From Hydrogenobacter sp. (GTDB taxonomy: Bacteria > Aquificota > Aquificia > Aquificales > Aquificaceae), in the NCBI GenBank assembly GCA_023255875.1, contig JAGDVY010000015.1, positions 1 through 43,225 of the forward strand: a stretch of 43,225 bases of DNA. The letters run 5' to 3'. The notes under the pieces were generated by a model, which was given only the letters and a program-made list of their open reading frames with translations, did no database searches and was not told the DNA's origin. Positions 1 through 43,225 of this stretch are shown piece after piece. The first letter of the stretch is position 1; each line of letters starts with the position of its first letter. Position numbers and translations under genes: made by a program.

Positions 1-275
1 TATTAAAGCCCATAGCGGACACCTTCAGAGAACAGTTTTACACAGAAAGGCTTTACCACAAGGTGATCGCTAAAGGTTATCTGATGGTATCTAAGGGCTT
101 GCACATTTTTATGGAGAGACAGTTTATAGATGGTACAGTAAACAGCGCATACTACAGCGCGCAGTTTTTGGGTAGCTTTTTAACGCTGTTCCAAAGAGGC
201 AAGATAAATCATTACAGTCTTTTTATATACATAGGTTTTGTTCTTATGCTTCTTCTAATAATCTTCTGGAGGTGA
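1..275 (+). CDS. nuoL: NADH-quinone oxidoreductase subunit L (NuoL), C-terminal fragment
   Basis: This reading frame is open from the window edge (first full codon at base 3) to TGA at 273-275, so only about the last 90 residues are present. The fragment has an amphipathic stretch ending in FMERQFIDGTVN, then a final hydrophobic helix ending LLLIIFWR. This matches the end of NuoL, where a lateral helix is followed by a last membrane helix. The assignment rests mostly on position, directly before nuoM and nuoN in the usual complex I order. NuoL is a proton-pumping antiporter-like subunit in the inner-membrane arm. Its end carries the Shine-Dalgarno sequence GGAGGTGAT of nuoM. A GTG at 63 is an internal codon, not a start. 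Confidence 0.85.
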   Translation, partial: LKPIADTFREQFYTERLYHKVIAKGYLMVSKGLHIFMERQFIDGTVNSAYYSAQFLGSFLTLFQRGKINHYSLFIYIGFVLMLLLIIFWR

Positions 276-278
276 TGG

Positions 279-1745
279 ATGTTAAGCGTGGCCATATTCC
301 TACCTCTGCTTGCTGGTATATTGGTACTTTTAGTAAGGCAGGAGAAGTTTTCCAAGATTTTATCCCTAATTACTTCAGGCGTAGTGCTTCTGATTGTAAC
401 TTACCTATTTCTTGGCTTTGACTGGAACAAGGCGGGTTTTCAGTATGAGACCAAGTACCCATGGATACCAACGCTGGGGATCTCCTATCATGTAGGCGTT
501 GATGGCATGGCAATATCTCTACTACTAATGACCGCTATCATGTTCCTTGCGTCTTTTATCTGGTCTTGGAAAATAGAAGATAGACCCAACCTGTATTATG
601 CTCTATTTTTGATACTTGAGACTGCGTGTTTGGGTGTCTTTTCCGCTCTTGACTTCTTCCTCTTTTACTTATTCTGGGAAGGTATGCTCATCCCCATGTA
701 CTTCATTATAGGCCTGTGGGGGCACGAAAGGAAGGTTTATGCTGCCAACAAGTTTTTTGTTTATACCTTTTTTGGTAGTTTGTTCTTACTTTTGGGTATA
801 GCGTCTTTGATAGCTTACGCATACATAAACACAGGGCAGATATCCTTTGATTACACATTTCACAGAAACTTTAGCTATCCTCTTTGGCTACAACTTTTAG
901 CTTTCTTGCTTTTTGGAATAGGTTTTGCGGTAAAGATCCCCATGTGGCCTGTCCACACTTGGCTTCCTGATGCTCACGTGGAAGCTCCTACCGCAGGCTC
1001 TGTGATACTTGCAGCAGTGCTTCTTAAGATGGGCACTTACGGCTTTGTGCGCTACTCTTTACCTCTCTTTCCAGAAGCCAGCAAATACTATGTTCCCCTT
1101 ATCTTTACGCTCAGCATTATAGCCATCATATACACTGCCATGATGGCAATAGCTCAAACCCACATAAAAAGGCTTATAGCTTACTCTTCTATAAGCCACA
1201 TGGGTGTAGTTACTTTGGGCACTTTTGCTTCTGACATAAATGCCTTAAATGGTGCCATATACATGATGATCGCTCACGGTCTATCTTCTGCAGCGCTCTT
1301 TATGTCCGCAGGCTTTATATACGACAGGATACACAGCTATCATATGGATGACCTTGGAGGCCTTGCCAGATACCTACCAAAACTTGCGGTAGTTTTTATG
1401 ATAAGCGGTCTTGCGGGAATAGGGTTCCCTGGACTTGCTGGTTTTGTGGCAGAGTTTTTGGTATTTTTGGGCACTTTCAAGAACTTTCCTCTTTGGGCTT
1501 TTATAGCGGGAACTGGTATGATACTCAGCGCTGCATACTTCCTGTACATGTATAAAAGGGTTATGTTTGAGGAAGAAACCATATCAGAGTACAGGCTTGA
1601 AAAGTGGAAACATCTTAAGGATTTAGAACTTCATCATTTTATACCCTTTGTGATCATATTAGCTTGTGCTTTCCTGCTGGGGCTATATCCTCTACCTTTC
1701 GTTAAAATAGTGGAACAAACTTCAAGATACGTTTTAGGGGGCTAA
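279..1745 (+). CDS. nuoM: NADH-quinone oxidoreductase subunit M (NuoM)
   Basis: This is a 488-residue polytopic membrane protein of normal length for NuoM, an antiporter-like proton-pumping subunit of respiratory complex I. Family signatures are plain: FYLFWEGMLIPMYFIIG holds the conserved glutamate of TM5, KIPMWPVHTWLPDAHVEAPT holds the lysine and the HTWLPDAH loop, and HIKRLIAYSSISHMG follows. The start ATG at 279 lies 3 nt after the nuoL stop and is preceded by GGAGGTGAT inside nuoL. The nuoN start follows 2 nt after the stop. The genes are probably translated from one transcript that begins outside the window. Nothing unusual is seen in the protein. Confidence 0.97.
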   Translation: MLSVAIFLPLLAGILVLLVRQEKFSKILSLITSGVVLLIVTYLFLGFDWNKAGFQYETKYPWIPTLGISYHVGVDGMAISLLLMTAIMFLASFIWSWKIEDRPNLYYALFLILETACLGVFSALDFFLFYLFWEGMLIPMYFIIGLWGHERKVYAANKFFVYTFFGSLFLLLGIASLIAYAYINTGQISFDYTFHRNFSYPLWLQLLAFLLFGIGFAVKIPMWPVHTWLPDAHVEAPTAGSVILAAVLLKMGTYGFVRYSLPLFPEASKYYVPLIFTLSIIAIIYTAMMAIAQTHIKRLIAYSSISHMGVVTLGTFASDINALNGAIYMMIAHGLSSAALFMSAGFIYDRIHSYHMDDLGGLARYLPKLAVVFMISGLAGIGFPGLAGFVAEFLVFLGTFKNFPLWAFIAGTGMILSAAYFLYMYKRVMFEEETISEYRLEKWKHLKDLELHHFIPFVIILACAFLLGLYPLPFVKIVEQTSRYVLGG

Positions 1746-1747
1746 AG

Positions 1748-3136
1748 GTGAACTGGAATGCTATTCTGCCCGAACTTCTGCTTTCAATAGGTATCCTTGT
1801 GGTGTTCTTTCTTGAACTTTTCTTGAGTAAAAAATACTACAAATTCCTTGTTTTTGTAGCAGGGATTGTTCCCCTACTGAGTGTGCTTTCCTTGTTTTTA
1901 GTGCAAACGCCTGCTCAAGCTTTCTTTGGTGTTCTTTACACAGACACATATAGCCTTATCGCCAAGGGTTTGATATACCTTATCACTGGTTTGAGTCTTT
2001 TTGCAAGCTATGACTACTTTCTCAAAAAAGGTTCAGAGTATGGTGAGCTTGCATATCTTGTTCTTGTATCTTCCTTAGGGCTTTCTCTTCTTGTCTCTTC
2101 TGCTAACTTGGCACTTCTCTTTTTATCCTTGGAACTTGCATCAATAACCATGTACATACTCATAGGCACTTTTAAAGGAGAATACCTCTCAAAGGAAGCC
2201 TCTTATAAGTATCTAGTTATAGGTAGTATAGGTACCGCTATGTTAGCTTTTGGAAGTGCCTTTTATTACGGTGCGGTGGGTAGTCTAACCCTCAAGCAAT
2301 ACTCACAAGACAACACCCTTTTCCTACTGGGTATGTTTTTGATCCTTTCCGCTTTGGCTCTTAAGGTTTCTTCTGTTCCCTTTCACTTTTGGACACCAGA
2401 TGCCTATGAAGGAGCTCCTACACCTATAACAGCTTACATATCAACAGCTCCTAAGATAGCTCTCTACTTCCTGCTTTCTAAGATGGCTATGCTCTTCTCA
2501 CAGATGAAAGCGTGGGTGCTTTTAGTGATTATTCTTTCTGTTCTTTCCATGTTCTACGCTGGACTAATAGCCTATGTTCAGAGGTCTGTAAAGAGGCTTT
2601 TGGCATACTCTTCTGTAGCGCACGCAGGCTATTTTCTGTTAGGTGTAATTGTATGGGATAAATTCCTAAACTCCGCTATGCTCTTTTACCTATCAGTTTA
2701 TGCCTTTGCGGTTCTTGGCTCTTTTGTAGTACTTACGGTCCTTGAAAAGAGGGAGAACTTTACACACCACTTTATGGACTATAGAGGACTTGGAAGATAC
2801 GATACGCTTTTAGCGGTACTTTTATCTCTCTTTCTCTTTGCCATGATAGGCATACCACCCATGGCTCTCTTTATAGGCAAGTTGGGAATCTTTGCAGGTC
2901 TTGTAAAGCTGGATCTTTTGCCTTTGGCTTTACTCTTTCTGCTTGCAAGCCTTATATCCACAGGATACTATCTTAAGGTGATAGTTTATATGTTTATGGA
3001 AGGAAGTGAAAGAAAGTGGCAAAAGGTAGAAGTATCTGTAGGAGAAGCCTTTGTTATATTAGTGTGTGCGATAGCTGTAGTGTTTTTAGGTCTTTTCCCT
3101 AACGTTCTTTATGAGCTTATACTCAAAGGGCTATGA
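1748..3136 (+). CDS. nuoN: NADH-quinone oxidoreductase subunit N (NuoN)
   Basis: This is a 462-residue, strongly hydrophobic protein of the complex I antiporter family. VSSVPFHFWTPDAYEGAPTP is the NuoN version of the HTWLPDAH loop, preceded by the conserved lysine (ALKVSS), and SVKRLLAYSSVAHAGY is the second family block. It starts with GTG at 1748, shortly after AGGGGGCT, and no better ATG lies nearby. It overlaps the next gene by 4 nt (ATGATG), which suggests coupled translation. With NuoL and NuoM it forms the proton-translocating distal membrane arm. Confidence 0.96.
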   Translation: MNWNAILPELLLSIGILVVFFLELFLSKKYYKFLVFVAGIVPLLSVLSLFLVQTPAQAFFGVLYTDTYSLIAKGLIYLITGLSLFASYDYFLKKGSEYGELAYLVLVSSLGLSLLVSSANLALLFLSLELASITMYILIGTFKGEYLSKEASYKYLVIGSIGTAMLAFGSAFYYGAVGSLTLKQYSQDNTLFLLGMFLILSALALKVSSVPFHFWTPDAYEGAPTPITAYISTAPKIALYFLLSKMAMLFSQMKAWVLLVIILSVLSMFYAGLIAYVQRSVKRLLAYSSVAHAGYFLLGVIVWDKFLNSAMLFYLSVYAFAVLGSFVVLTVLEKRENFTHHFMDYRGLGRYDTLLAVLLSLFLFAMIGIPPMALFIGKLGIFAGLVKLDLLPLALLFLLASLISTGYYLKVIVYMFMEGSERKWQKVEVSVGEAFVILVCAIAVVFLGLFPNVLYELILKGL

Positions 3137-3765
3137 TGCTCAAAGTCCTTCCAGTGGGATTGCTTTCTGTGAACTGCTGTATCTTGGTTGATGAGGAGGA
3201 AGGCAAGGCTATTGTGTTTGATCCTGGTGCGGACGCACAAAAGATAGAAAAGGAGCTTGAAGGGCTTGAGCTCACTGCCATAGTATGTACGCACGGGCAT
3301 ATAGACCATGTGGGTCATGTAAGAACTCTCAAAGAAAAGTATCACGTACCCTTTTACCTACACAAAGAAGACATCTATCTTATAAACGATCCCATATGGC
3401 CAGGATTTGAAAAACACATAGGTGCTAATCTTCCGTGTCCTGAACCTGACGAATTGTTAGAAGATGGAAAGGAAATAAAGGTAGGTAAGATCACTCTTAG
3501 AGTACTTCATACACCGGGACATACACCCGGACTCTGCTGTCTTTACGCTCCAGAGCATAACCTTCTTATTGCAGGAGACCTCCTTTTCAAAGGTAGCGTA
3601 GGAAGATGGGACCTACCAGGTGGCAGTTTAGAAGATCTTAAAAAATCCCTGCAGAGGGTGTTTAGCGAGCTTCCTGATGATACCTTAGTGGTTTGCGGAC
3701 ACTACGAAGAGACCACCATAGGACACGAGAGAGTTTTCAATCCTTACTTGAGGGGTCTGTTTTGA
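3133..3765 (+). CDS. Metallo-beta-lactamase-fold hydrolase (glyoxalase II-like)
   Basis: This 210-residue protein has the full metal-binding set of the metallo-beta-lactamase fold. It has THGHIDHVGH (His54, His56, Asp58, His59), HTPGHTPG, GDLLF with the bridging aspartate, and a terminal CGHYEETTIGHER. The size and the SVGRWDLPGG block fit the short glyoxalase II-like (YcbL/GloB-type) proteins, which hydrolyse thioesters such as S-lactoylglutathione. The substrate here is not known, and glutathione use should not be assumed. The start overlaps the nuoN stop by 4 nt; either of the tandem ATGs (3133 or 3136) could be used. The last codon overlaps the next gene's start. It looks like a passenger of the nuo operon. 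Confidence 0.9.
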   Translation: MMLKVLPVGLLSVNCCILVDEEEGKAIVFDPGADAQKIEKELEGLELTAIVCTHGHIDHVGHVRTLKEKYHVPFYLHKEDIYLINDPIWPGFEKHIGANLPCPEPDELLEDGKEIKVGKITLRVLHTPGHTPGLCCLYAPEHNLLIAGDLLFKGSVGRWDLPGGSLEDLKKSLQRVFSELPDDTLVVCGHYEETTIGHERVFNPYLRGLF

Positions 3766-4691
3766 GGGTAGCGGTCATAGATATAGGTTCTTACTCTTGC
3801 AGGCTCAGTATAGGGAGTATAGAAAATGAGCTTGAGATTATCTACGAAGAAGGTAATATAACCGCTCTAAGTGAAGGTGTCAAAAGCTCTGGACTTTTAA
3901 AGAAAGAGAAAATGGAATATACCATCGGTGTGTTAAAGGATTACATAAATAAAGCCAAAGAGTTTAAGGTGGATAGCATAGTTGCGGTAGGCACACAGGC
4001 TCTTAGGATAGCAAAAAACGCTCAAGAGTTTATTAGCATGGCAAAAGAGAGCCTTGGCTTAGAAGTAAAGGTGATCAGTCCAGAAGAAGAGGGCAGATAC
4101 TCCTTCCTTGCGGTAGGATACTCTCTAAAGCCCGAAGGTAAGTTTTGCATAATAGACCAAGGAGGAGGATCAACGGAGTATGTGTGCGGTCAGGACCTTA
4201 TGCCAGAAAAAGTAGTCTCTTTACCTTTTGGTATAGTGAACTTAACAGAAGAGTTTATACATAACGACCCGCCTCTTAACTACGAGCTTGAGTCCCTAAA
4301 GAACTTTTTAGATGAGCAGATAAGGGAAGTAAAGGAAGACTGCCAAACTTTGGTAGGCTTGGGAGGTACTATAACCACCATTGCTGCCATAGAATACGGA
4401 GTTTTTCCTTACAAAGGTCACATGGTGCATGGCAAAAGGCTCAGTCTTGATAGTGTCATGTTCTGGCTTGAGACCCTAAGTTCCATGAAGGAAGAGCAAA
4501 GGATAAAGAGCTTCCCTCAGATAGAGCCAAAGAGAGCAAAGGTTATCATACCAGGAATAGTCATATTTTACAGGAGCATGGTGATGTTTGGAAAGAAGGA
4601 GATACTCGTGAGTGATTGGGGACTCAAGGAAGGCATAATCGTTGATGAGTATTTAAAAAGAAAAAAAGAGAAAGAGAAGGGAAGTGAGTAG
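3762..4691 (+). CDS. ppx: Exopolyphosphatase / guanosine pentaphosphate phosphatase family (Ppx/GppA)
   Basis: This is a 309-residue member of the ASKHA-fold Ppx/GppA family, which removes phosphates from polyphosphate or pppGpp. It has an N-terminal phosphate-1 motif (VAVIDIGSYSCRLSIG), AVGTQALRIAKNAQEF, the phosphate-2 motif DQGGGSTEY, the GLGGTITTIAA block, and the C-terminal SDWGLKEGI block. I chose the TTG at 3762, because the conserved sequence begins right after it and GAGGGG lies at 3750-3755. An upstream ATG at 3693 would add 23 residues that merely read the end of the preceding gene in another frame. It is a single-domain version without the HD-like C-terminal extension of longer Ppx proteins. 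It is the last intact gene of the nuo operon. Confidence 0.92.
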   Translation: MRVAVIDIGSYSCRLSIGSIENELEIIYEEGNITALSEGVKSSGLLKKEKMEYTIGVLKDYINKAKEFKVDSIVAVGTQALRIAKNAQEFISMAKESLGLEVKVISPEEEGRYSFLAVGYSLKPEGKFCIIDQGGGSTEYVCGQDLMPEKVVSLPFGIVNLTEEFIHNDPPLNYELESLKNFLDEQIREVKEDCQTLVGLGGTITTIAAIEYGVFPYKGHMVHGKRLSLDSVMFWLETLSSMKEEQRIKSFPQIEPKRAKVIIPGIVIFYRSMVMFGKKEILVSDWGLKEGIIVDEYLKRKKEKEKGSE

Positions 4692-4705
4692 GGGCTTGAT
4701 AGCTT

Positions 4706-5072
4706 CTAAAAGATCCACTGAAACTGTAGGGTCACCGTATCGTTGTTTATGCCTACCTGTTTTATCTTCCCAAGGCTTGACCTGTCTTGACCTGCTTTGA
4801 GTTGGTTGGTACCTACAAAGTTGGTAGTATCTCCATACAGTTTTGCGTTTGCACCGCTACCTACCTGAACTATCTGAGATTTGTACTCTGAGTAGCTAAT
4901 GTAAGGTTCAAACTTATGCACCGCATTAGGGTTTATCATATAGCCAGCTTTAACAAGCCAAAAGTCGTTCTTTATACTCCTTCCAGGATGCAGGTTGTTA
5001 ACTTCACCTGACCTACCTCAGCCACAATCGCTAAATACACCCACCTTAAAGAAGCGTTTATCCTGTCTAAAT
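4706..5072 (-). pseudogene. Relic of an outer-membrane porin (3' end)
   Basis: The minus strand encodes a beta-barrel C-terminus. The frame is open from about 5017 to the TAG at 4706-4708. It contains EVNNLHPGRSIKNDFWLVKA, NPNAVHKFEPYISYSEYKSQ and finally TVTLQFQWIF, ending in the phenylalanine typical of outer-membrane barrels. An in-frame TGA lies at 5018-5020, preceded by porin-like residues (KRFFKVGVFSDCG), and another stop follows further upstream. The rest of the roughly 400-residue gene is missing. It is a decayed gene lying next to, and possibly fused to, a DsrE relic. The 5' boundary is approximate. Confidence 0.7.
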
Positions 5073-5397
5073 CTATATTATCGTAGGCTCTTTGAAACTA
5101 GGCACTCTTGGATAACCCAAATGCAAGTCAAAGGTTATTCCTTTTGTATCCGTTGTTGCATATGTAGTATTCAACACCGTAAAATGTCAAGTCCTTTTCT
5201 CTTCTTGCAAGTTCCGAAACATTTATGGGTTCATTCTACCAAGGGCTTCCCGAAAGGTCCTTCACGAAGAACTTTATACCAGGACCATGTGCCACTACCA
5301 CTATCTTTATCTTGAAAGGATCGTTGTTGTACACAGAGAGATGATTACCTAAGCGTGCTTCTTGTGGAAAATCACAGTAGTAAACAACCGCTATAGG
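5073..5397 (-). pseudogene. Relic of a DsrE-family protein
   Basis: Reading the minus strand from about 5397 gives VVYYCDFPQEARLG, then NHLSVYNNDPFKIKIVVVAHG, GPGIKFFVKDLSGSPW, an in-frame TAG (5236-5238), and LARREKDLTFYGVEYYICNN. Near 5130 the frame shifts and continues as DLHLGYPRVPSFKEPTII to a TAG at 5073-5075. The NHL...VVVAHGPGI...YGVEYYICNN pattern matches the single-domain DsrE family, small sulfur-relay-like proteins. There is no start codon: TAA lies just upstream at about 5410. The gap between EARLG and NHLSVY suggests an internal deletion. With a missing start, a stop and a frameshift, this is a pseudogene. It has no evident intact copy in the window. Confidence 0.7.
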
Positions 5398-5507
5398 CGT
5401 GTCTTTTTTTTAAAAATCACTGGGATTAATCTTAGCAGGTCAGAATGAGCTAACTTATATACGCTTAGTGAGAAATTCCAAACTGTCAAATAATTGCTTT
5501 TAAAGTA

Positions 5508-5690
5508 ATGCAACACATAGAAGACGACGAAAGAAAAACTAAGGCAGGAAGAAAGCTAAAAGTCTCCAATGCCCAAATAGCCACTCTTTTTTTCATCTCC
5601 TTCCTCAGTAAGAGCTTTTTGGGGACGGAGTTATTTCAAAGATCCATGAGCATGACCACTCAGATATCTACCTTTATAGGAGAGGTTTGA
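5508..5690 (+). pseudogene. Possible transposase N-terminal scrap
   Basis: A 60-codon frame contains KAGRKLKVSNAQIATLFFIS, which resembles the GRKxKhSDAEhhTLhhh block near the N-terminus of DDE transposases of the IS982/IS4 type. Nothing of the catalytic domain follows, and no inverted repeats are visible around it. It could instead be chance coding in a decayed intergenic region. No other gene is recognisable between 5401 and 5733. Confidence 0.3.
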
Positions 5691-5733
5691 CAGGACTTAT
5701 ATGTAGTCTAGAGCAAAGATAGACTAACTTAAC

Positions 5734-5762
5734 TTGCCGAAGGCTTGAAAAAAGCTTAATAT
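5734..5762 (+). promoter_or_regulatory. Promoter for the 5770 operon
   Basis: TTGCCG at 5734-5739 and TAATAT at 5757-5762 are separated by 17 nt. The predicted transcription start falls at about the ATG at 5770. No Shine-Dalgarno sequence is present, so the message is probably leaderless. Confidence 0.5.
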
Positions 5763-5769
5763 TTAAGTT

Positions 5770-6669
5770 ATGTTAGATTCCATAAAAGAAACTGACAGAC
5801 TTGAAGGTATCTTCCTTGAGGTGCTTGATGACATATCCAAAAAGGAGCTTATCCTTTATCTCCTTTGCTATATCCAGCTTGTAAGGAAGTTAGGCAATGT
5901 TAACATTCCGTTGGACCAATTTTTGAGGTGTGCCAGCAGGAACTTTATCAGCATGAGAAACTCTTGGAAAGACGTACTGACAGAGATGAACATCTTTTTC
6001 ATCAATGACCTATATGGCAATATCTACACTGGCAAAGACATATACCGCGTAGATGAGAAAGGCTTTTACTTCATAAGCATAGATCATAAGTACTGCAGAG
6101 ACCTAAGCTCCTTTAGCTCAAAAGTTGCCAAATATTGGGGAGTGGTAAATAAACTATCTCATTATGGTAGAAGTATGACGCCCTACGATGCGGTGTATGT
6201 GTCTGCTATTATGTTCAACGAAGGACTCTACGATGAGCTTTTAAGCTACTGTGAGTTTCAGAAAGAGAGGTTTAGAAAAGAAGCTGACTTTTTTGATGCG
6301 TTATCATCTCTATCCTTAGCTTATAGGAAAAAGAAAGATGCAGTAGAATACATAAACCAATGCCTCAAAAAAATAGCTCCTTTGGGTGATGTTTACTACA
6401 GTATAAACCTTGAAAAGCTAAAAAAGGATCTTTCAAAACTTCTAAAAAAACTTCAAAAGGGCAAATCTTTAGAGAACATTAAGATAGAGTTTGTAAATGG
6501 AGAAAAAAATAAAGAATCCACATGGAGGAAGCTTATAAAGAGTATAAGGAACTTCTTTAAAAGGATGAAAGGAGGCAAAAGATGGACTTTAACAATCTCA
6601 GAAACAGCTTACTACTATTCCATAGAGGATTGCTCGAAAAAGCGGAAAAACTTCCTGACGGAAAGTTAA
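5770..6669 (+). CDS. Unknown 299-residue protein
   Basis: I do not recognise this protein. The N-terminal half (about 1-150) is mixed and includes a short beta-rich stretch, YRVDEKGFYFISIDHKY. The middle (about 150-215) looks helical, with a TPR-like run around YDAVYVSAIMFNEGLYDELL and YRKKKDAVEYINQCLKKI. The C-terminal third is very lysine-rich. There is no signal peptide or membrane segment. No Shine-Dalgarno sequence precedes the ATG at 5770, but a -10-like box lies 7 nt upstream. The last 29 codons overlap the next gene by 88 nt in another frame, which is unusually long. The tail there (KRWTLTISETAYYYS) reads like a frame shadow, so the real C-terminus may have been extended by loss of an earlier stop. 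It is probably co-transcribed with the small gene and the HD phosphohydrolase that follow. Confidence 0.65.
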   Translation: MLDSIKETDRLEGIFLEVLDDISKKELILYLLCYIQLVRKLGNVNIPLDQFLRCASRNFISMRNSWKDVLTEMNIFFINDLYGNIYTGKDIYRVDEKGFYFISIDHKYCRDLSSFSSKVAKYWGVVNKLSHYGRSMTPYDAVYVSAIMFNEGLYDELLSYCEFQKERFRKEADFFDALSSLSLAYRKKKDAVEYINQCLKKIAPLGDVYYSINLEKLKKDLSKLLKKLQKGKSLENIKIEFVNGEKNKESTWRKLIKSIRNFFKRMKGGKRWTLTISETAYYYSIEDCSKKRKNFLTES

Positions 6670-6788
6670 AGGAGGCATACCTGCGTACCGCAAAGTATCT
6701 CAAGGATGTAAAGTTTTATCTTTATCAGTTTGACCTTGCTATGAAAGAGATAAAGGAGCTTGAAAAAGAGAAAAATGAAAGTCATTGA
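6582..6788 (+). CDS. Small helical protein of unknown function (68 aa)
   Basis: This short gene begins with ATG at 6582 after a very strong AAAGGAGG (6566-6573), which supports real translation. The product is almost wholly helical and charged, with LLFHRGLLEKAEKLPDGKLK followed by a possible coiled coil ending KEIKELEKEKNESH. There is no signal peptide. It overlaps the upstream unknown gene by 88 nt. Its TGA shares one base with the ATG of the HD phosphohydrolase, so it is translationally coupled to that gene. A role as a partner or regulator of the HD enzyme is only a guess from this coupling. Confidence 0.7.
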   Translation: MDFNNLRNSLLLFHRGLLEKAEKLPDGKLKEAYLRTAKYLKDVKFYLYQFDLAMKEIKELEKEKNESH

Positions 6789-7927
6789 TGTTTAAAGACT
6801 TTTCTGATCCCATATATGGCTTTGTGAGGGTGGAAGATCATGAGCTAAAGGTGATAGATTCTGTGTATTTTCAAAGATTAAGGTACATAAAACAGCTTGG
6901 CGTGGCTTATCTTGTCTTTCCATCTGCACATCACACACGCTTTGAACACTCAATAGGAGTTATGGAACTTGCCACGCGCATATACAACAGTTTGGGTCTA
7001 AAAGACAAAAGACTTTTGCAGATAGTTAGATTGGCTGGGCTCTTGCACGATATAGGACACCCACCTTTTTCACACACTACAGAAGTTCTTTTGGGAGACA
7101 AGAGCCACGAAGATGTGGGCTACAAAGCTATAACAGAAGGTCCTGTAGGAGAGATACTAAAGAGAGAAGGCTTTTCTTATGATGAAATTGAGCTTATAGC
7201 AAGGCTTGCCTTCAAAAGATACAAAGATGATCAAGAAAAACTTCTTTCTGGCATAATAACGGGCGAGTTTGGAGCGGACAGGATGGACTATCTTAGAAGA
7301 GATGCCTACTTTTGTGGAACACACTACGGATTTTTTGATTACGAGAGACTCCTAAATCACATTGATCTAATAGAGGGCAAAAAAACGGTAAATATCAGTG
7401 CCATAAGGACCTTAGAGAGCTTCTTCCTTGGGCGCTATTTCATGTACGCTCAGATTTACTTCCACAAAGTAGTGAGAATACTCAACATACACCTTCTTGA
7501 GCTGATAGAGAAATTTTTTAGAAAGGATCAATTTTTAAATATGAACTCTCTTATGAGTATAACAGACGGAGAGCTCCTTGGGGTAGCCTTAAAGGATCCG
7601 GACAACATATACATAAAAAGACTCATAGGTAGGGAACACTTCCGAGAGGTATTTAGTACAAACTCCTATGAGGAGTTCCAAGAGGTGAAAAAGGAGCTAA
7701 TATCACGGTATGAACCTGATGTGCTACGGTTTGATGTGGCACGTAAAAAGGTGATGGACGATGATGTGCTAATCTCTAAGAACGGCACCCTCGTGTCTTT
7801 GAGGGAAGTCTCAGATATAATATCCCATCTAAAAGACATTGAAATCTACAGGGTCTATGCAGAAAAGTCCCTAAAAGATGAGATAAGAAAGCTTTTAGTC
7901 TCAAAAGGATACCATGGTAAGCCTTAG
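6788..7927 (+). CDS. HD-domain phosphohydrolase (dNTPase/SAMHD1-like)
   Basis: This protein of about 379 residues has the HD metal-binding signature LLHDIGHPPFSHTTE (His87, Asp88), an upstream HHTRFEHSIGVMELATRIYN with the first metal histidine, and a downstream GEFGADRMDYLRRDAYFCG with the last aspartate. This combination and its spacing define the dGTPase/SAMHD1-like branch, whose characterised members hydrolyse dNTPs to nucleosides and triphosphate. The substrate here is unproven. The ATG at 6788 overlaps the preceding TGA by one base; a TTG immediately before it is also possible. The 3' end overlaps the next gene by 14 nt. Confidence 0.9.
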   Translation: MFKDFSDPIYGFVRVEDHELKVIDSVYFQRLRYIKQLGVAYLVFPSAHHTRFEHSIGVMELATRIYNSLGLKDKRLLQIVRLAGLLHDIGHPPFSHTTEVLLGDKSHEDVGYKAITEGPVGEILKREGFSYDEIELIARLAFKRYKDDQEKLLSGIITGEFGADRMDYLRRDAYFCGTHYGFFDYERLLNHIDLIEGKKTVNISAIRTLESFFLGRYFMYAQIYFHKVVRILNIHLLELIEKFFRKDQFLNMNSLMSITDGELLGVALKDPDNIYIKRLIGREHFREVFSTNSYEEFQEVKKELISRYEPDVLRFDVARKKVMDDDVLISKNGTLVSLREVSDIISHLKDIEIYRVYAEKSLKDEIRKLLVSKGYHGKP

Positions 7928-9821
7928 GTATATAACCCTTTTTTTGGTGCATCTGTGTGCTTTGGTGGGAGCGTTATCTTTATATGGCGTTGCGGAGCAG
8001 GTATTTTATGTTCTCTTCCTCTTTTTGTATGCTGTAGGTATATACGCAGACGTAAAAGAACATTACCCTATAAAAAGATGGATCCTAAACACCTTTGCGG
8101 TGATTTTATCTTTATACTTCTTGTCTTTTATAAGCTTAGATGACTTGCTAAAGCCCTTTGCCAACGCTGTGCTTTTGCTTCTTGCGGTGAAGAGTCTTGA
8201 GGAAAAAAAACCCAGAGACCTGTATCAGATACTACTTCTTAGCCTTTTTGCAGTATCCATATCTACCGTTTATAACCTGAGCATAAGTTTTGCTTTTTTG
8301 CTTCTACTTGAGATAGCTCTTGGTGTTTCCTCTTTAGTTTTCATAAATCTTTACAGAAGTGTGGGTAATAGAGTAGTTAGTAAAAACGTAATTAAGGTTT
8401 ATGCTTTAGTTTCCGTAGCCTTTTTCTTAGGGGTGAGCTTTTTAACACTGCCTTTCTTCTTTTTGCTTCCAAGGACCCAAACACCTATTTTTGACTTTTT
8501 TGGAAGGGTAGGCTCAGGGCTAAAGACAGGCATAGCGGATAGTGTGGTTTTGGGCAAGGTAGGACAGATACAACAAGATAACACGGTAGCCTTCAGAGTT
8601 TATGGTCTTCCCAAAGGTTTAAAAGATATGTACTGGAGGGTTTCTGTTTTTGATACCTATGTGGGAAATGAGTGGATAAGCACAAAAAAGCAAGAGATAC
8701 CCGTTTTATCCTACAAAGGCAAGCTTACTTATTATACGGTAATGCTTGAACCTACTTTTGAGAAGTACCTGCCAGCTCTTGATTACCCTGTGGGTGTGCA
8801 AAGCTTAGAGGGTCTTTCAGGAAGGGTATTTATGCTTTCTGGAGGAGTTCTCGGATTTTCAAAGGAGATAAATAGACCCATAAAATACACCGCCATCTCT
8901 TCGGACACACCGCCCTTTTATGAAGATCCACAAGAGTACACGGAAGTACCAAAAGGTATATCAAAGAGCATTATAGAGCTTGCTCACCAGCTCTCTAAAG
9001 GAGCAAAAGACGAGGAAGAGATGCTCAAAAATGTGGAAAAGTTCTTTTCAAAGGGTTTTAGATACTCTCTTGAACTTGGAAGGTATAGTGGAGATCCCCT
9101 TGATTACTTTCTCTTTGTTTCTAAAAAAGGAAACTGTGAGTACTATGCCAGTGCCACCGCCATACTTTTGAGAATAATGGGCATTCCTGCAAGGGTGGTA
9201 GGAGGATTTAGAGGAGGCATATGGAATGATTATGGCAACTACTATGTGATTACCAACTCCATGGCTCACGTGTGGGTTGAAGCTTACATAAAGGATCGTT
9301 GGGTAAGAGTAGATACCACACCTCCCTACACATCACCCAGTTTGAAGGAAATATCCAAACTTTCCCTCATCAGGGACGCGGTAATAAGCTTTTGGTATTC
9401 CAATGTAGTGGGTTTTTCCTCAGAAAAGCAGTTTTCTCTCTTTGCAAAACTCCAAAGAGACATAAAACTCAGCATGAAAACTGAGAATTTGAAAAAGTAT
9501 CTTTTGAGCGTACTAAAAATAGCTCTACTGATCTTCCTTTTGTATGCACTTTTTAAGTTTTATATGCTAAGCAGGAAGACTCCAGAAAACCTCTACAGAG
9601 AGATGCTCAAACTTTTAAACATGCCAAGTAATCTTCTGCCGGAGGAATTACTTAAAAAACTTAAAGGTTCAGAAGTATATCCCTATGCTGAGTACATAGT
9701 AAAACTTTACCAGAGGCACAGATTCTCACCATATAAAGTGTATGAAGACGAGATCCTCACAGGATACAAATCCATAAAAATTATGAAGAAGATCCTTAAA
9801 GATAGCGCCCGTCGCTCCTGA
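7914..9821 (+). CDS. TgpA-like membrane protein with periplasmic transglutaminase domain
   Basis: This 635-residue protein has three parts. Residues about 1-190 are a bundle of membrane helices (DUF3488-like). Residues about 200-500 are a soluble part carrying the transglutaminase-like triad: Cys408 in [20 protein letters not shown], His452 in MAHVWVEAY, and Asp467 in VRVDTTPP. One further membrane helix lies near 515-535 ([15 protein letters not shown]), followed by a short helical tail. The architecture matches TgpA-type proteins of Gram-negative bacteria, whose catalytic domain faces the periplasm and whose natural substrate is unknown. It starts 14 nt inside the HD gene. Its 3' end overlaps convergent queF by 26 nt. 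Confidence 0.9.
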
Positions 9822-10176
9822 CTGTTATAACCGTATGCACATTGCCCCTTGGGTTAAAATCACCTATAACCTCAAGAAAGCGTGGCTTTAGTTTCTCATA
9901 AAGCGCTGTGTATATCTCGTTAGTTGCCTGTTCGTGGGATATGTACCTATTCCTAAATTTGTTGAGCCAAAGCTTGAGGGACTTAAGTTCTATTATGTAC
10001 TTGTCTGGAATGTAGCGTATCTTTATAGTGGCATAGTCTGGGTAGCCAGACCTTGGACAAAGACAAGAAAACTCAGGAAAGGTAATTTCTATAAGATAGT
10101 CCCTTTCTGGGTTTGGGTTTTCCCAAGGCTCTAACTCCGCAGACTCTATAGCAAGCTCTCCGTACTTTTTCTCCAT
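9796..10176 (-). CDS. queF: NADPH-dependent 7-cyano-7-deazaguanine reductase (QueF)
   Basis: QueF reduces preQ0 to preQ1 in the queuosine tRNA-modification pathway. This 126-residue unimodular form has [14 protein letters not shown], with the catalytic cysteine (Cys40) and the acid-base aspartate (Asp47). It also has the QueF motif [15 protein letters not shown], with the substrate-binding glutamate, and FNPRGNV near the end. I chose ATG 10176 (MEKKYGEL); the frame stays open upstream to 10203, but that part would overlap the secF start. There is no Shine-Dalgarno sequence. Minus-strand TAAATT and TATACT boxes lie a few bases before the ATG, so the message may be leaderless. Confidence 0.93.
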
Positions 10177-10178
10177 AA

Positions 10179-10189
10179 AGTATAATTTA
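10179..10189. promoter_or_regulatory. Overlapping head-to-head -10 elements for queF and secF
   Basis: Only 18 bp separate the queF and secF start codons. Within them are TATAAT at 10181-10186 on the plus strand, and TATACT (10184-10179) and TAAATT (10189-10184) on the minus strand. Neither gene has a Shine-Dalgarno site. Transcription from these boxes would begin at or next to each start codon. The -35 regions would have to lie inside the opposite gene. Confidence 0.5.
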
Positions 10190-10194
10190 CACCA

Positions 10195-11061
10195 ATGAAG
10201 CAAATTGATTTTATGGGTTTGAGACTTTACGCTTACATTATCTCAGTGCTACTTATCCTTGTTAGCTTGTTCTCTTTATACTGGAAGGGTTTGAACTTGG
10301 GACTTGACTTTACAGGAGGAACCATCATAGAGGTGAAGTATCCTACAAAAATAGACATATCTAAAGTGAGAAAAGTTTTAGAAGATGAAGGTTTAAACTC
10401 TGCACAGGTTCAGGATACTGCCTCTGGAACGCTGTTGGTAAAGCTCAAAGTGGGAGAGCCAAAGGAAAAAGCTCTTAGTGCTCTTAAGAAGCTTGGAAGT
10501 GCTGAGATTGTCAGTATGCAAAGCATAGGTGGTGTGATAAGCGATGAATTAAGAAGGAAAGCCATATGGTCTTTATTGACCGCTTTAGGTGGGATCCTGC
10601 TTTACCTTGGATATAGGTTTGAGCCCGTTTGGGCTTTGAGTGGCATAGTTGCCCTTGCTCACGATGTGTTTATAGTTTTGGGTGCTTATTCTCTCACGCA
10701 AAGAGAGATAAACTTAGATGTGGTTGCTGCCTTCTTGATAGTGGCGGGGTATTCTGTATCTGATACGGTGGTGGTGTTTGACAGGATAAGGGAGAACCTC
10801 AGGATAAGAAAGGCTATGGACCTAAAGCAAGTGATAAACCTATCCATAAACCAGACACTAACAAGAACCATTATGACATCTCTGACGGTCCTTGTGGTTG
10901 CCCTTGCTCTCTTTTTGTTTGGTGGACCAGCACTTTCTAACATCATGTTTGCTTTTGTGATCGGCATAGCGGTAGGTACTTTATCCTCAATCTTTGTTGC
11001 GAGTGCCCTCATGTTAGACATAAAGAGGAAATTCTTTAAGACAGCTCTCCAGAGGGTGTAG
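10195..11061 (+). CDS. secF: Protein translocase subunit SecF
   Basis: SecF works with SecD to drive late steps of Sec-dependent export using the proton gradient. The 288-residue protein has the first membrane helix, then [19 protein letters not shown] (the conserved D-F-T-G-G-T block), a periplasmic P4-like domain, and [19 protein letters not shown] with the conserved aspartates and arginine of the transmembrane core. The C-terminal helices end at DIKRKFF. The start ATG 10195 lies 8 nt after a TATAAT box, without a Shine-Dalgarno site. SecD is usually adjacent; here no secD gene is present next to it or elsewhere in the window. Confidence 0.96.
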
Positions 11062-11068
11062 CTTTTGA

Positions 11069-11074
11069 TATAAT
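11069..11074 (+). promoter_or_regulatory. -10 box for the glyS-ppsA-pil operon
   Basis: A perfect TATAAT lies in the 22-nt gap after secF, 9 nt before the ATG at 11084. No convincing -35 is visible and no Shine-Dalgarno site precedes the ATG. It is the only good promoter candidate for the nine-gene run that follows. Confidence 0.45.
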
Positions 11075-11083
11075 GTCTATGAT

Positions 11084-11653
11084 ATGCTGAGATATCCCCT
11101 TATAAGGATTGTGCTATTAGGTGTAGTTTTATTCGTTGTGGTTGCTGGTTTTTTGGGATTAAAGCGGTGGAGGGACAAAAAGCTCTCAGAACTTTCTTAT
11201 CAAGAGTATGAAATAAGGCGTGCCATTCAATCGGGAGACTACAAGCGAGCAGAGGAGCTCATAAAAAAAATTCAAAGTGATGAATCTCCCTATAAACCCC
11301 TTGTGCTTTCCTACAGACTTTACTTAGAGAAGGAAGGCGTTAAAGTAGATGAAGTCCAAACCCTTCAAGACCTGATAAGTTCTCTCAAAGATGAGGACAT
11401 TCTGCCTCTGTATAAAGAGAGACTGGCTTACGCTTACTACCTTGTGGGAAACAACCAAAAGGCTCTTGAGCTCTTAAATGAAATTAGTAAGGACAGTTTC
11501 AATTATTACTCCGCACAGATCCTCAAAGGTATGGTATTAGAAAAGATGGGAAAAAAGGATCAGGCTAAAGAGATCTATGTGCAGGTAGAAAAATCAGCCA
11601 AAGGCACTTACTTTGGAAATCTTGCGGGAGCTCTTTTGATGGAGGAAAGATAG
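11084..11653 (+). CDS. Membrane-anchored TPR protein
   Basis: This 189-residue protein has one N-terminal membrane helix (VVLFVVVAGFLGLKRW, about residues 12-28), then a helical domain with TPR-like pairs. Examples are YEIRRAIQSGDYKRAEELIKK, LAYAYYLVGNNQKALELLNE and LKGMVLEKMGKKDQAKEIY. It probably faces the periplasm and binds another protein, in the manner of YfgM-type proteins. No specific partner can be named. It is the first gene of the long operon leading into glyS, ppsA and the pil genes, and its stop TAG abuts the glyS ATG. Confidence 0.75.
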   Translation: MLRYPLIRIVLLGVVLFVVVAGFLGLKRWRDKKLSELSYQEYEIRRAIQSGDYKRAEELIKKIQSDESPYKPLVLSYRLYLEKEGVKVDEVQTLQDLISSLKDEDILPLYKERLAYAYYLVGNNQKALELLNEISKDSFNYYSAQILKGMVLEKMGKKDQAKEIYVQVEKSAKGTYFGNLAGALLMEER

Positions 11654-13639
11654 ATGGATCTTCTTATAGAGATAGGCACGGAAGAGCTACCTGCTAAGGT
11701 GATAAATCCCCTTTCAGAATATCTCAAAGAGGCGATAGGAGATGTTTTGGGAAGAAAGGACGCAAAAACTTACGCAACTCCCAGAAGGATAGCTCTCTAT
11801 TACAAAGAGTTTGAAAACATTAGCACAACGCACGAAGAGCTAATTATTGGACCACCACTGAGCATAGCCTACGACCAAGAGGGAAGACCTACAAAGGCTC
11901 TTTTAGGCTTTCTCCAGAGAGTTCAAGCTTCTCAAGAGGATGTGATAACCATTCAAAAGGGAACAGCTCAGTATGTGGCGGTAAGGAAAGTCCACGAGAG
12001 TAAAAAGCCCCTTGATCTTCTTGTAGAAAAGTTTGAAGGTATCCTCCTTTCCGCACCACTACCAAAGAGTATGCGATGGGACAAAACCCATGTGAGGTTT
12101 TCAAGACCAGTAAGGTGGATATGTGCCCTTTATGGTGATCAGGTAGTTCCTCTTAGTTTTGGTAGTGTTCAGGCAGGAAGGAAAACAAAGGGACACAGGT
12201 TTCTATCCCAGGGGTGGATAGAGCTAAGGTCCGCTTCTGAATATGAAGAGAGACTCAAAGAGCATTATGTAATACCTGACTTTAAAGAGAGATGGGGTAT
12301 GATCTTGAACTTTTTGAAAGAAGAGAGCTACGCTTTGGGTGGCTCTGCTGAGTATCCAGAGGGACTTGACCAAGAGGTGGCAAACCTTGTGGAGTTTCCC
12401 TTTGCGGTAGTGGGTACTTTTGACGAAAAGTACCTTCAACTTCCCCAAAAGGTTATAGTCACAGTGCTTGCCCATCACCAGAGGTTTTTTTGTGTGAAAA
12501 AACAGGACAAGCTCCTTCCCAACTTTATAGCCATAAGCGGAAATCTCCCAAAGAATAACCTTATAGTCAAAGGCTACGAAAAGGTGGTAAAGGCAAGGTT
12601 AGAGGATGCCCTCTTTTTCTACAAAGAAGACCAAAAGGTAAGACTTGAGGACCTTGTGGAAAAACTCTCCCAAGTGGTTTTCCATCCAAAAGCGGGTAGT
12701 ATGTTAGAAAAGACCCAAAGACTTACAACTCTTTCAGAAGAAATAGGAAAGGCTTTAAGCTTAGATGAAAACACCCTTAAAAAGCTAAAAAGAGCCAGCT
12801 ACCTTTCAAAGGCGGACCTACTTACCCACATGGTGAGGGAGTTTGATGAGCTTCAGGGATATATGGGATACGTGTATGCCCTTCTTCAGGGTGAAGACCA
12901 AGAGACCGCTCTTGCCATATACGAGCATTACCTTCCCAAATCTCCCTCTGACCCTCTGCCATCAGGGACAGTAGGCAGGGTGCTCTCCCTTGCGGATAAA
13001 ATAGATAACCTTGTGATGTTAATAAGGGTAGGCGAAGTCCCTTCGGGTAGTTCTGACCCTTACGGTCTTAGAAGATACGCTTATGCGGTGTTTTCTATAA
13101 TTGAAGATACCCAGTGGGACCTAAATCTGAGAGAGCTGATAGAAAAGACCTATGGTGGTGTAGATAATACATTGGAGGAATTTTTGAAAAACAGGCTTGA
13201 GACTTACCTTGAACCTTACGGGTATGATGTGGCAAGAGCTGTGCTTGAGGTGCATGACCCTTTAAAACCACTCAAAATTATAAATACTGCCAAAAGGATT
13301 GCCAATTTGAAAGAAGAGCAAAAATTTAAAGATGTAGTAAGTGCATACAGGAGGGTAGTGAAGATCCTTCCTAAGGACTGGGGGGACAGCTTGGTAGATG
13401 AAAGGGCTTTCAGAGAGGAGGAGGAAAAAAATCTTTGGGAAAAGCTAAAGGAACTAAAGGTGGAAGATGTTCTTGATCTTCAACCTCTGAAAGAGTACAT
13501 AGATAACTTTTTTGACAAGGTGCTTGTTATGGACAAAGATGAACAAATAAGAAGAAACAGATTAGCTTTGCTTTTAAATGTAAAACAGATTTTTAATAAA
13601 TTTGCAAACTTTGAGAAATTGGTGTACGAGGAGGTATAA
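11654..13639 (+). CDS. glyS: Glycyl-tRNA synthetase beta subunit
   Basis: This 661-residue protein is the beta chain of the bacterial alpha2beta2 glycyl-tRNA synthetase, which recognises and supports charging of tRNA-Gly. Family blocks include LLIEIGTEELPAK at the N-terminus, YATPRRIALY, LPKSMRWD, and KADLLTHMVREFDELQGYMG, where HD-like residues are expected. The C-terminal anticodon-binding region includes DEQIRRNRLALL. GGAGG lies 9 nt before the ATG. The alpha subunit gene glyQ is not adjacent. The gene is followed 2 nt later by ppsA. Confidence 0.96.
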   Translation: MDLLIEIGTEELPAKVINPLSEYLKEAIGDVLGRKDAKTYATPRRIALYYKEFENISTTHEELIIGPPLSIAYDQEGRPTKALLGFLQRVQASQEDVITIQKGTAQYVAVRKVHESKKPLDLLVEKFEGILLSAPLPKSMRWDKTHVRFSRPVRWICALYGDQVVPLSFGSVQAGRKTKGHRFLSQGWIELRSASEYEERLKEHYVIPDFKERWGMILNFLKEESYALGGSAEYPEGLDQEVANLVEFPFAVVGTFDEKYLQLPQKVIVTVLAHHQRFFCVKKQDKLLPNFIAISGNLPKNNLIVKGYEKVVKARLEDALFFYKEDQKVRLEDLVEKLSQVVFHPKAGSMLEKTQRLTTLSEEIGKALSLDENTLKKLKRASYLSKADLLTHMVREFDELQGYMGYVYALLQGEDQETALAIYEHYLPKSPSDPLPSGTVGRVLSLADKIDNLVMLIRVGEVPSGSSDPYGLRRYAYAVFSIIEDTQWDLNLRELIEKTYGGVDNTLEEFLKNRLETYLEPYGYDVARAVLEVHDPLKPLKIINTAKRIANLKEEQKFKDVVSAYRRVVKILPKDWGDSLVDERAFREEEEKNLWEKLKELKVEDVLDLQPLKEYIDNFFDKVLVMDKDEQIRRNRLALLLNVKQIFNKFANFEKLVYEEV

Positions 13640-13641
13640 AG

Positions 13642-16203
13642 ATGGCTGAACGCTATTTAGTTTGGCTTGACGAAGTGGGGATAGAAGACTTGCCCTTAGT
13701 GGGTGGCAAAAACGCATCTTTGGGTGAGATGATAAGGAACTTGTCCTCTCTGGGGATAAACATACCCTACGGCTTTGTGGTGACATCAGAAGCTTATTAC
13801 GAGTTTTTGCGCTATAACAAACTAGAAGAGGAGATAAAGAAGATTTTAAAGGGGCTTGACACCAAAAACATAGAGGACTTGGCTAAAAGAGGGCATCAGG
13901 TCAGAGAGCTCATAAGAGGTGGAGAGTTTCCTTCACATATAGAGGAACTTATAAAAGAATACTACGCTAAGCTCTCAGAGAAATACGGCTCTTTTGCGGT
14001 AGATGTGGCGGTGCGCTCTTCCGCAACCGCAGAAGACCTACCTCACGCTTCCTTTGCTGGTCAGCAAGAGACTTACCTGAATGTAGTAGGTGCAGAAAAT
14101 GTACTGACTGCTATAAAGAACGGCTTTGCCTCTCTCTTTACAGACAGAGCCATATCTTACAGAGAGTCCTTTGGTTTTGATCACTTCAAAGTAGGCGTGG
14201 CTATGGGTGTGCAAAAGATGGTAAGGTCAGACATGGGAGCCTCAGGTGTTATGTTCACCCTTGACACTGAGTCTGGTTTTAAAAATGTAGTGGTAATAAA
14301 CGCCGCCTACGGACTTGGTGAGCTTATAGTTCAAGGAGCTATAACACCTGACGAATACATGGTTTTTAAACCCACCCTTCAAGCAGGTTACTCCGCAATA
14401 ATAGAAAAGAAGCTTGGTCGCAAAGACAGAAAAATGGTCTACGGTGTGGGTGGGGAGAGAACAAAAATAGTCAACGTACCCATATCAGAACAAAAGCAGT
14501 TTGCCTTAACAGATGACGAGATCCTAAAGCTCGCCAGGTGGGGAATAATTATAGAGGAACACTACTCCAAGAAAAACGGAAGATGGACACCTATGGACAT
14601 AGAGTGGGCAAAAGATGGCATCCTAAACGAGCTTTTCATAGTTCAGGCAAGACCAGAAACAGTGCATTCAAGAAAGGAAGAGAGAGTGCTCAAAGTTTAT
14701 AAATTTGTAGAGCCCATAGAGGAAAGGGAGAAGAAAAGACTGGTTTACGGCATAGCGGTAGGTGATAAAATAGCGGTAGGTAAGGTAAGAGTAATATACG
14801 ACCTTAAGGATGCGGGCAAGTTCCAAGAAGGTGAGGTGTTAGTTACAGACATCACAGACCCAGATTGGGAACCCATAATGAAAAAAGCATCCGCCATAAT
14901 AACCAACAGAGGAGGCAGAACCGCTCACGCAGCTATAGTAGCCAGAGAGCTTGGCATACCTGCAGTGGTAGGTACTCACAAAGCTACCGAGATACTAAAA
15001 ACAGGCATGGAAGTTACCGTATCTTGCGCAGAAGGTGAGATAGGATATGTGTATGAAGGTCACATACCCTTTGAGGTGGAGGAAATAAACCTTGAAAACC
15101 TTCCAAGAACCAAGACAAAGATAATGATGAACGTAGGAAACCCAGAATCCGCCTTTAAGTATTCCTTTATACCCAACGATGGTGTGGGACTTGCCAGAGA
15201 AGAGTTCATAATAGCCAACTACATAAAGATACATCCCTTGGCTCTTATACATTTCCAAGAACTAAAGGAACTGTATTTAGAGCTTGAGAGGAAAGGACTA
15301 ATTGATGAAAAGGGCTACTGCCTTATGTCCGTTATTCAAAATCACGCCAAAGGAGAGCTTGCAGAAAAGCTGGTCAAAGGCAGAGACAAAAAAGCTATAC
15401 CACTAAGGAGGATCATAGAAGATATAGAAAACCTCACCTTTGGATACGAAGACAAAGCTCAGTACTTCGTGAAAAAGCTCTCTTATGGAATTGCTAAAAT
15501 ATCTGCAGCCTTTTATCCCAATCCTGTGATAGTGAGATTTTCTGATTTTAAGTCTAACGAGTACAGAGGGCTCATTGGTGGAGAGCTTTTTGAACCAGAA
15601 GAAGAAAACCCCATGCTCGGATGGAGGGGTGCATCAAGGTACTATTCAGACACTTACAAACACGCCTTTGGGCTTGAGTGCCAAGCCATCCTAAGAGTGC
15701 GCAACAAAATGGGACTTACCAACACTAAAGTTATGGTGCCTTTCTGCAGAACACCCGAAGAAGGAAAGAAAGTGCTTCAGGTCATGGAAGAGTTCAATCT
15801 CAGAAAAGGTGATAACGGCTTAGAGGTTTATGTGATGGCAGAGCTTCCCAGCAACGTGCTCCTTGCAGATAAGTTTGCGGAGATCTTTGATGGTTTTTCC
15901 ATAGGCTCTAACGACCTTACACAGCTTACTTTGGGTTTAGATAGAGATTCCGCTTTAGTGGCACATCTGTATGATGAGCGCAACGAAGCGGTAAAGAGAC
16001 TCATATCACAGCTTATCAAGGTAGCAAAGGAGAAAGGGAAAAAGGTGGGCATATGCGGACAAGGACCATCTGACTTTCCTGACTTTGCAGTTTTCTTAGT
16101 GGAAGAAGGTATAGACAGCATATCCTTAAACCCAGACTCTGTTCTAAAGACCATACTTGTGGTAAGTAAAGCGGAAGAAAAGCTCGGGGAGGCGGTAAGA
16201 TGA
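13642..16203 (+). CDS. ppsA: Phosphoenolpyruvate synthase
   Basis: PEP synthase converts pyruvate and ATP to phosphoenolpyruvate, AMP and phosphate, a key step for making sugars from pyruvate in autotrophs. The 853-residue length is usual or slightly long. Domains in order are the ATP-grasp-like nucleotide-binding domain (LVGGKNASLGEMIRNL near the start, AVRSSATAEDLPHASFAGQQ), the swivelling phosphohistidine domain (GGRTAHAAIVARELGIPAVVG, with the catalytic His), and the PEP/pyruvate barrel (GSNDLTQLTLGLDRDS, then KVGICGQGPSDFPDF). An AGGAGG site precedes ATG 13642. The stop overlaps pilM by 4 nt, so a central carbon gene is directly coupled to pilus genes. Confidence 0.97.
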   Translation: MAERYLVWLDEVGIEDLPLVGGKNASLGEMIRNLSSLGINIPYGFVVTSEAYYEFLRYNKLEEEIKKILKGLDTKNIEDLAKRGHQVRELIRGGEFPSHIEELIKEYYAKLSEKYGSFAVDVAVRSSATAEDLPHASFAGQQETYLNVVGAENVLTAIKNGFASLFTDRAISYRESFGFDHFKVGVAMGVQKMVRSDMGASGVMFTLDTESGFKNVVVINAAYGLGELIVQGAITPDEYMVFKPTLQAGYSAIIEKKLGRKDRKMVYGVGGERTKIVNVPISEQKQFALTDDEILKLARWGIIIEEHYSKKNGRWTPMDIEWAKDGILNELFIVQARPETVHSRKEERVLKVYKFVEPIEEREKKRLVYGIAVGDKIAVGKVRVIYDLKDAGKFQEGEVLVTDITDPDWEPIMKKASAIITNRGGRTAHAAIVARELGIPAVVGTHKATEILKTGMEVTVSCAEGEIGYVYEGHIPFEVEEINLENLPRTKTKIMMNVGNPESAFKYSFIPNDGVGLAREEFIIANYIKIHPLALIHFQELKELYLELERKGLIDEKGYCLMSVIQNHAKGELAEKLVKGRDKKAIPLRRIIEDIENLTFGYEDKAQYFVKKLSYGIAKISAAFYPNPVIVRFSDFKSNEYRGLIGGELFEPEEENPMLGWRGASRYYSDTYKHAFGLECQAILRVRNKMGLTNTKVMVPFCRTPEEGKKVLQVMEEFNLRKGDNGLEVYVMAELPSNVLLADKFAEIFDGFSIGSNDLTQLTLGLDRDSALVAHLYDERNEAVKRLISQLIKVAKEKGKKVGICGQGPSDFPDFAVFLVEEGIDSISLNPDSVLKTILVVSKAEEKLGEAVR

Positions 16204-17075
16204 AACTAACATTACCAAAGCTAAAACTGCCTGCTTTCAGAAAAACCAAGGTTTCTCTATCTGTGCAAATAACAGATAGAGTGCTAAGAATATTAGACTT
16301 AAATGAGGAAAAAAAGCCAATTTTTGATGTAGAGGTTCGCTGGGAAGGCAAAAGCGAGAGCGAAAAACTAAGCATATTAAAAACTTATGTGGAAAAATAC
16401 AACCTAAAGGACAGAGATGTAATATCCTGCCTACCTGTTAATGATGGCCTTTTGAAGTTTTACAAATATCCTGCTACTATGAGCCAAAAGGATCTTAAAG
16501 ATGCCATAGATTATGCTATTAGAAGAGAACTTTCTATGATAAAAGAGAGTACCTTGTATGACTACTTTGTGCTTCAAAGGGATAAAGGCGAAAAAAATAT
16601 CATTGTGGTTTCAGTGTTTGCAAGAGAGGAAGCGGTAAACAATTTGAAAAAGTTTATAGAATCTGCAGGCATGGAGCTAAAGATACTAGATTACGAAGTT
16701 ACAACCATAATAAATTATGGACTTTATAACAAAATAGCTACTCCTTTCTCCGTGCTTTACATAGACTATGGTTATGTTTTGCTAGTAACCTATTCGCCTT
16801 TAAACGTGGCTTACTTTGTAACTCATTGGGACTATACAGAATATCTAAAGACAGGAGACGAACAGTCACTAGAAAGTTTCTTTGCAGAGATAAGAAATGT
16901 CTTAATAATAAATGAACTCACTAATATATATATAGCAGGACCCATCCTCTCCGAGGAAGAACTTCTTACACGCGTGCTTGAAAACCTCCCCATACTTGGC
17001 CTTCTTGACATAGAAGGTTTAAAACCTAACTTTTTTATTCCGTACACACTTAGCCTAAGAGGTATGGAGGGATGA
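16200..17075 (+). CDS. pilM: PilM-like type IV pilus assembly protein with eroded ATP motifs
   Basis: PilM is an actin-like cytoplasmic protein that binds the N-terminus of PilN in the pilus alignment complex. The 291-residue product has the family's central region: DVISCLPVNDGLLKFYKYP, MSQKDLKDAIDYAIRREL, VVSVFAREEAVNNLKKFIES and LKILDYEVTTIINY. The usual N-terminal phosphate motif, of the GIDIGSxSVK type, is replaced by VSLSVQITDRVLRILDL. The second site keeps only IDYG. ATP binding is therefore doubtful. It starts inside the ppsA stop after GGGGAGG and overlaps pilN by 4 nt. Confidence 0.82.
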   Translation: MKLTLPKLKLPAFRKTKVSLSVQITDRVLRILDLNEEKKPIFDVEVRWEGKSESEKLSILKTYVEKYNLKDRDVISCLPVNDGLLKFYKYPATMSQKDLKDAIDYAIRRELSMIKESTLYDYFVLQRDKGEKNIIVVSVFAREEAVNNLKKFIESAGMELKILDYEVTTIINYGLYNKIATPFSVLYIDYGYVLLVTYSPLNVAYFVTHWDYTEYLKTGDEQSLESFFAEIRNVLIINELTNIYIAGPILSEEELLTRVLENLPILGLLDIEGLKPNFFIPYTLSLRGMEG

Positions 17076-17728
17076 TAAAGATAAACCTTGTGAAAAAGAA
17101 GGAGGAAAAAGAGTTAAAGCTTACAGCAGGACGAGTACCACGGATAGCTCTTCCCACCCAAAAAGAGAATGCTATTTACTATCTGTCCATCATCTTATGG
17201 CTTGGCTTTGTGCTAACACTACTTTATTATCTTAAGCTTCGCTCAAACACGGAAAACCTCAAAAAACGAATAGATGAACTCAATGTGCAAAAGACGCAAT
17301 TGCAAGTGAAAGCCAAAAAATTTGCAGAAGAGAAGAAACTCATCGAAGATAACATAAAGAACCTTGAAAACAGAATAAAGGATGTAGAAAAAAGTAAGGA
17401 CATAATCGTAGGGCTTAAATCTTACTATACACCCTTCAACAGCACCCTTTTCTTCCATGTTAGATCAGTGCCATCAGTTTCTTGGATATCCTCATACAAA
17501 GAGAGCTTGGATATTAACGCCTTGCTCATAAAAGCGGAACTGGAGCTTCAATCCCTTGATTACTATGGAATAAGCAATTACACCCAAAGGCTCGCATCAC
17601 TGTCAAAAGCGGTAGAAGTTTCAAGTATTGAGAGAAAAGTGAACCAGTACGGATTTGAATACTATAGCGCAAGGCTTTCCACGGCAAAAACATTACAAGG
17701 AGGGCAAGGGAATGCAGAAAATCAATGA
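17072..17728 (+). CDS. pilN: PilN-like type IV pilus inner-membrane protein
   Basis: This 218-residue bitopic protein begins with MIKINLVKKKEEKELKL, a version of the INLLP-type cytoplasmic tail that docks onto PilM. A membrane helix follows at about 35-50 (LSIILWLGFVLTLLYYLKL), then a coiled coil (about 55-110, rich in K, E and N), then a small periplasmic domain. The order after pilM and before pilO is the canonical one. PilN and PilO form heterodimers that link the cytoplasmic motor platform to the outer-membrane secretin. The 3' end overlaps pilO by 17 nt. Confidence 0.85.
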   Translation: MIKINLVKKKEEKELKLTAGRVPRIALPTQKENAIYYLSIILWLGFVLTLLYYLKLRSNTENLKKRIDELNVQKTQLQVKAKKFAEEKKLIEDNIKNLENRIKDVEKSKDIIVGLKSYYTPFNSTLFFHVRSVPSVSWISSYKESLDINALLIKAELELQSLDYYGISNYTQRLASLSKAVEVSSIERKVNQYGFEYYSARLSTAKTLQGGQGNAENQ

Positions 17729-18401
17729 ACTTCCCCAATGGCAGAGAATGTTTCTCTTTGTGATAATGCCCATTATCCTTATTATTTTCCTTTACCTTGT
17801 ATATCTCCAGCCTAAAATAGATGAATTAAATAAATTAAGGGATCAGGAAAGGAACATACAGACGGAGATAGAAAACCTGAGGCGTGCCACAAACCCAAAG
17901 GTTCTTGAGAATCTAAGGAAGAAAGAAGAGGAAACAAAAAGACTTTTAGAAGAACAGGAAAAAGAGCTCTTTTCCATGGTGGGAAACATTCCTACAAAAA
18001 AAGATGTAAGCACTATAGTCAAAAGTATAGGTCTTTTGGCAAAGAGGAGCGGACTTACCATAACCAATGTACAGATACAACCCGGTCAAGAAACCTTTTA
18101 TGTACTTGAAACTGTAGGGAATGAAAAATTCGTTAAAGAACTTCAAATACAAACCCCACAAGCACAACAAGTACAACAACAGAAACAACAGCAACAGAAA
18201 CCAGAAGGTGTGAAATACATAAAGCAGAACATAAAAGTGAGCTTTATGGGACCTTACCCAGCGGTTGAAAAATTTATGAAAGGTCTGTCAGAGGGTGGTG
18301 TTTTATCCTACCCTTCAAGCATACAGCTATCTCAGGCGGAATCAGGAAAATTGCGTGGAGAATTAGAACTTTTTGTTCTTATAAAGGAGGAGGAAAAGTG
18401 A
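17712..18401 (+). CDS. pilO: PilO-like type IV pilus inner-membrane protein
   Basis: I chose ATG 17712 (MQKINELPQW), preceded by AGGAGGG at 17698-17704, giving 229 residues. A longer frame from 17655 would only re-read pilN. The product has a membrane helix (about residues 13-33), a coiled coil (KIDELNKLRDQERNIQTEIE), and a periplasmic domain beginning MVGNIPTKKDVSTIVKSIG that is typical of PilO. An insertion of alternating Gln (QAQQVQQQKQQQQKPE) interrupts the domain near residue 155. It overlaps the next small gene by 4 nt. Confidence 0.85.
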   Translation: MQKINELPQWQRMFLFVIMPIILIIFLYLVYLQPKIDELNKLRDQERNIQTEIENLRRATNPKVLENLRKKEEETKRLLEEQEKELFSMVGNIPTKKDVSTIVKSIGLLAKRSGLTITNVQIQPGQETFYVLETVGNEKFVKELQIQTPQAQQVQQQKQQQQKPEGVKYIKQNIKVSFMGPYPAVEKFMKGLSEGGVLSYPSSIQLSQAESGKLRGELELFVLIKEEEK

Positions 18402-18616
18402 GAAATTTGCTTTTGTTAGCCTTGGTGGGTGTAGCCTTTTCGCAGAAGGCTTTTGAAAGTTTAGAGGGTGCTGTAGGTTATATAGTTATTGAAAAAAACG
18501 GAAGGACAGAAAATTACATAGTAGTAGAGGAAAAGGACGGAAAGGTAAAGACCATTAGGGTAAACCAGAACCCATCGCAGTTTCTAAAAAAGACTGAAGA
18601 AGGAGGGAAGAAATGA
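18398..18616 (+). CDS. Small secreted protein in the pilP position (72 aa)
   Basis: A GTG start at 18398 follows AAAGGAGGAGG and overlaps the pilO stop by 4 nt; the 3' end overlaps pilQ by 4 nt. The product has a short signal peptide (LLLLALVGVAFSQ) and a mature part of about 55 residues that could be a small beta domain (AVGYIVIEKNGRTENYIVVE). In pil operons, pilP lies exactly here and encodes a periplasmic lipoprotein that connects PilNO to PilQ. This protein has no lipobox cysteine and is much shorter than typical PilP (about 150-180 residues). It may be a minimal replacement or a remnant. The function is inferred from position only. Confidence 0.7.
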   Translation: MRNLLLLALVGVAFSQKAFESLEGAVGYIVIEKNGRTENYIVVEEKDGKVKTIRVNQNPSQFLKKTEEGGKK

Positions 18617-20364
18617 GGAAGGTAGTTTTGTCTATACTTTTTCTGCTGAGCGTGTCTTTGGCACAGATCATAAAAGAAATGAAGTTTGAAAATGTAAAAC
18701 TGGAAACAGTGCTAAAAGCTCTGTCTCAGGTTGCTAACATGAATGTCATCTTTGATCCTCAGGTATCTCAAGAAGTGTCCAAAACTGTCAGTATAGCCAT
18801 ATACAAGCCAGTGCCCGTTGGAGAAGCTATGAACATAATACTCAAGGAGTACGGACTTATAGCGGTACCAGTAGATAAAAGCGTTTATAAGATAACCAAG
18901 GCTGGAGAGATAAGCATAAGCCTTTCTGGACTTGATGACACTCAAATAGATAAGTTTGTGAAGTTTCTAAAGCCAAGAGTGAGCCCATCTGCGGAAATAG
19001 TCATAGACAAAACTTTAAAGACAGTCTATATAAGAGATGAAGAAAGCAATATAAAGAAGCTGGAGCCCATACTCAAAGACTATACTAAGATTGTGGAAAA
19101 AGTGGCACCCGCGGAAGAACGTGTTACTAGAGTTTTCTATCTTAAAAACATATCCTTAGACGAAGCGGAAAGGCTTTTGAGTGCCTATAAAAGACCAGAT
19201 ACGGTAATTACTAAAGTGTATAGTTTTTCCGCTCTTGTGATAACAGATACCCCCAAGCAGATGGAAAAGTATCATGAAGTACTTAAAAACTTTCTCACCA
19301 TGACACCTGCGGAAAGAAGACCTGTAACCAAGATCTTCTACCTTAAGTACATAAGCCCGGACGAGTTTATAAAGATGATAGAACCCCTTAGGTCAGAGGC
19401 TGGCACTATATTGAGCGGTGGAGCCTTAAGGACACAAGCACCTATACAACAGCCACAAATGGCGCAAACTCAACAACAACAAACCCCTCCTTCACCCATA
19501 CTCAAAGAGTTCAACGCGGTGATGATCACAGACTATCCAGAAGTTATAGAGAAGATAAGAGAAAGATTTAAAGATTACATAAGTGATTCACCCGTCCAAG
19601 TCAAGATAGAGGCAAGGATCATTGAGATAAGAGAGGAAGCTTTAAGGGAGCTGGGTATAAATTGGAATGTTTTGCTCTCTAATACAAAGGTATCTCAGTT
19701 TTGGAGCGGTGGAGTAGGACAAGGAGCCAACATAGGCACTTCGCCACCTGTTCCTAGTACTATATTTGGACCTCCTACCCCTCCTCCATATTACACGCCT
19801 GGGCTTTCTTCCACTCCAGGTGGTATATTCACCTTTACCTATGGGAAGGGAGTTTTAAATGCCCTAAACCTAAGACTATCCGCTCTTGAACGTATATCCT
19901 TGGCAAGAAACATAGCCAAACCTACAGTAGTGACCATAAACGCTCAAAAGGCAACCATAAAACAGGGAGTGCAGATACCTTATCAAACCACTGTAGTTGC
20001 GGGGGGTGCTCAGGCTGCCAACATACAGTTTAAAGATGTGGTGCTTCAGCTTGATGTCACGCCAGTTGTCTCACCAGACGGTAGGATACTCTTAGACATA
20101 AACCTCAAGAGGGATACACCAGGACAGCAAACTCCCCAGGGGCCTGCTATAAACACCAAAGAAGCCTCCACAAAGGTGGTAGTCAACGATGGAGACACCT
20201 TAGTTATAGGAGGTATAATAGACAACCAAGAGTCTAAGACTAACGAAGGGGTTCCAGGTCTTGTGAGAGTGCCCATACTCAAGTGGATCTTTGGACAAGA
20301 AAGATTACAAAACACTCAGACCGAACTCCTCATATTCCTAACTCCAGTACTTATAAGAGAATGA
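18613..20364 (+). CDS. pilQ: Type IV pilus secretin PilQ
   Basis: PilQ forms the outer-membrane ring through which the pilus passes. This 583-residue protein has a signal peptide (VLSILFLLSVSLAQ), an N0/STN domain (KFENVKLETVLKALSQVANM to about residue 95), N1-type repeats with RVFYLKNISLDEAERLL and KIFYLKYISPDEFIKMI, a Gln/Pro-rich linker (about 275-295), and the secretin barrel. The barrel includes ARIIEIREEALRELGINWN, a glycine- and proline-rich gate region, and a terminal VVNDGDTLVIGGIID. It lacks the AMIN domains found at the N-terminus of many proteobacterial PilQ proteins. It overlaps the next gene by 4 nt. Confidence 0.94.
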   Translation: MRKVVLSILFLLSVSLAQIIKEMKFENVKLETVLKALSQVANMNVIFDPQVSQEVSKTVSIAIYKPVPVGEAMNIILKEYGLIAVPVDKSVYKITKAGEISISLSGLDDTQIDKFVKFLKPRVSPSAEIVIDKTLKTVYIRDEESNIKKLEPILKDYTKIVEKVAPAEERVTRVFYLKNISLDEAERLLSAYKRPDTVITKVYSFSALVITDTPKQMEKYHEVLKNFLTMTPAERRPVTKIFYLKYISPDEFIKMIEPLRSEAGTILSGGALRTQAPIQQPQMAQTQQQQTPPSPILKEFNAVMITDYPEVIEKIRERFKDYISDSPVQVKIEARIIEIREEALRELGINWNVLLSNTKVSQFWSGGVGQGANIGTSPPVPSTIFGPPTPPPYYTPGLSSTPGGIFTFTYGKGVLNALNLRLSALERISLARNIAKPTVVTINAQKATIKQGVQIPYQTTVVAGGAQAANIQFKDVVLQLDVTPVVSPDGRILLDINLKRDTPGQQTPQGPAINTKEASTKVVVNDGDTLVIGGIIDNQESKTNEGVPGLVRVPILKWIFGQERLQNTQTELLIFLTPVLIRE

Positions 20365-21017
20365 GTGATAATGTAAGGATAAGGATCATCTCATTAAGGG
20401 AAGAAGAAAACATAGAGAAGCTCATTGAAGCTTTAGAGAATTTTGGAGTGAGCATATCAGAATTTTTCAGGTCTATAAACGCTGGTAAACCCTTTGTTTT
20501 TGATGCAGAGAGAGAGGTCTACAACAAATGGAAAGACGTCCTTGACAAACTTTGCTATTACCAAGAAGAACCTTACGTAAAAACTGTATCCCCTTTGGGC
20601 TTTACCGCGTTAGCTCTTTTGGATACCTTCTTGGTTTTTTCGCTTTCTGAATGGTTTTCAAAAGGTTTAAACTTGGAAGGTATAGTATCTGGTTTTTTTG
20701 CATCTCAAGTGCTCTTGTGGTCCTTCATCTCCATATTTAAGCTCTTTGTTGCATTTCTTCTGTATGCAGGCTTTGTGCAGAATCTTGAGACAACACCTGT
20801 GGGATATCTTTTCAAAGTAAGATATGTGATAAATAGCAAGGATATAAAAATCTTTATTTCCTTTATGCTTATGCCCATAGCGGGTATTCTGCTAATTAGC
20901 TCACCTTTTGGAAGTCTTGTAAAGCTTTTTGGCTTATTTCTCTTTGGTTTCTTTGTGGGTGGCTGTCTTTCTGGAGTACTAACTTCTCATTACCGACTGC
21001 GTATAGAAAGAGCATAA
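20361..21017 (+). CDS. Membrane protein of unknown function, end of the pil operon
   Basis: I place the start at ATG 20361, in the canonical 4-nt overlap with the pilQ stop; the open frame upstream is a shadow of pilQ. The 218-residue product has a cytoplasmic-looking N-terminal part of about 75 residues (VRIRIISLREEENIEKLIEA), then about four hydrophobic helices in a layout reminiscent of Yip1/DUF1282-type proteins. I do not recognise a specific family. Co-transcription with pilQ suggests a pilus-related or envelope role, but this is inference. Its 3' end overlaps the convergent flippase gene by 28 nt. Confidence 0.7.
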   Translation: MSDNVRIRIISLREEENIEKLIEALENFGVSISEFFRSINAGKPFVFDAEREVYNKWKDVLDKLCYYQEEPYVKTVSPLGFTALALLDTFLVFSLSEWFSKGLNLEGIVSGFFASQVLLWSFISIFKLFVAFLLYAGFVQNLETTPVGYLFKVRYVINSKDIKIFISFMLMPIAGILLISSPFGSLVKLFGLFLFGFFVGGCLSGVLTSHYRLRIERA

Positions 21018-22153
21018 AGTAATAAAAAGCACAGGTTTAGGAAAAATATGTAAAACATGTACCACCAAACACTTCCAAAAGGAATTACTAAAAATCCTGT
21101 GTAATAAGTAAAAAGATGTAAGTAAGGCAACCAAAGTTTGGTACCCAAAGCGGTAAGAAGATAAATGAAGACCAATGTTAAAGTTAAAATGAACACTGCA
21201 AAAAGATAAAAAGGTAGGTAAGTAAAGGCTGGAAGGAACTTTTCAGAGAACAGAAGCACAAAAAGATATTTGCCTACAAAGATCAAAGAAACTTCAAAAA
21301 GTATAAATACAGAAAACACTAAAAGTAGCACTTTTTTTAGAAAACTTATCACTAACTCTTCCTTCTGTGAGTACATTACGAATTTGGGAAAGAACACAGT
21401 CATAAACGTTAGAATAAGCCATATAAACACCTTGCCTACCAAAGATACCGAAGCATAAAGCCCTGCAACAGAAGGTTCAAAGATGCGCCTTATAAAAAGA
21501 TCGTCCGCATACACAAAAAAGCCAACGGGGGAAGTAAAAAGCGAGGCTTTAATAAGACTCAAAAGAGATATTTTTTTGGGTTTTGTAAAAAACACTCTAT
21601 TTATACCAAAAAGCATACTAAGAGTAGAAAAAGTGCTAACAATGAATGAGAAGAGCACACCAATGATCCCTAAATTTACAAAGAGGATGACACTTAGAAG
21701 CCTTATGCTCTGCTCAAAAACCACGGAAATAGCAAGCAGGCTAAACCTTTCTAAGGATTGAAGATAAGCTCTTTCTATCATAAGCATCTGTTGAAGAAAC
21801 CACACACCAGCTACTACCCAAAAATACTGAGCCTTTGATATCCTAAAAAATTCTCTTAGGAGTTCAGAAAACACAATCCCCAATATAAGAATGGAAACTC
21901 CAAGCAATAAGCCCAATAATCTGAGATAAGAAAGCACCTTTTTGATCTCCTGCCCATGCCTTAGTAGTTCTTTAACCACGGGAGTAGAGAGTAGATTTAT
22001 GAAGTTTCCTACGCTTAGCATGAGAGCATAAATAACCATAAACTCACCGTATCCATGCACTCCCAGATGCCTACTTACAAAAAAGTGAAAGGCATAGCCT
22101 ACGGCGTTGGCATACAAAAAGGCAAAGCTTACAAAAGAGAGGTTTTTTATCAT
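20990..22153 (-). CDS. Polysaccharide flippase (Wzx/MurJ-like, MOP superfamily)
   Basis: This 387-residue polytopic protein belongs to the oligosaccharide-flippase group. The N-terminus KNLSFVSFAFLYANAVGYAF, then SRHLGVHGYGEFMVIYALML, has the conserved LG..yG.f motif after the first helix. About 11-12 hydrophobic segments follow. Such proteins flip lipid-linked sugars from the cytoplasmic to the periplasmic face. I chose ATG 22153 because it overlaps the upstream glycosyltransferase stop by 4 nt; the frame upstream to 22201 repeats that gene's end. It is the last gene of the pilin-glycosyltransferase run. The substrate is unknown. Confidence 0.85.
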   Translation of the reverse strand: MIKNLSFVSFAFLYANAVGYAFHFFVSRHLGVHGYGEFMVIYALMLSVGNFINLLSTPVVKELLRHGQEIKKVLSYLRLLGLLLGVSILILGIVFSELLREFFRISKAQYFWVVAGVWFLQQMLMIERAYLQSLERFSLLAISVVFEQSIRLLSVILFVNLGIIGVLFSFIVSTFSTLSMLFGINRVFFTKPKKISLLSLIKASLFTSPVGFFVYADDLFIRRIFEPSVAGLYASVSLVGKVFIWLILTFMTVFFPKFVMYSQKEELVISFLKKVLLLVFSVFILFEVSLIFVGKYLFVLLFSEKFLPAFTYLPFYLFAVFILTLTLVFIYLLTALGTKLWLPYLHLFTYYTGFLVIPFGSVWWYMFYIFFLNLCFLLLYALSIRSR

Positions 22154-23208
22154 ACCAAACTCTTTATATACTCCTCGTAGAGCTGGGATATCTTGTCCCA
22201 AGTGTGTTCTTTGGCAAACTCTATACCCCTTTTGCCCATCTCAAGCACCAGATCATCTCTTTCATACAAGAACTTTATCTTTTCCGTAAGGTCCTTAGGG
22301 TCATCTTTGCGGAAGCTAATACCAAATCCTCCCTGCACCACATAAGAGAACACGGGAATATCGCTAACAATCACAGGCTTTCCGCAGGAGGCAGACTCAA
22401 GAGCTACTATCCCCTGTCCTTCGTATCTTGAAGGCATGACTAAAAATTTTGAACCTTTGATGAAATTAAACTTTTCCTCTTCCGTTAGTCTTCCCAAATA
22501 CTCCACATTTTTGCAACCATCTACCATTTTTAAAAACTTCTCTCTGTCTTTTCCGTCCCCAGCTATCTTAAATTTTATGCGTTTTAACTCTTTTATGGCT
22601 TTAGCTAAAAGATCCAATCCTTTTTGAGTTATATCAAGCCTGCCAAGGTATGCAACATAATGTCCCAATTCAAAACTACTCTCGACTTTATTAACACCGT
22701 TGGGTATTATCTGAGCTTTGATTTTGTACACTTTATTTAAAAATTCAGAGACGGAAATTATGTGCCTGTATCTTTTGGGATAAAACCTTTCCACCAAGAA
22801 AAAAGGCAACCCAAAAAGAAAATACTTTTTTAAGATGTTTATACCTTCGTAGTGGTGGATTTGAAGAACCACAGGCTTTTTATCTTGATACCTGTATGCG
22901 AAAATGGGATTCCAAGGTGCAAAGTCTTCTACTATTAGGTCGTAATCTCTGTAATGTTTGTCCAAAAAACTTTTGGCTCTTAAAGCGTAAGAGAAGGTGC
23001 TAATAATATAGTTTTTGTCAGAACCTAAAAACAAAAACTTTATGCCTTCTTTTTCGCCTTCTTGAGCCTTTGGATGATTTCCGCTCACTACCGTTATTTG
23101 GTAGCCTTTTTGGGCAAGCCTTCTGTATATTTCAAAAACTCTTACCGCTCCACCTCCACCTACCCAAGGGTTGTTTATGTGGTCGTAGATAAAGTGAACT
23201 ATTCTCAT
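22150..23208 (-). CDS. Family 4 glycosyltransferase (GT-B fold)
   Basis: This 352-residue GT4-type enzyme has an N-terminal acceptor domain with the glycine-rich HINNPWVGGGGAVRVFEIYR, the inter-domain IIPNGV, a donor domain beginning VAYLGRLDITQKGLDLLAKA, and the E-x7-E motif in SRYEGQGIVALESASCGKP. It would retain configuration and use a nucleotide sugar, transferring to a growing glycan. It overlaps the flippase and the methyltransferase by 4 nt each. Donor and acceptor cannot be read from the sequence. Confidence 0.9.
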   Translation of the reverse strand: MRIVHFIYDHINNPWVGGGGAVRVFEIYRRLAQKGYQITVVSGNHPKAQEGEKEGIKFLFLGSDKNYIISTFSYALRAKSFLDKHYRDYDLIVEDFAPWNPIFAYRYQDKKPVVLQIHHYEGINILKKYFLFGLPFFLVERFYPKRYRHIISVSEFLNKVYKIKAQIIPNGVNKVESSFELGHYVAYLGRLDITQKGLDLLAKAIKELKRIKFKIAGDGKDREKFLKMVDGCKNVEYLGRLTEEEKFNFIKGSKFLVMPSRYEGQGIVALESASCGKPVIVSDIPVFSYVVQGGFGISFRKDDPKDLTEKIKFLYERDDLVLEMGKRGIEFAKEHTWDKISQLYEEYIKSLV

Positions 23209-23933
23209 GGTTTTTTCGCTATTATATAAACGGTTCTTCCAAATATTTCGTAGGGTATAAAGGAAAAATCATTGGGTGTGAGAAGATTAAGCAGAGGATA
23301 TATAGGTAGAAGAGGCAAGTACTCCCACCATCTTAAAACCTTCACTTGATAGACTTCAAAACCGCACATTTGGGCAAGGGTTTTTAGGCTCTTTTTGGTC
23401 CAAGGTCTTATGTGAGTTGGGTCTGAGTAAAAGTTATAGCCTTCTGGGCAGAAAAGGGAAGTGTAATACTCAGTAGTGCAGTAAAAGTATCCGTTTTTTT
23501 TCAAAACTCTGAAGCTCTCCAGAAAGAGCTTTTGAGGATTTCTTAGGTGTTCCAGTACAAAGGTGGAAAGGACTACATCAAAGCTTTCTTCCTCAAAGGG
23601 AAGGCTCTGTTCCTCTATGTCACACGCAGAAAAGCTAACATAATCTGGCAGTAAAGGGTTTTTCTCAAGGTCTACTCCAAAGAGCTCTGCAGAAGGGTTG
23701 AGAAACTTCCTTATAAAGTATAGTACTTCTCCCGTTCCACAGCCCACATCAAGGATCTTAGAGGAGGTCTTTATGTTGGGTATCCCGCTTAGCTTTTTCA
23801 CAGATATGTTAGTAAGTCTGTAGTAGAGCTTCTCTGTAATGGCGTACTTTTCAAAAAGCTTTCTTACAAAGGGTCTTAGTCCTATCTCTCTAATGTTTGC
23901 AAGATGCTCCTGATAACCTTTATGCTTTTCCAA
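23205..23933 (-). CDS. Class I SAM-dependent methyltransferase
   Basis: The 242-residue protein has the SAM-binding motif I ILDVGCGTGEVLYF, the acidic residue in ELFGVDLEKN, motif II near ACDIEEQSLPFEEESFDVVL, and FVLEHLRNPQKLFLESFRVL of the Methyltransf_11 type. Its place among glycosyltransferases suggests that it methylates a sugar of the glycan, perhaps as a cap that stops elongation. That is inference. The C-terminal part (about 165-240) is more hydrophobic than usual. It overlaps the next upstream gene by 14 nt. Confidence 0.87.
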   Translation of the reverse strand: MEKHKGYQEHLANIREIGLRPFVRKLFEKYAITEKLYYRLTNISVKKLSGIPNIKTSSKILDVGCGTGEVLYFIRKFLNPSAELFGVDLEKNPLLPDYVSFSACDIEEQSLPFEEESFDVVLSTFVLEHLRNPQKLFLESFRVLKKNGYFYCTTEYYTSLFCPEGYNFYSDPTHIRPWTKKSLKTLAQMCGFEVYQVKVLRWWEYLPLLPIYPLLNLLTPNDFSFIPYEIFGRTVYIIAKKP

Positions 23934-24627
23934 GCCTTAGCCTCCACACCATAATTGCTGCTTCTAATGCTATCTTTTTGTTCATTTTTGAAGAACCGCT
24001 GTTTCTTTCGTAAAATATTATAGGAATTTCGCATACTCTAAAGCCAAGCTTGTAAGTTTTGTAGAACATCTCTATTTGGAAAGCATAACCGTTGGACTTT
24101 ATTCCCTTTAGGTCTATCTTTTCCAATACCTCTCTTTTGTAGCATCTGTATCCACTGGTAATATCTGTAAACTGACTTACACCAAGTATAGTAGTTGCAT
24201 AAAAGTTGGCAAACTTAGATATGAGAAGTCTTTTAAAGTCCCAACCTACTACGCTTATAGTCCCTTTTGTGTATCTGGAACCAATCACAAGATGACACCC
24301 TTCTTCTGCCTTTTCTACAAACCTTGGTATGTCCAAAGGATCGTGAGAGAGGTCCGCGTCCATCTCAAAGAAAAGCTCATAATCCCTCTCAAGACCCCAT
24401 TTGAAACCTTCCACATACGCAGTGCCAAGTCCAAGCTTTGTATGTCTTTTTAGGAGGTTCACTCTGCTGGTCTTTTCCATCCACCTTAAAACTCTCTCTT
24501 GTGTGCCATCCTGTGAGTTGTCATCTACTACAAGCACATCCACAAAGGGATGTTGTAAAGTCCTCTCAAGCACCTTATCTATGTTGTCCGCTTCGTTGTA
24601 AGTGGGTAGTACTACCAACGCTTTCAT
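23920..24627 (-). CDS. Family 2 glycosyltransferase, polyprenyl-phosphate mannose synthase-like (DPM1-like)
   Basis: I chose ATG 24627 (MKALVVLPTYNEA), giving 235 residues and a 4-nt overlap with the upstream gene; the frame upstream is a shadow. The GT-A features are VVLPTYNEADNI, VLVVDDNSQDGTQERV, GLGTAYVEGF, the DAD metal motif in FEMDADLSHDP, GSRYTKGT and TSGYRCYKREVLEKI. These match the DPM1 group, which makes polyprenyl-phosphate-mannose (or another hexose) from the NDP-sugar. There are no C-terminal membrane helices, so it is the soluble single-domain form. It could supply a GT-C enzyme such as the DUF2723 protein of the same run. Confidence 0.9.
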   Translation of the reverse strand: MKALVVLPTYNEADNIDKVLERTLQHPFVDVLVVDDNSQDGTQERVLRWMEKTSRVNLLKRHTKLGLGTAYVEGFKWGLERDYELFFEMDADLSHDPLDIPRFVEKAEEGCHLVIGSRYTKGTISVVGWDFKRLLISKFANFYATTILGVSQFTDITSGYRCYKREVLEKIDLKGIKSNGYAFQIEMFYKTYKLGFRVCEIPIIFYERNSGSSKMNKKIALEAAIMVWRLRLGKA

Positions 24628-25682
24628 AACAGTCCTCTGTCTTTGAGATAGTTTATAAACTCTGCTTTTGTTTTCTCCCAAGAGAAGTTCCTTGCCCATT
24701 CCACAGCGTTTGTGGAGAGCCTCTTGTAGAGCTCCTTATCTTCCCAAAGCAAGAGGGTTTTTTGTGCCATCTCTTGGTAGTCTCTTACCAAAAACCCCGT
24801 TGTGCCATCTTTTATGCTGTCTTTTAATCCTTGGACCCTGTAGCCTATGGCTGGTGTGCCTACCGCATTGGCTTGGATCACCACCTGAGCCCACCCTTCT
24901 CTTATGCTCGGGACCAAAAGCACATGGGATTTCCTTAAAAGCTGGTACTTTTCTTGATTCTCTACGTACCCTGTGAATACCACACCATCTACAGTTCCAT
25001 ATTTGCTCTCCAGATAAGGTCTAAGGGGACCATCGCCTATGACATAAATCTTTGCGTCCTTTACCTTTTCCTTGACTATCATGTAAGCTTTTAGAGCGTC
25101 TTCTGGGTTTTTGGTTTTTTTGAGCCTTCCCATGTAAGCCAAGGTCAGGGTTTGGCTCTTTTCTGAAATACTAGGTTCTATATCAAGACCGTTGTGTATG
25201 ATGGTGATGTCCCTAAAGCCTATGCTTCTAAGATCCTCTGCGGTAGATTCAGACACAGTTATAGTAGGCTTTTTTCTGTATAGTCTCAGAAGGAGCTTCT
25301 CCAAGAGCCTGAAAGGGTAGCCCAGAGGTCCCAGCTCTGCGGTCCAAAACTCTTCATAAAGCTGGTGTATGAGCAATATGGAGTTTTTCAAAAAGAAGGT
25401 AAGGTATCCCAAGCCGTTGAACTCCTCCACTACAAGCCAGTCTTTGGGCTTTTTAAGAGCGTGAAGAAAGCCATAGATGTGTGTGGTCAGCTCGTTGCCT
25501 TTCCTGATGAACCTTATACCCTCAATATACTCTTCTGCGGGTAGTCCTTTGGGTCTTGAGGCAAACCACTCTACCTTAGCGCCTATGCTAATTAGCGCCC
25601 TTGCCAGCTCCATGGTATAGACCTCTGCCCCACCCCTTTGAGGATGTTTTGTGCATCTCCTATTGAGAAAAAGCACCTTCAT
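24624..25682 (-). CDS. Family 4 glycosyltransferase with altered E-x7-E motif
   Basis: This 352-residue GT-B enzyme has RGGAEVYTMELARALISIGA near the N-terminus, TIIHNGLDIEPS between the domains, LAYMGRLKKTKNPEDALKAY at the start of the donor domain, and the motif SIREGWAQVVIQANAVGTP. In most GT4 enzymes this last motif reads E-x7-E; here the second position is glutamine (codon CAA on the minus strand). It may still work or may be specialised. It overlaps its neighbours by 4 nt on both sides. Confidence 0.88.
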   Translation of the reverse strand: MKVLFLNRRCTKHPQRGGAEVYTMELARALISIGAKVEWFASRPKGLPAEEYIEGIRFIRKGNELTTHIYGFLHALKKPKDWLVVEEFNGLGYLTFFLKNSILLIHQLYEEFWTAELGPLGYPFRLLEKLLLRLYRKKPTITVSESTAEDLRSIGFRDITIIHNGLDIEPSISEKSQTLTLAYMGRLKKTKNPEDALKAYMIVKEKVKDAKIYVIGDGPLRPYLESKYGTVDGVVFTGYVENQEKYQLLRKSHVLLVPSIREGWAQVVIQANAVGTPAIGYRVQGLKDSIKDGTTGFLVRDYQEMAQKTLLLWEDKELYKRLSTNAVEWARNFSWEKTKAEFINYLKDRGLL

Positions 25683-26266
25683 GCTCTATAGAGGCTCAGC
25701 ACCCACAAAGAGAAGAAGACCACAAAGGATAACAAACCTACTCTAAAGGACCTATAAATCATAAAGATCACCGACCCCACCCATCCCAAAAGGGACAGCA
25801 CTACAAGAATACTCCAAAAAACAGAAGGATATGGGTCATAATCCTGCATAGCTTTTAGGTCTTTGTATATCTGCTGATACTTGTCCTCTGGTGGGAGGTT
25901 GTTCTGTATGTAGAGCTCCGTTTTTAGGAGCAGTATGTCTTTGTCTAACTTTTGGGGTTTTTCCGAGTATGGAGTGTATATGCCTCTTATTTGGTATATG
26001 GCAGACCTTAGCGTTTCGTAGCAAAAGAGCCTGTGTTCCTTTTCTTTGAGCTTAGGACAGAGCTTTTCTATCTTCTCTACCGCCTCTTGGTTGTAAGGAC
26101 TAAAGGGCACATAATTTAGAAGTGCTCTCTCATACATGGATATAGCCATAAGAGGCTTTCCAGATACCAAAAGGAGATCACCTTCTCTAATAAGTCTTTT
26201 CTGGTTTTGAAAGAGCACAAACACAGCGCTTATAACCAAAACAAAGATGACCAACAACCACTTCAT
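25679..26266 (-). CDS. Membrane protein of unknown function in the glycan cluster
   Basis: This 195-residue protein has an N-terminal membrane helix (LVIFVLVISAVFVLFQ), a periplasmic or cytoplasmic loop of about 120 residues with a TPR-like part (LLLVSGKPLMAISMYERALL), and two C-terminal helices (SILVVLSLLGWVGSVIFMIY, then SFVVFFSLWVLSLYRA). I do not recognise the family. It is translationally coupled (4-nt overlap) to the GT-C enzyme upstream and a GT4 downstream, so a supporting role in glycan transfer is plausible. Confidence 0.7.
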   Translation of the reverse strand: MKWLLVIFVLVISAVFVLFQNQKRLIREGDLLLVSGKPLMAISMYERALLNYVPFSPYNQEAVEKIEKLCPKLKEKEHRLFCYETLRSAIYQIRGIYTPYSEKPQKLDKDILLLKTELYIQNNLPPEDKYQQIYKDLKAMQDYDPYPSVFWSILVVLSLLGWVGSVIFMIYRSFRVGLLSFVVFFSLWVLSLYRA

Positions 26267-28164
26267 CTTGAGCCTCCCCTTGCCTCCGCAGTGTAAGGGT
26301 AATAGATAAACCTTTCAAGCTTGTTGTTTTGCATCACCCTATTGTAAAGGTCTATAAGGTTTGTGTTCTCTGGTCCTACCCTTATCTCAAACTCTGCGCC
26401 AGGGTAGCTCTTATCCCCGGGTCTGTTTATGGACACTCTAAAGGTGTTTCCCATATATCTCACATCGTAATTCAAAAGTCCAGTTTGTTTGCTAACCTCC
26501 ACTCTGGAAATAAGGTAGGCAAACATAGGCAGAGAGTAGTTGCAAAGGGTGGCAGAAAACCTATCGTCAGTTATGTAGCTAGCACAGTCTAACATGCTAA
26601 GATTTTCAAGTTCCTCGTAGCGCAACAGTCTCTTTTTCCAAACATCCTCAGGAATTTGTACATTTTTTGGTATAAGGGCAAAGGAAAAAACCCAAAACTC
26701 GTTTTTGAAAAACTCAGCCAAAGGATTGGGAGGCTTTAAAAAGATTATGCTGTAGAGCCTTCCAGACCCAGCAAACTCCGCAAGATTACCCTTAAAGAAG
26801 CCAGAAAAGATATAGCTATCTTTATAAAGGTTTTGGGGATAGCACCCTCTTGGTATTAGAGTGTTGCTATCTGGTGATAGATAATCGTTGGAGCAGATAT
26901 CCTGCCTGTAGCGTGCCAAGTACTTAAAGTACCAAGAGCCAAAGGTGTGGTTATCTCCGTAAGTTAGGTACAGGCTTCCTACTGGAAGGGAAGAGATGAT
27001 GCTTTTGGAGATGGAATAAGTCACATAGTTGTCATTAAAGTTCTGGTCTATAAGCCTATCAAAGACACCCGTCAAAGCGTATACAGAAAGAGATACAGGA
27101 AGCGCGGTCTTCAAAAGCTCCGTTCTTTTAAGAAGTTCCATCACCCAATGGAGCCCAAGACCACAGAAAAGAGCAAATCCAAAAAGCGCAGGTAAAAAGT
27201 ACTGATGCGCGCTTATGTACCACCCATCAGCCTTTATGAGAGGGAACGAAAAAGTCATCTTGGCAAGCAAAAGAGAGTAAGCAAGGAAGAAAAGGCTAAG
27301 GTATATGCCTACCTTTTTTGAGAACCTAAAAGCCCACAAAATACCCAATAGGAAGAGAGGAAAAGCATAGAGAGGAAAGTTAGTCTTAAAAATAATAAAA
27401 AGGTTTTTTAGCGCGTAAAAATAGCCCATTGGGTCTGCAAACAGACCCTTTGCTACCTCCGGAGATGACCCTTGCTGATAGGGTTTTCTGAGAAACACTT
27501 CCCAAAAGCTGTTTAGGTCATAAACGGGATTGGGTGCAAACACCCTGTTGCCTCTTATGAGCATGTGCAAGTTTGCCAAAAAGCCAAGCAAGAAAAAGAA
27601 GATGCTAAAGGGTAGGTTTTTCAAGAATGGTCTAAAATAAAGTATGGAAACATACACAAGGGGTATAATCACAAGAACAGCTGTGTGATGATTGGCAAGA
27701 GAAAGCCCCAATAAAAAGCTTGCAAAGAGCTGAAGCCTTCTGTCATAACCATCAAGGATGGCTTTTAGACCAAGATACAAAAGAAGAGATATTATAAAAA
27801 GATTGAGCGTGTAGAACTTCATAACTACAGACTGTCCCCAAAAGGAGTAGGAAACACCCAAGAGAGCCACAGGAAACAAAGAAACGTAAGCATTTCCTGT
27901 CAAGGTGCGCATAAGTCTGTAAAGCATATAAAGAGATAGCAGAGAAAACACCACGGAAACTAAAACCATTCTGAAGGGAATACTTCCCAAAGGTAAAAAA
28001 CTAAAAAGCTTTAGAACTTCCATGTACAGAGGGTATCCAGAAGGGTGTGCAAGACCTAAGGTTATAGCCCCTACCGCAAACTCTCCTGCGTCCCCCGTAT
28101 TTATAACTTTGCTCGATGAAAAAATGTAAAAAAAGGCAAAAACAGACAGAAGAAGGAATATCAC
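26263..28164 (-). CDS. GT-C type membrane glycosyltransferase (DUF2723-like)
   Basis: This 633-residue protein has about ten N-terminal membrane helices and a C-terminal soluble part from about residue 400. The first loop has the DUF2723 signature GDAGEFAVGAITLGLAHPSG, followed by YPLY, with acidic residues (Asp25, Glu28) placed like the catalytic aspartate in protein O-mannosyltransferase-like GT-C enzymes. Members use polyprenyl-phosphate sugars and work on the periplasmic side. It is directly coupled to a pilin gene upstream (4-nt overlap) and shares the run with a DPM1-like enzyme, so pilin or surface-protein O-glycosylation is a reasonable inference. The substrate is unproven. Confidence 0.85.
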   Translation of the reverse strand: MIFLLLSVFAFFYIFSSSKVINTGDAGEFAVGAITLGLAHPSGYPLYMEVLKLFSFLPLGSIPFRMVLVSVVFSLLSLYMLYRLMRTLTGNAYVSLFPVALLGVSYSFWGQSVVMKFYTLNLFIISLLLYLGLKAILDGYDRRLQLFASFLLGLSLANHHTAVLVIIPLVYVSILYFRPFLKNLPFSIFFFLLGFLANLHMLIRGNRVFAPNPVYDLNSFWEVFLRKPYQQGSSPEVAKGLFADPMGYFYALKNLFIIFKTNFPLYAFPLFLLGILWAFRFSKKVGIYLSLFFLAYSLLLAKMTFSFPLIKADGWYISAHQYFLPALFGFALFCGLGLHWVMELLKRTELLKTALPVSLSVYALTGVFDRLIDQNFNDNYVTYSISKSIISSLPVGSLYLTYGDNHTFGSWYFKYLARYRQDICSNDYLSPDSNTLIPRGCYPQNLYKDSYIFSGFFKGNLAEFAGSGRLYSIIFLKPPNPLAEFFKNEFWVFSFALIPKNVQIPEDVWKKRLLRYEELENLSMLDCASYITDDRFSATLCNYSLPMFAYLISRVEVSKQTGLLNYDVRYMGNTFRVSINRPGDKSYPGAEFEIRVGPENTNLIDLYNRVMQNNKLERFIYYPYTAEARGGSR

Positions 28165-28556
28165 CTAACGCTACACCTCAGGCTGTTTTCTGAAAACTCG
28201 CAAACCGCTGTATAGTTGTTTATTTCTGTAAGCACGGCTTTTACAGTGCCACTTGCCACACCGTTTGGCATGCATGTATAGTTTCCATCAAGCAAAACCT
28301 CAACATTTCCCATAGCGGTATTGACCCCTGAACAGTTAGGAAGAGCGCTTAGGTTATAAACGGTTGGTGCATCTACAAACCTTGACACACAATCTGCCAT
28401 AGCATCCTTGGCACATGCTGAAGCTATGGAAAGGGCAAAGTTAGCCACCTTGGATTTGTCACGATACGTAAGATAAGAAGGAATAGCCATAGAAGCCAGT
28501 ATAACCAAAAGAGCTATAACTATCAGAAGCTCTACAAGAGTAAAGCCCCTTTTCAT
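28161..28556 (-). CDS. Type IV pilin, second copy (131 aa)
   Basis: The leader is only MKRG, followed by the prepilin peptidase site and N-terminal helix G|FTLVELLIVIALLVILASM, with Glu5 of the mature protein present. The head domain contains six cysteines (in SAC, ADC, PNC, YTC, AVC and LRC). They have the same order as in the neighbouring longer pilin, and the endings match (YTAVCEFSENSLRC here). It could be a minor pilin or an alternative major pilin. It lies between a hairpin at 28563-28582 and the GT-C gene, which it overlaps by 4 nt. Confidence 0.9.
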   Translation of the reverse strand: MKRGFTLVELLIVIALLVILASMAIPSYLTYRDKSKVANFALSIASACAKDAMADCVSRFVDAPTVYNLSALPNCSGVNTAMGNVEVLLDGNYTCMPNGVASGTVKAVLTEINNYTAVCEFSENSLRCSVR

Positions 28557-28562
28557 AGCAAA

Positions 28563-28582
28563 AGCCCCCCCACAAAGGGGCT
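28563..28582 (-). terminator. Hairpin between the two pilin genes, probable leaky terminator
   Basis: On the minus strand, AGCCCC-N8-GGGGCT is followed by TTTGC. The position right after the first pilin's stop and before the second pilin suggests a partial terminator or mRNA-stabilising hairpin. A second inverted repeat, CTAAG/CTTAG (28581-28598), lies immediately upstream in transcript order and shares two bases with it. The T-tract is short, so read-through is expected. Confidence 0.55.
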
Positions 28583-28599
28583 AAGAGCTTCAGCTTAGA

Positions 28600-29043
28600 T
28601 TAACCTTGTACGGTGCACCTGATGCTTTGGTTTTCATACTTGCACACAGCGGTGTAGTCATCAACACCAGAAAGAGTCGCTGTGACACTGACACCTGCGG
28701 GAGGCTGACCATCGTTTGTGCAAGTACCTCCGGGCGCATTTAGAGTAACAGTTCCACCAGCGGTAGATACTGTTGTGGAAGAGCAGTTCCCAAGAACTGC
28801 AGGTGTGATAGTTCCATTAGGATTTTCAGCACAGAAGGCAGCTATGTCCATCATACAACCTCTGGCTATGGGTTCTGCGTAAGAGCTTACTTTGGCTTTC
28901 CTTTGGTACTTTAGGTACTGAGGTATTGCCAAGGATGCCAGTATGGCTATGATGGCTATGACGATGAGTAGCTCAATGAGGGTGAAACCCTTTGAGCTGT
29001 TCATCTTTGCGGACCTGCTTGTGGCTTGATAAAGTTGTTTCAT
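28600..29043 (-). CDS. pilA: Type IV major pilin PilA (147 aa)
   Basis: ATG 29043 follows AAAGGAGGG. The prepilin leader is long (19 residues, [19 protein letters not shown]) and is cut before [20 protein letters not shown]. Glu5 of the mature pilin is present. The roughly 128-residue mature protein has six cysteines (RGC, AFC, GNC, GTC, AVC, IRC) that could form three disulfides. It also has a Ser/Thr-rich centre ([20 protein letters not shown]) that offers many O-glycosylation sites. A strong promoter lies upstream. An in-frame ATG at residue 14 would give a normal six-residue leader, but it lacks a good ribosome site. Confidence 0.93.
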
Positions 29044-29077
29044 GGCTAAACCCTCCTTTAAAGTTTTGTTAAGTTTA

Positions 29078-29106
29078 ATAATGAATGTAATTTGTTGAAG
29101 TGTCAA
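29078..29106 (-). promoter_or_regulatory. Strong sigma-70-type promoter of pilA
   Basis: On the minus strand, a perfect TTGACA (29106-29101) is followed after 17 nt by CATTAT (29083-29078). The message would have a leader of about 28 nt holding the AAAGGAGGG site of pilA. The open frame that runs upstream of pilA through this element is therefore not coding. Confidence 0.65.
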
Positions 29107-29123
29107 GCTTCTTCACGAAAACT

Positions 29124-29326
29124 TCACTTATCCTCCTTGTGTGGCACTTCAAACACCTTGTAAAGTAGCTGTGTTATCTCCTTTATGTCCTGTTCCATCC
29201 TGTCAAGCCTTCTGTCCACATCAACAAACCTTCTGTCCATGTCTTGTCTAAGGTCATCAATGCGTTTGTTTAGCAACTGAGTAACTATTCCAATAACCGT
29301 TATTAGGCTGGTTATAACAGTTTCAT
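29124..29326 (-). pseudogene. Small coiled-coil membrane protein, frameshifted at its start
   Basis: The minus strand encodes ETVITSLITVIGIVTQLLNK, then RIDDLRQDMDRRFVDVDRRL and DRMEQDIKEITQLLYKVFEV, up to TGA at 29124-29126. This is a short membrane helix followed by a heptad-like coiled coil, about 66 residues. No start is in frame at the right place: the only ATG (29326-29324) is one base out of phase, reading ATGAAACTGTT where ATG GAA ACT GTT would restore the frame. It is either a fresh pseudogene or a sequence error; a TTG at 29276 is a weak alternative start. The rest of the gap between pilA and the OmpA gene holds the two promoters. Confidence 0.5.
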
Positions 29327-29347
29327 GAAAATTTCACTAATTGGGTA

Positions 29348-29353
29348 TATAAT
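29348..29353 (+). promoter_or_regulatory. -10 box of the OmpA-family gene
   Basis: A perfect TATAAT lies 33 nt before the ATG at 29387, leaving a leader of about 26 nt with AGGAGGTGG. No clear -35 box is seen. Confidence 0.5.
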
Positions 29354-29386
29354 CATAGGTGTAAGATTACATTAGGAGGTGGTAAA

Positions 29387-30012
29387 ATGAAGAGGTCTTT
29401 GCTTATTTCTCTCGCGCTCTTAGGTGGAGTAGCTTTTGCGGAACAAAGTCTTGATCCTTGCGGTAGCCCCAAAGAAGTGTACAGCAAGTATCTATTGGAT
29501 AAGTGTTACGAAGGATACTTTAAAACCATAATGGAATTAAAGAAAATGCCAGACGAGGCTTTGAAAAAAGCTAACGAAGCTCTAAACAAAGCCAACGATC
29601 TTGAGGGAAGAGTTAACAAACTTGAAAGCACAGTAGATGATCACGAAAAGAGAATAAGAGCTTTGGAAGGCAGAAAGGTAGAAAGAACCACGGGTGAATG
29701 GCAACTTGAGGAAGTGGGAGTAGTTTACTTTGACTTTAACAAATTCAATATAAAGAAGTCTCAGGAGAAAAAGCTTGATGAGATAGCAGAAAAGATAAAG
29801 GCTGATGCCAGAGAGGTGCTCGTGGTTGGTTTTGCAGATACCAGAGGTTCAAGCAAATACAACTTTGATCTTTCCACACATAGAGCGCAAATGGTGGCAT
29901 CTTACCTTGCAAAGAAAGGCGTTGATATAGGAAGGATAAGAATAGCATCATATGGTAAAGAAGTCGCTAAAATGCTAAGTCCTAAGCACACAGAACAAAG
30001 AGTGGTTAGGAT

Positions 30013-30028
<16 letters not shown>
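29387..30028 (+). CDS. OmpA-family peptidoglycan-associated protein
   Basis: This 213-residue protein has a signal peptide (SLLISLALLGGVAFAEQ), a spacer with two cysteines, a coiled coil (about 65-95; ALKKANEALNKANDLEGRVN), and a C-terminal OmpA domain. The domain has YFDFNKFNIK, VVGFADTRGSSKYNFDLSTHRAQMV and IRIASYGKE, with the aspartate and arginine that hold the diaminopimelate of peptidoglycan. There is no lipobox, unlike Pal, and no N-terminal barrel, so it is a periplasmic or multimer-forming tether. AGGAGGTGG precedes ATG 29387. Its end overlaps the convergent aminotransferase by 16 nt. Confidence 0.9.
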
Positions 30029-32645
<2,617 letters not shown>

Positions 32646-33830
32646 ATGCCTCTGCTTTACACAGGTATAGATAAGGAAGGAAACCTAAGGAAAGGAAAGA
32701 TAGAAGCCCAAGACAAAGCAACCGCTTACAGACTTCTCTTAGCTCAGGGTATAAAACCCATTAGCATAGAAGAAGAAAGTAGGTTTTTGCGTAAGGAAAT
32801 AATAAGAAAGAGGGTCTCTGACGAAGAAATATCTTTTACACTTATACAGCTCTCCCTACTTTTGTCCTCGGGGCTTAGCCTGACAAAAGCTCTTGAGGTG
32901 CTCAGCAAACAAGCAGATAATAAGTCCTTACTTAGCGCCTTAAACCTCGTAAAAGAGTCCATAGAAAGAGGTGAAGCTATCCACTCTGCCTTCAAAAAGG
33001 CTGAAATATTTCCCGAGTTTCTTGTAGAGATGCTCAAGGTGGCAGAGAGGGGTGAAAATCTAGAAGAGATATTTAGTATAGCAGGGGAGTTTTTACAGCG
33101 CATATCAGAAGTGAGGGCAAGGATATTTTCTTCTCTCACTTATCCCGCTTTTGTTTTGGCAACAAGCCTTATTTCTATAGTTATAGTAATAAAGTTTGTT
33201 GTTCCTAAAATTGCGTCTGTGCTTGCAAGCTTTGGCAAAGAATTACCTTTGGCAACCAAAATTCTGCTATTTGTTTCCAAAGGTATAGGTTACCTTTTTT
33301 ATTTTCTGCCCTTTCTGTTGGTACTTTTGTTCCTTTTGAGGAACACTATAAGCAGAGAAAGGTTAGATATGCTTTTTCTAAAAATCCCTCTTTTTGGAAA
33401 GGTTTCCTACTTTTTTAATATCTCACGGTTTGCGGGTAGCTTGCGTATAAGCCTCCTTTCTGGCATACCCTTAGTAAAAGCCTTAGCGCTCAGCAGAGGA
33501 AGTATAACTAATCAATATCTTAGGAAGAGATTAGAAGGTATAGAGGAAGAGCTTTCTAAGGGCATGAGCCTTTCCCAAGTGTTTAAAAAGACAGGCGTCT
33601 TTCCTCCTCTCTTTATTAACTTGGTGAGCAGTGGAGAAAAAGGTGGAGAGCTGGAGAGAATGCTTTCACTCATTGAGGAGCTTTATGACAGACAGGCTAT
33701 GAGGATCATATCCTTTTGGATAAGATTTGCGGAACCTCTTTCTATGCTCATTATAGGCTTTGTAGTTGCCTTTGTTGTCTTGAGTGTTATACTACCCATA
33801 ACAGAGCTCTCTACAGGCATAAAGCGTTAA
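32646..33830 (+). CDS. pilC: PilC/GspF-family inner-membrane platform protein
   Basis: The 394-residue protein has the T2SF architecture. An N-terminal short domain (MPLLYTGIDKEGNLRKGKIE, with ATAYRLLLAQGIKP) is followed by two copies of the T2SF domain. The copies carry FTLIQLSLLLSSGLSLTKAL, MLKVAERGENLEEIFSIAGE, and in the second copy LRISLLSGIPLVKALAL and NLVSSGEKGGELERMLSLIE. Three membrane segments are in the expected places. It is the inner-membrane platform on which pilus motors act. The gene starts with no gap after guaB, away from the pilMNOQ operon. Confidence 0.93.
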   Translation: MPLLYTGIDKEGNLRKGKIEAQDKATAYRLLLAQGIKPISIEEESRFLRKEIIRKRVSDEEISFTLIQLSLLLSSGLSLTKALEVLSKQADNKSLLSALNLVKESIERGEAIHSAFKKAEIFPEFLVEMLKVAERGENLEEIFSIAGEFLQRISEVRARIFSSLTYPAFVLATSLISIVIVIKFVVPKIASVLASFGKELPLATKILLFVSKGIGYLFYFLPFLLVLLFLLRNTISRERLDMLFLKIPLFGKVSYFFNISRFAGSLRISLLSGIPLVKALALSRGSITNQYLRKRLEGIEEELSKGMSLSQVFKKTGVFPPLFINLVSSGEKGGELERMLSLIEELYDRQAMRIISFWIRFAEPLSMLIIGFVVAFVVLSVILPITELSTGIKR

Positions 33831-33831
33831 T

Positions 33832-35895
33832 TCATAACATACTTCCCACTTTGTAAACTATAAAGGCGCTCAGCCAAGCCATTAAAAAGCTGTAGATTAA
33901 AAACCCAAGGGCAAACTTTTTACCCGCTTCCCTCCACATGACGGATATAGTTCCCAAGCACGATGTATAAATGAGAATGAATATCATAAAAGATAAAGCG
34001 CTGAGCTCGTCCATGCTTTTTGAAACAACACTTCTTAAATTACTGTATTCCTCAGAAACCTCAAAAGTCCTAGGAAGGGGGTTTATTAATGAATAGAAGG
34101 CTTCCTTTGTTGCAGACAACAAGCCAAAGAGTTGTTCTTTTGCGGATTCAGAGAGTGAAAACTCTTCCTTCTTTTTTGTTCCTTCCGCTAAGTATATAGT
34201 TGCCATGGAGCTAAGCACTATCTCCCTTGCAAGAAAGGCAGGGATCAGGGATGTGGAGACCCTCCAATCCTTTATACCTATGGGCTCAAAGATGGGAATT
34301 AGGGCTTTTCCTACCTTTCCTGCTATGCTATCTTCGGGTTTTTCCACACCAGGTGGTAAGTTCATACTTAGCCAGATGAGTATGGAGACGGCAAATATGA
34401 GCGTGCCAGCCCTATAAAGAAAGTCTTTTAGATACACCCAAACAACACCAAATAGTAATCTTAGCGTAGGTAGGCGATAAGGTGGAAGCTCCATAACAAA
34501 GTGCTCCAAAGACCCTCTTAAGATGGTTTTTCTGAGGGTTATGGCGGTGATCAAAGCTATTACAATACCAAGAATATATAGGGAAAATATCACCAGAGCG
34601 GGGTTCTTGAAAAAGGTTATGGCAAAGAAGGAAAAGACCACAAGCCTTGCGGGACAGCTCATGAAGGGGATCATGGCTATAACTAAAAGCTTGTCCCTTT
34701 TACTTTCCATGGTCCTTGTTGCCACAATGGCAGGAACATTGCACCCAAAACCCAAAAGTAGAGGTATAAGGCTCTTCCCATGAAGTCCCAACCTGTGCAT
34801 GACTCTGTCCATAAGGAAGGCTATCCTTGGAAGGTATCCAGTAAACTCAAGAAAGGAGAGAAGCAGGTATATAACAGCTATAAGGGGTGTAAAGGTAAGA
34901 ACAAAACCCACACCACCTATGACTGCTTCTGAAAAGAACCTCAGCACTAAGTCGGGCATACCCAGCTCTATAAGAGCCAATCCCAAAGCAGGTGATACAA
35001 AATCGTTTAAAAAACCATCAAGCCAGTCCATAAAGGGCTTGGAAAAATCAAAAGATACCTTAAAAAGAATAAACATAATCAAGAAAAAGACCACAGTGCC
35101 TATGTAAGGGTGAAGTAAAAATCTATCCAAAAGAGTGGTTATATCCGTAGAGGTGATGGGTTTTCTTTTTACTACCTCGTTGTAAAGGCCATGCGCAAAA
35201 GCAAACCTGTTTTCTCTTATCACTTGTTGGGCTGGTTTTCCATAAAGCCTTTCTATCTCGTGAAGATACTCCTTGTGAGCAAGAAGCTTTTTTATAAGTT
35301 GCTGTTTTGTTTCCTTTACAGACTCTCTCAAAGATGTCAAAAGCCTTTCTAAATCTTCCGAATACCTTATCTCCTTAGGTGTTATTTTCTTTTCGTAGGT
35401 TTCTACTATCGCAGTTAGTATGTCTTTTATTCCTACACCTGTTCTCCCATTGGTCTTTACTACCTTTAACCCCAGTAGTTCTTCAAGCCTTTCTGTATCT
35501 ACATCTACACCCAACTTTTGTGCCTCATCTATCATGTTAAGAACTAAAACCATAGGAATACCCAGTTCAAGAAGCTCAGCGGTAAGAAAGAGGTCTCTTT
35601 CCATGTTGGGAGTTTCTATCACATTCAAAATCATATCTGGAGGCTCTTCGGTAAGAAACCTGTAGGCTATATACTCATCTTCTGAAAGGGGCTCTAAGGT
35701 ATATATACCAGGCAAGTCAATAAAGTAAATAGTGTATCCATTATAGAAAGTTTTTCCTTCCTTCTTTTCTACAGTGACACCTGGCCAATTGCCTACCCTT
35801 AGAGTTGTGCCAGCCAAATGATTGAGTAAGCTTGTCTTACCTACATTAGGATTGCCTACAAGAGCAACCTTTATGTTTTTTTCTTCAGACTTCAT
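33832..35895 (-). CDS. feoB: Ferrous iron transporter FeoB
   Basis: This 687-residue protein has the N-terminal G domain, with G1 in VALVGNPNVGKTSLLNHLAG, the switch GNWPGVTVEKKEG, DLPGIYTL for G3, and VLNMIDEA for G4. The helical S domain follows, then a membrane part with the two Gate motifs, including GFGCNVPAIVATRTMESKRD, IPFMSCPARLVVFSFF and STSLIPAFLAREIVLSSMAT. It imports Fe(II) into the cytoplasm. The start overlaps the feoA stop by 4 nt. The stop lies one base from the end of convergent pilC. Confidence 0.97.
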   Translation of the reverse strand: MKSEEKNIKVALVGNPNVGKTSLLNHLAGTTLRVGNWPGVTVEKKEGKTFYNGYTIYFIDLPGIYTLEPLSEDEYIAYRFLTEEPPDMILNVIETPNMERDLFLTAELLELGIPMVLVLNMIDEAQKLGVDVDTERLEELLGLKVVKTNGRTGVGIKDILTAIVETYEKKITPKEIRYSEDLERLLTSLRESVKETKQQLIKKLLAHKEYLHEIERLYGKPAQQVIRENRFAFAHGLYNEVVKRKPITSTDITTLLDRFLLHPYIGTVVFFLIMFILFKVSFDFSKPFMDWLDGFLNDFVSPALGLALIELGMPDLVLRFFSEAVIGGVGFVLTFTPLIAVIYLLLSFLEFTGYLPRIAFLMDRVMHRLGLHGKSLIPLLLGFGCNVPAIVATRTMESKRDKLLVIAMIPFMSCPARLVVFSFFAITFFKNPALVIFSLYILGIVIALITAITLRKTILRGSLEHFVMELPPYRLPTLRLLFGVVWVYLKDFLYRAGTLIFAVSILIWLSMNLPPGVEKPEDSIAGKVGKALIPIFEPIGIKDWRVSTSLIPAFLAREIVLSSMATIYLAEGTKKKEEFSLSESAKEQLFGLLSATKEAFYSLINPLPRTFEVSEEYSNLRSVVSKSMDELSALSFMIFILIYTSCLGTISVMWREAGKKFALGFLIYSFLMAWLSAFIVYKVGSML

Positions 35896-36104
35896 TCTAC
35901 ATATATGTTTCTTGCTATATCTTTGCTTATCACAATTCTTGAATTGTTAAGCTTTAGCAGTATGGTCCTACCGAGTTTTTGAAGCACTTCAACACTTCTG
36001 CCACGCCTTAGTCCCATGGCCTCTACTCTTCTGATAACTTCCTCTTTTCCTTTAAGATCGCGTATCATCACCTTGGCACCAACTTTTACATCTTCCAGGT
36101 TCAT
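35892..36104 (-). CDS. feoA: Ferrous iron transport protein FeoA
   Basis: This 70-residue SH3-like protein (VKVGAKVMIRDLKGKEEVIR, then VEAMGLRRGRSVEVLQKLG) is the small cytoplasmic partner of FeoB. An AGGAGG site lies 6 nt before ATG 36104. It is the first gene of the feoAB operon. Confidence 0.93.
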   Translation of the reverse strand: MNLEDVKVGAKVMIRDLKGKEEVIRRVEAMGLRRGRSVEVLQKLGRTILLKLNNSRIVISKDIARNIYVE

Positions 36105-36132
36105 TTCCTACCTCCTGTAGAGTTATGGAATT

Positions 36133-36161
36133 AATATACAGTCTCAAAATCTTTTTGTCAA
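36133..36161 (-). promoter_or_regulatory. Strong promoter of feoAB
   Basis: On the minus strand, TTGACA (36161-36156), 17 nt, then TATATT (36138-36133) gives a near-consensus sigma-70 promoter about 30 nt before feoA. I could not identify a Fur box with confidence in this AT-rich stretch. Confidence 0.65.
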
Positions 36162-36238
36162 TCTAAGAAAACAGCAAAAGCTCTCTACAATGAAGAGGCA
36201 ATATATATTTAGATATAACTCCTTTGGGGAGGTAAGGC

Positions 36239-37348
36239 ATGAAGCGGTTTTATGCCCTTGCGATAGTTTTAGCGGTGGCGGTAGCTTTTGCCTTTGCGTG
36301 GTTCTACCAAAAGAATCACAGACCTTCCGTACCAGACAAAAAGGCAATGCTAAAAGCTATAGAAACACTACCAAGAGGCTTTGTCCCTAACCAAGGTCAG
36401 TGGCATGAAGATGCCCTCTTTTCCGCTCCGGGATTTTTTGGAAACACTTGGATTACCAAAGACGGCGAGCTAAGACACGTTATTTTGGCTGAACCCACAA
36501 AAGCTTGGGTCATATCTGAAAGCTTTGTAGGTGGTAGCGTAAAAGAAGTAAAAGGAGAAAAAGAACTACCCACAAAAGTGAGCTACTTTGTAGGAAGTGA
36601 TCCAAGCAAACACAAAGCAGGTCTGCCTTCCTATGAGATAGTCTCTCTTGGAGAGGTGTGGAAAGGTATAGAAGTTAAGCTAAAAGCAAAACAAAACAGT
36701 GTAGAGAAGATATTTATAGTAAAGCCCGGAGCAAATCCAGAGGAGATAAAGATAGCAGTAAAAGGAGCTAAAAGAATAGAGATAAAGGACAGTGGAGAGT
36801 TAGTGGTAAAGACAGACTATGGAGATGTGGAGTTTTCCAAGCCAATAGCATGGCAGGAAGAAGGGAATAAGAAAAAGCCAGTGAAAGTGAGCTACAAGCT
36901 TGACAGGACAAACAACACCTATGCCTTTGTGGTAGAAAGTTATGATAAAAACAAACCATTGTATATAGACCCACTCCTTGCTTCTACGTTCCTTGGGGGA
37001 AGTAGTTATGATGAAGCCTATGCCCTTGCCGTAGACAGTTCAGGTAATGTGTATGTGGCAGGAAAAACATCATCAAGCGATTTTCCAACCAAATCAGGGG
37101 CTTACTACACAACCTCTAATGGTGGTGATGCTTTTATCTCAAAGTTTGATGCAGATCTTTCTTCTGGCACATCAGGCGGTGGTGGAGGTAGTGGAAGTGG
37201 TGGAGGTAGCGGATTTGATGATACTGATGATACTGATAATGTTAGAGGTGGTGGCGGATGCTCTATGGTGGCAAGTGCATCTCCCGTTAACCTAATTGCA
37301 TGGCTCTTTGTTCCTATTGCAGTATTGCTTAGAAGAATTAGGAAGTAA
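36239..37348 (+). CDS. One-repeat SBBP surface protein with C-terminal sorting tail
   Basis: The 369-residue protein has an N-terminal membrane or signal helix (LAIVLAVAVAFAFAWF), a DUF7948-like domain beginning GFVPNQGQWHEDALFSAPG that usually precedes beta-propeller repeats, and a single SBBP repeat (STFLGGSSYDEAYALAVDSS, then GNVYVAGKTSSSDFPTKSGA). A Gly/Ser linker with Asp-Thr repeats (GFDDTDDTDN) comes next. The C-terminus is GGGGCSMVASASPVNLIA, a hydrophobic helix, and RRIRK. That tripartite tail resembles CTERM protein-sorting signals recognised by rhombosortase- or exosortase-like enzymes; none is encoded here. SBBP proteins normally have many repeats, so this copy is minimal or internally deleted. 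GGGGAGG precedes ATG 36239, within a small CTCC/GGAG hairpin. Confidence 0.8.
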   Translation: MKRFYALAIVLAVAVAFAFAWFYQKNHRPSVPDKKAMLKAIETLPRGFVPNQGQWHEDALFSAPGFFGNTWITKDGELRHVILAEPTKAWVISESFVGGSVKEVKGEKELPTKVSYFVGSDPSKHKAGLPSYEIVSLGEVWKGIEVKLKAKQNSVEKIFIVKPGANPEEIKIAVKGAKRIEIKDSGELVVKTDYGDVEFSKPIAWQEEGNKKKPVKVSYKLDRTNNTYAFVVESYDKNKPLYIDPLLASTFLGGSSYDEAYALAVDSSGNVYVAGKTSSSDFPTKSGAYYTTSNGGDAFISKFDADLSSGTSGGGGGSGSGGGSGFDDTDDTDNVRGGGGCSMVASASPVNLIAWLFVPIAVLLRRIRK

Positions 37349-37356
37349 AACTCCTT

Positions 37357-37376
37357 GGGAGGCTTTCCTGCCTCCC
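37357..37376 (+). terminator. Hairpin after the SBBP gene
   Basis: GGGAGGC-TTTCCT-GCCTCCC forms a perfect 7-bp stem 9 nt after the stop codon, followed by GCTTTC. The T-tract is poor, but the position fits an intrinsic terminator. Confidence 0.65.
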
Positions 37377-37435
37377 GCTTTCAAAACACAAATCAAACTC
37401 AAACAAAAGAAGATGGGCTTTGATGCTTTTTAGGC

Positions 37436-37441
37436 TAAAAT
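37436..37441 (+). promoter_or_regulatory. -10-like box of the sirtuin gene
   Basis: TAAAAT lies 8 nt before ATG 37450, with no Shine-Dalgarno site, as for other candidate leaderless genes in the window. No clear -35 box is visible. Confidence 0.4.
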
Positions 37442-37449
37442 TTTAGCTG

Positions 37450-38136
37450 ATGAAGATAGCTGTTCTTACTGGGGCTGGGATTTCTGCGGAAAGTGGGATA
37501 CCTACCTTTAGGGGTCCATCTGGCATTTGGAAAACCTTTAAACCTGAAGAGTTAGCAACACCTCAAGCCTTTGAAAGGGACCCAAAGCTTGTTTGGGAGT
37601 GGTACGATTGGAGAAGGAGTATTATCAAAAAAGCAAAACCAAATAAAGGACACATCCTTATAGCTCACTTGGAACAGCTCTTTGAGGACTTTCTTCTTAT
37701 AACTCAAAATGTAGATGGTCTTCACCAAAAAGCGGGTTCAAAGAAAGTGGTTGAGTTACACGGCAACATATGGCGAGTGCTATGCACAGCCTGTGGTAAA
37801 AAGTATTACAACTATCAAGTGCCTTTAGAGGAGATACCACCAAGATGCAAGTACTGTAATGGCTTATTAAGACCAGATGTAGTTTGGTTTGGAGAGAGTT
37901 TGCCAAAAAAAGAGTGGGAAACCGCTTTAGAGTTTGTAAGTTCCTGTTCCATGCTTTTGGTAGTGGGTACATCGGGTGTGGTGTATCCTGCAGCATCGCT
38001 TCCCTTTTTAGCAAAGCAAAAGGGAGCTAAGATAGTGGAAATAAACCCAGAAGACACACCCATATCCCAAATAGCACACATAAGAATAAGAAAGAAGGCT
38101 TCAGAGGGCATGGAAGAGTTTCTCAAGATGCTTTAA
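37450..38136 (+). CDS. cobB: NAD-dependent protein deacylase (sirtuin, CobB-like)
   Basis: The 228-residue sirtuin has the NAD site LTGAGISAESGIPTFRGPSG, the TQNVDGLHQKAG motif, and the catalytic histidine in ELHGNIWRVLC. It has two zinc cysteine pairs (CTAC and CKYC), RPDVVWFGESLP, and GTSGVVYPAASLP. It removes acetyl or related acyl groups from lysines, for example on acetyl-CoA synthetase in known systems. I see no Tyr/Arg pair that clearly marks a desuccinylase. The 3' end overlaps the convergent LOG-like gene by 14 nt. Confidence 0.94.
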   Translation: MKIAVLTGAGISAESGIPTFRGPSGIWKTFKPEELATPQAFERDPKLVWEWYDWRRSIIKKAKPNKGHILIAHLEQLFEDFLLITQNVDGLHQKAGSKKVVELHGNIWRVLCTACGKKYYNYQVPLEEIPPRCKYCNGLLRPDVVWFGESLPKKEWETALEFVSSCSMLLVVGTSGVVYPAASLPFLAKQKGAKIVEINPEDTPISQIAHIRIRKKASEGMEEFLKML

Positions 38137-38581
38137 AATACTCATCAACTTTCTGGAGGATTTCCTCTACGCTATTTACGTGATCTACACCCTGTATGGG
38201 ATGGGTCTTATAGCCCACTACATACTTTCCGAGGATCATGGCATAAGCTATCTCTGAAAGAGTGCCCCAATGCCCACCTATGGCAATGACCATATCACCA
38301 CTTGCTACCACTATAGGATTTCTATTCCAATTCATGCCCGTTTTTATCTTTATATCCACAAAGGGATTAGCTTCTTCTCCCGTGTAGGAAGGTAATATAC
38401 CTATGCTTATGCCACCACCATCTTTTGCACCCTTACAAACCGCCTCCATAACACCCCCTCTTCCTCCACACACCACCATTATGCCACGCTTTGCAAGTTC
38501 AAACCCCACACGGTAGGCTACCTCATACTCTTCCTCTGTGGCAGAAGAGGAACCTATAACGGATACTACCCTGTTTTTCAA
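38123..38581 (-). CDS. LOG/TIGR00725-family nucleotide-binding protein
   Basis: This 152-residue Rossmann-like protein has VVSVIGSSSATEEEYEVAYR at the N-terminus, VVCGGRGGVMEAVCKGAKDG, and AIGGHWGTLSEIAYAM. The last motif is the TIGR00725 variant of the PGGxGTxxE motif of LOG lysine-decarboxylase-like proteins, which cleave nucleoside monophosphates. Activity cannot be assumed for this branch. It starts with TTG 38581 after GGAGG; there is no ATG alternative. Confidence 0.85.
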   Translation of the reverse strand: MKNRVVSVIGSSSATEEEYEVAYRVGFELAKRGIMVVCGGRGGVMEAVCKGAKDGGGISIGILPSYTGEEANPFVDIKIKTGMNWNRNPIVVASGDMVIAIGGHWGTLSEIAYAMILGKYVVGYKTHPIQGVDHVNSVEEILQKVDEYFKAS

Positions 38582-38602
38582 GATTTTGAGCCTCCAGGTA
38601 AG

Positions 38603-38608
38603 TAAAAT
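38603..38608 (+). promoter_or_regulatory. -10-like box of the BamA-family gene
   Basis: TAAAAT ends 6 nt before ATG 38615, and TATACT (38609-38614) abuts the ATG. There is no Shine-Dalgarno site, so a leaderless start is likely. Confidence 0.4.
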
Positions 38609-38614
38609 TATACT

Positions 38615-41206
38615 ATGCTTTTTCTTCTCGTTTTTTTATTCCCAATTTTAGCTCTATCAAAGGTTTTCCTCATATCCAACTACCCTCTTCCTAACAACAA
38701 CATACAAAAGGTGATAAATGAAAAAAACTATTTGGATATGGTAGAGGTAATCAAACATATAGAAGGTGTAAAGGACGTTTTTGTCGTTGAGGAAGGAGAG
38801 GACATTTACATATACATAGATAGATACCCAATCCTTAAAAAGGTAATAATAAGGGGCAACTTGGCTATTGGAAAGGATACTATAATGAGCAGGTTAGGAC
38901 TCTACGAAGGCATGCCTGTAAAGGAGATAAGCCAAGAGAACATCCAAGAAAGACTAAAAAAAATCTATAAAGACGAAGGCTTTCTTGATGCAAATGTGGG
39001 TGTAACCCTTGAACTCACTCAAGACGGATACATCTATCTATACATAGGGATAGAAGAGGGGGACATTTACTTTACTGGAGGTGGAATTTATGAGGGCTCA
39101 ACTTTCAGAGAGGAGGAGTTAAATAAAGCAATTGGTATTGTCAAAGGACGCATAGCCAGAGAGGGCGAGTTTGAGGAGAAAGTATTTGCCTTGGAAGATT
39201 TTTACATAGACAAGGGATACTTGGACAGCTTTGTCTATTTTAAAGGCATAAAAAAAGAAAAAGCCAAAAGACCTTTTTTTGATGTGATCTTTCCCAAGGA
39301 TGAGAAGATAAAGAGAAAGCCTCTTAGGTTAGTGGGTTCTCTTCTTGAGGGCATCTCTAACCTCTTTAGGCATCCATTAGGCACTCTTAAGGCTCTTTCT
39401 GGTAAAGGGCGCATAGCTTATCCCGTGTTTAACATTATTGAAGGAGAAAAGTACAGTATAGTCTTTGAAAAGGCGAAGTTTTTTGGGTATGACTACCTTC
39501 TAAACGTTTCTGGACTAAAAGAAAAAGGTGTGGATATCTTCTCCCTTGAAGAAGCAAAAGAGAACATAGTATCTGAGTACAAGAAAAAGGGTTTTTTTGA
39601 TGTAGATGTCTCTTACAAAGCTACGGGAAGCAGTGTGGTTTTTTACATAGAAGAAGGAGAAAGATACACAGCCATCTTGGAAGATACAGAATTTCCTTAC
39701 GATGAGGATGGGATAAGGTCCATCTTAGAAGAGAGGCTATCAAAACTCAAAAAAGAAGGATACACCTTAGCAGAAGGATCTTTTCATCTAAGCTTGGACA
39801 AAGAAAAAAAGGTGGTTTATGTGGAGCTCACTATAAACAAAGGTAAAAAACAAATACTCAAAGAGTTCATTTACCAAGGTGATGATAAAAAACTTTCAAG
39901 AATTTTCAAACGGTATAACGAGGGATTACCTGCCATATACGACACTAACACTATAGAAAAACTCAATCTTGAGATAAAAAACTACTTATTAGAGACAGGC
40001 TATATGGAAGGAGACTTTGATGCTAATGTATCCATCAGTGAAGATGAGGATAGTATTTATTACACTTATACTTACAGGATAAGCAAAGGACCAAGGTATA
40101 GGTGGGGAGAGGACATATATTATGGTTATCTGCACACGAGTTTCAAAGAGTTATCTTACATGACAGTAAGGGGCGAGTTTTACTCCGAAAAGGACAATGA
40201 CATGACCCTTAACAACTTCATATCCAGCAACATATTTAGCGGTGTAAAAATAGATACCTTTCTTGATAAGAATGAGAAAAAAGTTCACAGGCTTATACAA
40301 ATCTCTGAGGACAAAAGGGGTATATACGATATATCTTTGGGATACAACACGGAAGAAAAGGTAGTTTTGGACTCATTTTTAGGCTTAAAAAATCTGTTTG
40401 GGATAGGTTTAAATACGAACCTACGCTACAGAAGAACGGGGAAAAGGGAGCTTTATAGCTTAGATATTTCTGATAACTTTTTACTCACAAGAAAACTTTG
40501 GCTAAAAACTTCCTTTTTTAACAATTACGAAAAACACCTTAGTTACACACTCACATCAAAAGGTTTTAGTTCAAGCATTGGGTACAGGATAACAAATAAC
40601 GCATCTGTAGGTGTTATATTATCAAGAACTACAAACTCTGCCTTGGGCGAGCTTGTAGATATTTCTAAGTATGGACTGTTTTTGCTAAGGGAATACAAAG
40701 ATAACTTGTTCTCTCCAAAAAGGATAAGCTATAACAGTATAACCTTCACTAGAGCTATAGGTGATAGAGAGTACACAAAGTTTGAGCTTTTAAGCTTTTA
40801 TCTGATACCACTAAGAGAAAGTATAAACCTGAGCTTTAAAGTGGCTGGCGGATACGTGGGAAAGTCCGCACCTATCTTTGATAGATTCTTTTTGGGAGGT
40901 TTAAGAGACCTAAGAGGCTACAGTTTTGAAAGTATTGGACAACCCAGTGGTGGGAGATACTACACCTTTGGAAGGTTAGAGCTTGAATTTCCCATAAAGA
41001 GTCCCTTTGTTATCATAACCTTTGCAGATGTAGGAAATGTGGGAAATAGACTTTCTGATACCATAAGAAATCCTAAAAAGGATATAGGTGCGTCCGTGGG
41101 TATAAAAACACCTGTTGGACCCATCAGGTTTGATGTAGCCTTTCCCCTTGAAAAGGACACACCCAAAAGGCTCAGACTGTATCTGTCTGTAGGATATTAT
41201 TACTGA
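38615..41206 (+). CDS. bamA: BamA/Omp85-family outer-membrane assembly protein
   Basis: The 863-residue protein has a signal peptide (LFLLVFLFPILALSK) and a series of POTRA-like domains. Examples are YPILKKVIIRGNLAIGKDTI with LYEGMPVKEISQENIQERLK, and later KKGFFDVDVSYKATG and LETGYMEGDFDANVSI. A C-terminal barrel starts near residue 570. The barrel has the Omp85 L6 loop motif FLGGLRDLRGYSFESIG and ends LYLSVGYYY, with a terminal aromatic residue. It folds or inserts outer-membrane proteins. I favour BamA over TamA from the number of POTRA domains and the length, but I cannot exclude TamA. The 3' end overlaps convergent galU by 35 nt. Confidence 0.85.
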   Translation: MLFLLVFLFPILALSKVFLISNYPLPNNNIQKVINEKNYLDMVEVIKHIEGVKDVFVVEEGEDIYIYIDRYPILKKVIIRGNLAIGKDTIMSRLGLYEGMPVKEISQENIQERLKKIYKDEGFLDANVGVTLELTQDGYIYLYIGIEEGDIYFTGGGIYEGSTFREEELNKAIGIVKGRIAREGEFEEKVFALEDFYIDKGYLDSFVYFKGIKKEKAKRPFFDVIFPKDEKIKRKPLRLVGSLLEGISNLFRHPLGTLKALSGKGRIAYPVFNIIEGEKYSIVFEKAKFFGYDYLLNVSGLKEKGVDIFSLEEAKENIVSEYKKKGFFDVDVSYKATGSSVVFYIEEGERYTAILEDTEFPYDEDGIRSILEERLSKLKKEGYTLAEGSFHLSLDKEKKVVYVELTINKGKKQILKEFIYQGDDKKLSRIFKRYNEGLPAIYDTNTIEKLNLEIKNYLLETGYMEGDFDANVSISEDEDSIYYTYTYRISKGPRYRWGEDIYYGYLHTSFKELSYMTVRGEFYSEKDNDMTLNNFISSNIFSGVKIDTFLDKNEKKVHRLIQISEDKRGIYDISLGYNTEEKVVLDSFLGLKNLFGIGLNTNLRYRRTGKRELYSLDISDNFLLTRKLWLKTSFFNNYEKHLSYTLTSKGFSSSIGYRITNNASVGVILSRTTNSALGELVDISKYGLFLLREYKDNLFSPKRISYNSITFTRAIGDREYTKFELLSFYLIPLRESINLSFKVAGGYVGKSAPIFDRFFLGGLRDLRGYSFESIGQPSGGRYYTFGRLELEFPIKSPFVIITFADVGNVGNRLSDTIRNPKKDIGASVGIKTPVGPIRFDVAFPLEKDTPKRLRLYLSVGYYY

Positions 41207-42062
41207 TAAGCTGTCTTAGGTAAGCTATGAGTTCATCTCTTAGGTCTTCCCTTTGAAGTGCGAAATCAAGGACTGTCTGTATGTACCCAATGGGTGTTCC
41301 TGTATCGTAAACCTTGGCATCTATCTTTATGGCATAAACAGCTTCGTCCTCAAGAAGGAGCTTTATGGCATCTGTTAGCTGTATCTCACCACCTTTCCCG
41401 GGGGGTGTGATCTTGAGCTTTTCAAAGATTTTTGGAGTGAAAAGATATCTGCCCACTATGGCAAGGTTAGAGGGTGCTTCTTCGGGCTTGGGCTTTTCTA
41501 CAAGATCATCTATAATGTATATATCTCTTTCTATGTGTCTTCCATCTATTATGCCATACTTGGGAATATCTTTTGTATCCACTTCAAAAACAGCTATCAC
41601 GCTCTTACCAAAGCGGTTATACACTTCTATCATCTTTTCCAATACATTCCTTTCGTCCTTTACTATAATGTCTCCCAAGGCAACTATGAAAGGCTCATAA
41701 CCCACTACAGGCTCTGCCACTAAAACCGCATGACCTAAACCCAGCTGTTCCTTCTGTCTTATGTATATGGGATTTATCAACCTGCTTATCTCCATTATGT
41801 TTTTTAAAAGCTCAGTTTTCCCACACTGTTCCAAGTGTTTTTCCAAGTCTGTGTTTATATCAAAGTGGTGCTCAATGGGCCTTTTGTGCCTACCCGTTAC
41901 AAAGATTATGTTATCAATATTTGCAGAAAGACACTCCTCAACAATAAACTGTATAACTGGCTTGTCTATTATGGGAAACATCTCTTTGGGCATGGCTTTA
42001 GTAGCAGGTAGAAATCTTGTACCCCATCCCGCTACTGGAAGAACCGCCTTTCTCACTTGCAT
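41172..42062 (-). CDS. galU: UTP-glucose-1-phosphate uridylyltransferase
   Basis: GalU makes UDP-glucose from UTP and glucose-1-phosphate for glycan and envelope synthesis. The 296-residue protein has the nucleotide loop PVAGWGTRFLPATKAMPKEM, FPIIDKPVIQFIVEECL, FVTGRHKRPIEHHFD, the metal aspartate in IVALGDIIV, DDLVEKPKPEEAPS, and GGEIQLTDAI. AAGGAGGGG lies upstream of ATG 42062 with a spacer of about 10 nt. It could feed the glycosyltransferases of the pilin cluster, but it is not linked to them. Confidence 0.96.
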   Translation of the reverse strand: MQVRKAVLPVAGWGTRFLPATKAMPKEMFPIIDKPVIQFIVEECLSANIDNIIFVTGRHKRPIEHHFDINTDLEKHLEQCGKTELLKNIMEISRLINPIYIRQKEQLGLGHAVLVAEPVVGYEPFIVALGDIIVKDERNVLEKMIEVYNRFGKSVIAVFEVDTKDIPKYGIIDGRHIERDIYIIDDLVEKPKPEEAPSNLAIVGRYLFTPKIFEKLKITPPGKGGEIQLTDAIKLLLEDEAVYAIKIDAKVYDTGTPIGYIQTVLDFALQREDLRDELIAYLRQLISNNILQTDTV

Positions 42063-42101
42063 TTTAATACCCCTCCTTAAATTTTAAAGTTAGTTCCACA
42101 A

Positions 42102-42146
42102 ATGTGATTATCAAGAACAGACTATAATATGCTTATGTGATCACAT
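42102..42146. promoter_or_regulatory. galU-lpxK divergent region with repeated ATGTGAT
   Basis: TATAAT at 42123-42128 lies 8 nt before the lpxK GTG, without a Shine-Dalgarno site. The heptamer ATGTGAT occurs at 42102-42108 and 42135-42141, 33 nt apart and on either side of that box. The second copy forms the palindrome TGTGATCACA. This could be an operator, but no regulator is named. Confidence 0.35.
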
Positions 42147-43111
42147 TAATGGACCTTTTAAATCCCTACTATTTTGCGATCAGTTTGAGGAACTTCTTTT
42201 ACGATAAGAAAGTGTTCAAAACTTGTGAGCTTGATGTTCCAGTTATCAGCGTGGGCAATCTGTCCGTGGGTGGTACTGGAAAGACAAGTCTTGTGAGGTA
42301 TATAGCGGATCACTTTTCAAAGAGTTTCCATGTGTGCATACTTTCCAGAGGGTATAAAAGAAAGAGTAAGGGCACCTTGCTTGTTTCTTACAAGGGAGAT
42401 ATAAAGACCAATTGGGAAGAGGCAGGAGACGAAGCTTTTATGCTTGCCAAAGTGCTCAAAGGGGTAAGCGTGGTAGTTGATGAAAATAGGTGTAGAGGTG
42501 GTGCATACGCAGTCAATGAGCTGAAGGTGGATCTTATCATACTTGACGATGGCTTCCAACACAGAAAACTCTACAGAGACATAGACTTACTCCTCATAAA
42601 GGAGAAGGACCTAAGGGATCATCTTATACCTTTTGGTAGGCTAAGAGAGCCTCTCTCTTCTATAAGTAGAGCGAATGCTCTGATCCTGTCTTATCAAGAC
42701 ATAAAAGAGTGGGACTATACCTTTACCAAGCCTGTATTTAAACTTTACAGGAGGGATTGGAAGATTAAAGATATTTGGGGAAATACCTTAGAAGATGCTA
42801 AGAAGTTTGAGTTTATAACCTTTGCAGGACTTGGAGATAACGAACAGTTCTTCAAGACACTGGAACGCATGGGATTGAAAATAATCAAAAAGCTTTCCTT
42901 TAGCGATCACTATCACTACAGAGACTTTAAGATATCACCAAACTACCTTTACATAACTACTCTCAAAGATGTGATAAAGCTCCCACCTTATGAAAATGTT
43001 TATTATCTGGACTATTCTCTTGAGGTACCTGGTCTGTTAGATTTTTTAGAACGTGCTATAATTAAATCTTATAGGGCTGGTAGCTCAGCTGGCAGAGCAA
43101 CGGACTCTTAA
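42137..43111 (+). CDS. lpxK: Tetraacyldisaccharide 4'-kinase (LpxK)
   Basis: LpxK phosphorylates the lipid A precursor at the 4' position on the inner membrane. The 324-residue protein has the P-loop VISVGNLSVGGTGKTSLVRY (Lys49), LSRGYKRKSKG, DEAFMLAK, IILDDGFQHRKLYRDIDLL with the catalytic Asp and the DDGFQH block, and LREPLSSI. The start may be GTG 42137 or ATG 42149. The final 13 codons (RAGSSAGRATDS) are read from the tRNA-Lys gene, and the TAA (43109-43111) lies at its anticodon loop. The protein itself looks complete before that tail. Confidence 0.95.
   Translation: MITLMDLLNPYYFAISLRNFFYDKKVFKTCELDVPVISVGNLSVGGTGKTSLVRYIADHFSKSFHVCILSRGYKRKSKGTLLVSYKGDIKTNWEEAGDEAFMLAKVLKGVSVVVDENRCRGGAYAVNELKVDLIILDDGFQHRKLYRDIDLLLIKEKDLRDHLIPFGRLREPLSSISRANALILSYQDIKEWDYTFTKPVFKLYRRDWKIKDIWGNTLEDAKKFEFITFAGLGDNEQFFKTLERMGLKIIKKLSFSDHYHYRDFKISPNYLYITTLKDVIKLPPYENVYYLDYSLEVPGLLDFLERAIIKSYRAGSSAGRATDS
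43057..43062 (+). promoter_or_regulatory. Extended -10 promoter of tRNA-Lys inside lpxK
   Basis: TGCTATAAT combines a TGN extension with a perfect TATAAT, 11 nt before the tRNA. It lies within the end of lpxK, so the tRNA can be made independently of lpxK. Confidence 0.6.
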
Positions 43112-43146
43112 TCCGTGGGTCGCGGGTTCGACTCCCGCCCAGCCCA
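43074..43146 (+). tRNA. tRNA-Lys (anticodon CTT)
   Basis: All arms pair. The acceptor stem GGGCTGG pairs with CCAGCCC (43139-43145). The D stem is GCTC/GAGC. The anticodon stem ACGGA/TCCGT holds the loop CTCTTAA with CTT at 43107-43109, reading AAG. The T stem is GCGGG/CCCGC with loop TTCGACT. The discriminator base is A, and CCA is not encoded (TAAC follows). The first 38 nt overlap the lpxK reading frame. Nothing recognisable lies in the remaining 79 nt to the window end. Confidence 0.97.
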
Positions 43147-43225
43147 TAACTACTAAAAGCCAGGTAAGTGTTTCCGTCCCATTTTTCCTAACCATACTTA
43201 TCCGCACTTACGCATTTAAGCAAAT

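Follow-up and report, generated by a model that had tools for sequence, protein, structure and literature searches.

The gene at positions 36239..37348 of the forward strand encodes a 369-residue protein composed of a DUF7948 domain, a single SBBP repeat and a C-terminal sorting tail. It is probable, at roughly 0.64, that this tail is a Cys-type sorting signal cut by a myxosortase-like CPBP protease, that the type II secretion system (T2SS) carries the protein to the surface, and that the lone repeat is the remnant of a propeller. The window referred to below is the whole stretch of 43,225 nucleotides analysed, which belongs to the draft genome of a heat-loving Hydrogenobacter species (G000; 1,254,788 bases in 42 contigs, 99.86% complete). 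We infer that the gene product would be an exported surface protein whose C-terminus is a Cys-containing sorting signal like those of the MYXO-, JDVT- and Synerg-CTERM systems. Once exported by Sec, the protein would be retained in the inner membrane by its tail; the tail Cys would probably be lipidated, and the helix would be removed by a CPBP glutamic protease of myxosortase-like type, whose gene lies on another contig and overlaps gspK. Transport to the cell surface would then fall to the T2SS, and the lipid would hold the protein there. The displayed part would be the folded DUF7948 domain, and the lone repeat, probably unstructured, would be the remainder of a propeller whose repeats number seven in most relatives examined.

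The gene has an ATG start and an intact open reading frame, and is preceded by GGGGAGGT (36226..36233, read directly), a probable ribosome-binding site. A Sec-type signal peptide (MKRFYALAIVLAVAVAFAFA) without a lipobox Cys was recognised by eye at 36239..36298, with a presumed cleavage site. The DUF7948 domain occupies residues 48-246 (36380..36976; Pfam E 2.4e-49, 168.7 bits against a cut-off of 27) and is followed by exactly one repeat, delimited at residues 246-310 (36974..37168) with a 65-residue repeat HMM; within it, residues 252-283 match the Pfam SBBP family at 38 bits against a cut-off of 20.5. The linker at 37169..37246 is rich first in Gly/Ser and then in Asp/Thr (DDTDDTD), and it leads into the tail GGGGCSM-hydrophobic-RRIRK at residues 337-369 (37247..37345), which was delimited by tail searches and alignments and in which the conserved Cys codon lies at 37259-37261. 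All of these features lie on the forward strand. Pfam, the repeat HMM and direct reading thus confirm the anatomy given in the first-pass annotation of this DNA, namely a head domain, a single repeat, a linker and a tripartite tail. One repeat is too few for a closed SBBP beta-propeller. tblastn searches of the window with the lone repeat, the whole protein and a seven-repeat relative detected no further repeat copy (best other match E 0.078); these same searches also showed no hidden or frameshifted repeats in the window, such as the frameshifted upstream copies that the annotation had asked about. Upstream, on the other strand, lies what we take to be a FeoB-like reading frame, and the downstream neighbour is presumably sirtuin-like.

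When the window protein was compared with its own genome, one further match was found, restricted to the tail and situated at the C-terminus of an S8 subtilase (E 5.4e-7), whose N-terminus, judged by eye, is a signal-peptide-like stretch. The earlier proposal that other proteins of the genome might carry the same tail was borne out by this one case. At the DNA level, the pattern encoding Gly-Gly-Cys-(Ser/Thr-like)-Met was present at these two tails and nowhere else in the genome, and the reversed pattern had 0 occurrences. Among 17 tails collected, 15 were aligned (A1; the variants L023 and L028 were left out and are both included in A5), and G-G-C-S, one Pro and one Arg were invariant in 15/15. 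Used as a query, this alignment matched 28 of 101 genomes of the order at E 0.01; a wider model (20 rows), in which one Gly and the Cys are invariant, matched 42 of the 101 at that threshold, with 0-8 tail matches per genome.

Proteins bearing the tail in the order include subtilases, InlB-type proteins, PKD proteins and SBBP proteins, as found by a Pfam scan of ten tail-family proteins, three of which (L030, L034 and L110) had no Pfam match at all. An NCBIfam scan of nine tail-family proteins and the genome's rhomboid found choice-of-anchor U or Q domains in four of the nine tail proteins; the domain adjoins the tail in L104, L105 and the variant-tailed L028, and lies farther upstream in L112. 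The name choice-of-anchor presumably refers to the variety of anchors that come after such a domain. For the window protein, JDVT (NF033191) was the one sorting-tail model listed, at 11.7 of the 27 bits required. For MYXO-CTERM (TIGR03901, cut-off 20 bits), the window protein was unlisted, the subtilase of the same genome scored 16.6 and the best of nine relatives 18.9, and no curated tail cut-off was reached by the window tail, the subtilase or the nine relatives scanned. The tail is tripartite with an invariant Cys, as is demanded of MYXO-CTERM. The first-pass view that the tail is a sorting signal looks right.

Departures from the common tail were also noted. Two proteins from other genera, L028:1-1209 and L023:169-2421, end in the variant tails GGGGCNTGG and GGGCSAV, which suggest clade-specific tail types. 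In the seven-repeat protein L101:1140-3494 (G078:C19), GGGSSM stands where its kin have GGGCSM, so that Ser occupies the position of the tail Cys. In the four-repeat L100:3220-4902 (G058:C30), the Gly-rich linker runs straight into RRIRRK, and both the Cys motif and the helix are absent; such a protein would be released rather than anchored. Three similar genes with the same tail (L108, L109 and L110 on G016:C13, C53 and C52, respectively) each lie close to the end of a contig, so the G016 assembly is probably interrupted by a repeated family of tail-bearing genes.

One match to the Rce1-like (CPBP) family exceeds the Pfam cut-off in the genome of the window (45.2 bits against 22.4). It is a 177-residue open reading frame at 10.7-11.2 kb of contig C38 and is adjoined by neither putative target, the subtilase tail lying at C38:34.1 kb and the window gene on C7. 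Its best NCBIfam match is Mrt_core (NF040914; E 3.2e-14, 52.9 of 100 bits); MrtS (NF040589) gives 38.8 of 130 bits and MrtJ (NF033192) 33.7 of 75 bits, and no Mrt cut-off is reached. Across an alignment of 21 of the 30 protease reading frames (A3), Mrt_core, MrtP, MrtC, MrtJ and MrtS were each matched by 21/21 sequences at E 0.001, and EExxxR, the second His and HxxxN, the motifs expected of a CPBP protease, were invariant in all 21. We take the second His to be a residue of the CPBP catalytic motifs. EExxxR and HxxxN are given as such motifs in the available text of PMC11980579. The structural model of the protease (mean pLDDT 88.9) has a CPBP-like fold, aligning with Rce1 (4cad; Z 12.1, rmsd 3.2, 144 residues aligned) and SpdC (6u0o; Z 11.2, rmsd 4.1, 155 aligned); Z values under 13 are ambiguous for helical proteins according to the tool, and the gap to the next row (Z 4.7) is the telling feature. 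A search of solved-structure sequences with the protease profile gave no match at E up to 1. The nearest named relatives of the protease come from bins of Hydrogenobacter (73% identity) and Thermocrinis (up to 56%).

To relate tail and enzyme, 101 genomes of the order were compared, a genome being counted as tail-positive at E 0.001 or better with the wider model; weaker matches in G005, G043, G046 and G050 were counted as negative, and counting was by E value, the match in G001 lacking the Cys part. The protease was matched in 68 of the 101, or 66 without the weak partial hits in G078 and G047. Of the 38 tail genomes, 34 carried it, compared with 32 of the remaining 63 (Fisher p 4.5e-5, with shared ancestry ignored), or 35/38 versus 33/63 with G078 and G047 taken as positive. 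By genus, 13/13 with tails had it versus 4/8 without (p 0.012, shared ancestry again ignored). The association was weaker with the stricter 15-tail model at E 1e-5 (17/20 versus 49/81, p 0.03). The tail genomes without the protease are G034 (99% complete), G045 (96%), G078 (87%) and G079 (85%), and the absence from G034 and G045 is not easily excused by incompleteness. A Pfam search at E 0.01 found no Rce1-like protein in ten genomes that include G034, G078 and G079, G045 lying outside this set. A full tail protein, L104:701-3385 (G034:C8), is encoded in the 99% complete genome that has no Rce1-like match, and would be either an orphan tail or one served by a different enzyme.

Other families of processing enzyme were considered. 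Exosortase was rejected, PF09721 having no match in the genome at E up to 1. Rhombosortase was likewise rejected, the genome's single rhomboid scoring 125.3 bits against the general rhomboid cut-off of 22.6 and only 14.9 of the 84 bits required by the rhombosortase model (TIGR03902). That this rhomboid, or some other enzyme, cuts the tail is nonetheless conceivable, since in Vibrio cholerae GlpG is reported to cut the GlyGly-CTERM protein VesB when rhombosortase is absent (PMC13393428, in the text available) and G034 has the tail with no Rce1-like match; we regard it as unlikely, given the poor rhombosortase score and the conserved Cys, which the accessible part of PMC11980579 describes as the mark of myxosortase-type tails. 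From its sequence, the candidate processing enzyme is likely a myxosortase-like CPBP glutamic intramembrane protease. The first-pass annotation had placed a dedicated processing enzyme elsewhere in the genome and expected a rhombosortase- or exosortase-like protease; a candidate does exist elsewhere, of the myxosortase-like CPBP type rather than either of those named. It had also held that a genome without further tails or an enzyme would count against its reading, and the subtilase tail and the CPBP protease were both found.

A connection to type II secretion is visible at the protease locus, where the protease reading frame overlaps the end of gspK (T2SSK 34.6 bits against a cut-off of 24.2; NCBIfam GspK 87.9 of 130 bits). 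gspK directly adjoins the protease gene in 15 of 30 loci (the best 30 of 68 matching genomes), some of which end at contig ends, where short flanks cannot reveal a neighbour. It stands beside the protease in 11 of 80 named loci, ten of them from Aquificaceae and one labelled Acidobacteria. This last contig (L125) holds an Aquificaceae-type gspK-protease pair at 49% identity, which would reflect either mis-binning or transfer. Elsewhere in the genome of the window there is a GspD (473.1 bits against a cut-off of 351.35) with a GspD N0 domain, and the PDZ gene upstream of the GspD gene is probably gspC. A second secretin gene, at 18613-20364 of the window, has a 588-residue frame that scores 164.7 bits to GspD, below the cut-off, and is probably a type IV pilus secretin. 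Proteins with MYXO-CTERM tails (PMC11980579) and with GlyGly-CTERM tails (PMC13393428) use the T2SS according to the accessible text of these sources, in which the link between tail and T2SS is already published on the basis of substrate behaviour and genome co-distribution. If true, the overlap of gspK and protease would make this published link genetically direct.

It could be argued that the tail does no more than anchor the protein permanently in the inner membrane through a C-terminal transmembrane segment, and that the CPBP protease is unrelated to it. The four tail genomes without the protease, the 32 protease genomes without a detected tail and the absence of gspK beside half of the protease loci (best 30 of 68 matching genomes) would all sit comfortably with this, yet a plain anchor needs no G-G-C-S before its helix, the motif is invariant in 15/15 tails, and it is common to unrelated proteins and co-occurs with a myxosortase-like protease. 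We therefore judge a plain anchor rather improbable, and favour a sorting tail that would be cut by the CPBP protease.

Among known systems, MYXO-CTERM/MrtX of the Myxococcota resembles the present case in its tripartite tail with an invariant Cys, its CPBP glutamic protease and the presence of a T2SS. According to the available text of PMC11980579, MrtX is needed for cleavage of the MYXO-CTERM of TraA, in dependence on conserved cysteines. The processing of TraA by MrtX is shown experimentally. M. xanthus has 35 substrates (PMC11980579), against 0-8 tail matches per genome here; the motif here is a single-Cys GGGGCS that scores below the curated cut-offs, and the protease, unlike MrtX, has 177 residues and lies beside gspK in half of the best 30 loci. 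JDVT-CTERM/MrtJ shares a tail with an invariant Cys and a small CPBP protease. MrtJ and its single target form a two-gene neighbourhood, as far as the source is accessible (PMC11980579), in contrast to the protease and two putative targets here, which lie apart. Neither JDVT cut-off is attained by the tail or the protease, at the 11.7 of 27 and 33.7 of 75 bits given above. Synerg-CTERM/MrtS likewise combines a CPBP protease with a tail, which we assume to contain Cys; the MrtS cut-off of 130 bits is far from the 38.8 obtained here, and the Synerg-CTERM tail model reached 12.8 of 22.5 bits in one relative. GlyGly-CTERM/RssP has a Gly-rich start, a link to the T2SS and an occurrence on secreted proteases in common with the present tail (PMC13393428, in the text available), but its enzyme RssP is a rhomboid, and the only rhomboid here falls well short of the rhombosortase model. 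The DUF7948-SBBP proteins share the head domain and the repeat, with seven repeats in 13 of 22 loci as against one in the window gene.

Repeat number was counted in these 22 loci (21 fetched and the window). Seven repeats, the commonest state, were found across genera and families. Every repeat exceeded 50 residues in 9 of the 13 seven-repeat loci, and the counts for L020, L024, L025 and L027 include short, partial matches. In L013, the repeats lie in a reading frame split from its DUF7948, and L014 runs to a contig end. The window gene, L010 and L099 have one repeat each, as does L016, whose gene has a stop in DUF7948; L100 and L026 have four, L105 has two, and L017 (five) and L012 (three) are both truncated by the ends of their contigs. 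The same tail as in the window protein is found on L015 and L018, two seven-repeat relatives. Two further genomes have one-repeat forms, and the one-repeat forms do not group together in a single clade. In the tree, in which only 3 of 14 inner branches were well supported, L099 joins L101, a seven-repeat protein of the same genome (92/82), and L010 shares a clade (100/99), unresolved internally, with the four-repeat L100/L011, the window protein lying outside it. Alignments A2 and A4 were built without L012, L013 and L016, whose genes contain in-frame stops or frame breaks; L020, which has an unreadable residue, was included in A2 and left out of A4.

Repeats within L101, L018, L013 and L100 were mostly more alike than repeats of different proteins, and repeats of L100 and L101 were as alike as those within L101. 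No positional match of repeats between arrays was seen, the diagonal equalling the off-diagonal in comparisons with L101. Likeness within arrays together with this lack of positional match implies that the arrays have been homogenised or re-amplified, and fixes the direction of no single change. When the halves of the lone repeats were compared with first and last repeats, a clear result was obtained only for the right half of L010 and repeat 7 of L101 (DNA identity 0.76 versus at most 0.65). Edge identity was dropped as a sign of direction, a left edge near the DUF and a right edge near the linker fitting loss and gain alike.

Contraction of an array is the likeliest origin of the one-repeat architecture, and with seven repeats in 13/22 loci, the first-pass suggestion of a product of repeat loss is a likely one. 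The lone repeat could instead be a nascent blade, at the start of amplification rather than at the end of a contraction; likeness within arrays without positional correspondence is what re-amplification or homogenisation would give, and the accessible parts of PMC6805158 and PMC9218822 report the origin of new propellers from single blades. A nascent blade, which we consider doubtful, is opposed by the predominance of seven repeats in the examined loci, across genera and families, and by the nesting of one-repeat forms among four- and seven-repeat relatives (in a tree with few well-supported branches). It is very improbable that the one-repeat form is an assembly artefact in which short reads collapsed a tandem array. 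Although the window genome is a 42-contig draft, the repeats of the seven-repeat L101 are only 63-80% identical in DNA, and the one-repeat homologue L010, with the same tail, lies in G019, a single contig of 1,521,037 bases, which speaks against assembly collapse there.

Model blocks reached a pLDDT of up to 97 within DUF7948 and only 32-51 over the lone repeat, which is thus probably disordered in the model, an outcome that may partly reflect the prediction method. A Foldseek search with the DUF7948-repeat model gave no match at E 0.001 or better. VIA-align placed GLMP first (6nyq; Z 11.0, rmsd 3.8, 184 residues aligned), followed by GH38, GH95 and YidC entries, all of whose matching folds we take to be supersandwich-like, and a supersandwich-like fold, at the level of fold class only, is accordingly suggested by modelling for DUF7948. 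A search of solved-structure sequences with the DUF7948-repeat profile gave only weak matches, CylK (E 0.0026) being matched over the repeat region.

The first-pass annotation had raised the possibility of a surface-displayed monomer that oligomerises through its lone blade. In the available text of PMC6805158, single-blade PkwA and WRAP constructs did not fold, whereas two- to six-blade WRAP constructs did. With a blade that is predicted to be disordered, self-assembly into a propeller is unlikely, and the oligomerising monomer finds no favour here. The assembly of an intermolecular propeller from lone blades at the cell surface might draw on the homo-oligomers formed by two- to six-blade WD40 propeller fragments and on an abstract that speaks of one- to six-bladed blocks (both PMC6805158, in the text available). 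The unfolded single-blade constructs of that work, the low pLDDT of the repeat beside that of DUF7948 and the absence of any mention of SBBP in the searchable text of PMC6805158 make such assembly highly unlikely.

Selection was assessed over DUF7948 in six pairs among four sequences of genus g4, one-repeat members included, and dN/dS was 0.10-0.20; against the window sequence, dS over DUF7948 was near or at saturation. Such values support an intact function of DUF7948 in genus g4, as far as sequence comparison goes, and bear on the domain and not on the repeat. A gene decaying without function would agree with the frame interruptions in L013 and L016, the Ser at the tail Cys position of L101 and the loss of tail motif and helix in L100. 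The window reading frame is intact with a good ribosome-binding site, however, and the dN/dS values, which include time before any repeat loss, are low in genus g4, so that decay is an improbable explanation.

The finding is genuine and, for the most part, of an ordinary kind: a C-terminal sorting tail with a likely enzyme. A literature search over titles and openings of abstracts, to which the main source on these families did not belong, returned no description of this system. As far as that search and NCBIfam release 20 reach, three things look new: the phylum of the host, the lack of a curated model and the linkage to gspK. A bolder combination of the results can be put forward only tentatively. 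It would have the Aquificaceae hold an undescribed myxosortase branch, a sorting protease built into the T2SS through a gene overlapping gspK, which would license Cys-tailed proteins for export at the pseudopilus tip, and it would make the one-repeat proteins natural single-blade states, cycling between one and seven blades, in which an unfolded blade between the DUF7948 head and the tail can be lost and re-amplified. If the sorting mechanism proposed here is true, Cys-tail sorting with a myxosortase-like enzyme would extend to the Aquificota, with few detected substrates per genome. The series from one to seven repeats, in close relatives with the same head domain, would offer a natural test bed for the gain and loss of propeller blades.
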